Source: Sulfuritortus calidifontis
GTDB lineage: Bacteria; Pseudomonadota; Gammaproteobacteria; Burkholderiales; Thiobacillaceae
Assembly: GCF_003967275.1 (NCBI RefSeq)
Contig: NZ_AP018721.1
Coordinates: 1,550,001 to 1,614,000 of the forward strand
Direction of reading: 5' to 3'
DNA length: 64,000 nucleotides
Part shown: piece after piece, positions 1 to 64,000 of the stretch
Position numbering within the stretch: position 1 is the stretch's first letter
Layout of the letters: each line of letters begins with the position of its first letter
Position numbers and translations under genes: made by a program
Notes under the pieces: model-generated
The model's input: the letters and a program-made list of their open reading frames with translations, nothing else
The model's database searches: none
Told to the model about the DNA's origin: nothing

Positions 1-80
1 CCCAGGAAGGGCTTGTCCAGGATCAGCCGCGTGCGCGCCGCGGCGAGCTTGGTCTCGATGGCGGAGGTGTCCTGGCTCAT
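1..80 (-). CDS. VWA/metallopeptidase-like protein, N-terminal fragment
   Basis: Only the first 26 codons lie in the window; the gene runs off the left edge. The peptide begins MSQDTSAIETKLAAARTRL, followed by ILDKPFLG. This resembles the start of the putative metallopeptidase/VWA-like proteins (DUF2201 family) that are usually encoded just downstream of a MoxR ATPase, as here. The gap to the moxR-type gene is 37 bases and is filled by a hairpin whose last arm runs into the GGAG ribosome site. The family assignment is inferred from this short N-terminus and from gene order. Confidence 0.6.
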   Translation of the reverse strand, partial: MSQDTSAIETKLAAARTRLILDKPFL

Positions 81-83
81 ACG

Positions 84-112
84 TTCTCCCCCTCTCCCAA
101 AGGAAGAGGGAA
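84..112. repeat. Degenerate copy of the CCCTCTCCC palindrome
   Basis: Arms at 90-98 and 102-110 (CCCTCTCCC against GGAAGAGGG, one mismatch) form a hairpin with a 3-base loop. It resembles the two larger palindromes at 6322-6400 and 8371-8415. On the minus strand the distal arm runs directly into GGGGGAG, the Shine-Dalgarno of the VWA-type gene, 7 bases before its ATG. Confidence 0.55.
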
Positions 113-117
113 TCAAT

Positions 118-1167
118 TCAAGTAGTCGGCTTGAAGTCGTACAGCATCAGCTCGGCCACGCTGTTGGCCCACTCGACGAACTCGGGCACGGCGAACAAGG
201 GCTTGCCCACGGCGCGGTGCAGGTCGGTGACCAGCATGACCCCCATCTCGCGCTGGGGGAACTGCTTGGCGTATTTGAGGATATTGGCCAGGGCCTTGGG
301 CTGGTTGGCCGCCTCCCGGGCACGCCGCACCAGGGCGGCGGCGACGCCGTATTGCAGGTCGATGCCCTTGGGCACACCCGTCTCCTGGCCTTCGAGGATG
401 GCATCGATGTCCGGCAGGTTTTCCATGTTGTCGATGAAGGCCTTGAGCTCGACCCCCACGGCATTGCCGACGCAGGCCTGCAGGGCGTCGGTGATCAGGT
501 CGGGCCGGTTCATGAACTTGGCCAGGGCACGGTGCACGTATTCCCAGGAACGCGGGCTGGGGAAGGCGACCGGGTTGTGCGCCGGGTCGTAGTCGAACAG
601 AAGATCGGGCCTAAAGCGCAGGAAGCCCATGATCCGGTCGTTGATGCCGTGTTCCAGCGCCCAGGAGATCCAGTCGTCGAGGTTGGGTTCGACCTCGTAA
701 TGGGTGAAGCGGTTGGCCAAGGGCGCGGGCATGGCGTAGGTGACGCCGCGGTCGCCCTGGCGGTTGCCGGCGGCAAAGATGGCCCAGCCCTCGGGGATCG
801 CGTACTCGCCCAGCCTGCGATCCAGGATAAGCTGGTAGGCGGCGGCGGAAACCGTGGGCGGCGCGGCGTTGATCTCGTCGAGGAAGAGGATGCCCTTCTC
901 GCCGTGGCGCACCGCGTCGGGCAGCATGTCGGGCACCGACCACTTCACGGTGTCGCCGCTTTTGAACGGGATGCCGCGCAGGTCGGTCGGTTCCATCTGC
1001 GACAGGCGGATGTCGATCAGGGGTACGTTATGGCGCTGGGCGATGCCCGCGATGATCTGCGATTTGCCGACGCCGGGCGGGCCCCAGAGCATGACGGGGG
1101 TGTGGATGCCTTCGATGCAGCTTTCGAATTCGCGGTCGAGAATGGTTTCGATGTGTGATGGACGCAT
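118..1167 (-). CDS. MoxR-family AAA+ ATPase
   Basis: A 349-residue AAA+ ATPase. Walker A is GPPGVGKS at residues 29-36, Walker B is ILFLDE with the DE pair at 97-98, and a sensor-type AAGN follows about 35 residues later. MoxR ATPases act as chaperones that load cofactors or remodel complexes, typically with a VWA-domain partner. The partner here is probably the truncated gene just downstream. The ATG lies 3 bases after the stop of the upstream unknown gene, so the two are almost certainly co-transcribed. The client complex cannot be read from this window. Confidence 0.9.
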   Translation of the reverse strand: MRPSHIETILDREFESCIEGIHTPVMLWGPPGVGKSQIIAGIAQRHNVPLIDIRLSQMEPTDLRGIPFKSGDTVKWSVPDMLPDAVRHGEKGILFLDEINAAPPTVSAAAYQLILDRRLGEYAIPEGWAIFAAGNRQGDRGVTYAMPAPLANRFTHYEVEPNLDDWISWALEHGINDRIMGFLRFRPDLLFDYDPAHNPVAFPSPRSWEYVHRALAKFMNRPDLITDALQACVGNAVGVELKAFIDNMENLPDIDAILEGQETGVPKGIDLQYGVAAALVRRAREAANQPKALANILKYAKQFPQREMGVMLVTDLHRAVGKPLFAVPEFVEWANSVAELMLYDFKPTT

Positions 1168-1170
1168 GGT

Positions 1171-2055
1171 TCAGTTCGCAAAAAAATCCGGTTCCCCGTC
1201 CGCCGCGGCGGCCTCCAGCCTGGCGGCGACCAAGGTGGCCTTGAGCCGGTCGGCGTCGAGCACCTTGGGCAGCAGGCGGTGCACCTTGAGCAGCCAGCGC
1301 GGCCGGGCCATCGCCGCGACCTCCAGGCGCTCGCGCGCGGCATCGGACAGCCTCGGCAGCAACAGCAGCAGCGGGGCGAGCCACAGATGATAATCGTTAA
1401 TAACCGAGCGTTCCAGTCGGCTATTCAGGGCTTCCGCCACGAGCAGTTCGGGGAAGGCCTCGGCCGGCAGCCGGCGGCCCTGCCAGCCCGGTTCCAGGCG
1501 CAAGCCTTCGAGACCCTCGCCCGTTCCGGCGGCGTCACGCAGAAACCACTGGGCCATTGGGTGCGGCCGCGCCCGGTGATTGACCATGCGGGCAAGGGTG
1601 TCGCGATGCGCAGCGCCGGCCTTGGCATCGCCAGCCTCGTGGGCGGCCAAGGCCTCGGAACGGAAGCCGGTGTAGGACAACACGAAGGGATGCCACTCCG
1701 GCTCGATCGAGCCCGGCGCATGCAGGCTGGCGCGCTCGGCGCCGAGCAGGGCCAGGGGCAGGCCGGTCTCCTTGTCGAGCAGCCAGAGCTCTGCGTGGTC
1801 GGCCAGGGGAAACGGCAGGCCCGGCCGGGCTTCCAGCGCGGCGAGGATGTCGCCCTGACCCTTCGCCTGGCCGAGCTTGAGCCCCTCGCCTTCGATCCAG
1901 ACCCCGGTCGGCCGCACCCAGCCGTAGCCGTCGTCGGCGCGCAGATGCCAGGTGAGACCGTCGTAGCTGTGGGCGATGGCCTCGCCGGCGTCGATCACCT
2001 GGATGACGCCGCGATAGGGGTTGAGCCGGCGCAGGGCGTAATAGCGGGGATACAC
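1171..2055 (-). CDS. Unknown protein of the MoxR operon
   Basis: A 294-residue protein that I cannot assign to a family. It starts with GTG and sits 12 bases after the tandem-receiver gene and 3 bases before the MoxR gene, so it belongs to their operon. It has no signal peptide or membrane segment apart from one hydrophobic leucine run near residue 230. The N-terminal third is rich in aromatic residues and beta-prone (DGYGWVRPTGVWIEGEG). The C-terminal part is helical, with many Arg, Leu and Ala. Its place between regulator and ATPase suggests an adaptor or substrate-recognition role, which is inference only. Confidence 0.75.
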   Translation of the reverse strand: MYPRYYALRRLNPYRGVIQVIDAGEAIAHSYDGLTWHLRADDGYGWVRPTGVWIEGEGLKLGQAKGQGDILAALEARPGLPFPLADHAELWLLDKETGLPLALLGAERASLHAPGSIEPEWHPFVLSYTGFRSEALAAHEAGDAKAGAAHRDTLARMVNHRARPHPMAQWFLRDAAGTGEGLEGLRLEPGWQGRRLPAEAFPELLVAEALNSRLERSVINDYHLWLAPLLLLLPRLSDAARERLEVAAMARPRWLLKVHRLLPKVLDADRLKATLVAARLEAAAADGEPDFFAN

Positions 2056-2067
2056 GTGCGTGCCGGC

Positions 2068-2874
2068 TCAGTGCCCCTTGAGCAGATTGGCCAGCAGCTG
2101 CTTCACCGTGCCCGGCTCGAACGGCTTGTCGCAGATGCCAACGATGCCGAACTCCTCGATGCCGGCCAGGCGCTCGTTGTTGGCCTCGCTGGTGACCATG
2201 AGCACGGGCACCGAGTTCTGCCAGCTCTGGCTGCGGATGTATTCGACCAGGGCGCGACCGTCCATCTCCGGCATGTTGTAGTCGGTGATCACGAAGTCGA
2301 CCATGTTGTCGTTGAGCAGCCGCACCGCCTCGGTGCCGTCGGCCGCCTCCAGGAAGTTGTCGATGCCCATGGTCTCCAGCACCCGGCGGATATGCTTGCG
2401 GGCCATGGCGCTGTCGTCGACCAGCAGCACGCGCACGCTCTCCAGGTCGACATCCAACTGCTCCAGCCGGGCATCCCGGCTCAAGAGATCGAGCGTGGCA
2501 TTCAGGGCGGCGCCGAGCTGCTGCTCGCTGAAGGGCTTGGGCAGGATGCCGCAGACGCCATACTGGCGCACCGGCTCCAGCACCTGAGGCCGGGTCTCGC
2601 TGGAGACCAGGATGAAAGGCAGGCCGGCATGATCGGCGTCGTTGCGGATATCGTAGAGCAGCTCGATGCCGGACTTGTCCGGCAGGTAGAGGGCGCTGAT
2701 CACCAGCGAGGGCATCTCGCGGCGGATCGCCTGCATCGCCGCCTGGGCCGAGTCGACGGTGTGGACATGGGCGATGCCCTGCTTGATCAGTTGGCCGTTG
2801 ATGAGCTTGGCCTGCATGGCCGAAGGCTCGACCAGCAACACCCCCAGTTCCTGCAACGAGCTGGCTTCCAGCAT
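2068..2874 (-). CDS. Tandem-receiver response regulator
   Basis: A 268-residue protein of two receiver domains and no output domain. The second receiver (about 147-268) is complete: acidic pair D153-D154, phosphoacceptor D198 in VITDYNMP, and K250 in CDKPFE. The first (about 10-130) is degenerate: the phosphorylation site reads VISALYLP with Ala61 where Asp is expected, and the acidic pair is EP, although its C-terminal Lys (PKPF) remains. The ATG has a GGAG Shine-Dalgarno 8 bases upstream. It is the first gene of the run leading to the MoxR ATPase and may control that complex through protein contact. Confidence 0.88.
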   Translation of the reverse strand: MLEASSLQELGVLLVEPSAMQAKLINGQLIKQGIAHVHTVDSAQAAMQAIRREMPSLVISALYLPDKSGIELLYDIRNDADHAGLPFILVSSETRPQVLEPVRQYGVCGILPKPFSEQQLGAALNATLDLLSRDARLEQLDVDLESVRVLLVDDSAMARKHIRRVLETMGIDNFLEAADGTEAVRLLNDNMVDFVITDYNMPEMDGRALVEYIRSQSWQNSVPVLMVTSEANNERLAGIEEFGIVGICDKPFEPGTVKQLLANLLKGH

Positions 2875-2984
2875 TCAAGAATCTCCTGCGCATCCGTATT
2901 GTTCGAAGGACGCAATACTAACCCGCGCTTTACGCCCCCGGCCCAGTTTGTTAACTTCCATCGACCCTCAGCCCTGCCCTCGTC

Positions 2985-3524
2985 ATGAATTTTTGCAGCC
3001 ATTGCGGCGCCCCCGTCAGCTTCGAAATCCCGCCGGGCGACAACCGCCCGCGCTATCTCTGCCGCCACTGCGACACCATCCATTACCAAAACCCGAAGAT
3101 GGTGGTCGGCTGCCTGCCGATCTGGGAAGACCAGGTGCTGCTCTGCCGCCGCGCGATCGAACCCAAGTACGGCCTGTGGACCCTGCCGGCCGGCTTCATG
3201 GAAAACGGCGAGGCGGTGGACGAGGGCGCGGCGCGGGAGACCCTGGAAGAGGCCGGCGCCCGGGTCGAGGTGCTCGACCTCTACACCCTGATCAGCCTGC
3301 CCGACATCAACCAGGTCTATCTGCTCTATCGGGCCCGGCTGCTCGATCTCGATTTCGCCCCCGGCGAGGAATCGCTCGAGGTCGGCCTGTTCAGCGAGGC
3401 CGACATCCCCTGGGGCGAGATCGCCTTCCGCACCGTGGAAGAGACCCTCAGGCACTACTTCCACGACCGCCGCCTGGGTCACTTCCCCCTCCACCGCGGC
3501 AACCTCTACCGCTCCCCGCGCTAG
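2985..3524 (+). CDS. Nudix hydrolase with N-terminal zinc ribbon
   Basis: A 179-residue protein. Cys4, Cys7, Cys26 and Cys29 form a zinc ribbon, and a Nudix box runs from G70 through E76 and R84-E85 to E88-E89, matching the metal-binding consensus. Nudix enzymes hydrolyse nucleoside diphosphates linked to another group. The zinc ribbon recalls NADH pyrophosphatase (NudC), but the protein is shorter than NudC, so the substrate is not certain. It is transcribed divergently from the tandem-receiver gene and stands alone. Confidence 0.87.
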   Translation: MNFCSHCGAPVSFEIPPGDNRPRYLCRHCDTIHYQNPKMVVGCLPIWEDQVLLCRRAIEPKYGLWTLPAGFMENGEAVDEGAARETLEEAGARVEVLDLYTLISLPDINQVYLLYRARLLDLDFAPGEESLEVGLFSEADIPWGEIAFRTVEETLRHYFHDRRLGHFPLHRGNLYRSPR

Positions 3525-3565
3525 ACCTTTCCCCCTGCTGGTAGGTCCGAACCAGGCCCTTGGGC

Positions 3566-3595
3566 TTGCTTTAGCCCCTTGTTTTTCCTTATATT
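3566..3595 (+). promoter_or_regulatory. Candidate sigma-70 promoter of the persulfide dioxygenase operon
   Basis: TTGCTT (3566-3571) and TATATT (3590-3595) are separated by 18 bases in an AT-rich patch just before the operon. The first ATG at 3631 is preceded by GAGGAG. This is pattern matching only. Confidence 0.45.
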
Positions 3596-3630
3596 ACAAA
3601 GCTCATTTGAATAATTGAGGAGAAAGGCCG

Positions 3631-4362
3631 ATGTTCTTCCGTCAACTCGCCACCCAAGAAGCCACCCTGTCCTACCTGTTCGGCTGCGGCAGTTGCCATG
3701 TCGCCATCGCGGTCGACCCGGTCCTGGGCGACGAGCAGTGGTTCATCGACGAGGCCGCCAAGCAGGATGTGAAGATCACCCACGTCATCGACACCCACGT
3801 CCACGCCGACCACTACTCGGGCGGGCGCAAGCTGGCGGAGCTGACCGGCGCCGCCTATTGCCTGCACGAGAGCAACCAGGGCCGGGTCAAGTTTCCCTTC
3901 GAGGCCTTGAAGGACGGCCAGCGCATCGAGGTCGGCAATGTCCATGTCGACGTGCTGCACACCCCCGGCCATACACCGGATTCGATCTGCCTCTTGGTCA
4001 CCGACAAGCGCCGCGCGGAGGCCCCCTGGTTCGTGGTCACCGGCGATACCCTGTTCGTCGGCGCCGCCGGCCGGCCCGACCTGGCCGGCAAGGAAGTGGA
4101 GATGGCCGGCCAGCTCTACGACAGCATCCAGGGCAAGCTCATGACCCTGCCGGGCGAAGTCGAGATCTATGCCGGCCACGTCGCCGGCAGCGTCTGCGGC
4201 GCCGGCATCTCGGGCAAGCCGGCCTCGACCATCGGATTTGAACGGCGCTGGAACCCGATGCTGGCCATGAGCCGCGCCGACTTCGTCGCCGCCCTGACCG
4301 CCGAGATTCCGCCACGCCCGGCCGAGATGGACCGCATGATCGCCGCCAACCTGGCGGGCTGA
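3631..4362 (+). CDS. Persulfide dioxygenase-like metallo-beta-lactamase protein
   Basis: A 243-residue metallo-beta-lactamase fold protein. It shows the metal motif THVHADH (H56, H58, D60, H61), HTPGHTPDS (H114), GDT (D139) and YAGH (H183). The GRPD segment after GDTLFVGAA is typical of the ETHE1/persulfide dioxygenase group, mononuclear iron enzymes that oxidise glutathione persulfide to sulfite. This suits a sulfur-oxidising host that also carries fccAB. It heads an operon with an MFS transporter (2-base gap) and a methyltransferase. A glyoxalase-II-like thioesterase is the main alternative. Confidence 0.8.
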   Translation: MFFRQLATQEATLSYLFGCGSCHVAIAVDPVLGDEQWFIDEAAKQDVKITHVIDTHVHADHYSGGRKLAELTGAAYCLHESNQGRVKFPFEALKDGQRIEVGNVHVDVLHTPGHTPDSICLLVTDKRRAEAPWFVVTGDTLFVGAAGRPDLAGKEVEMAGQLYDSIQGKLMTLPGEVEIYAGHVAGSVCGAGISGKPASTIGFERRWNPMLAMSRADFVAALTAEIPPRPAEMDRMIAANLAG

Positions 4363-4364
4363 CG

Positions 4365-5660
4365 ATGACGGCGATGACTCACGACTATCGCTACGGCATC
4401 CAGGCCAACCTGGCGCAGTTCTCGCATCAGCTGTTTCAGGTCTTCCTGGTCGGCCTGACCCTGGGCACCCTGCGCACCGTGGTGCCGGCCCTGGCCGAGA
4501 CTGAGTTCGGCGTGCCCAAGGGCTCGTTCATGCTGCTGATGACCTTCGTCGTCGCCTTCGGCTTCGTCAAGGGCACGCTCAACTTCGTCGCCGGCCGGCT
4601 GTCCGAGCGCCTGGGCCGCAAGACCGTGCTGCTGCTGGGCTGGGCCTCGGCGCTGCCCATCCCCTTGATGATCCTCTACGCACCCACCTGGGAGTGGATC
4701 GTCGCCGCCACGGTGCTGCTCGGCATCAACCAGGGCTTCACCTGGTCGATGACCCAGACCGCCAAGCTCGACCTCACCCGGCCCGACCAGCGCGGCCTGA
4801 CCATCGGCCTGAACGAGTTCGCCGGCTATGTCGGCGTCGCCGTCGCCGGCATCGCCACCGGCTACATGGCGGCGGCCTTCGGCCCGCGCCAGGGCCTGAT
4901 GATTTTCGGCAGCATCGTCATCGTCGTCGCCTTGGTTCTGACCGCGATCTGGGTCAGGGAGACCCTGGGCCATGCCAAGGCCGAAGGCGCGCGCCACGCC
5001 GCGGGCAAGACCAGCGGCCCGACGCCGCGCTACCCGCAGAACATCGCCGACACGCCGACCACCTGGGAGGTGTTCACCCTGATGTCCTGGCGCGACAAGC
5101 GGCTGTTCGCGATCAGCCAGGCCGGGCTGGTGGAGAAGTTCGTCGATGCCCTGATCTGGGTGTTCTACCCGGTCTTCCTCTACCAGCAAGGCCTGAATCT
5201 CGCCGCCATCGGCTGGGTGGTCGGCGTCTACGGCTTCGTCTGGGGCGGCTCGCAGTTCTTCACCGGCAAGCTGTCCGACCACATCGGCCGGCAAAAGCCC
5301 ATCGTCTGGGGCATGTGGCTGTGCGGCCTGGGCGTGGCGCTGACCCTGCTCGGCGACAACGTGACCTGGTGGGTGCTGAGCGCGGCCGTCACCGGCTTCG
5401 GCATGGCCCTGCTCTACCCCAACCTCTCGGCCGCGGTGGCCGACATCGCCCATCCCAACTGGCGCGGCTCGGCCATCGGCATCTATCGCTTCTGGCGCGA
5501 CCTGGGCTACGGCATCGGCGCCCTGCTGCTCGGCGTGGTGGCCGCCGCCTGGGGCATCGCCGCCGGCTTCTGGTTCACTGCCGGCGCCATGCTGGTCTCG
5601 GGTGCGATCGTCTGGTTCTATGGTGAAGAGACGCACCCACGGCTGAACCCGGCTGATTGA
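4365..5660 (+). CDS. MFS transporter
   Basis: A 431-residue integral membrane protein with about 12 hydrophobic segments and a central cytoplasmic loop near residues 200-230. The loop between helices 2 and 3 carries the MFS signature-like GRLSERLGRKT, and its counterpart in the second half is GKLSDHIGRQK. The ATG lies 2 bases after the upstream stop. The substrate is unknown; linkage to a persulfide dioxygenase-like protein suggests a sulfur compound or related anion, which is inference. Confidence 0.88.
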   Translation: MTAMTHDYRYGIQANLAQFSHQLFQVFLVGLTLGTLRTVVPALAETEFGVPKGSFMLLMTFVVAFGFVKGTLNFVAGRLSERLGRKTVLLLGWASALPIPLMILYAPTWEWIVAATVLLGINQGFTWSMTQTAKLDLTRPDQRGLTIGLNEFAGYVGVAVAGIATGYMAAAFGPRQGLMIFGSIVIVVALVLTAIWVRETLGHAKAEGARHAAGKTSGPTPRYPQNIADTPTTWEVFTLMSWRDKRLFAISQAGLVEKFVDALIWVFYPVFLYQQGLNLAAIGWVVGVYGFVWGGSQFFTGKLSDHIGRQKPIVWGMWLCGLGVALTLLGDNVTWWVLSAAVTGFGMALLYPNLSAAVADIAHPNWRGSAIGIYRFWRDLGYGIGALLLGVVAAAWGIAAGFWFTAGAMLVSGAIVWFYGEETHPRLNPAD

Positions 5661-5661
5661 T

Positions 5662-6303
5662 ATGGACGCCGCCAGCTACGAGGCTTGGTATGCCACGCCG
5701 CGCGGCCGCTGGGTGGCCGAGACCGAGTTCGCCCTGCTCCTGAGGCTACTCGACCTGCCGCCCGGGGCGAGCCTGCTCGACATCGGCTGCGGCACCGGCC
5801 AGTTCACCCGCCGCTTCGCCCAGGCCGGCTACGGCGTGACCGGCATCGACCCCGATCCCGAACGCATCGCCTATGCCCAGGCGCACGCCTATGGCATGGA
5901 AGCCTATCTCACCGGCGACGGCAAACGCCTGGCGTTTGCCGACAAGCAGTTCGACGCCGCAGTGGCGGTGACCTCGCTCTGCTTCGTCGAGGACCAACTG
6001 GCGTTCGTGAAGGAGATGGCGCGAGTGGCGCGCCAGCGCATCGTGCTCGGCCTGCTCAACCGGCACAGCCTGCTGTATTGGCAAAAGGGCCGGCACGGCG
6101 GCCAGGGTGGTTATCGCGGCGCGCATTGGCATAGCCTGGGCGAGGCGCGGGCCTTGCTGGGTAAATTGAACGTAAGTGAGGTTCGCCATGGCAGCGCGGT
6201 GTTTCTGCCGGATGGCGGCGGCTTGGCCCGGACCGTCGAGCGGGTGCTACCCGCCCGACTGCCGTTCGGCGGTTTTCTGGCGATCACCGCCCGGCCGAGT
6301 TAG
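5662..6303 (+). CDS. Class I SAM-dependent methyltransferase
   Basis: A 213-residue protein with the SAM-binding motif I LLDIGCGTGQF at about residues 38-48 and the acidic motif II GIDPDPE after the next strand. The start codon lies 1 base after the stop of the MFS gene, so the three genes form one transcript. It belongs to the small-molecule (UbiE/type 11) methyltransferase group; the substrate is not evident. It could methylate a thiol or a product exported by the neighbouring carrier. Confidence 0.85.
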   Translation: MDAASYEAWYATPRGRWVAETEFALLLRLLDLPPGASLLDIGCGTGQFTRRFAQAGYGVTGIDPDPERIAYAQAHAYGMEAYLTGDGKRLAFADKQFDAAVAVTSLCFVEDQLAFVKEMARVARQRIVLGLLNRHSLLYWQKGRHGGQGGYRGAHWHSLGEARALLGKLNVSEVRHGSAVFLPDGGGLARTVERVLPARLPFGGFLAITARPS

Positions 6304-6321
6304 ACAAGGAGTTACGCCGTT

Positions 6322-6400
6322 CCCTCACCCCTACCCCTCTCCCGGTGGGAGAGGGGAACAGCCCCCTTCCCCCTCCGGGGGAAGGGCTGGGGATGAGGGA
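6322..6400. repeat. Composite palindromic repeat between convergent genes
   Basis: Two perfect 10-bp hairpins lie side by side: 6334-6343 with 6347-6356 (CCCCTCTCCC), and 6364-6373 with 6377-6386 (CCCTTCCCCC). They are enclosed by outer arms CCCTCACCCC at 6322-6331 and GGGATGAGGG at 6390-6399. This looks like the REP-type intergenic palindromes common in beta- and gammaproteobacteria. It sits between two convergent genes and may also serve as a bidirectional transcript end. Confidence 0.75.
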
Positions 6401-6407
6401 AAGCGTG

Positions 6408-8270
<1,863 letters not shown>

Positions 8271-8310
8271 GATGTGCTCCAAACAACTCTAAACGATTGG
8301 GTCGTGCGCT

Positions 8311-8338
8311 AGGTGGGGCCGGCCGAAAAAAAATCAAG
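8311..8338 (-). promoter_or_regulatory. Sigma-32-like heat-shock promoter of htpG
   Basis: On the minus strand, CTTGATT (8332-8338) is followed after 13 bases by CCCCACCT (8311-8318). This is close to the RpoH consensus CTTGAAA-N13-15-CCCCATNT. Its -35 element is the second arm of the terminator at 8326-8359. Pattern and gene identity agree; there is no experimental support. Confidence 0.6.
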
Positions 8339-8359
8339 CCGGGATCGTCCGGCTTGATT
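8326..8359 (-). terminator. Rho-independent terminator of the bamE-dapB transcript
   Basis: Arms 8332-8342 and 8349-8359 (AATCAAGCCGG against CCGGCTTGATT) form an 11-bp perfect stem with a 6-base loop. On the minus strand it is followed by eight T residues. It lies about 80 bases past the dapB stop and just before the htpG promoter. Confidence 0.8.
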
Positions 8360-8370
8360 GTCTGTATCTG

Positions 8371-8415
8371 GCGTCCCCTCACCCCTGCCCTCTCCCGCTT
8401 GCGGGAGAGGGGGAC
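8371..8415. repeat. Palindromic repeat, second copy
   Basis: It begins CCCCTCACCCCTGCCCTCTC, almost identical to the left half of the repeat at 6322. An 11-bp perfect hairpin is formed by 8388-8398 and 8401-8411 with a 2-base loop. It lies between the dapB stop and the terminator, so the htpG unit has one such element on each side. Confidence 0.75.
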
Positions 8416-8437
8416 GGGGTTCGCTGCGCGGATGCTT

Positions 8438-9654
<1,217 letters not shown>

Positions 9655-9681
9655 GGGCGAATAGGTATTAGGGTTCAAGCG

Positions 9682-9694
9682 CGCTATGATAGCG
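9682..9694. promoter_or_regulatory. Palindrome in the bamE-fur intergenic region
   Basis: CGCTAT-G-ATAGCG is a perfect 13-base palindrome between the two divergent start codons. The central TATGAT could serve as a -10 element for fur, so a protein bound here would affect one or both genes. It does not match the classical Fur box. Confidence 0.35.
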
Positions 9695-9719
9695 TGCAAC
9701 GCATCGAGTCGTCACACGC

Positions 9720-10154
9720 ATGAGCACTGAGCAACTGAAAACCATGGGGCTGAAGGCCACCCTGCCGCGGCTCAAGATCCTCAACCTGTTCGAGACCGCG
9801 GACAAGCGTCATCTCACGGCTGACGACGTCTACCACCTGCTCAAGGAGGACGGCGTCGACGTCGGCCTGGCCACCGTCTATCGCGTGCTGACCCAGTTCG
9901 AGCAGGCCGGCCTGCTGATCCGCCACCATTTCGACAACGAGAAGGCCGTCTACGAGCTCAACCAGGGCAGCCATCACGACCACCTGGTCTGCGTCCAGTG
10001 CGGCAAAGTGGAAGAGTTCTACGACCCGGAGATCGAGCAACGGCAGCAGAAGATCGCGGCCGACCACGGCTTCGCCCTGCACGAGCACGCCCTCTATCTC
10101 TACGTCGACTGCGTCAAGCCCGACTGCCCCAACCGGCCGAAGGCCAAGGGCTAA
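9720..10154 (+). CDS. fur: Ferric uptake regulator Fur
   Basis: A 144-residue metal-dependent repressor. The winged helix is in the first 85 residues ([29 protein letters not shown]). The metal and dimerisation region carries [16 protein letters not shown] and a second cysteine pair CVKPDC near the C-terminus. It controls iron uptake and storage genes. It starts divergently from bamE, and its stop codon overlaps the recN stop on the other strand. Confidence 0.95.
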
Positions 10155-11797
10155 CCGCCCAGCATCTCCTCGGCGTGGCGCCGGGTCGTCTCGGTGATGG
10201 TCACGCCGCCCAGCATCCTGGCCACCTCATCCACCCGCTCCGCCGGCTTCAGCTGCCGCACCTGGGACACCACGGCACCGGCCTTCTTGGCCTTGCTCAC
10301 CGAATAATGGCTGCCGGCACAGGCCGCGACCTGGGGCAGATGGGTGACGCACAGCACCTGCCGCTCGGCCCCCAGCGCCGCCAGCATGCGGCCGAGGATC
10401 TCGGCGACGCCGCCGCCGATGCCGGCATCGACCTCGTCGAAGATCAGGGTCGGAGTGCCGCTGACCCCGGACAGTACGGTCTGCAGCGACAGCCCGATAC
10501 GCGACAGCTCACCGCCGGAGGCGGTCTTGGCCAGGGCATTGAGCCCTTGGCCGCTGTGCGGGCTGACCTGGAACTCGATCTCTTCCTGGCCGTGGGTGCC
10601 AGGCGCGCAGTCCTGTAGCACCACGGCGAAACGGCCGCCCTTCATGGCCAACCCCTGCATGGCCTGGGTCACCGCCCGGGCGAGTTTCTCTGCACCGGCC
10701 TGACGCAAGCGGCTCAGGGCCGCGGCCGCCTTGCGCCAGCTCGCCTCGGCGGCCCGCTCCGCCTCGGCCAGGGCGGCCGGGTCGGTCAATTGCTCCAACT
10801 CCGCCAGTTGGGCCTGCGAGCGCGCCAGCAATTCCGGCAATTCCGCCGGCTTCACCCGGAATTTGTGGGCGACCGAGGTCACCGCGGCGATCCGCGCCTC
10901 GGCCTGGGCCAGGGCGGCCGGGTCGAGTTCCAGGCGGTCGCAATAGCGGGTCAGTTCATGGACGGCCTCGGTCAGATCGATCAGACCAGAATCCAGCAGC
11001 TTGAGCGGTTCGGCCAGTTTCGGGTCGATCTCGGCCAGGCCCGCCAGCTTGTGTTGCGCCGTCTTGAGCAGGGCCAGGATGCCGGCCTCGTCCCCGGCCA
11101 GGGCGGCATTCACCTGCTGGGTGCCGCTCAGCAGTTCCGCCGCGTGGGCCAGGCGCTGATGGGATTCCTGCAGGCCCAGCCATTCCTCCGCACTGAAGCG
11201 CAGGGCGGAGAGTTCCTCGACCACCCAGAGCAGGCGATCGCGCTCTGCCTGGCGTTCCTGGGCCTGTTGCTCGGCCTGATGCCGCCGCTCAGCCGCCTCC
11301 ATCCAGGCCTTGTAGGCCTGGGCCACCTCCCGCGCGTTCTTTTCCGCGCCGGCGTAGCGGTCGAGAATCTGCCGCTGCAGGGCAGGCTTGAGCAGCGAGT
11401 AGTGGGCGTGCTGGCCGTGGATATCGACCAGCCACTCGCCTGCCTCCTTCAGCTGCTGCAGAGTTACCGGCCGGCCGTTGATGAAGGCCCGGGAGCGGCC
11501 GCCGGCATCCAGGGTGCGCCGCAGCAGGCAGGTGTCGGGATCGCCTTCCAGTTCCCGCTCGACCAGCCAGGCCTGCAACTCAGGCCCGCAGTCGAACTCG
11601 GCCACGACCTCGGCCCGGTCTGCGCCTTCACGCACCATGCCGGCATCGGCCCGGCCGCCCAAGGCCAGGCCGAGGGCATCGAGCAGGATGGATTTGCCGG
11701 CGCCGGTCTCGCCGGTCAGCACGGAAAAACCGAGACCGAATTCGAGTTCGAGCCGGTCGACCAAGACGAAATCCGAGATGGTGAGGGAACGCAGCAT
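10151..11797 (-). CDS. recN: DNA repair protein RecN
   Basis: A 548-residue SMC-like ATPase acting in double-strand break repair. The N-terminus [20 protein letters not shown] and Walker [10 protein letters not shown] near residue 35 are typical. Long coiled-coil regions fill the middle, and the C-terminal half carries the ABC-type signature and Walker B ([12 protein letters not shown]). A longer frame exists to 11929, but family alignment supports the ATG at 11797. A 10-bp inverted repeat lies 11-49 bases upstream of that ATG. No perfect LexA box is visible. Confidence 0.96.
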
Positions 11798-11807
11798 GCC
11801 GTTATGG

Positions 11808-11846
11808 GCTTTATTCTGGCGAATACGAAGATTGCGAGAATAAAGC
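11808..11846. promoter_or_regulatory. 10-bp inverted repeat just upstream of recN
   Basis: GCTTTATTCT (11808-11817) and AGAATAAAGC (11837-11846) are perfect inverted copies separated by 19 bases. The arms are AT-rich within GC-rich DNA. The position fits either an operator over the recN promoter or a hairpin in the recN leader. Confidence 0.55.
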
Positions 11847-11973
11847 GCCTGCCGGCGAATTTCCAGATACGGCCGAGCTGGAACAGGCTTGGCAATCAGT
11901 CGTGGTCTACGACCGACTCCAGGCGACAACAGCGGGTTGGATGTTTGCGGCCAGCCGTGCGGAGGCGGGATGC

Positions 11974-12002
11974 GGCGGGAAATCGATGCGTGATTTCCCG
12001 CC
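11974..12002. repeat. 11-bp perfect hairpin
   Basis: GGCGGGAAATC (11974-11984) pairs with GATTTCCCGCC (11992-12002) around a 7-base loop. No T run follows on either strand, so it is not a standard terminator. Confidence 0.7.
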
Positions 12003-12009
12003 TGCTGGG

Positions 12010-12081
12010 AAAAGAAGAAGGCCGGCGAAAAAGCCGCCGGCCGAAACTATTTGCACAGCCGTCGAGCTTTCGTGCAAATAG
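12010..12081 (-). ncRNA. Candidate small RNA or 3-prime UTR with two hairpins
   Basis: On the minus strand a 10-bp stem (12072-12081 with 12047-12056, CTATTTGCAC, 15-base loop) is followed closely by a GC-rich stem (12036-12042 with 12020-12026, GGCCGGC). After that comes a pyrimidine-rich run TTCTTCTTTTC. The second stem plus this run looks like an imperfect terminator. The element could end an independent short RNA or the nadK transcript about 340 bases past its stop. Confidence 0.3.
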
Positions 12082-12342
12082 GGTGGGAGTCCATTCGCTT
12101 CCGTTGACGATGCACATGTGCCTGGGTCCTGAATCCGTCGCTTGCCCTATCTCGAACGTGGCTTACGGCAATCTTGGTCGGCTTTGACTTGAACTTGTTT
12201 CCAACCAAGCAACCCTGCGGCACATTGCTCGTTCAAACCGCATGACTGCACTGTATGCCAAGCTGGACAGGCAATTAATCGGGAGGATTGCGAGAGTGGG
12301 ATCGGGAAGACTGCTTAGGGGTTGCCGCTTTTTTAAGCAAAA

Positions 12343-12362
12343 CCACGTAGAACTACGTAGTT
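12343..12362. promoter_or_regulatory. CACGTAG direct repeat and palindrome
   Basis: CCACGTAG (12343-12350) and CTACGTAG (12353-12360) repeat exactly one helical turn apart. The right half lies in the perfect 12-base palindrome AACTACGTAGTT (12351-12362). This is the layout of a regulator site, but it lies just past the nadK stop with no obvious target start nearby. Confidence 0.45.
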
Positions 12363-12378
12363 TTCGGTGCCCAGCGAC

Positions 12379-13251
12379 TTAGAGCTTTTCGCCCCAGTGC
12401 AGTTTTTCACGCAGGGTATCGTAGTAATTATGGTCGGCCGGGTGCAGCAGGCGGATGGTGTTCTTGGCCCGGCGCACGACCAGGCGATCGCCGACCAGCA
12501 TGCCCTGATGGCGCTGGCCATCGAAATGGGCACGGGCATCGTCGGCATGGATCAGGTTGATCTCGATCTCGGAGCGGCTGTTCACGGCAATCGGCCGGGC
12601 CGACAGGGTGTGGGCACAGACCGGGGTGAGGACGAAGGCCTCCAGCGTGGGGTGCATAATCGGCCCGCCGGCCGACAAGGCATAGGCGGTGGAACCGGTC
12701 GGGGTGGCCAGCACCAGGCCGTCGGCACGCTGGCTGTAGACGAACTTGTCGTCGATATAGACTTCGAATTCAATCAGGCGGCCGGTATTGCCCTTGCTGA
12801 CCACGGCATCGTTGAAGGCATAGGCGGTGTCGAACAATTCGCCGCGGCGCTCGATGTGGCATTCCAGCATAATGCGGTCCTCGGCGACATACTGGCCGGC
12901 CAGCATTTCATCCAGGGTCGGCAGCATGGTGTCGAGCGAGACGTCCGCCAGGAAGCCCAGACGGCCCAGGTTGACGCCGATCATCGGCACCGGATGGTTG
13001 GCTAGCACGCGGGCGACGTTGAGCATCGTGCCGTCGCCGCCGAGGACGATGGCCAGATCCATGCGGCTGGCCAGATCCACCAGGGGGGCGGTCTTGATGC
13101 TGCGGATCTGGCAATTGTCGGCCGTGTGCAACGTGGTCCAAACCTGATGGCCGCGCTCGGCAAGGAATTCGGCCAGTCGCTGGACATCGTTGCCGACGCT
13201 GGCGCTGTTGTACTTGCCGATGAGTGCGATGCTCTTGAAATTGTTTTCCAT
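12379..13251 (-). CDS. nadK: NAD kinase
   Basis: A 290-residue cytosolic enzyme that phosphorylates NAD to NADP. It carries the hallmark GGDGT at residues 71-75, with D73 as the likely catalytic residue, and then GVNLGRLGFL. The C-terminal region has TPTGSTAYALSAGGPI, typical of the family. It is transcribed divergently from hrcA with 64 bases between the two starts, a pairing often conserved in betaproteobacteria. Confidence 0.96.
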   Translation of the reverse strand: MENNFKSIALIGKYNSASVGNDVQRLAEFLAERGHQVWTTLHTADNCQIRSIKTAPLVDLASRMDLAIVLGGDGTMLNVARVLANHPVPMIGVNLGRLGFLADVSLDTMLPTLDEMLAGQYVAEDRIMLECHIERRGELFDTAYAFNDAVVSKGNTGRLIEFEVYIDDKFVYSQRADGLVLATPTGSTAYALSAGGPIMHPTLEAFVLTPVCAHTLSARPIAVNSRSEIEINLIHADDARAHFDGQRHQGMLVGDRLVVRRAKNTIRLLHPADHNYYDTLREKLHWGEKL

Positions 13252-13315
13252 GGCGTGAAATTATAGCTATTGGCCGCTCTGGCCGAGCACCTATTGCTGC
13301 ATACTGCCCGATGAC

Positions 13316-14335
13316 ATGTTGAACGACCGTGCACGCTTTCTGCTCAAGACCCTGGTTGAGCGCTACATTGAAGATGGCCAGCCCGTCGGCTCGCGCACGC
13401 TTTCGAAGCAGGCCGGCCTCAGCCTGTCGCCGGCGACCATCCGCAATGTCATGGCCGACCTCGAGGAAGGCGGCTTCATCGCCAGCCCGCACACCTCGGC
13501 CGGCCGCGTTCCCACCCCGCGCGGCTACCGGCTGTTCGTCGACAGCCTGCTCACGGTGCGGCCCCTGGCCCAGCCGGAGCTGATCCAGATCGAATCGACC
13601 CTGCTGCCGGACGACCCGCAGCGACTGGTCTCGGCCGCCTCGCAACTGCTGGCCGAGCTGACCCATTTCGCCGGAGTGGTGGCCACCCCTAAGCGGCGCA
13701 GCCAGCGCTTTCGCCAGATCGAGTTTCTCACGCTGTCGGACAAGCGCATCCTGCTCATCGTGGTCAGCGCCGAGGGCGAGGTGCAGAACCGCATCATCCT
13801 GGCCGACCGGCCCTACAGCCAGAGCCAGCTGACCCAGGCAGCCAACTTCTTCAACCACCATTACAGCGGCATGAGCTTCGAAGAGGTACGGCCGCGGCTG
13901 ATGGGCGAGCTGACCGCCATCCAGTCCGACATCAGCCGGCTGATGCAGGCGGCAATCGAGACCAGCAGCCAGGCCTTCGACCCGGCCAACAAGCAATATG
14001 TCATCGCCGGCGAGGCCAACCTGCTGAAGACGCCTGACCTGTCGTCGGACATGGACCGGCTGCGCGAGCTGTTCCACCTGTTCGAAAGCAAGACCGACCT
14101 GTTGCAACTGCTCAACGTCAGCCAGGGCGCCGAAGGTGTGCAACTCTTCATCGGCGCCGAATCCGGCATGGCGCCGCTCGATGAATGCAGCGTGATCACC
14201 GCCCCCTACGAGGTCAACGGCGAGGTGGTCGGCACGCTGGGCGTGATCGGTCCGACCCGGATGGCCTACGAGCGCATTATCCCCATCGTCGACATCACCG
14301 CCCGTTTGCTGTCCAACGCCCTCTCCCACCACTGA
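13316..14335 (+). CDS. hrcA: Heat-inducible transcription repressor HrcA
   Basis: A 339-residue repressor of heat-shock operons that binds CIRCE operators. The N-terminal winged helix contains [19 protein letters not shown] followed by [16 protein letters not shown], diagnostic of HrcA. Length is normal. No CIRCE element or groESL/dnaK operon is visible in this window, so its targets lie elsewhere. hemH follows 8 bases after its stop. Confidence 0.95.
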
Positions 14336-14343
14336 GATCAGAT

Positions 14344-15435
14344 ATGTCTTATTTCCTGGCCGAGCCCGCCTTCCGCCACGACCAGCCGGCCGGCATCGGC
14401 GTGCTGTTGATCAACCTCGGCACGCCCGAGGCGCCAACTGCCCAGGCCTTGAAACCGTATCTGCGCGAATTCCTGTCGGACCGGCGGGTGGTCGAGATTC
14501 CGCGCCCGATCTGGTGGCTGATCCTCAACGGCATCATCCTACAGACCCGGCCGCGCAAATCGGCCGAGAAATACGCCAGCATCTGGACCCCGGAAGGCTC
14601 GCCGCTGAGGGTGATCACCGAACGCCAGACCCAACTACTACGCGAGGCGCTCACTACCGTCAGCCCGACGCCGATCCAGGTCGAATACGCCATGCGCTAC
14701 GACCAGCCTTCGGTCACCTCGGTCATCGGCAAGCTGCGGGCGGCGGGCTGCACCCGTCTGCTGATACTGCCGCTGTATCCGCAATATGCCGCCAGCAGCA
14801 CCGGCTCGGCCCTCGACGCGGTATACGGCACCCTCAGCCGCAGCCGCAACCAGCCTGAACTGCGTGTCGTCCGCAGCTTCCACGACCACCCTGGCTACAT
14901 CGCCGCACTAGCCGGCCAGATCGAACAGTACTGGGCAAGCCATGGCCGGCCCGAACAACTGGTCATGAGCTTTCACGGCGTGCCACGACGCAGCCTGGAA
15001 CTGGGCGACCCCTATCACTGCGAATGCCAGAAGACCGGCCGACTGCTGGCCGAGCGGCTTGGCCTGACGCCAGAGCACTACCGCATCAGCTTCCAGTCGC
15101 GCTTCGGACGCGCCGAATGGCTCAAGCCCTATACCTCGGAAACACTGGCAGAACTGGGCCGACGCAAGACTCGTCGGGTTGACGTGGTCTGCCCCGGCTT
15201 CGTTGCCGACTGCCTGGAAACCCTGGAAGAGATCGCCATGGAAAACAAGGCTGTCTTCCTCAACGCCGGTGGCGGCGAGTACCACTACATCCCCGCACTC
15301 AACGACCAGCCGGAATTCATCGAGACCCTGCGCGACATCGTGCTCAATCACCTCGCCGGTTGGATTGCTAGCACCGATGCCGCCGTGCTGGTTCAACGTC
15401 TGCAGCGCGCCAGGGAGATGGGTGCGAATACCTGA
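14344..15435 (+). CDS. hemH: Ferrochelatase
   Basis: A 363-residue enzyme that inserts ferrous iron into protoporphyrin IX, the last step of haem synthesis. It shows [14 protein letters not shown] near the N-terminus, the active-site histidine segment [10 protein letters not shown], and [15 protein letters not shown]. The frame stays open upstream into hrcA, but the ATG at 14344 gives the expected family N-terminus. Haem supply suits the cytochrome gene downstream. Confidence 0.96.
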
Positions 15436-15621
15436 ACCTTGGTCCATAACTGCACTTGTGCAAAGGGTATTGGATAGTAGTAATATCCTATGAACGATTA
15501 ACCCGACTTTGATATCCGTCAATCCGCATTTGACGATGGTAGTTTCATAATCGCCACAATTGGTAGTAATGGCCTGTGCCGAATGAGCGGCATGGACTAG
15601 AAATAGATAACAACAGCATTG

Positions 15622-15640
15622 GGCGGCCAACCGCCTTTTT
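15622..15640 (+). terminator. Small terminator-like hairpin before fccA
   Basis: GGCGG (15622-15626) pairs with CCGCC (15631-15635) around CCAA, followed by five T residues. It lies 23 bases before the fccA ATG and just upstream of its GGAGGAG ribosome site. It may end the hemH transcript or attenuate fccAB. The rest of the hemH-fccA gap (15436-15662) shows only short repeats such as GGATA and TATCC flanking a 7-base spacer. Confidence 0.45.
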
Positions 15641-15662
15641 ACCCACCGTACTGGAGGAGTAC

Positions 15663-15962
15663 ATGAAACACACACTTGCCTACACCTTGCTCTTTGCTGG
15701 CGCCCTCGGGGTGGTTGCAACGGCCCAGGCCGATCCCCGCACCCGCACCATGGCCGCCAATTGTTCCTATTGCCATGGCCCCGATGGAAAAAGCCGCGGC
15801 GCCATCCCCTCGCTCGCGGGGCTGGAGAAGGACTACTTCGTCCAGCAGATGAAAGACTTCAAGTCGGGTACCCGCCCCTCCGTGGTGATGCAAAAGCATG
15901 CGCTCGGCTACACCGACGAGGAAATCGAACAACTGGCCGCCTGGTTCGCCGCCGTCAAATAA
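15663..15962 (+). CDS. fccA: Monohaem cytochrome c subunit of flavocytochrome c sulfide dehydrogenase
   Basis: A 99-residue exported c-type cytochrome. After the signal peptide (cleavage after the AQA near residue 22) comes the single haem motif CSYCH, and the axial methionine is probably in SVVMQKHALGY. The ATG follows a strong GGAGGAG. It is directly upstream of the flavoprotein subunit and should carry electrons from sulfide oxidation to the respiratory chain. It has one haem, unlike the dihaem subunit known from Allochromatium. Confidence 0.9.
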   Translation: MKHTLAYTLLFAGALGVVATAQADPRTRTMAANCSYCHGPDGKSRGAIPSLAGLEKDYFVQQMKDFKSGTRPSVVMQKHALGYTDEEIEQLAAWFAAVK

Positions 15963-15980
15963 GCAAAAGGAGACAACACT

Positions 15981-17246
15981 ATGGCAATCAATCGCCGTGA
16001 TTTTCTAAAGGTGTCGGCCGGCGCAGTCGGTGCGGCAAGCCTGAGCTCTCTGAGCAATTTCGCCATCGCGGGCGCCAATCCCAAGGTCGTCATCGTCGGT
16101 GGCGGCTTCGGCGGCGCCACCTGCGCGCGCTATCTCAAGCTGTGGGACCCGAAAATCGAGGTCACCGTGATCGAGATGAACGACAAGTTCGTCTCCTGCC
16201 CCTTCTCCAACACCGTGCTCGGCGGCATCAACAAACTGGAAGACCTCACCTTCAGCTACAACGGCCTGAAGAAAGCCGGCGTCAAGGTGGTGAAGGACGA
16301 GGTGGTCGGCTTCGATACCGCCGCGCGCGTGGTCAAATGCAAGAGCGGCAAGACCTTCTCTTATGACCGTCTGGTGCTGTCGGGCGGCATCGAGTTGCGC
16401 TTCGACCTGATCGAAGGTTACGACGCCAAGGCCCAGAAGACCGTCATGCACGCCTGGAAGGCCGGCCCTCAGACCGCCACCCTGCGCAAGCAGCTGGAAG
16501 CCATGCCCGACGGCGGTGTCTATGTCCTTTCCATCCCGGGCATGCCCTACCGTTGCCCGCCCGGCCCCTACGAGCGGGTGAGCATGGTGGCCAACTACTT
16601 CAAGACCAAGAAACCCAAGTCCAAGGTCATCGTGCTCGACAGCAATGCCGACATCGTGTCGAAGAAAGGGCTCTTCCTGACGGCCTGGAAGAAACATTAC
16701 GAAGGCATGATCGACTACCGGCCGAACAGCAAGCCGGTACGTATCGACGCAGCCAAGAAGACCGTCGTGCTCGACGTCGACGACGTCAAGGCCGACGTGC
16801 TCAACGTGGTGCCGCCGATGCGCGCCCATGGCATCACCGCCATCGCCGGCGTGCGCGACGACAAGGACAACTGGTGCTCGGTCGATTTCCGCACCCTGGA
16901 GTCCAAGGTCGCACCCAATGTGCATATCATCGGCGACTCGATCTCCGCGCCGACACCGAAGTCCGGCTCGATGGCCAACAACTACGGCAAGGTCTGCGCC
17001 GCCGCCATCGTCGAGCTGCTCAACGGCCGCGAGGCGGAAAAGGTGCCGGTGATCACCAACACCTGTTTCTCCGCCACCTCCTCCAACAGCGCCATCCACG
17101 TGGCCGCGGTCTGGCGGCTGAATGCGGAAGGCAAGTGGGAAACCCCGAAGGGCGCGACCGGCGTCTCCAAGGAGGAGAGCGAGCTCGAGTGGCACTACAT
17201 GGAGTCCTGGGCGAAGAACATCTGGGCCGATACCCTGGCGCTCTGA
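15981..17246 (+). CDS. fccB: Flavocytochrome c sulfide dehydrogenase, FAD subunit
   Basis: A 421-residue periplasmic flavoprotein that oxidises sulfide. The N-terminus NRRDFLK is a Tat signal, fitting export of a folded FAD protein. VVIVGGGFGGATCARYL binds the dinucleotide. C73 in VSCPFSN matches the cysteine that carries covalent FAD in characterised FccB, and C192 (RCPPGPYE) and C362 (TNTCFS) match the redox-active pair. Electrons pass to the cytochrome encoded 18 bases upstream. A strong terminator follows. Confidence 0.95.
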   Translation: MAINRRDFLKVSAGAVGAASLSSLSNFAIAGANPKVVIVGGGFGGATCARYLKLWDPKIEVTVIEMNDKFVSCPFSNTVLGGINKLEDLTFSYNGLKKAGVKVVKDEVVGFDTAARVVKCKSGKTFSYDRLVLSGGIELRFDLIEGYDAKAQKTVMHAWKAGPQTATLRKQLEAMPDGGVYVLSIPGMPYRCPPGPYERVSMVANYFKTKKPKSKVIVLDSNADIVSKKGLFLTAWKKHYEGMIDYRPNSKPVRIDAAKKTVVLDVDDVKADVLNVVPPMRAHGITAIAGVRDDKDNWCSVDFRTLESKVAPNVHIIGDSISAPTPKSGSMANNYGKVCAAAIVELLNGREAEKVPVITNTCFSATSSNSAIHVAAVWRLNAEGKWETPKGATGVSKEESELEWHYMESWAKNIWADTLAL

Positions 17247-17262
17247 GCCTGACTGCAGCAAC

Positions 17263-17292
17263 AAAAAGGAGAGGCGATGCCTCTCCTTTTTT
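17263..17292 (+). terminator. Rho-independent terminator of fccAB
   Basis: AAAAAGGAGAGGC (17263-17275), a 3-base loop and GCCTCTCCTTTTT form a 13-bp perfect stem ending in a T run, 17 bases after the fccB stop. The A-rich left side makes it usable from the minus strand too. Confidence 0.9.
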
Positions 17293-17351
17293 CATGCCCG
17301 TGACTGGCAGGCTCGGGGCAACGCGCATAGGGGATTAAATCCGACAGTCTC

Positions 17352-18116
17352 CTAGATCTCGAACAAGTGGCCTTCGCGTAGGGTCTGGACCAGACGGCTG
17401 TTCACCAGGTCGTCGAGTTCGACGATGATGTCCACCTCGCTGCCCGGTTTCATGTGAGTCACCCAGATCGGCACGCCCAGCTTCAGCCTGGCCAGATCCG
17501 CGCTAAGGGTTGCCGGACAATAGTGCTTGGAGGCATCCGCGATCTCGCGCATGGCATTGGGGAAGGAACATTCGACGATCAGGTGCCTGAGGTCGCCGAC
17601 CTCGGCGGCGATGTTCCAGAGAGCATCGTGGCTGCAGGTGTCTCCGGAGAAGATCAGGCTGCCCCGCTCGCCGCGCAGCAGATAGCCCACGGCCGGCACC
17701 ACGTGGTTGGCCGGAATCGGTGTCAGCTCGCGCGAACCCATGCGCACCGCTTGGCCAACCTCGATCGGCGAATAGCGCAGGATTGGCGCCTCCTTGCTTG
17801 GAATCCGGTTGAAGTCGGGCCAGATATGCCAGTTGAACAGGTGTTCCTTGAGCACCTCCAGCACCTCCGGCAACGCATGCAGGGTGACCGGCCTTTCGCG
17901 CCGGCCGATCACACTGTCGAGCATGGGTGGCATGGCCAGGATATGGTCGAGGTGGGCATGAGTAAGGAAGATGTGATCGATCTTCTCCAGGGCCTCCAGC
18001 GCCAGGCGGGTCACGCCGCTGCCGGCATCGAGCAGGATGTCCTCGTCGATCAGGAACGAGGTGGTGTGCCGGCCGTCGCCGATGCCTCCGTTGCAACCCA
18101 AGACCCGTACCCGCAT
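17352..18116 (-). CDS. Metallo-beta-lactamase protein resembling class II cyclic-nucleotide phosphodiesterase
   Basis: A 254-residue cytosolic protein with a metallo-beta-lactamase fold. The metal motif is THAHLDHI, followed by GDTCSHDALW and a late THMKPGSE. The H-x-H-L-D-H signature and the GCNGG start fit class II 3',5'-cyclic-nucleotide phosphodiesterases. It is the last gene of the operon, 13 bases after a CHASE2 nucleotide cyclase, so breakdown of the cyclase product is likely. A tRNase-Z-like or other hydrolase role is the alternative. Confidence 0.75.
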   Translation of the reverse strand: MRVRVLGCNGGIGDGRHTTSFLIDEDILLDAGSGVTRLALEALEKIDHIFLTHAHLDHILAMPPMLDSVIGRRERPVTLHALPEVLEVLKEHLFNWHIWPDFNRIPSKEAPILRYSPIEVGQAVRMGSRELTPIPANHVVPAVGYLLRGERGSLIFSGDTCSHDALWNIAAEVGDLRHLIVECSFPNAMREIADASKHYCPATLSADLARLKLGVPIWVTHMKPGSEVDIIVELDDLVNSRLVQTLREGHLFEI

Positions 18117-18129
18117 CCCGCTCTCCGTC

Positions 18130-20346
18130 TTATTTGGTCGTATAGGTGAACACTCCGTCCCAGTCGGCCGGCGGCGGCTCCCGGCGGAAGTGCTCGATCC
18201 GCTCCAAATATACCCCGTAAAGCGGCTCGGGTGTTTCGGTATTCAGGGCGCGCAAGGTGGACTCGGCGGCATCCCAACGCCGGGCCTGATAGTCGGCCAA
18301 GGCCGACTCGAACCGCTCGGCCAAGCGAAGGACGGCCGCGTCCAGTTCGGCCTTGAGGCCGAGCGCCTGGTAGATCGCCACTGGCTGCGCCTTGCCCTTC
18401 ACCCGCACCCGGTCGATGAGGCGGAAGGCGATGTCCGGGCAGGCCGCCCGGGTCGCCTCGCCGCAGAGCACGCCCACCCCGTACTGTTTGGTCAGCCCCT
18501 CCAGGCGCGAGGCCAGGTTCACCGCATCGGCCATCACTGTGTAGGCCATGCGGAATTCCGAGCCCATGTTGCCCACGCTCATGCGTCCGGTATTGACGCC
18601 GACGCCGATCTTGACCGGCGGCCAGCCGCGGGCCTCGAGCTGCGGGTTCAATGCCGCCAGTTCACGCTGCATGGCCAGGGCGGTGAGCACGCCGTCGCGG
18701 GCATGCCGCTCGTTGCTCAAGGGTGCGCCCCAGAAGGCCATGATCGCATCGCCGATATACTTGTCGATGGTGCCGCGATGCTCCTGCACCACCCGGGTCA
18801 TGGCCGAGAGGTAGACGTTGAGCATGTCGGCCAGTTCGGCCGCCTCCAGCCCTTCCGAGATGCTGGTGAAGTCGCGGATGTCGGAGAACAGCACGGTCAT
18901 CTCCCTCGACTGGCCGCGCAGGCTGTAGCGAGCGGGGTCCTTGGCCATCTCCTCGACCAGCTCGGGCGGCACATACTGGCCGAACAGACGGGTGATCAGG
19001 TGCTTGGCCCGGGCCTCGACGAAGAAGCCGTAGCTCATGTTGAGGATGAACAAACCGGCCAGGGCCAGCAGCAGGCTGGCCGGGGCCAGGCTGAGATGCT
19101 GGACCGACCAGGCATAGAAATCGAGGCCGATCGTCAGCGCAAGCAGGCCGGCAGCGACCGCCGCCGCCCACACCGGCGTGGCGAACGGCAGCCAAAGGGC
19201 CAACACCAGGCCGAATACCGCCACCGCGATGAGGTTCCAGCGCCGGGCCTGGGCCGGTTCCCATTTGATGCTGCCGTCGAGCAGGCCGGACACCACATTG
19301 GCGTGGATCTCCACCCCGGGGAAGGCCTTGGCGGTCGGCGTCACCCGCAGGTCCATGATGCCCGGCGCGGTGGCACCGATCAGCACCAGCCGGCCTTCCA
19401 GCTCGGCCGCCGGCGCCCTGCCGTGGATGACGTCGGTCGCCGGGATATAGCGGTAGGCGCGCTCCGTGCGATAGGGCACCAGCACCATGGCGTTCTCGTC
19501 CAGCGGCGCCTGGATGCCGTCGAGCGCGAGGCTGGCCGGGCTGGTCGACAACGCGCGTGCCTCGCCCGCCGCCAGCACCTGCGGCGCCCCCAGGCCCAGG
19601 CCGGCCCGGACCAGGCTCAAGGCCAAGGCGCCGTAGCATTGGCCTTGATATTCGATGAGCAAGGGTTGCCGGCGGATCACCCCGTCGAAATCGGGCTGGA
19701 CGTTGAAGAAACCAGCGTCACTCGCTTTGACTTGCAAGCCCGGCAGATTGGCGCCATGGCCGCTCGCCACCAGCGGCCGCACGCCCTGCGCCGCCAGCTG
19801 ATTGCAAGGCGACAAGGGTGGGGGTAAGGCACCCACCCGGCCGGCCGCCGGGCCGAAACCGAAGTAATAGCCCAACACCGTCGGACCTTTGCCCAGGGCG
19901 TTGGCGAGGCGCGCATCGTAATCGAGGCCGGGCGCCACCCGGTCGAGCAGGCGGGCAAACCCCGCTTCGCCGGCCAGGGGGCCGCGTGCCAGGTCCTTCA
20001 GCACCGGCAGGCCGGAACTCTGGTCCGGTTCTGCGAACACGATGTCGAAACCGACCGCCGCCACGCCGTATTGCTCGAACAGGTTCTCGGTCAGTTGCGC
20101 CGTCACCTTGCGCGGCCAGGGCCAGCGACCGATCTCGCGCAGCGACTTCTCGTCGATATCGACGATGACCACCCGATCGTCGACGCCCTGCTCGCGGAAC
20201 AGGCGCAGCTTCAGATCGTAGAGGGAGGCGTCGAGTTTCTCGACGAAGTAGAAGTTGTACAGGCCGCCGACGTGGCCAAGCAGGAGCAAGAGGAAGACCA
20301 GGCTGACCGCCAATTGCCCGAGGAATCGGCGGCTGCGCTGGGTCAT
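18130..20346 (-). CDS. CHASE2-domain adenylate/guanylate cyclase
   Basis: A 738-residue membrane receptor. An N-terminal membrane helix leads to a periplasmic CHASE2 sensor (about 35-330), then three membrane helices (about 345-430) and a class III cyclase domain from about residue 475. The catalytic domain keeps the metal-binding aspartates in LFSDIRDFTS and DKYIGDAIMAFWG, and the transition-state region DAVNLASRLE. Substrate (ATP or GTP) is not settled by eye, though most CHASE2 cyclases make cAMP. It overlaps the M48 protease gene by 4 bases. Confidence 0.9.
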   Translation of the reverse strand: MTQRSRRFLGQLAVSLVFLLLLLGHVGGLYNFYFVEKLDASLYDLKLRLFREQGVDDRVVIVDIDEKSLREIGRWPWPRKVTAQLTENLFEQYGVAAVGFDIVFAEPDQSSGLPVLKDLARGPLAGEAGFARLLDRVAPGLDYDARLANALGKGPTVLGYYFGFGPAAGRVGALPPPLSPCNQLAAQGVRPLVASGHGANLPGLQVKASDAGFFNVQPDFDGVIRRQPLLIEYQGQCYGALALSLVRAGLGLGAPQVLAAGEARALSTSPASLALDGIQAPLDENAMVLVPYRTERAYRYIPATDVIHGRAPAAELEGRLVLIGATAPGIMDLRVTPTAKAFPGVEIHANVVSGLLDGSIKWEPAQARRWNLIAVAVFGLVLALWLPFATPVWAAAVAAGLLALTIGLDFYAWSVQHLSLAPASLLLALAGLFILNMSYGFFVEARAKHLITRLFGQYVPPELVEEMAKDPARYSLRGQSREMTVLFSDIRDFTSISEGLEAAELADMLNVYLSAMTRVVQEHRGTIDKYIGDAIMAFWGAPLSNERHARDGVLTALAMQRELAALNPQLEARGWPPVKIGVGVNTGRMSVGNMGSEFRMAYTVMADAVNLASRLEGLTKQYGVGVLCGEATRAACPDIAFRLIDRVRVKGKAQPVAIYQALGLKAELDAAVLRLAERFESALADYQARRWDAAESTLRALNTETPEPLYGVYLERIEHFRREPPPADWDGVFTYTTK

Positions 20347-21224
20347 TTCAGGCGGTAGAAGCGCATGGCGACCAGATTGCCCTCGGGCAGCCCGGCCTCG
20401 GCCGCCTCCGCCGCCTCGCCCAGGCGGGCCAGGCGGTCCTCGGGATGCGGATGGGTCTTGTAGAGCAGGGCCATGCGGCTGTCCTGGGCCGGCACGTGGC
20501 CGATCTCCTGCAGCACCGCCGGCAGGGCGTAGGGGTCATAACCGGCGCGCGCGCTCAACACCATGCCGATGCGGTCGGCCTCGTATTCCGCATCCTTGTC
20601 GAGCGAGCGGGCGACGATCTCGGCGCCGTTGCCGATCAGGTTCTGCACGAGTTGGTTCTTGTTGCCCAGGCGCTGGCCGAGCAGGCCGCCCACCGCCGCG
20701 ACCATCTGCGACTGCTGCAGCAGCTTGAGGTGGTGCTGGCGGATGACGTGACCGATCTCGTGGCCGAGCACGCCGGCCAGTTCCGCCTCGTTCTGCAACC
20801 GCTTGTACAGCCCCTTGGTGACGAAGACATAGCCGCCCGGCGCGGCGAAGGCATTGATGTCTTCGCTCTCGATCACGCCGAAGCGCCAGGGCAGGTCCGG
20901 CCGCTCGCTGGTGCTCGCCACCCAGCGACCGACCCGGTTGACATAACGCTGCAGGGCCGCGTCATTCACCAGCGGCGCGGCACCCAGCAGGTTGCCGGCG
21001 ATCCGCTGGCCGATCAGCCGCTCCTGCTCGGGCGAGGTGTTGCCGCTGAGCAAGGCACCGATCAGATTGCCCACGGCGTCGCCATTGTCGTCCTGCGGCG
21101 TCTCCTGCTGCGGGCCAATCTGCATGCCGCCGTTGAGCACGCCGCGCAGCAGGCCGCCGAAATCGGCCGCCTGGACCGGGCTGACCAGCAACATGCCGGC
21201 AAGAAACATCACGCGCATCTTCAT
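20343..21224 (-). CDS. M48-family zinc metalloprotease
   Basis: A 293-residue secreted protease with a signal peptide (cleavage near residue 19). The zinc site is HEIGH at 155-159 with the third ligand in EYEADRIGM, and the C-terminal KTHPHPEDR is typical of M48 peptidases of the BepA/LoiP type, which act on misassembled outer-membrane proteins. It overlaps both neighbours by 4 bases, so it is translationally coupled to the SH3 protein and to the cyclase. Confidence 0.9.
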   Translation of the reverse strand: MKMRVMFLAGMLLVSPVQAADFGGLLRGVLNGGMQIGPQQETPQDDNGDAVGNLIGALLSGNTSPEQERLIGQRIAGNLLGAAPLVNDAALQRYVNRVGRWVASTSERPDLPWRFGVIESEDINAFAAPGGYVFVTKGLYKRLQNEAELAGVLGHEIGHVIRQHHLKLLQQSQMVAAVGGLLGQRLGNKNQLVQNLIGNGAEIVARSLDKDAEYEADRIGMVLSARAGYDPYALPAVLQEIGHVPAQDSRMALLYKTHPHPEDRLARLGEAAEAAEAGLPEGNLVAMRFYRLK

Positions 21225-21763
21225 GGCTGGCTGCCTCCCCAGCTCTCGCCGCCGCCCGATGCAGCCTGCGGCAGCGGCAGGTAGGCGACCTCGCGCCGGG
21301 TCAAGCCGGCATCGGCGGCGAAGCGGCTCGCCTCGACCAGGCTCACGGCATAGCCTTCCAGCCGGTCCAACTGGCGGGCATCGTAATGCGCCTGCTTCAG
21401 TTCTTCTTCACTGAGGCCGCGCACGCCGGCCACCGCCACCACCTTGCCCGGATCGCGCCGGGTCGCGCCCAGCGCCAGCACGCCTTTGAGCTCGCCGCCG
21501 ACATCGGTCTGCGCCACCGCGCCGCCGCGCACGGAGAGCAGGCGCACCCAGCCGGTCTTGCCCTGGGCCTGAATCCGACTCCAGCCGCCCTGGCGACCGA
21601 GCACCTCGACCGCCTGACCCTTGGCCACGCTCACCACTGCCGGCGCCGTCGTCGCCGGGGCGCTGCGCAGGGTGTCGTCGCGCAGCATCACGCCGGGGGC
21701 CGCCCAGACCGGCATGGCCATCAGCCAAAGCCATGCCGCCAAGCCTATGTGCAAACGCTTCAT
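21221..21763 (-). CDS. Exported SH3-domain protein
   Basis: A 180-residue protein with a signal peptide (WLMAMPVWA) and a bacterial SH3 domain at about 25-85 (LRSAPATTAPAVVSVAKGQAVEVL, GKTGWVR). The rest is unassigned. The ATG at 21763 follows AAGGAGG by 8 bases, better than an ATG 30 bases upstream. It is the first gene of the operon with the M48 protease. Bacterial SH3 domains often bind the cell wall, so an envelope role is likely. Confidence 0.8.
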   Translation of the reverse strand: MKRLHIGLAAWLWLMAMPVWAAPGVMLRDDTLRSAPATTAPAVVSVAKGQAVEVLGRQGGWSRIQAQGKTGWVRLLSVRGGAVAQTDVGGELKGVLALGATRRDPGKVVAVAGVRGLSEEELKQAHYDARQLDRLEGYAVSLVEASRFAADAGLTRREVAYLPLPQAASGGGESWGGSQP

Positions 21764-21815
21764 GTCAATCGCCTCCTTGGTATTCATGGGCAATGATACC
21801 CATCGCCCCCGGTCG

Positions 21816-22628
21816 ATGCATTATGATCGTCTCATGCGCTGGCTCATCGAACTGCTCACCCGCAGCGGCGACGCCCTGATCGCCCGCCTCGTTCCCCTGG
21901 GACGCATCCTGCGCTTCGGCACCGTTGCGCTGGCCGGCGTCTTCTCGCCCGACCTTTACAACAGCGCGACCCGCGCGGTGGTGCAGAAGCAGATCTACTT
22001 CACCGCCTGGCAGATTCTGGGCAGCTTCAGCCTGTTCGCCGCCCTGCTCAGCCTGATTCTGATCCAGATCGCCATCACCGCCGCCCGCAATTACGGCCTG
22101 GGCGACTATGCGCTCGAAGTGGTGCTGCGCATCCTGGTCATCGAACTGCTGCCGCTGATCACCGCGCTGTTCGTCGCCCTGCGCTCGGGCGCCGCGATCA
22201 ACGCCGAGGTGGCCCTGATGAAGATCACCAATGAAATCGAGGCCCTGGCCGAGGTCGGCGTCGACGCCATGCGCCTGGAACTCCTGCCCCGGATGATCGG
22301 CGGCGTGGTCTCGGTGCTGGCGCTGACCGCAGTGGTCAGCCTGATCGCCCTGGTGCTCGCCTACCTCAGCCTGTATGGCCTGCAGGCCCACGGCCTGGCC
22401 GCCTTCAGCCATATCCTGGGTCAGGTCTTCTCGCCGCTGCAACTGCTCGGCCTCTGGCTCAAGTGCCTGATGTTCGGCCTGGCGGTGACCATCATCCCCA
22501 TCGCCGCCGGGCTGGATGCCCCGCACAAGCTGTTCTTCGCGCCGATCGCCGTGCTCGCTGGCATGGTCAGGCTGTTCTTCGCGCTGATGCTGATCGAGGT
22601 GGGATCATTAGCCATCACCTATCTATAG
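21816..22628 (+). CDS. MlaE-family ABC permease
   Basis: A 270-residue inner-membrane permease with about five hydrophobic segments. The conserved core is LITALFVALRSGAAINAEVALMKITNEIEALAEVGVD split across residues near 120-155, typical of MlaE/YrbE proteins in phospholipid transport across the envelope. An alternative ATG lies at 21834, and neither start has a clear Shine-Dalgarno. It opens an operon with an ATPase-like remnant, an MCE protein and a lipoprotein. Its 3-prime end overlaps the next frame. Confidence 0.88.
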   Translation: MHYDRLMRWLIELLTRSGDALIARLVPLGRILRFGTVALAGVFSPDLYNSATRAVVQKQIYFTAWQILGSFSLFAALLSLILIQIAITAARNYGLGDYALEVVLRILVIELLPLITALFVALRSGAAINAEVALMKITNEIEALAEVGVDAMRLELLPRMIGGVVSVLALTAVVSLIALVLAYLSLYGLQAHGLAAFSHILGQVFSPLQLLGLWLKCLMFGLAVTIIPIAAGLDAPHKLFFAPIAVLAGMVRLFFALMLIEVGSLAITYL

Positions 22629-23065
22629 CCTGGGTCGCGAGCGACACCGAACGGCGCGCCTGGCTCGACGATCACCCCGATGCCGTGCAGGTCTCGGCCG
22701 AACTGCCTCTGCGCGCCAATCTCTCGGTGCTGGAGAACATCGCCCTGGTGCCGCAATATCGGGACAACGCGCCGACCCGCCAGGCCCAAGAGCAGGCGTG
22801 GGGCCTGCTCGATCGCCTGGGCCAGACGGGCTGCGCGGATTTACGCGACCCCGACCTCGACAGCGAGCAGCGCTTCGTCGCCAAACTGCTGCGCGCCGTG
22901 ATCGGCCGGCCCTCTATAATCGTGATCGAGCGACCCGGCCTGCTGTTGCCGGACCAGCCCTATCCGGACTTCCTGGCCGAGTGCCTGGCTAAACTGAAAG
23001 ACGAGATCAACACGCTCTGGATCGTGGACTATCGATGGAACGCCCCACTCTACCCACCCACCTGA
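22607..23065 (+). CDS. Degenerate ABC ATPase-like protein in an MCE operon
   Basis: An open frame of about 152 codons, aligned by eye with the second half of an ABC ATPase. LRANLSVLENIALVPQYR matches the region after the Q loop. DLDSEQRFVAKLLRAVIGRP stands where LSGGQ plus the following helix should be, and IIVIERPGLLL replaces Walker B LLLLDEP, so the catalytic glutamate is Arg. No Walker A is present. There is no ATG, GTG or TTG at the expected start. The listed start is an ATT after GAGGTGGG; the GTG at 22685 is the first usual codon. It overlaps both neighbours. Confidence 0.6.
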   Translation: MSHHLSIAWVASDTERRAWLDDHPDAVQVSAELPLRANLSVLENIALVPQYRDNAPTRQAQEQAWGLLDRLGQTGCADLRDPDLDSEQRFVAKLLRAVIGRPSIIVIERPGLLLPDQPYPDFLAECLAKLKDEINTLWIVDYRWNAPLYPPT

Positions 23066-23970
23066 TCAAGCACCTCGGTCTCAAGGTCAGCCTGCTGGTC
23101 GGTACCACCGCCTTCCTCGCCGTCGGCTTCTTCATCTATACCCTGTTCGCCCGCGGCCTGTTCGAATCGACCCGTACCCTCACCCTGATCGCCGAAGACG
23201 TCAGCAACGTCAGCGTCGGCATGCCGCTCAACTTCTCCGGCTTTCCCATCGGCCAGGTCAAGCGCATCACCCTGACCGCAAACGGCCAAGGCCGGATCGA
23301 GATCGAAGTGCCGACCAAGAATGAGCGCTGGCTGCGCACGACCAGCGTGTTCACCCTGCAAAAATCCCTGGTCGGCAGCGCCCGGATCCGCGTCTTCAGC
23401 ACCGACCTCAAGGCCCCGCCGCTGCCGGCCGACGCCCTGCCGCCGCTCTACACCGGCGACATGACCGAGGAGTTGCCGCTCCTGATCACCCGGGCCAAGA
23501 ACCTGCTCGACAACCTGGAGCGCATGACCCACGAGGGCTCCCACCTCGACCAGAGCCTGGGCCACGTGAACACCATGACCGGCCGCATGGCCGGCGAATA
23601 CGGCATGCTCGAAGGCGTACTCGGCAGCGCCGACAAGGCGAAACAGGTGGTCGATGCCGTCGGCCAGGCCAACCGCCTGCTCGGCACGCTCAACGGCCTT
23701 TCGCTCAAAATGGACCAGCGGCTGTTCGGCCAGGATGGCACGCTGGACAAGACCGACCAAATATTGAGCAACCTCAATGCGGTGCTGGTGCAGACCCGCG
23801 ACAGCCTGAAGAAGGCCGACGCCATCCTGGCCAACGCCGAGGCGGCCAGCACCGACCTCGCCCTGCTCCGGGCGGAGATCGACGACAGCGTGCGCAAGGT
23901 CAATCACCTGATCAACGAGATCAATCGCAAATGGCCATTCGCCCGCGAAGCGGAGGTGAAGCTGCCATGA
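23035..23970 (+). CDS. MCE-family (MlaD-like) lipid-transport protein
   Basis: A 311-residue protein with an N-terminal membrane anchor (about 18-40) and one MCE domain (about 45-125, DVSNVSVGMPLNFSGFPIG). A long helical, coiled-coil-prone tail follows, where proteins of this family form channels or bind lipids. The periplasmic orientation fits substrate binding for the MlaE permease. It overlaps the degenerate ATPase frame by 31 bases and the lipoprotein gene by 4. Confidence 0.9.
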   Translation: MERPTLPTHLIKHLGLKVSLLVGTTAFLAVGFFIYTLFARGLFESTRTLTLIAEDVSNVSVGMPLNFSGFPIGQVKRITLTANGQGRIEIEVPTKNERWLRTTSVFTLQKSLVGSARIRVFSTDLKAPPLPADALPPLYTGDMTEELPLLITRAKNLLDNLERMTHEGSHLDQSLGHVNTMTGRMAGEYGMLEGVLGSADKAKQVVDAVGQANRLLGTLNGLSLKMDQRLFGQDGTLDKTDQILSNLNAVLVQTRDSLKKADAILANAEAASTDLALLRAEIDDSVRKVNHLINEINRKWPFAREAEVKLP

Positions 23971-24671
23971 CCTCCGCCCGCCGCCTCATCTGGCTCACCC
24001 TGCCCCTGCTCGCCGCCTGCGCCGGCTCGCCATCACCACCCGACTGGCGAATGAATGCGGCCGACCTGCTGGAACGCTATCAGCAGCGCTGGCTGGAAGG
24101 CGACAGCCGCACTGCCGAAATCAACTTCGCCAAGGCCCGCAGCGAACTGGCCCGCACCGGTCGGCTCGACCTCGCCGCCCGCGCCGAATTGATCGGCTGC
24201 GCCACCCGCCTAGCCAGCCTCGACCTTGCACCCTGCACCGCCTATGACGCCCTTTCCGCCGATGCCACGGCCGACGAAGCTGCCTATGCCCGCTTCCTGG
24301 CCGGCGACTGGCAAGGCCTGGATGCCGGCCGGATACCGGCGCACTACACCGATCTGGTCCGAGCCAGCGATGCCGCCGGGCGTAACCGCGCCGCCCAGGC
24401 CATCGCCGACCCGGCCGCCCGGCTGATCGCCAGCGCCCTGCTGCTCAAGGCCGGCGAGATCGCGCCCGAAACCATCGGCCTGGCCGGCCGGACGGCCTCC
24501 GAGCAGGGCTGGCGCCGTCCCCTGCTGGCCTGGCTGCAGGTTTCAGCGCAGCGGGCCGAGGCCGCGGGCGACAGTGCCGCCCTGGCCAAGCTCAAGCGTC
24601 AGATGGAACTGGTCACCGGCAGCCGGTCCACCTTGTCCCAGCCGGGTTCAACTCCGCCTAACTCCCCATAA
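23967..24671 (+). CDS. Lipoprotein of the MCE transport operon
   Basis: A 234-residue protein. The ATG at 23967 overlaps the MCE stop (ATGA) and has GGAGGTG upstream. It gives a short lipoprotein signal with lipobox LAAC. The mature part is Ala/Leu-rich and helical, with no family that I recognise. By position it may be the outer-membrane component or periplasmic partner of the lipid transporter. Confidence 0.75.
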   Translation: MTSARRLIWLTLPLLAACAGSPSPPDWRMNAADLLERYQQRWLEGDSRTAEINFAKARSELARTGRLDLAARAELIGCATRLASLDLAPCTAYDALSADATADEAAYARFLAGDWQGLDAGRIPAHYTDLVRASDAAGRNRAAQAIADPAARLIASALLLKAGEIAPETIGLAGRTASEQGWRRPLLAWLQVSAQRAEAAGDSAALAKLKRQMELVTGSRSTLSQPGSTPPNSP

Positions 24672-24682
24672 ATTCGAGGGAC

Positions 24683-24711
24683 TTTACAGGGTGGTACGTT
24701 CACACTACCCT
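24683..24711 (+). promoter_or_regulatory. Weak promoter candidate for the SCP2-like gene
   Basis: TTTACA (24683-24688) and TACCCT (24706-24711) are spaced by 17 bases. An imperfect inverted repeat (AGGGTGGT against ACTACCCT) overlaps it. It lies in the 87-base gap after the MCE operon. Confidence 0.3.
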
Positions 24712-24758
24712 AGCCTCGGGTCGTCGATACCCAACCTTATTAGATGGAGGAGTACGCA

Positions 24759-25271
24759 ATGCAAAAGCTTTTCACCGCCCTGTGCGCCAGCGGTCTGGTC
24801 CTGGCCGCCCCGGCCGCCCTCGCCACCCCGCTGATGTCTGCCGACTGGGCCGCCCAGGCCTGCCAACAGTGGAACAAAACCCCCGCCCTGACCGACGAAC
24901 TCGCCGAAAAATGGATCAAGAACGATGGCGGCCGCGGCTACAAGATCGTCCAGATGTACCGCACCGACTGCGGTGCCGCCACCAAGGTCGAGATGAAGAT
25001 CCAGCCGCAAGGTGGCAAGGCCATCTGCACTTATGGCGGCAAGGTGCAGACCGCCAAGCTGGACGACATCCGCGACTACGTCATGTATGCGCCGACCAAG
25101 ACCTGGAAGGAAATGGGTGCCGGCGAATACGGTCCGAAGCGCGGCATGTTCTTCCACAGTTTCCGCTTTGACGGCCCCAACGCCGAGGCCATGGGTGTGA
25201 TGGGCGCCTTCGAGGCCTTCGTCCTCTTCCCGGGCAAGATCCCCGGCGAAGACGCCTGCCCGGCCAAATAA
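24759..25271 (+). CDS. Exported SCP2-like protein
   Basis: A 170-residue protein with a clear signal peptide (cleavage near residue 23, ALATPL). Its second half (GPKRGMFFHSFRFDGPNAEA followed by MGVMGAFEAFVLFPGK) resembles the SCP2 sterol-carrier fold, known for binding lipids. The ATG follows GGAGGAG. It lies 87 bases after the MCE lipid-transport operon on the same strand and ends in a strong terminator. A periplasmic lipid carrier is plausible but inferred. Confidence 0.65.
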   Translation: MQKLFTALCASGLVLAAPAALATPLMSADWAAQACQQWNKTPALTDELAEKWIKNDGGRGYKIVQMYRTDCGAATKVEMKIQPQGGKAICTYGGKVQTAKLDDIRDYVMYAPTKTWKEMGAGEYGPKRGMFFHSFRFDGPNAEAMGVMGAFEAFVLFPGKIPGEDACPAK

Positions 25272-25287
25272 GGCCTGTCACGCCAAC

Positions 25288-25315
25288 AAAAAAGCCCGCT
25301 ATTGCGGGCTTTTTT
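25288..25315 (+). terminator. Rho-independent terminator
   Basis: AAAAAAGCCCGC (25288-25299), loop TATT, and GCGGGCTTTTTT (25304-25315) make a 12-bp perfect stem. The symmetric A and T runs make it bidirectional, serving both the SCP2-like gene and the convergent FKBP gene. Confidence 0.92.
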
Positions 25316-25333
25316 GTTTGGCGACCCAATTGG

Positions 25334-25825
25334 TCAGTGCACTTGCGCCGGCCCCTGTTCAGCGGGAAAGCCGGATTTGATCTCGTCCGGCGTCGCATCG
25401 CGCAGCGACAGGATCTCGACCACGCAGGTCGCGTTCTGGCCGGCCAGCGGATTGTTGCCGTCCAGGGTCACCTTGCCGTTCTCGATCCGGACCACACGGA
25501 AGGTGATCGTCTCGCCCTTGTTGTTCTGAGCCTCGGCCTCGCCGCCGAGACGGCGCAGCTGGGGCGGCACGTCGGCCAGGTCCTCGACCAGGATCAGCGC
25601 GGGATCCGCCTCGCCGAACCCCTCCTCGGGCGTCAGGCTGATCTCGACCCGATCGCCGACCTTGCGGCCTTCCAGGCTGCGCTCGATCTTCTCGAACAGG
25701 CCGCTGCCGGCGCCATGGACATAGCCGGTCGGCACGTCGTTCTGACCCATGACCTGGCCGTTTTCCGCCAGCACCGAATAGGTCATGTACACGACCTTGT
25801 TCTTGCCCACTACCTCGTCACTCAT
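25334..25825 (-). CDS. FKBP-type peptidyl-prolyl isomerase (SlyD-like)
   Basis: A 163-residue cytosolic foldase. It follows the SlyD/FkpB layout: an FKBP half (VVYMTYSVLAENGQV, GDRVEISLTPEEGFGE), an inserted flap, and the return to the core at VTLDGNNPLAGQ. It lacks the His-rich metal tail of E. coli SlyD. The ATG at 25825 has GGAG upstream and is preferred to the codon 12 bases earlier. Confidence 0.88.
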   Translation of the reverse strand: MSDEVVGKNKVVYMTYSVLAENGQVMGQNDVPTGYVHGAGSGLFEKIERSLEGRKVGDRVEISLTPEEGFGEADPALILVEDLADVPPQLRRLGGEAEAQNNKGETITFRVVRIENGKVTLDGNNPLAGQNATCVVEILSLRDATPDEIKSGFPAEQGPAQVH

Positions 25826-25869
25826 GACCGGCTCCAATCGAAAACGGGGATTTTAACGCAAAGATGCCC

Positions 25870-27543
25870 TCAGCCCTGGCCGCGGCGCATCACCCCGCCG
25901 GACTCGGCCGGCCCGCCGCCGCCGCTGATCGGCGTGTCCAGCGCCGCCGGCACCGGCTGGCCAAGCAGCTGGTAGAGCTGCCTGAGCTTCATCCGGTAGA
26001 GCTGGTCGAAGGCCCGCACGCTCTCGGCCGGGTTGTAGTCGCCGAACCACCAGAACCAGTCCGAGCTCTCGCAGGATTTCAGCATCTTCTCCGCCGCCGC
26101 GCGCGCCCGCGGCGACAGGCCCCCCCCGCACATGGCCCGGTCATAGGCCTGCTTGGCGGCGCAGAGCAGATCCCAGGCCCGGTTCTTGGCGGCATCGCCC
26201 ATCCAGGTGCTGAAGTCGCCGTAGACCCAGCTGCCGGCGGTCAGCCGCGACAGGTCGCCGACACCGTTCTCCTTCAATTCCAGATATTCGGAAAAGGTGC
26301 TGGTGCGGATGTCGGGGTGGTCGGCCAGGGCCTTGTACAGCTCGGCCAGGAAGTAAAAACCGTTGTAGGGATAATACTCCCATGCGTTCTCACCATCGAG
26401 GATCACCGTCACCACAGTCTCGGCACCCGCCGCCTCATGGTGGACTGCCTCCAGCGCATGCAGGAAATGGCGTACTGCATCGGCTGCCCACCAGCCCTTA
26501 TATTCAAAGCCGATCAGGTCGGACAATGTGTCGTCACGAAAAAAACAGTAGGTCCCGATGCCAGGCAGGCGATACGGCCGATAGGCCCAGGCCGACTTCC
26601 GTCCCAAATCCATGCCCGAGGCCTGCAGGCTGTGGCGTAGGACCCCTTCGCCACTTGCCACCCAGCGCACTCCCTCCTCGGCGAACAGGCGCAATGCCGG
26701 CTCGGACAGCCCGCCCTCGGCAGGCCAGAAACCCTCCGGCCGGCGACCGAAGTGGCTGCGATGGCAATCGAAGGCCGCCTGGACATGCGCCCGCACCCGC
26801 TCCTCGCCGCCGGGATAAGCAGGGCACGTCGGCAGGTCAGAATCCGGCCGCGCCTCGCGGGCGGCGGCGAAGTCGATCAGCAGCGGCGCCATGGGATGAC
26901 TATGCGGCGTGGTGGATAGCTCGACCTGGCCGCGATCGGCCAGGGCCCGATAGCGGGGGATCAGACCGGCGATGACCTCGCCGATCAGGCGGAACAGGGT
27001 GCGCCGGTCGGCCAGGCTGAAGCCCTGGGCCTTCTGCATCAGGGCCAGGACCAGGGGCTGATCCCGGCGCACGCTCTCCCCGGTCCAGGCCAGGTGATAC
27101 CAGGTCACCAGATCGGCCAGGTATTGGCCGGAAAGATAGTTCAGGCTGGCCGGCTCGGTCTTCAGCCGCTCGTACATCTCATGCAGCAGACGATAGGCCG
27201 GGAACGGCTCGACCATGGTCGGATAGTTCAGGCGGAAGCAGGCCGCGATCAATTCGGCCTTGGCGGCCTCGTCCAGCCGATCCAGCTCCGGCTCGATCAG
27301 CCAGGCCAGCAGGCGGTCGCGCGGCTGGCCGCTGGCGAACTGGCTGGCGTAGTCGTCGAGTTGCTCGACCAGGCTGGGCACGAAATTGACCACCGCCCGC
27401 ACATCGGGCGCCGCCTCCAGGTGTGCCGCCATGTCGGAGTAATCCTTCAGGGCATGCAAGTAGGTCCAGGGCAGACGGTAATCGCCGCTCTCGGTGCGGT
27501 AGTCAGGCTGATGGAAATGCCAGCAGAGGATCAGATGCAGCAT
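25870..27543 (-). CDS. Glycoside hydrolase family 57
   Basis: A 557-residue alpha-glucan-acting enzyme. The N-terminus HLILCWHFHQPDYR is the GH57 signature, and ILDGENAWEYYP in the middle matches a conserved GH57 motif. GH57 enzymes include amylases, amylopullulanases and 4-alpha-glucanotransferases. Next to glgC and glgB, a role in glycogen shaping or breakdown is likely. It is co-directional with glgC, 42 bases downstream of it. Confidence 0.9.
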   Translation of the reverse strand: MLHLILCWHFHQPDYRTESGDYRLPWTYLHALKDYSDMAAHLEAAPDVRAVVNFVPSLVEQLDDYASQFASGQPRDRLLAWLIEPELDRLDEAAKAELIAACFRLNYPTMVEPFPAYRLLHEMYERLKTEPASLNYLSGQYLADLVTWYHLAWTGESVRRDQPLVLALMQKAQGFSLADRRTLFRLIGEVIAGLIPRYRALADRGQVELSTTPHSHPMAPLLIDFAAAREARPDSDLPTCPAYPGGEERVRAHVQAAFDCHRSHFGRRPEGFWPAEGGLSEPALRLFAEEGVRWVASGEGVLRHSLQASGMDLGRKSAWAYRPYRLPGIGTYCFFRDDTLSDLIGFEYKGWWAADAVRHFLHALEAVHHEAAGAETVVTVILDGENAWEYYPYNGFYFLAELYKALADHPDIRTSTFSEYLELKENGVGDLSRLTAGSWVYGDFSTWMGDAAKNRAWDLLCAAKQAYDRAMCGGGLSPRARAAAEKMLKSCESSDWFWWFGDYNPAESVRAFDQLYRMKLRQLYQLLGQPVPAALDTPISGGGGPAESGGVMRRGQG

Positions 27544-27585
27544 TTCAACCCTGCCTGGCGCAGCATAGGAACGGAACGCCGATCA

Positions 27586-28908
27586 TCAGCGCACGTGATG
27601 GATGTGTTGATCGAGCATCTCCGGTGTCACCAGGGTCACGCCCTGGGCGGTCACCAGAAAGCGAGCGGCATCCGCCTCGCGATCGACGCCGATGGCCATG
27701 CCCGGTGGAATCTGGCAACCACGGTCGATCACCGCCTTCTTGATCACAACACCCTCGCCGATACGCACGCTGGGCAGCACCACCGCCTCTTCCAGATAGG
27801 CGCCCTCGGCGACATGGACGTTGGAGAACAGCACCGAGCGGCGCACCGTGGCACCGCTGATGATGCAGCCACCGGAGACGGTGGAATCCACCGCCATGCC
27901 GCGCCGGTTGTCGTCGTCGAAGACGAACTTGGCCGGCGGCAGCTGCTGCTGGTCGGTCCAGATCGGCCAGTCCTTGTCGTAGATGTTGAGCTCGGGCGTC
28001 ACCCGGGCCAGATCGAGGTTGGCCTCCCAATAGGCATCGACCGTACCGACGTCGCGCCAATAGGGCTTCTCGCCCTGGGCATAGACGCAACTCTCGGAAA
28101 AGCTGTGGGCATAGACCCGATAACCGGATTGCAGCAGATGTGGGATCACATCCTTGCCGAAATCGTGTTCGGAATGGGGATCGTCGGCATCGCGGATCAG
28201 CTGCTCATAGAGGAAGGCGGCGTTGAACACATAGACCCCCATGGAACACAGCGCGGTATCCGGCCTGCCCGGCATGGCCGGCGGATTGGCCGGCTTCTCG
28301 ACGAAGGAAACCACCCGGCCATCGGCATCGACATCCATCACGCCGAAGGCCGAGGCCTCGGCCAGCGGCACCTCCAGGCAGGCCACGGTCATGTCCGCCT
28401 CGTTGCGCACGTGGTCGGCCAGCATCTCGCCGTAGTCCATCTTGTAGATGTGGTCGCCGGCCAGGATCAGCACGTATTCCGGCTTGTAGATGCGCAGGAT
28501 GTCGAGGTTCTGGAACACCGCATCGGCCGTGCCCTTGTACCAGGACGACTCGTCCACCCGCTGCTGGGCCGGCAGCAGCTCGATGAATTCGTTGAACTCG
28601 CCGCGCAGGAAACCCCAGCCGCGCTGGATGTGCTTGATCAGGGAGTGCGCCTTGTACTGGGTGAGCACGCCGATGCGGCGGATGCCGGAGTTGATGCAGT
28701 TGGACAGGGGAAAATCGATGATGCGGAACTTGCCGCCGAAGGGCACGGCCGGCTTGGCCCGCCAGTTGGTCAGATCCTTCAGCCGACTGCCGCGGCCGCC
28801 CGCCAGGATCAAGGCCACGGTGCTCTTGGTCAGGACACTGATGAATCGCGGATATTCCCTTTGCACAACACGCCCCCCATAAATATCGCCAGAGTCAATC
28901 GGCTTCAC
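27586..28908 (-). CDS. glgC: Glucose-1-phosphate adenylyltransferase
   Basis: A protein of up to 440 residues that makes ADP-glucose for glycogen synthesis. It shows [15 protein letters not shown] and [20 protein letters not shown] near the N-terminus, then the nucleotidyltransferase core and a left-handed beta-helix tail. The listed start is a GTG at 28908. A second GTG at 28866 has GGGGGG 7 bases upstream, leaves the whole family core intact, and may be the real start. It is divergent from glgB. Confidence 0.95.
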
Positions 28909-28913
28909 TTATC

Positions 28914-31133
28914 ATGATAGCCCGAAACCCCGACGCCTTCGTGACAGAGATGACCCCGCCCACACGCCTGGACCGACTGTTTTCGGCCCGATGCCATGAC
29001 CCGTTCAGCGTCCTTGGCTTGCATCAGTCGGGCGATGCGCATCTGATCCGGGTATTCCGGCCGCACGCCGACTCGGTCAGCCTGTTGCTGGCCGACGCGG
29101 AAATCCCGCTCGAACGCGTGGACAGCCGGGGCCTGTTCGAATGGCGCGGCAATCTCAAACCGTCGTTGCCGCCCAAGCTGCGCAAGCCCTATCGCCTGAA
29201 ATTCCGCGAGGGCGGGCAGACCTTCGAGCAGTATGACCCCTATTGTTTCGAGCCGATCCTGTCGGAACACGACCTGCACCTGTTCAACGAAGGCCGCCTG
29301 CTCGAGGCCTATCGGGCGCTGGGCGCGCACCTGCACACCATGCAGGGCGTGACAGGTGTCCGCTTCGCGGTCTGGGCGCCCAATGCCGAGCGGGTCTCGG
29401 TGATCGGCGACTTCAACCGCTGGGACGGCCGGGTGCATCCCATGCGCGTGCGCGGCAGCTCCGGGGTGTGGGAGCTGTTCATCCCCGGCCTGGCAGCCGG
29501 CGATTACTACAAATACGAGATCCGCAACCGCCACACCGGCGAGATCCGCATCAAGAGCGACCCCTATTGTCAATCCTTCGAACTGCGGCCCGGTACCGCC
29601 GGCCGGGTGCCGCCGACGAGCGACTACCAGTGGGGCGATGGCGCCTGGCTGCAGGCCCGCGCCCAGCGCGACTGGCTGCATGCGCCGCTGAACATCTACG
29701 AGGTGCATGCCGGCTCCTGGCGCCGGCATTACGACGGCCGTTTCTACACCTACCGGGAACTGGCCGACGCCCTCATCCCCTACGTGCGCGACCTGGGCTT
29801 TTCCCACATCGAATTCATGCCGCTGACCGAGCACCCGCTGGACGAATCCTGGGGCTATCAGACCACCGGCTACTTCGCCGCCAGCTCGCGCTTCGGCAGC
29901 GCCGACGACCTGCGCTACCTGATCGACCAGTGCCACCAGGTCGGCATCGGCGTCATCCTCGACTGGGTGCCCGGCCACTTCCCCATGGACGACTGGGCCC
30001 TGGCCCGGTTCGACGGCACCGCCCTGTACGAGCACGAGGACCCGCGCCTGGGCCTGCACCAGGACTGGGGCACGCATATCTTCAACTACGGCCGGCGCGA
30101 GGTGGCTGGTTTCCTGCTCTCCAGCGCCTACTACTGGCTCAAGGAATTCCACATCGACGGCCTGAGGGTCGATGCCGTCGCCTCCATGCTCTACCTCGAC
30201 TATTCGCGCAAGGCAGGCGAATGGCTGCCCAACAAATACGGCGGCCGGGAGAACCTGGAGGCGATCGATTTTTTACGCGAGATGAACGTCATGGTGCACG
30301 AGCGCTTCCCCGGCGCCCTCACCTTCGCCGAGGAATCGACCGCCTGGCCCATGGTCTCGCGCCCGGTCTATCTGGGCGGCCTGGGCTTCTCGATGAAGTG
30401 GAACATGGGCTGGATGAACGATACCTTGAGCTACTTTCAGCTCGACCCGATCTTCCGCCGCTACCACCACAACAACCTCACCTTCGGCCAGCTCTACGCC
30501 TACAGCGAGAACTTCGTGCTGCCCTTCTCGCACGACGAGGTGGTGCACGGCAAGCGCTCGCTCATCGGCAAGATGCCGGGCGATGCCTGGCAGCAGTTCG
30601 CCAACCTGCGCCTGCTGCTGACCTACCAGTTCACCACGCCGGGCAAGAAGCTCAACTTCATGGGCAACGAATTCGGCCAGGGCCGGGAGTGGACCCCCGG
30701 CGGCGAACTCGACTGGGGCCTGCTGCAGACCCACTGGCATGCCGGCGTGCAGACCCTGATGCGCGACCTGGGCCGGCTCTATATGAACCTGCCGGCCCTG
30801 CACGAGCTGGATTTCGATGCGGCCGGCTTCGGCTGGATCGATTGTCACGACGCCAACCAGTCGGTGCTCGCCTTCGTCCGCCGTGACCGCAGCGGGCGCA
30901 GCGTCATCGTCGCCCTCAACTTCACGCCGGTGCCGCGCGAGGGCTATCGCATCGGCGCCCCGGCCGCCGGCTTCTGGCGCGAGATCTTCAACAGCGATTC
31001 GGAGTATTACGGCGGCGGCAACATGGGCAATGGCGCCGGCGCGGTAAGCGAGGACACGCCCTGGATGGGCTACCCCCATTCCCTGGTGCTGACCCTGCCG
31101 CCCCTGGGCGGGGTGGTGCTTTCGCTCGATTGA
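28914..31133 (+). CDS. glgB: 1,4-alpha-glucan branching enzyme
   Basis: A protein of up to 739 residues that forms alpha-1,6 branches in glycogen. N-terminal carbohydrate-binding domains precede the GH13 barrel. [11 protein letters not shown] near residue 420 carries the nucleophile and FAEESTAWP near residue 472 the acid/base. The ATG at 28914 would leave only 5 bases to the longest glgC start; GTG 28941 or ATG 28950 give more usual N-termini and room for promoters. Confidence 0.96.
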
Positions 31134-31213
31134 ACCGTCATCGGAAGGTAACGAGAGCCCTCGCGCGAACCGCTATACTGGCGCCACCGGGCCATACATA
31201 GAGAGGGGCGACG

Positions 31214-32842
31214 ATGCAGCCGAGCTGGCAGCGCTTGAAGGAACACCGCAAGGCATGGAAGGGCCTGCACCTGCGGGCCCTGTTCGAGCAGGACAGGCAG
31301 CGTTTCGCGCGCTTCTCCCTCACCCTGGACGACCTGCTGCTCGACTATTCGAAGAACCTGATCACCGACGAGACCCTGCAGCTCTTGCTGCAGCTGGCGC
31401 GCGAGGCCGGACTCGAGGCCAGGCGCGAGGCCATGTTCGCCGGCGAGAAGATCAACCTGACCGAGCAGCGCGCCGTGCTGCACACCGCCCTGCGCAACCG
31501 CTCGGAGCGGCCGGTCAGGGTCGACGGCGTCGATGTGATGCCGGCGGTGCGCCGGGTTCTGGCGCGGATGCGCGAATTCTCCGAGGCCGTGCGCGCCGGG
31601 CGCTGGCGCGGCTATACGGACCGGCCCGTCACCGACGTGGTCAACATCGGCATCGGCGGCTCCGACCTCGGCCCGGCCATGGTCTGCCTGGCGCTCGCGC
31701 CCTACGGCCGGCCCGACCTGCGCGCCCACTTCGTCTCCAACGTCGACCCCACTCACCTGCACGACACCCTGCGCGGGCTCGATCCCGAGACCACGCTGTT
31801 CATCGTCGCCTCCAAGACCTTCACCACCCAGGAGACCCTGACCAACGCCCGCGCCGCGCGCAAATGGCTGCTGGCCCGGGCGCACGACGAGGCGGCGGTG
31901 GCCCGGCACTTCGTCGCGGTCTCGACCAACGAGGCGGAGGTGCGCCGCTTCGGCATCGACCCGGCCAACATGTTCGAATTCTGGGACTGGGTGGGCGGCC
32001 GTTATTCGCTCTGGTCGGCCATCGGCCTGCCCATCGCCATCCACATCGGCATGGACCGCTTCGAGGAACTGCTCACGGGCGGCTTCGAGATGGACCAGCA
32101 CTTCCGCGAGGCGCCGCTGGAGCGGAACCTGCCGGTGCTGCTCGGCCTGATCGGGCTCTGGTACAACAACTTCTGGGACGCCCAGAGCTGGGCCCTGCTG
32201 CCCTACGACCAGCGCCTGGCGCGACTGCCCGCCTATTGTCAGCAGCTGGACATGGAATCGAACGGCAAGCGCACCACGCTGGCCGGCAAGCCCTGCCGGG
32301 TCGCCACCGGTCCCGTGCTGTTCGGCGAGCCGGGCACCAACGGCCAGCACGCCTTCTATCAACTGATCCACCAGGGCAGCCGGCTGGTGCCCTGCGATTT
32401 TCTCGCCGCCGCGCTGAGCCACAACGACCACGACGGCCAGCACGCCATTCTGCTGTCCAACTTCTTCGCCCAGACCGAGGCCCTGATGCGCGGCAAGACG
32501 CGGGCCGAGGTCGAGGCCGAGCTCGCGGCCGAGGGGCTGAGTAAAAGCCAGATCCGCCGGCTGGCGCCGCACAAGGTGTTTTCCGGCAACCGGCCGACCA
32601 ATTCCCTGCTCTATCGCCAGCTCACGCCGCGCACCCTGGGCCGGCTGATCGCGCTCTACGAGCACAAGATCTTCGTCCAGGGCGCGATCTGGAACATCAA
32701 CTCCTTCGACCAGTGGGGGGTGGAGCTGGGCAAACAGCTGGCCAAGGCGATCCTGCCGGAATTGGCCGATAATGCGCCGACCGACCGCCACGACAGCTCC
32801 ACCAACGGCCTGATCAACCACTACAAGCGCCTGCTGAAATAA
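31214..32842 (+). CDS. pgi: Glucose-6-phosphate isomerase
   Basis: A 542-residue enzyme interconverting glucose-6-phosphate and fructose-6-phosphate. It shows [15 protein letters not shown], the signature [18 protein letters not shown], and near the end [20 protein letters not shown], all diagnostic. It lies 80 bases after glgB and links the glycogen genes to central sugar metabolism. A GAGAGGGG ribosome site precedes the ATG, and an HDOD gene follows 1 base later. Confidence 0.97.
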
Positions 32843-32843
32843 C

Positions 32844-33671
32844 ATGCCCGACAAGACAGCCCCCGCCATCAATCCGGACAGCATTCTCATCCCCTCGCCG
32901 CCCTCGTTGTTGATCGAACTGGAAAAACTGATCGATGCCGACGAGATCAACATCCAGGCCGTCGCCGAGCTGATCTCCAAGGATGCCGGTATCACCGCCC
33001 AGATCTTCCGACAGCTGGCTTCACCGATCTATGGCTTGAGCAAGCCGCCGGAAAGCCTGGGCAAGGCCGTCTCCCTGATCGGCCTCAAAACCCTGCATGA
33101 TCTGGTGAAGACCATTTGCCTGCGCCAGGTACTCTCCGGCGATTCGCCCTTCTTCGAATGGTTTTGGGAGCGCTCGGCCGAGATCTCCAAACTGGCCGCC
33201 GCCGTCGCCTGGGCCCAGCGCACGGTGGTCAACGTCCTGCCCGAGCATGCCTATCTGGTCGGCCTGTTCCACGACTGCGGCATCCCGGTGCTGACCCTGC
33301 ACAACAAGCAGTACAGCGACGCCTTCCGCCAGGGTGGCGCCTACCATTGGCCGGACATCCGCAAGGAGGACGGCAAGTTCCAGACCGATCACACCGTGGT
33401 CGGCTACCTGGTGGCCAAGCACTGGAAGCTGCCCGACTATGTCTGCCAGGCCGTGCGCCATCACCATGAGATCATCAATGCCGAGCACAAGGCCGCCACC
33501 CTGGTCGCCCTGCTGCAGATGGCCATCCATATCTACAACATCCGCAACGGCCAGGACGACAGCGAGTGGGAAGGCGAACGCGAACGGGTGCTGGACGAAC
33601 TCGGCATCCTGCCGAACGAACTGCAAGAATTCGAAGAAGACATCTACGACCAGGTTCAACAGAACAAATAA
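32844..33671 (+). CDS. HDOD-domain signalling protein
   Basis: A 275-residue protein covering one HDOD domain (PSPPSLLIELEKLID, AELISKDAGITAQIFRQLASPIYG, GLFHDCGIPVL). HDOD proteins are non-catalytic relatives of HD phosphohydrolases and act as adaptors in motility, stress and second-messenger pathways. It starts 1 base after the pgi stop, so it is transcribed with it. Its partner is unknown. Confidence 0.88.
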   Translation: MPDKTAPAINPDSILIPSPPSLLIELEKLIDADEINIQAVAELISKDAGITAQIFRQLASPIYGLSKPPESLGKAVSLIGLKTLHDLVKTICLRQVLSGDSPFFEWFWERSAEISKLAAAVAWAQRTVVNVLPEHAYLVGLFHDCGIPVLTLHNKQYSDAFRQGGAYHWPDIRKEDGKFQTDHTVVGYLVAKHWKLPDYVCQAVRHHHEIINAEHKAATLVALLQMAIHIYNIRNGQDDSEWEGERERVLDELGILPNELQEFEEDIYDQVQQNK

Positions 33672-33680
33672 GCGGCCCTC

Positions 33681-34061
33681 ATGGACTACCTCGCCCTGCG
33701 CAACCTGCACCTTTTGACCGTCGCGGTCACCCTCGCCCTGTTCCTGCTGCGCGGCTACTGGATGCTGCGCGACTCGCCCCGGCTGCAGGCCAAGTGGCTG
33801 AAGATCGCGCCGCACACCAACGATACGATCCTGCTCGCCGCCGCCATCGGCATGCTGGTGGTAGCCGAGGTCAATCCGTTCGACCAGCCCTGGCTGATCG
33901 CCAAGATCGCAGGCCTCTTGGCCTACATCGGTCTCGGCACCGTCGCCCTGAAGCGGGGCAAGACCAAGGCCGTGCGGATCAAGGCCCTGATCGCCGCGCT
34001 CGGTGTATTCGCCTACATCGTCGCGGTGGCGCTGACCAAGCAGGTCGTACCCGGCCTGTAA
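33681..34061 (+). CDS. SirB2-family membrane protein
   Basis: A 126-residue protein with four hydrophobic helices and the SirB layout (LRNLHLLTVAVTLALFLLRGYWM, then PHTNDTILLAAAIGM). It is a small integral membrane protein of unknown molecular function. It lies 9 bases after the HDOD gene and converges on comEC with 1 base between the stops. Confidence 0.85.
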   Translation: MDYLALRNLHLLTVAVTLALFLLRGYWMLRDSPRLQAKWLKIAPHTNDTILLAAAIGMLVVAEVNPFDQPWLIAKIAGLLAYIGLGTVALKRGKTKAVRIKALIAALGVFAYIVAVALTKQVVPGL

Positions 34062-34062
34062 T

Positions 34063-36417
34063 TCAGCGATCGAACCAATAGCGCCGGTCGGCCTCGCGCG
34101 CCGAAACCGGTTGGATACCCTGGCCATCCAAGCGCAGCGACACCGCGCCGTCGCGGTCGGTGCGCAGCACCGTGGCGTTCAAATCGAGGTAACGCCGCAC
34201 CACCTCCGGCTTGGGGTGGCCGAAGCGGTTGCGATGACCGACCGGGATCACCACCCAGCGCGGCTGCACGGCGGCGAGAAACGCCGGCATCGACGAGGTG
34301 CCGCTGCCATGATGGGGGGCGATCAGCACCTCGGCCTGCAATCGTTCCGGCACCCGCTCCAACAGACTCATCTCGCCCAGCCGTTCGATATCGGCCGGGA
34401 TCAGCACGGCGCCGTGCCGTGTTGCCACCTTGAGCACGCAGCCACGGTCGTTGTCGCGGTAATGGCCGTTGCGGTAGTGGTTCGCCGTCGGATGCAGCAG
34501 CTCGAAGTGCACACCATCCCACGTCCAATGCTGGCCGGCGATGCAAGGCCGGGCCTGGCTTACCTGCCTCAGCACGTCCTGGCCCAATGGGCTCACCCAT
34601 TCGGCCGGCAGGCCGGCGAAGGAGGCCAGAGCCCAACCAGGCCGGTGGCTGGCAGCCAGACTGACGGCACCGCCGCTGTGATCGCTGTCGTCATGGCTGA
34701 CGATCAGGCCGTCGACCCGGTTGATGCCCTGGGCATAGAGATAGGGTGCGACGACGCGGCTGCCGGCGTCCTCGCCCGAGGCGTAGTGCGGCCCGGCATC
34801 GAACAGCAGGACATGGCCGGCAGTGCGCGCAACGATGGCCAGGCCCTGGCCGACATCGAGCACATCGAGCCAGAGCTCGCCCTCGCCTGGCCGCTCCAGG
34901 CGGGGAAACAGCAATGGCAACATGAGGACAAGCCCCAGCCAGCGGCCCGGCAGGCCGCGCGGCAGGATCAGCAGCACCGCGCCGAGCAAGGCCAGCAGCA
35001 AGGCCCAGCCGTTCGGTGCCGCGCCATGCCAGACCGGTTGCGGCAGGGCATCCAGCCAGACCAGGCCCTGCATCACCGCGGCGATCACGCCATGGGCAAG
35101 CTGGGCCAGCCAGTCGACAGGCAGCACCGAGGCCAGCAATACCAAGGGCACGGCCAGCCAGCTGATCAGCGGAATGGCGAAGGCGTTGGCCAACGGGGAG
35201 ATCAATGAGACCTCATGGAAGATCAGGAGCAGCGCCGGCAGCAGAGCAAGGCCTACTGCCCACTGTGCCGCGAGCCAGGTGCGCCAGGCGGCCATTTGGC
35301 CCAGGCGGCCCTGGGCCGCGAGCAGCAGCGCCGCAACCGCGCCGAAGGACAGCCAGAAACCGGGCGACAAGGCCGCCCAGGGGTCGATGGCGACGACGGC
35401 GAACAGGGCCAGGGCCAGCACCGTCGACACCGCCATTGCCACATCAAGCCAGCGCACCAGTGCAGCGGCAGCCAGCATGTACAAGGTGCGCTGGGCCGGG
35501 ATACCGAAGCCGGCCAGGGCGACATAGGCCGCGGCCGCCACCAGGCCGAAAGCGGCGCCGGCCTTCTGCGCCGGCAGGCGCAAGCTCAGACCTGGCAGCC
35601 GGCGCCAGAGCAGCTGTGTTAACCAATAAGTCAGAGCGGCGAACAGCGTGACGTGGAGGCCGGAGATCGACATCAGGTGCGTCACCCCGGTATGGCGGAA
35701 CAGCGTCCACTGGGCATCGGGGATGGCGTTCTGGTCGCCCACCGCCAGGGCGATGGCGATGCCGGCATAGGCGTGATCCATCAAGGCCGTCTGCAGGCGG
35801 CCACGCAGTACCTCGCGCGTCCGGTCCAACCCCGCGCGCGCAGCACCGGCACAGCCAGTCATGGCCAGTGGCTCGCCGACCAGATGGCCGGTCGCCCGGA
35901 TACCCCGCTCAAGAAGCCAGGCCTCGTAGTCAAAGCCACCGGGGTTAACGTTGCCATGCGGCCGGGCTAGCCGGGCAGTCAGTCTCAGACAGTCGCCACC
36001 CTGCACGGCAATCAGCGGCGCAGCCTCATCGAAGCGGTAATGGCTGAGCATGATCCGCGCTGGCACCTGCCCTCTTGGGGCCGACGCCGTCTCGACCTGG
36101 AAGATGAAACGCTGGCCGCGCGGAGTGAGTTCCGGCAGGCCGATCACCCGCCCCTGCAGCACGATATCGCGACCTTGCCAGGCTGGCGCCAGTTGATCGG
36201 CCAGACGCGATTCCGCCCGCCAGGCGGCGTAGAAGAAACCGATACCCGCTGCCAGCACTAGCAAGACCATGGCCCTCGGCCAGCGCCATCGGGCCGGTAG
36301 CCAGGCCGCAGCCAGCGCCAGTGGCGGCAACAACCACAGCCAGCGGAACTCCGGCAGGCCGGCACGGGTCTGCAACCAAGCCGCACCCAAGGCAAAGCCC
36401 AATGCGATGGCACGCAT
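34063..36417 (-). CDS. comEC: ComEC/Rec2 DNA-uptake protein
   Basis: A 784-residue membrane protein forming the inner-membrane channel for transforming DNA. It has N-terminal membrane helices, the OB-fold-like DUF4131 region, a multi-helix Competence domain (VGDQNAIPDAQWTLFRHTG, HLMSISGLHV), and a C-terminal metallo-beta-lactamase domain with SHDDSDHSGG and PHHGSGTSS. The protein is intact and of normal length, so competence is possible. Confidence 0.94.
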   Translation of the reverse strand: MRAIALGFALGAAWLQTRAGLPEFRWLWLLPPLALAAAWLPARWRWPRAMVLLVLAAGIGFFYAAWRAESRLADQLAPAWQGRDIVLQGRVIGLPELTPRGQRFIFQVETASAPRGQVPARIMLSHYRFDEAAPLIAVQGGDCLRLTARLARPHGNVNPGGFDYEAWLLERGIRATGHLVGEPLAMTGCAGAARAGLDRTREVLRGRLQTALMDHAYAGIAIALAVGDQNAIPDAQWTLFRHTGVTHLMSISGLHVTLFAALTYWLTQLLWRRLPGLSLRLPAQKAGAAFGLVAAAAYVALAGFGIPAQRTLYMLAAAALVRWLDVAMAVSTVLALALFAVVAIDPWAALSPGFWLSFGAVAALLLAAQGRLGQMAAWRTWLAAQWAVGLALLPALLLIFHEVSLISPLANAFAIPLISWLAVPLVLLASVLPVDWLAQLAHGVIAAVMQGLVWLDALPQPVWHGAAPNGWALLLALLGAVLLILPRGLPGRWLGLVLMLPLLFPRLERPGEGELWLDVLDVGQGLAIVARTAGHVLLFDAGPHYASGEDAGSRVVAPYLYAQGINRVDGLIVSHDDSDHSGGAVSLAASHRPGWALASFAGLPAEWVSPLGQDVLRQVSQARPCIAGQHWTWDGVHFELLHPTANHYRNGHYRDNDRGCVLKVATRHGAVLIPADIERLGEMSLLERVPERLQAEVLIAPHHGSGTSSMPAFLAAVQPRWVVIPVGHRNRFGHPKPEVVRRYLDLNATVLRTDRDGAVSLRLDGQGIQPVSAREADRRYWFDR

Positions 36418-36480
36418 GTTTTGCTTTTGTTAACCTCCCGCCACTGCCCAGTTTTTTTGGGTCTAATGTTTTTACGACCG

Positions 36481-37035
36481 ATGCCGCGCAAGCACTTCAG
36501 AAGATTTCTGCCGACGCACCAAGCCGTGCATGAACACCGGCACCTGCGCCATTTCGGCCCGCTGCTCAAGCACCACAACCTCTGGCACTTGAACCGCAAT
36601 TCGGTGGCCGGCGGCGTCGCCGTCGGCATGTTCGCCGGCCTCATCCCCGGCCCGGTGCAGATGCTGATGGGCGCCATCCTGGCCATCGTCTTCCGGGTCA
36701 ACCTGCCGGTGGCCATGGTCACCACTTGGTACACCAACCCCATCACCTGGGGCCCGCTGATCCTGGCCGCCTACGCCCTCGGTTCGCTGGTCACCGGCGA
36801 GCCCATGGGCAGGGTGACCGACTTCGAATTCGACTGGACCGGCGGTGACTGGAGCCAATTCCTGCCCAGTCTGTATCACTGGTTTCTCGGACTGGGCGAG
36901 ACCTATGTCATCGGCAGCCTGATCCTCGGCGCCATCCTCGCCGCCCTGGGTTATGGTGCGGTGCAGCTCGCCTGGCGACTGTATCTGCTGGCCTACATCA
37001 GGCGACGCAGGCGGCGCGCATCAACGCCGCTCTGA
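36481..37035 (+). CDS. DUF2062 membrane protein
   Basis: A 184-residue protein of the DUF2062 family (LWHLNRNSVAGGVAVGMFAG, then LIPGPVQMLMGAILAI). It has two or three membrane segments and a basic C-terminus. The ATG at 36481 gives MPRKHFRRFLP, the usual start; the frame is open further upstream without family similarity. Its function is not known. It is divergent from comEC. Confidence 0.87.
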   Translation: MPRKHFRRFLPTHQAVHEHRHLRHFGPLLKHHNLWHLNRNSVAGGVAVGMFAGLIPGPVQMLMGAILAIVFRVNLPVAMVTTWYTNPITWGPLILAAYALGSLVTGEPMGRVTDFEFDWTGGDWSQFLPSLYHWFLGLGETYVIGSLILGAILAALGYGAVQLAWRLYLLAYIRRRRRRASTPL

Positions 37036-37038
37036 TGC

Positions 37039-37539
37039 TCAAACGCTGTCGGGATCGAATACCTGCTTGAGCTTGCCGCTCTTGATGATGGCTTGCAGCA
37101 CCTTCTCCGCATCGCCGTGGTATTGCTTGAAGCTGACGCCGACCCGGAAGCTGTTGTTGGCCAGGTTGGAATAGACCACCCGCCCAATCAGTTCCAGGAT
37201 CAGCGGCGATTTGCCGTTCGGCTGCGGAATCTCCAGGTAGACGTGGTAATCCTGCTTGGCCGGCACGTTGGCGTCGCTGATGATGGCGGCCCCGGAGAGC
37301 GAGATGTTGTCGGTCTTGCCCAGGTAACGGACATTGCCGTCGACCGGATTGACCAAAGCCGCCCGCCAATGCACCAAATAGCGCGCCTGGGTCCGGCGTT
37401 CCGGGGCCGCAGGTTTATGGAAGGCCACCTCTTCCCGAACCGGTGCCGTCGGTGTCTTGACCTCGGGGGCCTTGGCTTCAGCCGCCTCGCCCCCCGCTGC
37501 CGGCTCGGCTGGCTCCAGCTTGTCCTCAGCCATGCTCAC
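37039..37539 (-). CDS. PilZ-domain cyclic-di-GMP-binding protein
   Basis: A 166-residue protein. After a Glu/Ala/Pro-rich tail of about 45 residues comes a PilZ domain with the ligand motif RRTQAR and, 30 residues later, DNISLSGAAI. PilZ proteins sense cyclic-di-GMP and act on motility or surface polysaccharide. It stands alone between DUF2062 and lolD. It is a candidate receiver for the c-di-GMP enzymes encoded at 42-54 kb. Confidence 0.88.
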   Translation of the reverse strand: MSMAEDKLEPAEPAAGGEAAEAKAPEVKTPTAPVREEVAFHKPAAPERRTQARYLVHWRAALVNPVDGNVRYLGKTDNISLSGAAIISDANVPAKQDYHVYLEIPQPNGKSPLILELIGRVVYSNLANNSFRVGVSFKQYHGDAEKVLQAIIKSGKLKQVFDPDSV

Positions 37540-37592
37540 GCTGATCTCCCATATCGCTTGTCTTGCACGAACTTACCTTATCACGGCCGCAT

Positions 37593-38300
37593 TCAAACCG
37601 TCATCCGCACCAGCCCGCCATCGCTCAATTGCAGCACCCGCTGCATGCGGCCGGCCAGGTTCGGGTCGTGGGTCACCACCAGGAAGCTGACCCCATGCCG
37701 CTCGCTCAGGTCGAGCAGCAGTTGCTGGATATGCTCGGCGGTATGGCGGTCGAGGTTGCCGGTCGGCTCGTCCATCAACACGCAGGCCGGTTGCGTCACC
37801 AGGGCGCGGGCGATGGCGGCACGCTGGCGCTCGCCGCCGGACAGCTCGCCCGGCCGATGGCCGAGCCGGTGCGCAAGGCCGACCTCGACCAGCAACCGTT
37901 CGGCCTCGGCGAAGGCGGCCGCAGGTTCCGCGCGGCGGATGATGAGCGGCATGGCCACATTCTCCAGCGCGCTGAACTCCGGCAGCAGATGGTGAAACTG
38001 GTAGACGAAACCAAGCGCGCGGTTGCGCAGCTCGCCGCGGGCCACCTCGCCCAGGGCCCAGATGTCCTGGCCCTGCACCGTGACCTGGCCGGCATCCGGG
38101 CGGTCGAGGCCGCCGAGCACATGCAGGAGCGTGCTCTTGCCCGCGCCCGAGGCGCCCATCACCGCCACCCGCTCGCCGGGCTGGATGACAAGCTCGATCC
38201 CCGACAGCACCGGCACCTCCAGCTTGCCCTGCCAGTAACTCTTCTTCATGCCGGTGCAGGTGAGCACCGCTTCACCGCTAACCGCTGCCTGCTCATTCAT
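37593..38300 (-). CDS. lolD: Lipoprotein-releasing ABC ATPase LolD
   Basis: A 235-residue ATPase of the complex that extracts lipoproteins from the inner membrane. Walker A is GASGAGKST at 49-57, the signature is LSGGERQR near residue 154, and Walker B is VLMDEP. It overlaps the permease gene by 8 bases. Confidence 0.94.
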
Positions 38301-39546
38301 AGCGGAGCGCCTCCGCCGGCTGGATGGTCGCCGCGCGCCGGCTCGGGTAGAGCGTGGCCAGGAAGGACAGGATCAGGGCGACGCCGCCGATCCAGGCCAC
38401 GTCGGACCAGACCAGCTTGGACGGCAGCTCGGAGATGTAATAAACGTCGGCCGGAAACAAGTCCATGTGCAACGCCCGCTCGATCAGCGGCACCACGGTT
38501 TCGACGTTGAGCGCCAAAAGCACGCCACCGACCACGCCGAGCAGGGTGCCGATCACCCCGATCAGGCTGCCCTGGACCATGAAGATCTGCATGATGCTCG
38601 CCGGGCTGGCGCCCAGGGTGCGCAAAATGGCGATGTCGGCCTGCTTGTCGGTCACCGCCATGACCAGGGTGGACACGATGTTGAACGCGGCCACCGCCAC
38701 GATCAGGGTCAGGATGATGAACATCATGCGCTTCTCGATCTGCACCGCGCGGAAAAAATTGGCGTGGCTCATGGTCCAGTCGCTGATGTAGTAATCGCCC
38801 TGCAGGCTGCCGGCGAACTCGCGGGTCAGCCAGGGCGCGCGGTCCATGTCGGCCAGTTTGATGCGCAGGCCGGACACGGCATCGCCCAGGCGGTAGAGCT
38901 TCTTGGCGTCATCGAGGTGGATGAGCGCGAGACCGGCGTCGTATTCGTACATGCCCATCTTGAACAGACCGACCACGGTGAACTGCTTCATCCGCGGCAG
39001 CATGCCGGCCGGGGTGATCACGCCCTGCGGCGCGATCAGGGTGACCGGGTCACCGACACCGACGCCCAGGCTGTAGGCCAGTTCGGCGCCGAGCACGATG
39101 TTGAACGCACCGGGCTTGAGATCGGCCAGGCGGCCGGACTTCATGTGCGCATCGAACTCGGCCACCCGCCCTTCCATCTCGGGCAGCACGCCGCGCACCA
39201 GGCCGCCCTTGGTCTCCGAGCCATAGGCGAGCAGGCCCTGGCTCAAAACATAGGGGGCGAGGCCGCGCACTTCCGGGTGCCGCTCGACCTGGACCGCCAG
39301 GGCCGGCCAGTCCGTGAGCCGGGTATCCGGGCCGGTGATCTCCATGTGCGCGGCCACGCCCAGGATGCGGTTGCGCAGCTCCTCCTGAAAGCCGTTCATC
39401 ACCGAGAGCACCACGATCAGGGCCGTCACGCCCAGGGCGATGCCGATCATCGAGGTCATGGAGATGAAGGAGATGAAGTGGTTGCGTCGTTTCGCCCGGG
39501 TGTAGCGCAGGCCGATCCAGAGTTCGTAGGGTCGAATCATCGTCAT
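38293..39546 (-). CDS. lolC: Lipoprotein-releasing permease LolC/LolE
   Basis: A 417-residue permease with one N-terminal and three C-terminal membrane helices around a large periplasmic MacB-like domain. It begins [20 protein letters not shown], typical of LolC/E. There is one permease gene, consistent with a LolCE-type homodimeric transporter. It overlaps the YjbQ gene (ATGA) upstream and lolD downstream. Confidence 0.93.
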
Positions 39547-39962
39547 TGGCCGATCAAATGCGCCGCCACCCGCCGCCGCTGCGGCTCGCGCCGGTGCTCG
39601 AACAGATAGATGCCCTGCCAGGTGCCGAGCGCCAAACGGCCGCTGGCGACGGGGATGGACAGCTGGGTCTGGGTCAGCGCGGCGCGGACATGGGCCGGCA
39701 TGTCGTCCGGGCCTTCCAGGGTGTGGCGGTAGATCGGGTCATTCTCGGGCACCAGCCGGGAGAGAAAGCGTTCCAGGTCGCCGCGAACATCGGGGTCGGC
39801 GTTCTCCTGGACCAAAAGGCTGGCCGAGGTGTGCTGCACGAACAAGGTCAGCAGCCCCTGATCCACACCGCACCGGCCGAGCCATCCGGCCACCTGATCA
39901 GTAAAGGAATACAGCCCCTTGCCGCGGGTGCTGATCTGGAACTGGCTGGAGTGCTGTTGCAT
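39543..39962 (-). CDS. YjbQ/UPF0047 family protein
   Basis: A 139-residue protein with the family signature VQHTSASLLVQENADPDV and the ending LALGTWQGIYLFEHR. Members are reported to have secondary thiamine-phosphate synthase activity; the physiological role is uncertain. The stop overlaps the lolC start by 4 bases, so it heads the lol operon. Confidence 0.88.
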   Translation of the reverse strand: MQQHSSQFQISTRGKGLYSFTDQVAGWLGRCGVDQGLLTLFVQHTSASLLVQENADPDVRGDLERFLSRLVPENDPIYRHTLEGPDDMPAHVRAALTQTQLSIPVASGRLALGTWQGIYLFEHRREPQRRRVAAHLIGQ

Positions 39963-39988
39963 GCCGCGATTGTAACTGGTGTGGGCGC

Positions 39989-40012
39989 AAAAAAGCCGGC
40001 CGAAGCCGGCTT
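39989..40012 (-). terminator. Rho-independent terminator of the DUF2189 gene
   Basis: On the minus strand AAGCCGGC (40012-40005), loop TTCG, and GCCGGCTT (40000-39993) form an 8-bp stem followed by a run of six T. It lies 20 bases past the DUF2189 stop and separates that gene from the lol operon. Confidence 0.88.
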
Positions 40013-40031
40013 AACGGACTGGACGGTTCGC

Positions 40032-40811
40032 CTATTCGGCCTGCACCAGATCGCGGTAGGCGTGCCAGCTGGCATGGCCGAGGAGCGGGAAGATGACGAC
40101 CATGCCGACGAACAGGGTGGCGATGCCGAGGGCGGTCAGGGCGACGATGATCGCGGCCCAGACCAGCATGGGCACGAAGTTCTGGCGGACCACGGTCAGG
40201 CTGGTGATGACGGCGGTGACCACGTCGACCGTGCGGTCCATCATCATCGGCAGCGAGATCACGCTGATGGCGAAGACCAAAGCCGCCAGGACGGCGCCGA
40301 AGCCGACATAAGCGGCGACGAACTGCCAGTGCTCGGCGGCCCAGAGCACGCTGAAACTGAACGGGCCAAGGCTGACCACGTCGCCGCGCAGCATGAGGGC
40401 GACCAGGATGGCCGACAGCCGCTCCCAGCCGCTCAGGATGAAGGCGAGCAGCAGGCCGAACAGGCCGATGGAGGCGGCGTTGTGCCGGATGCAGGCGAAG
40501 GCCTTGTCCTCGCCTGCCGCCTTGTCCTCCAGCTTGCAGGAGATGCCGTAAAAGCCGATGGCCAGGAACGGCGCGATCAGCAGGAAGCCGGCGGTCAAGG
40601 CCATGGCCAGATGGCTCTTGTAGAGGAAATGGCTGACCACGGCATAACCGAACAGCGAGAACACCATGCCCAGGCTCATCGACAGCATCCAGTTGCGACC
40701 GAAGTCGCCCAAGCCTTCGCGCAACCAGGTGAACGGCCGCGACCAGTCGACGCGATAGACGCAGGGCAGGGCAATGTGGGGGCTGGTGGAACAGACGGCA
40801 GTACGGTTCAT
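40032..40811 (-). CDS. DUF2189 membrane protein
   Basis: A 259-residue integral membrane protein with about six hydrophobic helices, matching the DUF2189 family of predicted membrane proteins (FTWLREGLGDFGRNW, FATGFYGIS-like region near residue 75). The ATG at 40811 follows AGGAGGAAG closely and is preferred to the codon 36 bases earlier. Its function is not known. It is a single-gene unit with its own terminator. Confidence 0.82.
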   Translation of the reverse strand: MNRTAVCSTSPHIALPCVYRVDWSRPFTWLREGLGDFGRNWMLSMSLGMVFSLFGYAVVSHFLYKSHLAMALTAGFLLIAPFLAIGFYGISCKLEDKAAGEDKAFACIRHNAASIGLFGLLLAFILSGWERLSAILVALMLRGDVVSLGPFSFSVLWAAEHWQFVAAYVGFGAVLAALVFAISVISLPMMMDRTVDVVTAVITSLTVVRQNFVPMLVWAAIIVALTALGIATLFVGMVVIFPLLGHASWHAYRDLVQAE

Positions 40812-40989
40812 GACACTTCCTCCTCGACGTTGGGGTGGTGGGTCCACCCGAGTAATGCCTGAAAGGCTTCTTGATTCGAGTTCAGCTTAATGTCGGCTCC
40901 GACCGAAATGCAACCACCCCATTCGCGGTATTTCCATACCAAGCCTGGCGCGGCTTTGCGCCACCTCTAGTGCCGTTTAAACTCGGCTT

Positions 40990-41934
40990 ATGCTGCATCT
41001 GATCATTCCGCAACTTTTGGGCCACCCCGACGAGGTGCCCACCCCTGCCCTCGCCGCCCTGCTTGCCCGCGGCGGACCTGCGCCATCGCCCCCCGCCAGC
41101 CCGGCCGAGGCCCTGTGCCGGGCCGCAGGACTGGCGGATTGCCCGCTCGCCGCCCTCTCGGCGGCGGACGATGGCGCCGACATCGGTGACGCCTGCTGGC
41201 TGCGCGCCGACCCGATCTATCTGCATCTCAATATCGATCAACTGGTGCTGACCGACCCGCGCGGCCTCGGCCTCGGCTCGGCCGAGTCGGCGGCGCTGGC
41301 TGCCAGCCTCAACCGCCACTTCGCTGCCGACGGCCTGGAACTCTTGCCGCTGGCGCCGGACCGCTGGTATCTCAAGCTCGAGCGTGCCCCCGCGCTGCAG
41401 ACGACGCCGCTGACGCAAGTCGTCGACCAGGGGATCGACCGCCACCTGCCGCGCGGCGCAGATGCGCGGCGCTGGCGTAGCGTGATGAACGAGGCGCAGA
41501 TGCTGCTGCACGAACACCCGGTCAATCAGGCCCGCGAGGCCCAGGGCCTGCCGCCGGTCAACAGCCTCTGGCTCTGGGGCGGCGGCCGCTTGAATGCCGC
41601 CAGCCAGAGCCGCATCGCCTCCTGCTATGCCGACGCGCCGAGCGCCCAGGCCCTGGCCCGCGCCTGCGGTCTGCCCTGCCAGGTGGAGCCGACCGGCCTG
41701 GCCGAACTCGGCCCGATCGGGCAGGAAACCCTGGTCGTTCTGAATGGATTGCGGACAACGCCAGCGAATGAACGAAGGGAACGCTTGCGCGACTATGAAC
41801 GGCGCTGGTTCGCCCCCCTGCTGCGCGCCCTGCAGCAGGGCCGGGTCGGCGGCCTCGACTTGATCGGCACCGGCCCAAGACCGGTGCAGGTCAGCCTCGA
41901 CCGCCGGGCCGCCTGGCGGATTTGGCGGCGGTAG
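40990..41934 (+). CDS. RpfE-type regulatory protein (phosphoglycerate-mutase-like)
   Basis: A 314-residue protein resembling betaproteobacterial proteins annotated as RpfE-type regulators or cofactor-independent phosphoglycerate mutases. The block MNEAQMLLHEHPVNQAREAQ and PVNSLWLWGGG is the recognisable core. In related genomes it often neighbours recJ, which is absent here. No catalytic motif is clear by eye and its function is uncertain. It converges with the following methyltransferase, 3 bases between stops. Confidence 0.7.
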   Translation: MLHLIIPQLLGHPDEVPTPALAALLARGGPAPSPPASPAEALCRAAGLADCPLAALSAADDGADIGDACWLRADPIYLHLNIDQLVLTDPRGLGLGSAESAALAASLNRHFAADGLELLPLAPDRWYLKLERAPALQTTPLTQVVDQGIDRHLPRGADARRWRSVMNEAQMLLHEHPVNQAREAQGLPPVNSLWLWGGGRLNAASQSRIASCYADAPSAQALARACGLPCQVEPTGLAELGPIGQETLVVLNGLRTTPANERRERLRDYERRWFAPLLRALQQGRVGGLDLIGTGPRPVQVSLDRRAAWRIWRR

Positions 41935-41937
41935 AAT

Positions 41938-42543
41938 CTACAGCGGCTTGCGCGCCACCAGGTCGATCAGCGCCGACATGCCATGGTGCTTGTAGCCCTC
42001 GCTGATGAAGTCGTCGTGGGCGAGCAGATGCTCGATCTCGAAACCGGCGAAGCCCTCGCGCAGGATCGCCTCGGTATACATGTTGTCGGCGCTGGACGGG
42101 CCGCCGGTGCCATAGCGCAACTGCTCGGGCCGATAGCCTTGCAGGATGAGCAGGCCGCCCGGCTTGAGCGCCTCGCGCATCCTGGCGAATAGGGCCGGGC
42201 GGCTGGCGGCGTCGACGAACTGGACGAAGATGGCGACGATGACGTCGTAGCGCTCGCGCCCCCAATCCCAATTCAGCAGGTCGGCCTGTTCGAACTCGAT
42301 CGCCACCCCGCGGGCCTTGGCCAGGTGCCGGGCCTTGGCCTGGGCCACCGGCGAGAAATCGACGGCATGGACCTTGAGCCCCCGCTCGGCCAGCCACACC
42401 CCGTTGCGCCCTTCGCCGTCGGCCATGGCCAGCACCGTCTGGCCCGGCTGCAGCCGATGCCGCTGCGAGGCGAGAAAGGCATTCGGCTCGGTGCCATAGA
42501 CATAGGCCTCGTCGCCATACACGCTATCCCAGAATTCACGCAC
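41938..42543 (-). CDS. Class I SAM-dependent methyltransferase
   Basis: A 201-residue protein. The GTG at 42543 gives the family N-terminus REFWDSVYGDEAYVYGTEPN and follows an AGAGAGG site. The SAM region is VLAMADGEGRNGVWLAERG (motif I, ADGEGRN) and VHAVDFSPV. It resembles TehB/thiopurine-type methyltransferases that act on small or metalloid substrates. The frame continues 108 bases upstream without similarity. The substrate is unproven. Confidence 0.82.
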   Translation of the reverse strand: MREFWDSVYGDEAYVYGTEPNAFLASQRHRLQPGQTVLAMADGEGRNGVWLAERGLKVHAVDFSPVAQAKARHLAKARGVAIEFEQADLLNWDWGRERYDVIVAIFVQFVDAASRPALFARMREALKPGGLLILQGYRPEQLRYGTGGPSSADNMYTEAILREGFAGFEIEHLLAHDDFISEGYKHHGMSALIDLVARKPL

Positions 42544-42632
42544 ACCACACCTCTCTGATTTGTTATGAATGGCCCGACCGGTTCGGGCAGGAGGCTGATG
42601 GTAATACAAGGCGGAAAACGGCGTGTTACAGC

Positions 42633-44456
42633 TCAGGCCACCTCGGCCCAATCGCGGCTGGCCGGCGCCGGCTCGGCATCGGCCTGCTGGCCGGCCTGAC
42701 GCCGCTCGACGAACAGACTGCTGCCGTCTTCTTTCTTGGCCATCTTCTTGGCCTCGGCGGCGGCGCGCTCGACCTCCTGGCGCTGGCTGTATCCGGTCTG
42801 GCTCACCGGCACCGCGCCGATCGACAGGCTGACCAGGGGATGGAACACCATCTTGCCCCGGCGGTTCTCACTGAAATAACCGCCTTCGGCCAGGTGCTCG
42901 AACTGGAACAGCGCCGCGCGCTCGGCATCGAAGCGGGCGAGGATGCGCTGACAGCGCGCCTCCCAGTCTCGGCTCTGGAACAGGATGATGAAATCGTCGC
43001 CGCCAACATGGCCGAGAAAATCCAGGCTAGGGTCGCACTCCTGGCTCAGGATGCGGCCGAGCAGCTGGATGACGGCATCGCCCTTGCGATAGCCGTAGAC
43101 ATCGTTGAACGGCTTGAAGTGGTCGAGATCGAAATAGGCGGCGACGAACTCGGCGCCGGCCGCGAGCAGCCGGTCGGTGTGCTCGTGGATGGGCACGTTG
43201 CCCGGCAGCAGGGTCAGCGGGTTGGCATAGCGGGCCGCCACCACCTGCATCTCGGTGATCGCCCGCATCAGGTCGTAGCCGGAGCCCATGCCGCGATACT
43301 GGCCGTTCTCGGTGATGATGAAGCCGTCGGTGAAGGTCTGCTTGCCCTTCTTCACCACCAGTTCCGACAGGTCGGCGATCAGGGTGCCGATGTCGACCAC
43401 CAAGGGGGCTTTTTCCATGAAGGCCGAGCACGGCTTCTTGCCGTAGAGCTCGCGGGTGTAGATGCGGGTGAAGCGGTCGAGCAGGAACGGTCGGGTCACC
43501 ATGCCCACCGGCAGACCGCGCTCGACCACGGCCACGGCATGCAGGCCCTGGTGTTTTTGCAGCAGCTCCAGCACCTGCTCGCTCGGCGTCGACGGGCTGA
43601 CCGCCGGCGCCTCGATCAGCAGCGTACGGGCACAGGGCTGCCTGGGCCGGCTCCCGGCCACGCTGGGGAACACGCTGATCTCGGCGCGGCCCAGGCTCCG
43701 CACGACATCCGGCGAGGGCACGGCCGAGGGCATCGCCAGCGGCCGGCCGATCAGATAACCCTGGACGAAAGCGACGCCGAGGTCTTTGACGATGGCCAGC
43801 TCCGAGGCGGTCTCCACCCCTTCGGCCACGATCTGGGCATTGGCGTTCTCCGCGATTTCCTGCATCGAGCGGACGAACTGCAGCTTCACCGGGTCCTGGT
43901 TCAGGCCGGAGATGAAATGCTTGTCCAGCTTGACATAGGCCGGCTTCATCTCCGACCACAGGCGCAGGCTGGAAAAGCCCTCGCCCAGGTCGTCCATGGC
44001 CACCTTGAGGCCGATGCGGCGCAGGGCCTCGCTCGCCGCCGCCAACTGGGCATAGTCCTCGACCGGGTCGCTCTCGGTCAGCTCCAGAATCAGGTTCTGC
44101 GGAGCGATGCCGTAGGCCTTCAAGACCGCGGACAGACTGGCCGGCTGGAAATACGGTTCGAGCAGGCGGCCCGGCCGGACGTTGGCGAACAACTTGCCCG
44201 ACAGCTTGCGCTCGGCGAAATTCTGCAAGGCCGCCTCGAAACACAGCTGTTCCACCTCGGCCGACAGCCCGGCATGATCGGCCGCCCGCAGCAGGGCCAC
44301 CGGCGAATGCAGCGGGCTATCCGACGGGCCGCGCGACAGGGCCTCATAGCCATAGATGCTGGCATCGCCCATGCCCATGATCGGCTGGAACAGGGTGGAG
44401 ATGCGCCCATGTTCCAGCACATCGTTCAGTGCAACGCGCAGGTAGGCCAGGTTCAC
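42633..44456 (-). CDS. EAL-CBS-GGDEF cyclic-di-GMP protein
   Basis: A 607-residue protein with an N-terminal EAL domain (catalytic E38 in YEALSRG, then LFANVRP, ELTESD, MDDLGEG, KLDKHF, EGVET, all apparently intact), a CBS-like pair in the middle, and a C-terminal GGDEF domain with GGDDF in place of GGDEF. A c-di-GMP phosphodiesterase is likely; cyclase activity of the GGDDF half is uncertain. The GTG at 44456 has GGAAG 4 bases upstream, better than the TTG at 44504. It is divergent from the histidine-kinase cluster. Confidence 0.88.
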   Translation of the reverse strand: MNLAYLRVALNDVLEHGRISTLFQPIMGMGDASIYGYEALSRGPSDSPLHSPVALLRAADHAGLSAEVEQLCFEAALQNFAERKLSGKLFANVRPGRLLEPYFQPASLSAVLKAYGIAPQNLILELTESDPVEDYAQLAAASEALRRIGLKVAMDDLGEGFSSLRLWSEMKPAYVKLDKHFISGLNQDPVKLQFVRSMQEIAENANAQIVAEGVETASELAIVKDLGVAFVQGYLIGRPLAMPSAVPSPDVVRSLGRAEISVFPSVAGSRPRQPCARTLLIEAPAVSPSTPSEQVLELLQKHQGLHAVAVVERGLPVGMVTRPFLLDRFTRIYTRELYGKKPCSAFMEKAPLVVDIGTLIADLSELVVKKGKQTFTDGFIITENGQYRGMGSGYDLMRAITEMQVVAARYANPLTLLPGNVPIHEHTDRLLAAGAEFVAAYFDLDHFKPFNDVYGYRKGDAVIQLLGRILSQECDPSLDFLGHVGGDDFIILFQSRDWEARCQRILARFDAERAALFQFEHLAEGGYFSENRRGKMVFHPLVSLSIGAVPVSQTGYSQRQEVERAAAEAKKMAKKEDGSSLFVERRQAGQQADAEPAPASRDWAEVA

Positions 44457-44498
44457 GATTCTTCCATCGACTCGATCCAAAGCCGGCCACTCTAGCGG

Positions 44499-44510
44499 TG
44501 ACAATTGTCA
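44499..44510. promoter_or_regulatory. Palindrome between the divergent c-di-GMP gene and kinase operon
   Basis: TGACAATTGTCA is a perfect 12-base palindrome 42 bases upstream of the EAL-gene GTG. Its position fits an operator for that gene or for the shared region of 372 bases to the kinase. Confidence 0.45.
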
Positions 44511-44739
44511 GAATGATGACAAGCCGGGCACGCCACACTCTGCATTCGACCGGCACATGGCGGCGGTCCCGAATCCCCATGACCTATCCCGGCTGTGGTA
44601 GCGTGTATCGACATCGGAGCCGCGTCCCGCGCTCAGCGCTAGCCAAGCCCGGGCGCCTTGGGTATAACCAAACAAAAACAGTGGCTTATATCAGCCAAAA
44701 AAAGACTGGGTGGACTTCAAAACGACAGGAGCAATCGCC

Positions 44740-44832
44740 ATGAGCAGACGTCGCCTCGACCTGGCCGCCACCGTGCATGACCAAGCCGGTCCTTGCCTTG
44801 CCCCGACCGCCCGCCCGGTTTGCCGCTCATGA
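44740..44832 (+). CDS. Leader ORF of the signalling operon
   Basis: A 30-codon ORF starting MSRRRLDLAATV. Its ATG follows AGGAG (44727-44731) by 8 bases, the best ribosome site in the region. The stop TGA (44830-44832) overlaps the kinase ATG (44829-44831), so translation of this ORF probably feeds ribosomes to the kinase. The peptide is basic at its N-terminus, Pro-rich later, and has two cysteines. No family recognised. It may be a leader peptide rather than a stable protein. Confidence 0.55.
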   Translation: MSRRRLDLAATVHDQAGPCLAPTARPVCRS

Positions 44833-47630
44833 ACCTGCTCACCCTCAGCGCCCCCTGGCCCCAACGGCTTAGCCAGATGCCCCGAACACCTCAATTCTTC
44901 TGGGCTGCAGCTTTGAGCCTGGGCTTCATCGCGGCGCAATTCATCCCGGGCAGGCAGTTCGCCATGGGCCAGGACGGCTATGCCGTGCTGCACACCATCC
45001 TGGAATTTCTCTCCATGGCGGTCTGCCTCCAGGTCTTCGTCATCAGCCTGCGGCCCAGCCACCATGTCGGCTTCGGCGAGACCCTGATCGGCCCCGGCCT
45101 GCTGGTGGTCGGCCTGCTCGACCTCGGTCACGCCCTGTCCTATCAGGGCATGCCCGACTTCGTCACTCCCAGCGGACCGGAGAAGGCCATCGACTTCTGG
45201 CTGGCCGCCCGACTGAGCGCGGCCATCACCCTGCTGCTGGCGGCGATCTTCTGGCAGCGGCAGGCCGGCCGACCGCTATTGCGCCACCTCATGGTCGCCC
45301 TGCTCTTCGCCTTCGGCGGCCTCACTTACTGGGCCGTGCTCTGGCGTCAGGAGCTACTGCCGCACACCTTCATCCCCGGCCAGGGACTCACCGGGCTCAA
45401 GATCGCGACCGAATACCTCATCGCCGGCATCCATCTGGCCACTCTCGCCCTGTTCCTCTCGCCCGGGCTGCGCCAGACCGGCAAGACCTCGGCCTGGCTG
45501 GGTGCGGCTGTGTGGATCATGGCCTTGTCGGAACTGTTCTTCACGCTCTATGCCAGCGTCACCGACCTCTACAACCTGCTTGGCCACCTATACAAGGTGG
45601 TCGCCTACGGCATCATCTACCGGGCGCTGGTCTTCAGCCGGATCGAAGAGCCCCAGCGTCTGCTGGAGGAGGCCGAACGGCGCTTCGACCTGGCCGTGCA
45701 CGGCAGCAACGACAGCATCTGGGACCGCGACCTGGTCGGGAACAAGACCTATTACTCGCCCCGCTGGAAGGCCATGCTCGGCTACGAAGAGGACGAGATC
45801 GGCGATGCGCCCGAGGAATTCACCAGCCGCGTGCATCCGAGCGACCTGGCCCATGTGCTTACCGCCATGGAGGCCCACCTTTCCGGCCAGGGCGACCATT
45901 ACCGGGCCGAGTTCCGCATGCGCCGCAAGGATGGCGAGTACATCTGGATTTTGGCGCGCGGCGTCGCCCTGTTCGACCGGCATCGCCGGCCTATCCGCAT
46001 CGCCGGAACCCATACCGATATCAGCGAGCGCAAGCGCTTCGAAGCGGCGTTGCGGCAAAGCGAGGCCAGCCTCAAGGAGGCCCAGCGCAGTGCTGCCCTC
46101 GGCAGCTGGGAGATCGACTACGGTAGCGGGGAACTCCACGGATCGGACGAGTTTTACCGGATCTTCGGCGTCGCCCCCTACCAAGCCCTGTTGACCAGCC
46201 GGGAGGCGGTCAAACCCTACATCCACCCCGAGGACTATGCGCGGGTGAAAGAGTCCTTCGAGGCGTCGCTCCGCGAACATTCTGGCTTCGATATGGATTT
46301 CCGGCTCAACCTGCCGGGCGGCCAGATCAAGCATGTCCATGGCCGGGCCAGCCACCGCTATGCCCCGGACGGCGCGCCACTGGCGTCGCACGGCACGCTG
46401 CAGGACATCACGGCGCGCAAGATGGTGGAGATGGAGCTGGACCGGCATCGGCGTCATCTCGAGGTCATGGTCGCGCAGCGCACCGCCGAATTGGCCGCGC
46501 GTGAGGAACAATACCGCCTGGTGGCCGACTTCACCTACGACATGGAGACCTGGATCGGCGAGGATGGCCGCTACCGCTACGTCTCGCCCGCCTGCCTGCA
46601 CCTGACCGGCCATGAGGCCGACGAATTCATGGCCGACCCTGGCCTGATGGCGCGCCTAGCCCACCCGGACGACCGGGCCGTGGTCAATCGGCTGTTCGAT
46701 CGTTGCTACCGGGAACGCCAGATCAATCGCCTGGAATTCCGGCTGATCCGTAGCGACGGCCGCGTCGTCTGGGTCGAGCACGTCGGCCAGCCGGTCTATG
46801 GCAGGGACGGCAGCTATCGTGGCTACCGCAGCAGCACACGCGACATCACCCTGCGCAAACAGGCCGAGCAGCAGCTGACCGAGGCCCGGCTGCGGGCCGA
46901 GGAGGCCGACCGGCTGAAATCGGCATTCCTCGCCACCATGTCGCACGAATTGCGCACCCCGCTCAACTCCATCATCGGCTTCACCGGCGCCCTGCAAATG
47001 GGCCTGGCCGGACCGCTCAACGAGGAACAGGCCAAGCAGCTGGGCTATGTCCGCCAGAGCGGCGAGCACCTCCTGGCCCTGATCAGCGATATCCTCGACC
47101 TGTCGAAAATCGAGGCCGGCCAGCTCCAGGTCGAGCACAAGCTGTTCAATCTGCGCGCCAGCATCGAACACGCGGTCGAGGTCGGCCGGGCCCTGGCCAA
47201 GCCCAAGGGCCTGCCGATCCGGGTCGAGATCGACCCGGCCATCGGCCACATTGAGAGCGACCGCCGGCGGGTCGACCAGGTGCTGCTCAATCTGCTGGGC
47301 AATGCCATCAAGTTCACCGAGCGCGGCGAGATCTGCTTGCGTTGCGGCATAGAGGGCGACATGGTCCGGATCAGCGTCTCCGACAGCGGCCCCGGCATCA
47401 CCGAGGCCAATCTCGTTAACTTGTTTCAACCCTTCCACCAGATCGACGACGGGCTAGGCCGCCGGCACGAAGGCACCGGACTCGGCCTGTCGATCAGCAA
47501 ACGACTGGTGGAATTGCTGGGCGGCAGCATCCGGGCCGAGAGCGAATGGGGCAAGGGTTCTACCTTCAGCTTCACCCTGCCCCGCCAGATGGAGATGCAG
47601 CATGGCGACGATCCTGTGCATCGAGGATAA
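44829..47630 (+). CDS. Membrane PAS sensor histidine kinase
   Basis: A 933-residue kinase. The N-terminal 240 residues form a MASE3-like sensor of about seven membrane helices. Three PAS/PAC regions follow (about 270-395, 395-540, 545-680), then HisKA with H706 in TMSHELRTPLNS and an HATPase domain (NLLGNAIKFTERGE, GTGLGLSISKRL). The ATG at 44829 overlaps the leader-ORF stop; a TTG 36 bases upstream is rejected. The end overlaps the next gene by 29 bases. It is probably the first kinase of a phosphorelay. Confidence 0.92.
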   Translation: MNLLTLSAPWPQRLSQMPRTPQFFWAAALSLGFIAAQFIPGRQFAMGQDGYAVLHTILEFLSMAVCLQVFVISLRPSHHVGFGETLIGPGLLVVGLLDLGHALSYQGMPDFVTPSGPEKAIDFWLAARLSAAITLLLAAIFWQRQAGRPLLRHLMVALLFAFGGLTYWAVLWRQELLPHTFIPGQGLTGLKIATEYLIAGIHLATLALFLSPGLRQTGKTSAWLGAAVWIMALSELFFTLYASVTDLYNLLGHLYKVVAYGIIYRALVFSRIEEPQRLLEEAERRFDLAVHGSNDSIWDRDLVGNKTYYSPRWKAMLGYEEDEIGDAPEEFTSRVHPSDLAHVLTAMEAHLSGQGDHYRAEFRMRRKDGEYIWILARGVALFDRHRRPIRIAGTHTDISERKRFEAALRQSEASLKEAQRSAALGSWEIDYGSGELHGSDEFYRIFGVAPYQALLTSREAVKPYIHPEDYARVKESFEASLREHSGFDMDFRLNLPGGQIKHVHGRASHRYAPDGAPLASHGTLQDITARKMVEMELDRHRRHLEVMVAQRTAELAAREEQYRLVADFTYDMETWIGEDGRYRYVSPACLHLTGHEADEFMADPGLMARLAHPDDRAVVNRLFDRCYRERQINRLEFRLIRSDGRVVWVEHVGQPVYGRDGSYRGYRSSTRDITLRKQAEQQLTEARLRAEEADRLKSAFLATMSHELRTPLNSIIGFTGALQMGLAGPLNEEQAKQLGYVRQSGEHLLALISDILDLSKIEAGQLQVEHKLFNLRASIEHAVEVGRALAKPKGLPIRVEIDPAIGHIESDRRRVDQVLLNLLGNAIKFTERGEICLRCGIEGDMVRISVSDSGPGITEANLVNLFQPFHQIDDGLGRRHEGTGLGLSISKRLVELLGGSIRAESEWGKGSTFSFTLPRQMEMQHGDDPVHRG

Positions 47631-47984
47631 CGAGCAAAACCAGTATCTGATTCGTTACCTGTTGGAGAAGCGCGGCCATGCCGTCGTTCTGGCCGGCGAC
47701 GGCAGCGAGGGCATTCGCCTGGCGACGGAGCTTCTGCCCGAGCTGATCCTGCTCGACATCCAGCTGCCAGGCATGGATGGCTATCAGGTGGCCGGAATCC
47801 TCAAGGGCATTCCACAACTGGCCGCCATTCCCATTGTCGCGGTGACCTCCTACGCCATGGTCGGCGACCGCGAGCGGGCCATCGCCAGCGGCTGCAGCGC
47901 CTATATCGAGAAACCCATCGACCCCGCGGCCTTTCCCGGCCAGGTCGAAGAGCATCTGCCGGGGCAATCGCGAAAGGCCGACTG

Positions 47985-47985
<1 letters not shown>
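47602..47985 (+). CDS. Single-domain response regulator
   Basis: A 127-residue stand-alone receiver resembling DivK/CheY-type proteins. Acidic residues lie in CIEDNEQN, phosphoacceptor D52 in LILLDIQLPG, then T and K in VAVTSYAM and YIEKPID. It starts within the end of the kinase gene and shares one base with the start of the hybrid kinase, so the three are tightly coupled. It could shuttle phosphate between the two kinases. Confidence 0.92.
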
Positions 47986-51299
<3,314 letters not shown>

Positions 51300-51335
51300 A
51301 CCGGCCGGCATGGATAACTTCGACAGGGAGCAACC

Positions 51336-52484
51336 ATGAACAGCCAATTCGATCTGGACATCGCGCCGGAGAAGAAGAAGATTCTGATCACCGACGACGA
51401 CCCCATCGTCGCCAGCATGCTGGAGGCCGCGCTGGCCGACGACTTCGAGGTGGCGATCGCCGATTCCGGCGAAGCCTGTCTCGCAACCGTGGCCAGCTAC
51501 AAGCCCGATCTGGTCCTGCTCGACATCGAGATGCCGGGCATGGACGGCTACACCACCTGCCAGGCCCTGCAGGAGCAATCGGCCGTGCATTTCGTACCGG
51601 TCATCTTCGTCTCCTCCCACGACTCCCTCGAGGAACGGCTGCGTGCCTATGAGGTCGGTGGCGTCGACTTCATCATCAAGCCCTTCGAGCCGGAGGAGCT
51701 GCTGCAAAAGGCCCAGATCGCGATCGAGCTCAAGGCCGAGCGCGAGCAGCTGGCGCAGGAAAAGGACTCGATGCAGAAGATGGCCATGAGCTTTCTCACC
51801 AACTTGGGTGAAAGCGGCGTGGTGCTCAAGTTCCTGCGCAACTGTTTTACCTGCAACGACTACCCAAGCCTGGTCAAAATGGCGATCGAGGCCATGGCCG
51901 AATACGGCCTGGAGGCGCTGGTGCAGATCCGCACCCCGAACGGCACCTACACCTACACCCCGTCCGGTCAGGCCTCGGAGCTGGAGACCTCGGTCTTTGC
52001 CAAAACCCATTCGCTCGACCGCATCTTCCAGTTCAAGAGCCGCATGATCATCAACTATCCGCACGCCTCGCTGCTGGTGAACAACATGCCGATCGACGAC
52101 GCCGATCTGTGTGGCCGCATCCGCGACAACGCCGCCTACATCACCGAGGGGGTGGAGGCCAGCGCCACGGCGATCATGCTGCGCGAGGATGTCGTGCGCC
52201 ACGTCGAACAGCAGAAGCGGGTCGCCCAGCAAACGGTCGCCGCGATCGAGAATCTGCGCGAGCAATACCGCAAACAGCAGTCGGACACGCGCTACATCCT
52301 GCACAGCCTGACCGAGAACATGGAAAAGCTCTATGTCTACCTAGGGCTGACCGAAGGTCAGGAGAAGGCGGTGGCCGACACCGTGAGCGCCTCGATCGAA
52401 CAGGCACTCAAGCTGTTCGAACAGGGGCTCGACTTCGACGGCCAGTTCGCGGCGGTGCTGGAGGGACTGAAAAAGGTTTCCTGA
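51336..52484 (+). CDS. Receiver fused to an unrecognised domain
   Basis: A 382-residue protein. The receiver (about 15-135) is complete, with acidic residues in TDDDP, D63 in LVLLDIEMPG, and K in IIKPFEP. A short helix leads to a domain at about 150-300 that I cannot name; its pattern (TYTYTPSGQASELE, MIINYPHASLLVNNMP) recalls a GAF-like sensor fold. A long coiled coil forms the C-terminus. The gene lies 36 bases after the hybrid kinase. It may bind a ligand or partner when phosphorylated. Confidence 0.83.
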   Translation: MNSQFDLDIAPEKKKILITDDDPIVASMLEAALADDFEVAIADSGEACLATVASYKPDLVLLDIEMPGMDGYTTCQALQEQSAVHFVPVIFVSSHDSLEERLRAYEVGGVDFIIKPFEPEELLQKAQIAIELKAEREQLAQEKDSMQKMAMSFLTNLGESGVVLKFLRNCFTCNDYPSLVKMAIEAMAEYGLEALVQIRTPNGTYTYTPSGQASELETSVFAKTHSLDRIFQFKSRMIINYPHASLLVNNMPIDDADLCGRIRDNAAYITEGVEASATAIMLREDVVRHVEQQKRVAQQTVAAIENLREQYRKQQSDTRYILHSLTENMEKLYVYLGLTEGQEKAVADTVSASIEQALKLFEQGLDFDGQFAAVLEGLKKVS

Positions 52485-52525
52485 ACGACAAGCTGCAGGC
52501 AACAAGAAATCGGGAGTGCAGTGTC

Positions 52526-53626
52526 ATGGCACGGGAATGCATCCTGGTCGTCGACGATCAGGCGGAGAACATCGAGATCATCAGCATGCTGCTCGGCGGG
52601 CAGTATGACTTGCTGTCGGCCCAGTCGGCCGAGTCGGCCTTCGCCGCGATCGGCCAGGGCAGGCTACCCGACCTGATCCTGCTCGACGTGGAGATGCCCG
52701 GCATGGACGGCTACGAGGCCTGCCAGCGGCTCAAGTCGCTGCCCGGCACCGCCCATATCCCGATCATCTTCCTCACCGGCCGCGGCAGCGTCGAGGATGA
52801 GGCCTACGGCCTCAAGCTCGGTGCCGTCGACTACATCACCAAACCGGTCAGTCCGCCCATCCTCGAGGCCCGGATTCGCACCCACCTGGCCTTGAAGAAC
52901 GCCAGCGACCAATTGCGCAACCAGAACACCCTGCTCGAGCAACGGGTGGCCGAACGCACCGCCGAACTGGTCAGGCGCACTGAGGATGTCGTGCTCGCCC
53001 AGGACACCACCATCCTGGCCCTGGCGAGCCTGGCCGAGACGCGCGACAACGAGACCGGCAACCACATCCTGCGTACCCAGAACTACGTCAAGGCCCTGGC
53101 TACCCGGGTCAGGGAACATCCACGCTTCAGGGCGCAGCTGTCCTGGGGCCAGATCACCCTGCTGTACAAATCGGCACCGCTGCACGACGTCGGCAAGGTT
53201 GGCATCCCGGACCACATCCTGCAGAAACCGGGCAAGCTCACCCCGGAGGAATTCGAGATCATGAAGGCCCACACCACCCTCGGCCGCGATGCCATCCTTG
53301 CGGCCGAGGCCAAGCTCGATTCCTCGACCTCCTTCCTGCGGGTGGCGCGGGAGATCGCCTATGCCCATCATGAAAAGTGGGACGGCAGCGGCTATCCCCT
53401 TGGGCTGGCGGGCGATGCCATCCCGCTCTCGGCGCGGATCATGGCCATCGCCGACGTCTACGATGCCCTGATCAGCCAGCGCATCTACAAACCGGCCTTC
53501 CCCCACGAAAAGGCGGTGGCGATCATCACCGAGGGCAAAGGCGCACACTTCGACCCCGATCTTGCCGAGGCCTTCATGGCCATCGCCGGCGAGTTCAACG
53601 CCATCGCCCAGCGCTTCAAGGACTAG
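52526..53626 (+). CDS. HD-GYP response regulator
   Basis: A 366-residue protein with a receiver (D54 in LILLDVEMPG), a coiled-coil linker (about 130-165) and an HD-GYP domain (HD at 220-221 in LHDVGKVGIPDHIL, GYP in KWDGSGYPLGL near residue 289). HD-GYP domains hydrolyse cyclic-di-GMP, so this is the likely enzymatic output of the phosphorelay. The ATG at 52526 fits the receiver start; the frame is open far upstream but is antisense to nothing and overlaps the previous gene. Confidence 0.93.
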   Translation: MARECILVVDDQAENIEIISMLLGGQYDLLSAQSAESAFAAIGQGRLPDLILLDVEMPGMDGYEACQRLKSLPGTAHIPIIFLTGRGSVEDEAYGLKLGAVDYITKPVSPPILEARIRTHLALKNASDQLRNQNTLLEQRVAERTAELVRRTEDVVLAQDTTILALASLAETRDNETGNHILRTQNYVKALATRVREHPRFRAQLSWGQITLLYKSAPLHDVGKVGIPDHILQKPGKLTPEEFEIMKAHTTLGRDAILAAEAKLDSSTSFLRVAREIAYAHHEKWDGSGYPLGLAGDAIPLSARIMAIADVYDALISQRIYKPAFPHEKAVAIITEGKGAHFDPDLAEAFMAIAGEFNAIAQRFKD

Positions 53627-53641
53627 GCACGGCGGGTCCGA

Positions 53642-54647
53642 TCATCGCCAGACGCCCGACGGCGGCGTATAGCTGTCGAGCACCCGGACATAGCTGGCCC
53701 GGGCATAGGCACCGGGGTCGGGCAGATTCTGCTGGCTCATGCTGCCTTTCATCTGGCTGACCGATTCGTACTCGCGCTCGACCATCCAGGCCTCGATGCC
53801 GCGGAGAATCTCGGTCAGCCGCTCCGGCCCATGCTGCAGCAGGCAGCTGGCCAGATGCACTACATCGGCACCGGCCAGCAGCATCTTCAGCGCCTCGTCC
53901 GGTCCATGGACGCCGCCGGTGGCGGCGAGATTCAATCGGATGCGGCCGTGCAGGATGCCGATCCAGCGCAGGCGCAACAGGGCATCGTCCGGTGTCGACA
54001 GATGGATTTCATCGGTCATGCTCAGGGTATCGAGATCGATGTCGGGCTGGTAGAAGCGGTTGAACAGGACTATGCCGTTGGCCCCGGCCGCCTCCAGCCG
54101 CCGGACGAAATTGGGCAGCGAGGAGAAGTACGGCGACAGCTTCATGGCGATCGGCAGCGACACCGCATGGCGCAGCTCCTTGAGCAGTTCGATGTAGCGC
54201 TGCTCGACCGCCTCGGCCGAATCCTCGGCATTGGCCGCCATGTGGTAGACGTTCAGTTCCAGGGCGTCGGCCCCGGCCCGCTGCAACTCGATACCCAGGT
54301 CGATCCAGCCGCCGAGCGAGACGCCGTTGAGGCTGGCGATGACCGGGATGTCCAGGCTTTCCTTCAGCCGCCGCAACTGGTCGAGATAGCGATCCAGGCT
54401 GTTCATGTAGCGGCCCAGGTCGGGCAGGAAGCCGGAGGCCTCGCCGTGGCCCAGGGCCGGCTCCAGCAGGAAGCGTTCGGTCATCGCCTCCTCCACCCGC
54501 AACTCCTCCTCGAACAATGAGTACATGACGATGGCCGAGGCCCCGGCATCCTCCAGCCGGCGCGCCTTGCCCAGGCTCTTCGACAGCGGCGAGGCCGAGG
54601 GCACCAGCGGGTTCTTCAGCTTAAGCCCGAGATAGTCGGTGGACAGG

Positions 54648-54655
<8 letters not shown>
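53642..54655 (-). CDS. Dihydroorotate dehydrogenase-like flavoprotein
   Basis: A 337-residue TIM-barrel protein related to class 1 dihydroorotate dehydrogenases (DLSTDYLGLKLKNPLVPSAS, ALELNVYHM, LPIAMKLSPYFSS, LAATGGVHGPDEALKMLLAG). Such proteins are often encoded beside pyruvate:ferredoxin oxidoreductase and are not necessarily in pyrimidine synthesis. The ATG at 54655 overlaps the nifJ stop by 8 bases. A longer frame to 54859 lies inside nifJ and is rejected. Confidence 0.88.
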
Positions 54656-58226
<3,571 letters not shown>

Positions 58227-58323
58227 GGAGCACCCCAGATTTAAGACGTCGCGGTCTTCATATTAGACCGACTGCAGGGGCTTTGCAGAAAACACCCCGG
58301 CCAGGACCTATCCCGGCTGGCGC

Positions 58324-60324
58324 TCAATCCCAGAAACGCAGACTGATGAGGGCACGGTTGGCCCGCAGGGCATGCATGGTATCGCGTTCGAAATCCTGAT
58401 AGGCGCCGGAAAGATTCTGCAGGACCAGGGCCAGTTCGTAGCGCTGGCCGGCCCGGCGCCAAGTCTTGGCCAGCCTGGCATCCAGTCGCTGGACCTCGGG
58501 CACCCGATCGCCCTCGGCCAGCCAGGTCATCTTGCCCAGGCGATAGAAACCGAAGCTGCCGAGCCAACCTCGGCCGAACTCGTGGCTGGCCAACAGGGAG
58601 TAACTCAGGCGCGGGGCCGAGACCGCCATTTCCCTGGCGTCGGTCGAACCGGGCTCCACCGCATCCTCGGCGTCCTGCCAGATCCAGGCCTGACCGAAAA
58701 TGAAACGTGTATCGGCCCGCGGCTGCCACTGCAGTTGATACTCGACACCCCACACCTTGGCGTTGAGCTTGTTGCGACCCTGGGCCGCCTTGCCGTCCCA
58801 ATTGTCCGGCCCATAGGCCACCTTCACGCTGTCGAGCAGGTCTTTCAGGCTGTCGCGGAAGGCCCGCAAGTCGAGGTTGACGCCCTGCTTCGGATAGCGG
58901 CCGACATAGCCCAGCTCCCACGAGGTCATGGCTTCCGGCGCAAGCTTGCCCGCAGGAATCCGAATCTGCTCCCATAGCGGCGCATAGACGATGCGCTGAT
59001 TCGCCGACTGCTCGTAGAAGGTCGGCGAACGATAGCCGCGGCTGGCCCCCAAGCGGAAGGCATGGTGTGCCGAAGGCAGATAGTGCAGGCTGGCGCGCGA
59101 GGACAAGGTGGTGCCGGCGTAGTAGTGATCCTCCAGCATGCCGCCGGCATTGAGCAGCCAGCGCTCGTGCGGCCGCCATTCCCAGGTGCCGAACAGGCGG
59201 TAGATTTGCTCGGAGAGCGTGTTGCCCGGCGCGAAGTAATAAGGCGAACGAATCTCGTCATGGCGAATCTCTATACCGTATGCCAACCGATGGGCGTCGG
59301 CCGGGCTGGTGTTGGCCTGGAACTCCAGCTGTTCACGCATGACCTTGTAGCTCTGTCCGAGCGCCAGCGTCGTCAGGCCAAGCACGGGCAGCACTGTGGT
59401 GGTGTTCCAGGTGTCCTGGTAATCCTTCTGCGCCCGGCTGTATTGGAGGGAATAACTGGTGTCCGGACTCAGTGTACGGCGCCAGAGCAGTTGCATGGCG
59501 TAGTTGTCGTTTTCGCTGGTCCGTGGCGGATTCCAGATGTCACCCCGGACCCCCATCTCCCAATACGACCGGTTCAGACCGAACTGGGCCATGACCTCGT
59601 CACGGCTGTTCAGCCGGTAGTCCAGGCGCATGTTAAGAAAGGTGTCATGGGCCTTGTCCGGCTGCAGGGAAAAATGGCTGTCGCTGCGGTCCTTCAGGCT
59701 GAACCGCCAAGCCAGATCACCGCGGCTGCCGTAATGTCTCAGCAGATAGGCCGATTGGTCGCGATTGCCCCGACTCGCGGCCAAGTTGGTACCGGGCTCA
59801 TCGCGTCCCTGGAGGGTGACGATGTTGATGGTGGCGAGAAAGGCATTGGAACCATAGGCGGCTGCGCTCGGCCCATGCACCACCTCGATCCGCTCGATGT
59901 CCTCGATGGCCAGCGGCAACTCGCGCCATTCCACCTGACCGAGGCCGGGGTTGTAGATGGAGCGGCCGTCGACCAGCACCTGCATGCGGCGGGAATAGGC
60001 GTCGGACAGGCCGTGGTAGGTCACGATCGGCTGCCAGTTGGCGGCATAGGCAACCTGGAAACCGGGCACCAGGCGCATGAGGTCGGGAATCTCGGTGAAG
60101 CCCGAGGCCTCGATCATCCTGCGGTCGATCACCGTCACCATGGCCGGCGCCTCGCGGGCCGGCTGGGCCAGGCGGGAGACCGTCAGCACCACCGGTAACT
60201 CTTCGAAGAAGATCTGCTCTGACAACGGCCTGTCGTCCTCGGCCAGACAAAGCGGCGCGGCGATGGCTGCGGCAAGCAGGCAGGCTGCTTGGCTTAGGCG
60301 GAGCGACAGCTTTCCGGGCTTCAT
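58324..60324 (-). CDS. TonB-dependent outer-membrane receptor
   Basis: A 666-residue receptor with a signal peptide (cleavage near residue 28), a plug domain (about 45-165: MVTVIDRRMIEASGFTEIPD, VLVDGRSIYNPGLGQVEW, ERIEVVHGPSAAAYGSNAF) and a beta-barrel ending in a terminal aromatic-type FWD. It transports an unknown ligand in a TonB-dependent way. It lies 42 bases downstream of a hybrid kinase gene on the same strand. Confidence 0.92.
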   Translation of the reverse strand: MKPGKLSLRLSQAACLLAAAIAAPLCLAEDDRPLSEQIFFEELPVVLTVSRLAQPAREAPAMVTVIDRRMIEASGFTEIPDLMRLVPGFQVAYAANWQPIVTYHGLSDAYSRRMQVLVDGRSIYNPGLGQVEWRELPLAIEDIERIEVVHGPSAAAYGSNAFLATINIVTLQGRDEPGTNLAASRGNRDQSAYLLRHYGSRGDLAWRFSLKDRSDSHFSLQPDKAHDTFLNMRLDYRLNSRDEVMAQFGLNRSYWEMGVRGDIWNPPRTSENDNYAMQLLWRRTLSPDTSYSLQYSRAQKDYQDTWNTTTVLPVLGLTTLALGQSYKVMREQLEFQANTSPADAHRLAYGIEIRHDEIRSPYYFAPGNTLSEQIYRLFGTWEWRPHERWLLNAGGMLEDHYYAGTTLSSRASLHYLPSAHHAFRLGASRGYRSPTFYEQSANQRIVYAPLWEQIRIPAGKLAPEAMTSWELGYVGRYPKQGVNLDLRAFRDSLKDLLDSVKVAYGPDNWDGKAAQGRNKLNAKVWGVEYQLQWQPRADTRFIFGQAWIWQDAEDAVEPGSTDAREMAVSAPRLSYSLLASHEFGRGWLGSFGFYRLGKMTWLAEGDRVPEVQRLDARLAKTWRRAGQRYELALVLQNLSGAYQDFERDTMHALRANRALISLRFWD

Positions 60325-60366
60325 GACGACACGATTCTATCTGTTCCCTGGCGATTGCCGGCTGAT

Positions 60367-62274
60367 TCAGCGCTGCGTCAGCAACCCGGTCAGCAAGGCG
60401 TGCAGCCGAGCCGGTGCCACCGGTTTGTGCAGGATCGTCAGGCCGCTGGCATTCATCCGGGCCACGCTTTGCGGCACCGTATCGCCGCTGATCAGCGCGG
60501 CCGGCAACTCGGCGCCGAAACGCTCGCGCAGGCGCTCGATCGCCACCAGGCCGTCGGCCTCGCCGGGCAGGCGGAAATCGCTCACCACGGCATCGGGCAC
60601 GGCGCCCGTTTCCAACAAGGGCCAGACTGCATCCAGGCTCGGCGCCAGCAAGGGGCGCAAGCCCCAGCTCGAGAGCAAGGCCGCCATGGAATCCAGCACG
60701 TCGGGGTCGTCGTCGATGACCAGGACGCACTGGCCGCTGAAGCTGGCGGTCGGCGGTGGCAAAACCGAAGGCGAAGCTTCAGGCAGGGCCAGCGGCGCCA
60801 CCGGCAATTTTAGGCTGAACACCGTGCCCCGGCCCGGCCGGGAATGCACCTGCAACTCGTGGCCGAGCAGGCGCGCCAGCTTGGCCACGATGGCCAGGCC
60901 CAGGCCCATGCCGTGCCGGCGATTGCGCTCGGGATTGCCGACCTGGTAGTACTCCTCGAAGATGCGCGGCAGGTCCTCTGGCGCAATGCCGATGCCGGTA
61001 TCCCAGACCTGGAGCAGCCAATGGTCGTGGCGTCGGCGACAGGCCACCAGCACGCCGCCGCGCTGGGTGTAGTGGATGGCATTGGCCACCAGGTTATTCA
61101 GGATCCGGGCAAGCAGAAGTGAATCGCTATAGGTGCCGGCCGAGGCGAGGCGCACCCTGAGCGCGATGCCCTTCTCCTCGGCCAGGGGGGCGAACTCCTC
61201 GTCGAGCTTGCGCAAGTAGGGCTTGAGATCGAAATCGCGGAAATTGGGCTGGACCGCGCCGGCATCCAGCTTGGACAGGTCGAGCAAGGCATTGAACATG
61301 CCTTCCAGCTGACTGACCGAGGCCTGCATGCGCTGGACGATACCCAGATGCTGGTCATCCGTCAGCTGCTGGTGGAGCAGTTCGGTGAACAGGCCAAGGG
61401 CATGCATGGGCTGCCGTAGATCGTGGCTAACCGAGGCCAGGAAACGGGATTTCGCCAGGTTGGCCTGCTCGGCCTCCTGCCGCTTGCGTTCCAGGTCTTC
61501 GGTCGCCTCGCGCACGCGCTGTTGCAGCAGACTGTTGTGCTGTTCGAGCGAAACCGCCATGCGGTTCACCCCGGCCTGCAGATGGCCGATCTCGCCGCCG
61601 GTATCCTGCTCGGCCCGCACCGCCAGTTCGCCCCCGCCCAGCCGACCGACCACCTGGGAGAGGGCCAGGATCGGCCGGCTGAGGGTACGGCTGACGACCA
61701 CGGCGATGACCCCGGCCAGGATGGTGCCCAGGCCCATGATCAACAGGCCGGCCAGCAACAGGTGACGCTTGAGTTCCTCCAGATTGTCGGTGGACATGCC
61801 GAGCAGCACGGTGCCGATCACCTTGGGTGGCTGGCTCGCGCCCTGGCCGCCGGCAATGTCGAGCATGGGGTCGTTGAGATTCAGCGAGCGCAGTTCGACC
61901 GGCAGGCTGATGATCCATTGCGCCTCCAGATGCGCCCGGTCCTGTTCGCCCGCCCCCATCAGCACGGCGTGATCGACCATGCCCGACCAGGACAGGGGCT
62001 GACCGGCCTCGTCCTTCACCATCACGAAGCGAACCCCCGGCTCCTTCGCCGCGGCATGGGCCAAGGTGGCGAGCATGGGCCTGTTGCCGGTGACGATGGC
62101 GTATTCGGACGAGGTCGCCAGATTGCGCGCCATGTTGTAGCCGAGCATGCGCCATGCATTCTCGCTGTCGCGGATGCGGTCGAACGTGAAATAGGCGGCC
62201 ACGGCGATCGCGATGGTCACGCTCGGCAGCAACACCGCCAGCAGGATGGTCCGCTGGATGCCCAGGTTTTTCAT
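60367..62274 (-). CDS. Hybrid sensor histidine kinase with HAMP and receiver
   Basis: A 635-residue membrane kinase. Two membrane helices (about 8-30 and 172-195) enclose a periplasmic sensor. HAMP (about 195-250), coiled coil, HisKA (H284 in VSHDLRQPMHALG), HATPase (RILNNLVANAIHYTQ, GMGLGLAIVAKL) and a C-terminal receiver (acidic IDDDPD, D566 in VVSDFRLPG) follow. Its start overlaps the binding-protein stop (ATGA), so the periplasmic protein probably delivers the signal. Confidence 0.92.
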   Translation of the reverse strand: MKNLGIQRTILLAVLLPSVTIAIAVAAYFTFDRIRDSENAWRMLGYNMARNLATSSEYAIVTGNRPMLATLAHAAAKEPGVRFVMVKDEAGQPLSWSGMVDHAVLMGAGEQDRAHLEAQWIISLPVELRSLNLNDPMLDIAGGQGASQPPKVIGTVLLGMSTDNLEELKRHLLLAGLLIMGLGTILAGVIAVVVSRTLSRPILALSQVVGRLGGGELAVRAEQDTGGEIGHLQAGVNRMAVSLEQHNSLLQQRVREATEDLERKRQEAEQANLAKSRFLASVSHDLRQPMHALGLFTELLHQQLTDDQHLGIVQRMQASVSQLEGMFNALLDLSKLDAGAVQPNFRDFDLKPYLRKLDEEFAPLAEEKGIALRVRLASAGTYSDSLLLARILNNLVANAIHYTQRGGVLVACRRRHDHWLLQVWDTGIGIAPEDLPRIFEEYYQVGNPERNRRHGMGLGLAIVAKLARLLGHELQVHSRPGRGTVFSLKLPVAPLALPEASPSVLPPPTASFSGQCVLVIDDDPDVLDSMAALLSSWGLRPLLAPSLDAVWPLLETGAVPDAVVSDFRLPGEADGLVAIERLRERFGAELPAALISGDTVPQSVARMNASGLTILHKPVAPARLHALLTGLLTQR

Positions 62275-63251
62275 AATGCCTGTCCTTCCTTGGCCTCGAG
62301 CTGCTTCTGCAGCCGGTCGTCGGGCGCGATGTCGAGTTCCAGCGAACGCGCCACCTGACGATTGACATACACCTTGAAATAACGGGGATAGATCAGCCGG
62401 GCCGGCCGGGCGGCGCGGCCGTTCGCCATGCCGGTCACGATCTCGCTCAGCTGCCGGCCGATCTGTTCAGGGGTGGAGAAGACCGAGGCCAGGGCGCCGG
62501 CCTCGGTAAAACTCTGGGAAAAACCAATCACCGGCACCCGGGCGCGGTAGGCGCTGACCAGATAGCTCATCAGCGTGCCCTGGTTGAGCACCTGGGGGTC
62601 GGGCAGGGCCAGCAAGACCTCGTTGTCGCGCAGCAGCTCGCGCTGCGCGGCGAAGATATCACTCGGCTTGGTCACCGCTTCGATACTGAGATCGAACCCG
62701 GCTTGCTGCCCGGCACGGGTCAGTTCGGTCTGTTGCGCCAGAGTGTTCGGCCCCAGCAGGACGCCGACCCGCTCGGCCTTGGGCAGGACCAGGCGGATCA
62801 GGCCCAGCTGTCGTTCCAGCGGCTGATCGAGCACCAGGGCGGAAAACAGCCGGCGCGGAGAAATGCCGCCGGCAAGCAGCGTTTCATAGGCCTGGCGCGG
62901 CAACAGCGTGGCCAGGACAGGAATGGCGGGATCGAGTTGGACCGCGGCACGGGTCGCCTTGAGCCCGAGGGGCACGACCAGGTCGCCCGGGCGCACCGGC
63001 TGAAACCAGTTTTCTTCCCGGCCGGCATGAACCACGGTCTGCAGATCGACGTTCCGTCCGAGGCCGGCCTGGACGCTGCGGCTCAGCTCGGCATAGGCGC
63101 CGCCCGGCTCGGACAGCACCAGCCAGACGCGCAGGCGCCCCTCCTGCGCCATGGCGGATGTAGTCAAGCCCTGCAGCAGCAGGCCGAGGCAAAGCAGCAC
63201 GAGCCGCCGCCAAAGGCTAGCCGGCGAACGCAAACTCATGGCAATACCCAT
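62271..63251 (-). CDS. ABC-type substrate-binding protein of a sensing module
   Basis: A 326-residue periplasmic protein with a signal peptide (about 1-36, ending SAMAQ) and the bilobed fold of the ABC_sub_bind family (VPLGLKATRAAVQLDPAIPVLAT split near residue 100, VGVLLGPNTLAQQ, PVIGFSQSFTEAGAL). No ABC permease or ATPase is nearby. Instead it overlaps a hybrid kinase and is followed by a TonB receptor, so it likely senses rather than transports. A second ATG at 63239 is possible. Confidence 0.85.
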   Translation of the reverse strand: MGIAMSLRSPASLWRRLVLLCLGLLLQGLTTSAMAQEGRLRVWLVLSEPGGAYAELSRSVQAGLGRNVDLQTVVHAGREENWFQPVRPGDLVVPLGLKATRAAVQLDPAIPVLATLLPRQAYETLLAGGISPRRLFSALVLDQPLERQLGLIRLVLPKAERVGVLLGPNTLAQQTELTRAGQQAGFDLSIEAVTKPSDIFAAQRELLRDNEVLLALPDPQVLNQGTLMSYLVSAYRARVPVIGFSQSFTEAGALASVFSTPEQIGRQLSEIVTGMANGRAARPARLIYPRYFKVYVNRQVARSLELDIAPDDRLQKQLEAKEGQAL

Positions 63252-63462
63252 AGGCCGAACCGGTTACCCGCATTCACCCTCGAATCAAAAGCGCGGCATC
63301 TGTTCTTGTCATTGCGATGGCGAAACGCATTTTCGCTTCGCCACCGCCCCTCCCGGATCGTTTTTCTATTCTGAGCCGACGATCTTCAGCCCAGGCCGCA
63401 TTGTCTGCCCAAGCCGCATTGCAGGCAATGCATTGACAACCGGCTGGTACAAACGGCTGAGG

Positions 63463-64000
63463 CTAGTTTGTTTGCGAGGCCAGGCGATGGGCCTGACGGA
63501 TGGTCTCGGGCAGGCGATAACGCGGGGTGCAAGCCAGCACGATGCGGATGGCGCTGGTCAGGCTGAGCTTATGGCCGATCGAGACATAGACCGGCTTCAC
63601 GCCGGCCCGCGTGCGCAAAACGACGCCGATGATCTCGCCGCCGTCCTGCAGAGGCGCCCAGGCTCCCTTCTCGTTTCCCGGCTCCTCGTGCCGGCCGCAC
63701 AACCGGGTCTTGCCCACGCCGATGGTCGGCGCATCGAGCAGGACGCCCAGATGGCTGGCGATGCCGAACCGGCGCGGATGGGCGATGCCCTGACCGTCGC
63801 AGAGGATGACGTCGGGCACGACGGTCAGCCGGGTCAGCGCCTCCAGCACCGCCGGCAATTCGCGAAAGGAAAGCAGGCCCGGCACGTAGGGAAAGTCGGT
63901 CGGCCGCCGCGCCACGGCCTGCTCGACCAGCCGCAGGCCAGGATAGTCCAGCACCACCACGGCCGCCCGCGTGGTCCTGCCGCCGTCCTCGAAACCGACG
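63463..64000 (-). CDS. nfi: Endonuclease V, 5-prime end outside window
   Basis: The C-terminal 178 codons of a deaminated-base repair endonuclease; the frame is open to the right edge, so the start lies outside. It shows GFEDGG and [11 protein letters not shown], then [17 protein letters not shown] with the catalytic glutamate, and [21 protein letters not shown] with a catalytic aspartate. It cuts DNA near hypoxanthine and other damaged bases. The 211-base gap before the binding-protein gene (63252-63462) holds a TGGCGAA/TTCGCCA inverted repeat and a short GCCGCATTG direct repeat, with no gene seen. Confidence 0.93.

Follow-up and report, generated by a model that had tools for sequence, protein, structure and literature searches.

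An operon of Sulfuritortus calidifontis that encodes an MlaE permease and an MCE protein carries, at the place of the ATPase, a conserved gene for half an ATPase whose product supplies neither half of an ATP site. We read this half-ATPase as a dedicated and catalytically dead pseudo-NBD that serves MlaE as a docking scaffold, within an MCE system where ATP hydrolysis has been lost. We give this reading a probability of roughly 0.6, docking and the energy source being inferred.

Results

The window—the whole stretch of 64,000 nucleotides that was analyzed—corresponds to positions 1,550,001–1,614,000 of the single 2.72-Mb contig of S. calidifontis, and coordinates below are window positions unless another locus is named. 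The operon consists of four genes with head-to-tail overlaps (mlaE, half-ATPase, MCE gene, and lipoprotein gene), with these features:

21834–22628, plus strand: divergent mlaE-type permease (Pfam MlaE, E 7.5e-36, 124 bits, cut-off 22.5)
22596–22599, plus strand: GAGG, Shine-Dalgarno-like, 7 bases upstream of ATT (from sequence)
22607–22609, plus strand: ATT, proposed AUU start codon inside mlaE (kept in 30/30 overlapping loci versus 2/36 others)
22607–23065, plus strand: half-ATPase (pseudo-NBD, putative), open frame of 152 codons plus stop
23035–23970, plus strand: MCE (MlaD-like) protein (Pfam MlaD, 30.9 bits, cut-off 25.1)
23967–24671, plus strand: lipoprotein of a helical-repeat family without Pfam model (lipobox LAAC)

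The mlaE and half-ATPase frames share 22 bases, the start of the MCE gene overlaps the half-ATPase gene by 31 bases, and an ATGA overlap joins the MCE and lipoprotein genes. The requirement of an MlaE permease together with an MCE protein is satisfied at the locus, both exceeding their Pfam cut-offs, and the permease is far below the NCBIfam cut-offs for MlaE (60.8 versus 212.2, and 62 versus 315). An earlier note, made from the sequence alone, had claimed an intact 152-codon frame at the MlaF position, and this held: 22607–23065 is open and lies between the MlaE and MCE genes. No working ATPase was found at the locus among the window frames examined, the half-ATPase alone being present, and the closest other ABC_tran match in the genome is ~15 kb from the operon, beside what we take to be a LolC/FtsX-like permease. 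Upstream of mlaE, two genes on the minus strand (20343–21793), which we take to be peptidase-like (HEIGH motif) and SH3-like secreted, have similar counterparts adjoining several of the moved mlaE genes described below.

The lipoprotein is predicted to be a helical repeat, and its structure model is all-helical. A fold search with it gave no match at E≤0.001, and Pfam searches on 23 lipoproteins gave a single match at E 0.01, a weak one to TraN, with no PqiC-type lipoprotein among them. The family accompanies the divergent MlaE in all 21 of the ATPase-less loci inspected (see below) and in many half-ATPase loci. In one genome in which mlaE has moved off the half-ATPase, the frame directly after the lipoprotein gene (L035, 6052–6837, minus strand) is one that we take to be a group II intron reverse transcriptase.

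The half-ATPase has lost the catalytic motifs of an ABC ATPase. The absence of Walker A and of LSGGQ and the presence of Arg for the catalytic Glu, all claimed in the earlier note, held in the sequence, in our alignment A1 (26 rows from 25 distinct loci, with row lengths of about 150–175 residues), and in the profile alignment. Walker A (GxxxxGK[ST]), as read by eye, is absent from the half-ATPase and from all 26 rows of A1. At the signature position, the window protein has DLDSEQRF instead of LSGGQ, and LSGGQ occurs in none of the A1 rows, where the aligned positions read LSxEERF or similar. The Walker B line of the window protein is IIVIERP, which puts Arg at the position of the catalytic Glu, and this Glu is replaced in every A1 row—by Arg in 24/26 and by Gln in 2/26 (L022 and L023)—in the register given by the profile-to-structure alignment. 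A composite ATP site is formed by the Walker A of one subunit and the signature of the other. Comparison thus shows, in the absence of biochemistry, that the half-ATPase supplies neither half of the site.

The fold is nonetheless that of an ABC ATPase, although this is hard to see in single sequences. Pfam ABC_tran (PF00005) does not match the window half-ATPase and matches only 1/26 family members, at E 0.0057; the single-sequence likeness to ABC ATPases is weak (NCBIfam LolD, E 1.7e-4). The family profile, by contrast, matches a solved ABC ATPase, PDB 4u00, at E 2.4e-9, in an alignment where DLSxEERF falls on the LSGGQ segment and IDRP/IERP on the DEP after Walker B. AlphaFold2 run on A1 predicts a confident ABC-ATPase core (pLDDT 93.8, pTM 0.89), and a Foldseek search with this model returned ABC ATPases on top (4u02, E 2.4e-8), with MlaF (6xgz, E 7.5e-7) among the best 50 matches. 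Alignment to MlaF 6xbd_I by VIA-align, whose output gives only the first and last aligned residues, placed model residues 4–152 on MlaF residues 35–213 (Z 13.2, 146 residues aligned, rmsd 2.6). The resemblance to the back half of an ABC ATPase claimed in the earlier note therefore held with a refinement, the model aligning from residue 4 to MlaF residue 35 onward: the domain begins approximately where the Walker A strand of MlaF begins, and we infer from the alignment end points that the strand and helix flanking the P-loop are retained while the P-loop itself is missing. Relative to MlaF, what is missing is the preceding part, the P-loop, the signature, the catalytic Glu, and the C-terminal tail. 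As a member of the ABC ATPases, the protein fails on Walker A, LSGGQ, catalytic Glu, and Pfam score, and passes on core fold. Because the hhalign match of the family profile to the genome's own MlaF is weak (E 4.2e-4, probability 34), the data do not establish MlaF specifically as its ancestor. Invariant A1 residues include P34, L35, R36, N38, L39, N44, R89, F90, R96, P110, D116, Y119, D141, W144, L148, and Y149; residues 34–44, just past the Q-loop position, hold 6/19 of the invariant columns. In ABC transporters, the segment that follows the Q-loop touches the permease.

The gene is old, conserved, and under purifying selection, as comparison shows. A single-sequence search at E below 1e-20 found the half-ATPase in 23/25 genomes of the family, that of S. 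calidifontis included, a result beyond chance; the two exceptions, G011 and G021, come from a single genus whose genomes are small. A second collection yielded eight relatives of 50–85% identity, several of them the same assemblies, plus one generic ATPase. Searching with the A1 profile detected same-length orthologues in 32/399 genomes of the order, spread over six families, and hits in 2/369 genomes of the class, namely the window's own and G649. In G649, which is outside the order and not in A1, the half-ATPase again lies between MlaE and MCE, and its PLRxN motif reads PLLAS; two congeners of G649 have no half-ATPase. Estimates of dN/dS by NG86, from which overlaps with neighboring genes were excluded, were 0.20–0.49 in 15 within-genus pairs and 0.14–0.33 in seven listed close pairs (one of them also among the 15); for mlaE in the same six genomes, they were 0.05–0.28. 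The proposal that the frame reflects selection rather than decay therefore held, with dN/dS of 0.14–0.49 across orthologues. What would have refuted the earlier note, a full-length ATPase in relatives at this locus, does not apply to them, as they carry the same short form; the sole full-length ATPase found at a comparable place (G624, below) comes from another order, where its neighbor is a distant MlaE, and it too is degenerate.

Translation of the half-ATPase likely starts at an AUU codon inside mlaE, an inference from comparison for which there are no initiation data. The first codon of the frame is ATT, which spans the Ser-Leu codons of mlaE and is kept in 30/30 overlapping loci from at least four families, with GAGG just 5' of it in all 30; GAGG also encodes Glu-Val of MlaE, and part of its conservation may be due to protein constraint. 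No canonical start codon is found within 40 codons upstream of ATT in any of these 30 loci, and in four (L004, L073, L074, and L151) the frame closes 3 codons 5' of ATT. A canonical codon occurs ≤12 codons after ATT in 13/30, so a later start is possible in those 13 but not in the other 17. In the window, reading on from ATT, only one ATG/GTG/TTG (the GTG at 22685) occurs before the conserved PLRANL motif.

Codon choice in mlaE is consistent with such a start. The Ser codon is TCA in 28/28 Ser-bearing loci and the Leu codon is TTA or TTG in 30/30, compared with TTA plus TTG from 1/29 to 7/22 at six other well-conserved mlaE Leu columns (Leu in 22 or more of 30 loci, in a set that includes L013 and omits L151) and with a background of 7% for TCA and 12% for TTA plus TTG, estimated roughly from long frames at these loci. 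ATT is kept even in L007 (GCA TTA) and L151 (CTA TTA), despite a different residue. Conversely, it is present in only 2/36 uncoupled loci, a set made up of 19 that lack the half-ATPase, 5 in which the two genes have moved apart, and 12 in which the half-ATPase has a separate start. A Fisher test on this contrast gives 9e-17, a measure of contrast rather than a probability given that the loci are related, and the two exceptions (L013 and G188) may be recent changes. After the split in G310, the moved mlaE reads TCG CTG and the half-ATPase gene retains ATT with AGGAG ahead. As to the two exceptions themselves, L013 (genome G008) has ~86 inserted bases between mlaE and the half-ATPase, with new ATG and GTG starts, and the old TCA TTG stays in mlaE; L103 (genome G188) has a moved mlaE with TCA TTA retained, and a frame ~1 kb away (3109–3621, minus strand), which we take to be a resolvase, may mark a recent split.

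Three other explanations were considered for the start region. Initiation at the GTG at 22463, which would give 200 aa and run out of frame through mlaE, is unlikely given the lack of a canonical codon within 40 upstream in 30/30 loci and the four closed frames. The GTG at 22685 was rejected because starting there would lose the first strand and helix, and GTG is at this place only in L001–L006 and few others. It is also unlikely that TCA TTA is kept for the MlaE protein, since uncoupled Ser loci use TCG in 11 cases and TCA, TCT, and TCC in two each.

AUU starts have been reported for infC and cvfC1 (about 10% of AUG), pcnB is listed with an AUU start in a reference title in the same sources, and sigR has a GTC start repressed by IF3 (PMC5472188, PMC13009471). 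From these precedents, a low, mlaE-coupled output of the half-ATPase is a reasonable inference. The window gene would share with these four a conserved noncanonical start (AUU; GTC in sigR) with a Shine-Dalgarno sequence (PMC5472188, PMC13009471), but here the AUU is inside the upstream gene and constrains its codons, for which there is no experimental proof. Since Pfam ABC_tran is practically blind to the family and a canonical start is probably absent in many genomes, annotation may miss or shorten the gene.

The half-ATPase is inherited together with one divergent kind of MlaE, even after the two genes have separated, as comparison shows. MlaE and MCE are each encoded by three genes in the genome, and the window MlaE scores 124.5 bits to Pfam MlaE versus 251.7 and 221.7 for the two others. 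The canonical Mla locus encodes an MlaF of 266 aa with GNSGCGKT, LSGGM, DEP, and THD, and the second MCE system (at 144,022–145,867) includes an ABC_tran match of full length, which a search with the genome's own MlaF recovers at E 2e-55. The search for a stand-alone MlaF proposed in the earlier note thus returned MlaF-type ATPases that are each beside their own MlaE and MCE, and the window system alone, among the MCE systems of the genome, is without a full ATPase. Three MlaE and three MCE matches were present in 9/9 half-ATPase genomes tested (in G023, one of the MlaE matches is only a fragment) and in 0/2 genomes without the half-ATPase, which have two of each. In 5/9 (G018, G188, G310, G016, and G023), the mlaE and half-ATPase genes are no longer adjacent, yet both are kept. 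A hidden ATPase beside the five moved mlaE genes was ruled out, no frame of ≥110 codons with Walker A being found within ~1.5 kb of them. Across the order, the divergent MlaE kind is present in 32/32 half-ATPase genomes.

Another 25/399 genomes of the order have this MlaE kind without a half-ATPase. We inspected 21/25 of these ATPase-less loci, reading also ~4 kb upstream in 17 and ~1 kb or less in four (L139, L143, L144, and L148). All 21 carry an MCE gene and the lipoprotein, and no MlaF-like frame (≥100 codons, own-MlaF match at E≤0.01) was found near any of them, while control loci were detected. Searching the class added three more ATPase-less loci, in G072, G115, and G690, the last outside the order; in G690, a long CRISPR-like array whose repeated unit translates as FNPHPARRPGAV (L174, 4906–8217) adjoins the MlaE-MCE-lipoprotein locus. 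In a tree of 57 MlaE proteins, half-ATPase and ATPase-less MlaE form one group (100/100), within which 19 ATPase-less rows form one branch (86/95) that adjoins L036 and L055 (91/98). The branch sits within the half-ATPase bearers, which form one branch of their own in 0% of 200 bootstrap trees, and a FastTree run agrees. This nesting implies that the ATPase-less systems descend from ones with a half-ATPase, through a loss that most simply happened once. Neither the AUU start nor the ATPase-less sister operons featured in the earlier note.

In MlaFEDB, contact with MlaF is carried by the MlaE helix between TM2 and TM3 (PMC7790496). Identity of this coupling segment relative to the rest of MlaE is 1.11 in the half-ATPase group (23 rows), 1.15 in canonical plus second-system MlaE (21 rows), and 0.81 in the ATPase-less group (19 rows), the pattern expected if the half-ATPase docks there. 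However, when the 196 windows are ranked by the drop in conservation from the half-ATPase to the ATPase-less group, the coupling window comes only 40th, the MlaE C terminus dropping more, and within the half-ATPase group 61 of the 196 surpass it in conservation.

A possible earlier stage, seen in one genome only, is provided by G624 from another order, where genes for a distant MlaE (92 bits), a full-length NBD, and an MCE protein are arranged in that sequence. As read by eye, this NBD keeps Walker A (GEHGAGKS), but DNP replaces DEP, the signature position reads MSESF, and the His loop has SKD. By hhalign, it is closer to the half-ATPase profile (E 3.7e-7) than is the MlaF of S. calidifontis (E 4.2e-4). 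No G624-like locus was found at E≤1e-30 in the other three genomes of its order. These orders were sampled thinly (4 genomes for that of G624 and 3 for that of G649), without further intermediates.

Discussion

In the mechanism that we propose, which is inferred beyond the lack of an ATP site, MlaE, the pseudo-NBD, the MCE protein, and the lipoprotein would be the products of a four-gene MCE lipid-transport operon. Two pseudo-NBD copies would occupy the place of MlaF on the MlaE dimer, docked to its coupling helices, and would hold or gate the permease, and the MCE ring with the lipoprotein as outer partner may ferry lipid across the periplasm. No ATP would be hydrolyzed at this site, so that lipid would move down its gradient or be driven from outside the operon. 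The AUU start inside mlaE would keep pseudo-NBD output low and coupled to MlaE, and in the sister lineage the pseudo-NBD would have been lost too. No data bear on the lipid, the direction of transport, or the energy source, all of which are inferred. Evidence against the scaffold reading includes the lack of biochemistry, the rank of the coupling window, the PLLAS of G649 and the congeners of that genome without the gene, and the possibility that MlaF-type ATPases act in trans. Of the proposals made in the earlier note, a regulatory subunit remains unproven, a docking scaffold fitting better, and a system running without ATP is favored but not proved.

A bolder reading, which we would as readily doubt as accept, is that stepwise loss of the motor is visible in living genomes, from a full-length degenerate NBD (G624) through a truncated scaffold to no NBD at all (24 loci). 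MlaE would then be an ATP-free lipid conduit, with a scaffold made at low, coupled levels from AUU. MlaE, the MCE protein, and the helical lipoprotein are kept in the last two of these stages.

The most serious alternative is that ATP comes in trans, the MlaF-type ATPase of another system powering the window MlaE and the half-ATPase being a regulator or adaptor. This remains possible and is not excluded: the genome has two other MCE systems with ATPases, MceG of mycobacteria is thought to serve several Mce systems and is thus a precedent for sharing (PMC9947336), and the coupling segment is as conserved in window-type MlaE as in canonical MlaE. Against it, one would expect competition from the half-ATPase for the same site, and the less conserved coupling segment of sister systems without half-ATPase suggests that there is no ATPase at all there. 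The half-ATPase might instead be an assembly or stability factor that aids MlaE or the MCE ring without a role in transport. The possible low expression from an AUU start and the full loss of the gene in the sister lineage while MlaE, MCE, and lipoprotein persist would suit this idea, which we consider unlikely, but the same facts suit a scaffold and nothing here separates the two.

Production of MlaE and the half-ATPase as one protein by −1 frameshifting, the kept ATT being part of the shift site, has in its favor that the 22-base overlap is in the right sense and conserved in sequence. We regard it as very unlikely, since no slippery heptamer is evident in the overlap by eye, several genomes have the half-ATPase as a separate gene with a start of its own, and the ATT of G310 stays with the half-ATPase although mlaE has moved. 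Half an ATPase with its catalytic residues gone might suggest a pseudogene left over from a full MlaF, or else an error of assembly, but this is all but excluded by same-length orthologues in many genomes, dN/dS well below 1, and a confident fold.

The window system was compared with systems already described. With MlaFEDB from E. coli, Acinetobacter, and Pseudomonas, it shares the MlaE permease, the MCE protein, and a subunit with the core fold of MlaF, but it has no ATP site in the NBD-like subunit and no working ATPase gene at the locus, its gene order is E-NBD-D, and it has a helical-repeat lipoprotein in addition. PqiABC and LetAB are ATPase-free MCE systems (PMC12436622), but with PqiA/LetA as the membrane partner where the operon described here has MlaE, and no PqiC-type lipoprotein was found here. 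Mpc of Brucella, which has a lipoprotein, and MlaEFD of Veillonella are reduced MlaE-MCE systems (PMC12436622, PMC10665443), and MlaEFD systems without MlaB (STAS) and MlaC are known (PMC10665443), but unlike the window system both Mpc and MlaEFD are described with an MlaF-type ATPase. Loss of catalytic NBD residues is shared with ABC exporters having one degenerate nucleotide-binding site (PMC7756269). Such exporters keep the whole domain and one working site, whereas the only NBD-like subunit of the window operon is truncated and has no working site.

Within the open-licence PMC literature searched, we came across no report of an MlaE system whose NBD is dead or missing. Since a Veillonella survey reported MlaDE clusters beside MlaDEF, with uncertain MlaF annotation (PMC10665443), loci without MlaF have been counted before. 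To our knowledge, how ATPase-free MCE systems are powered is an open question. Here, evolution has apparently uncoupled an MlaE-type ABC permease from ATP: some lineages retain a dead subunit and a sister lineage has none, which makes the scaffold role of an NBD testable apart from its motor role. A transporter gene with a conserved AUU start would extend a very short list, with a built-in comparative test. If our reading is true, this transporter may work without burning ATP at this site.
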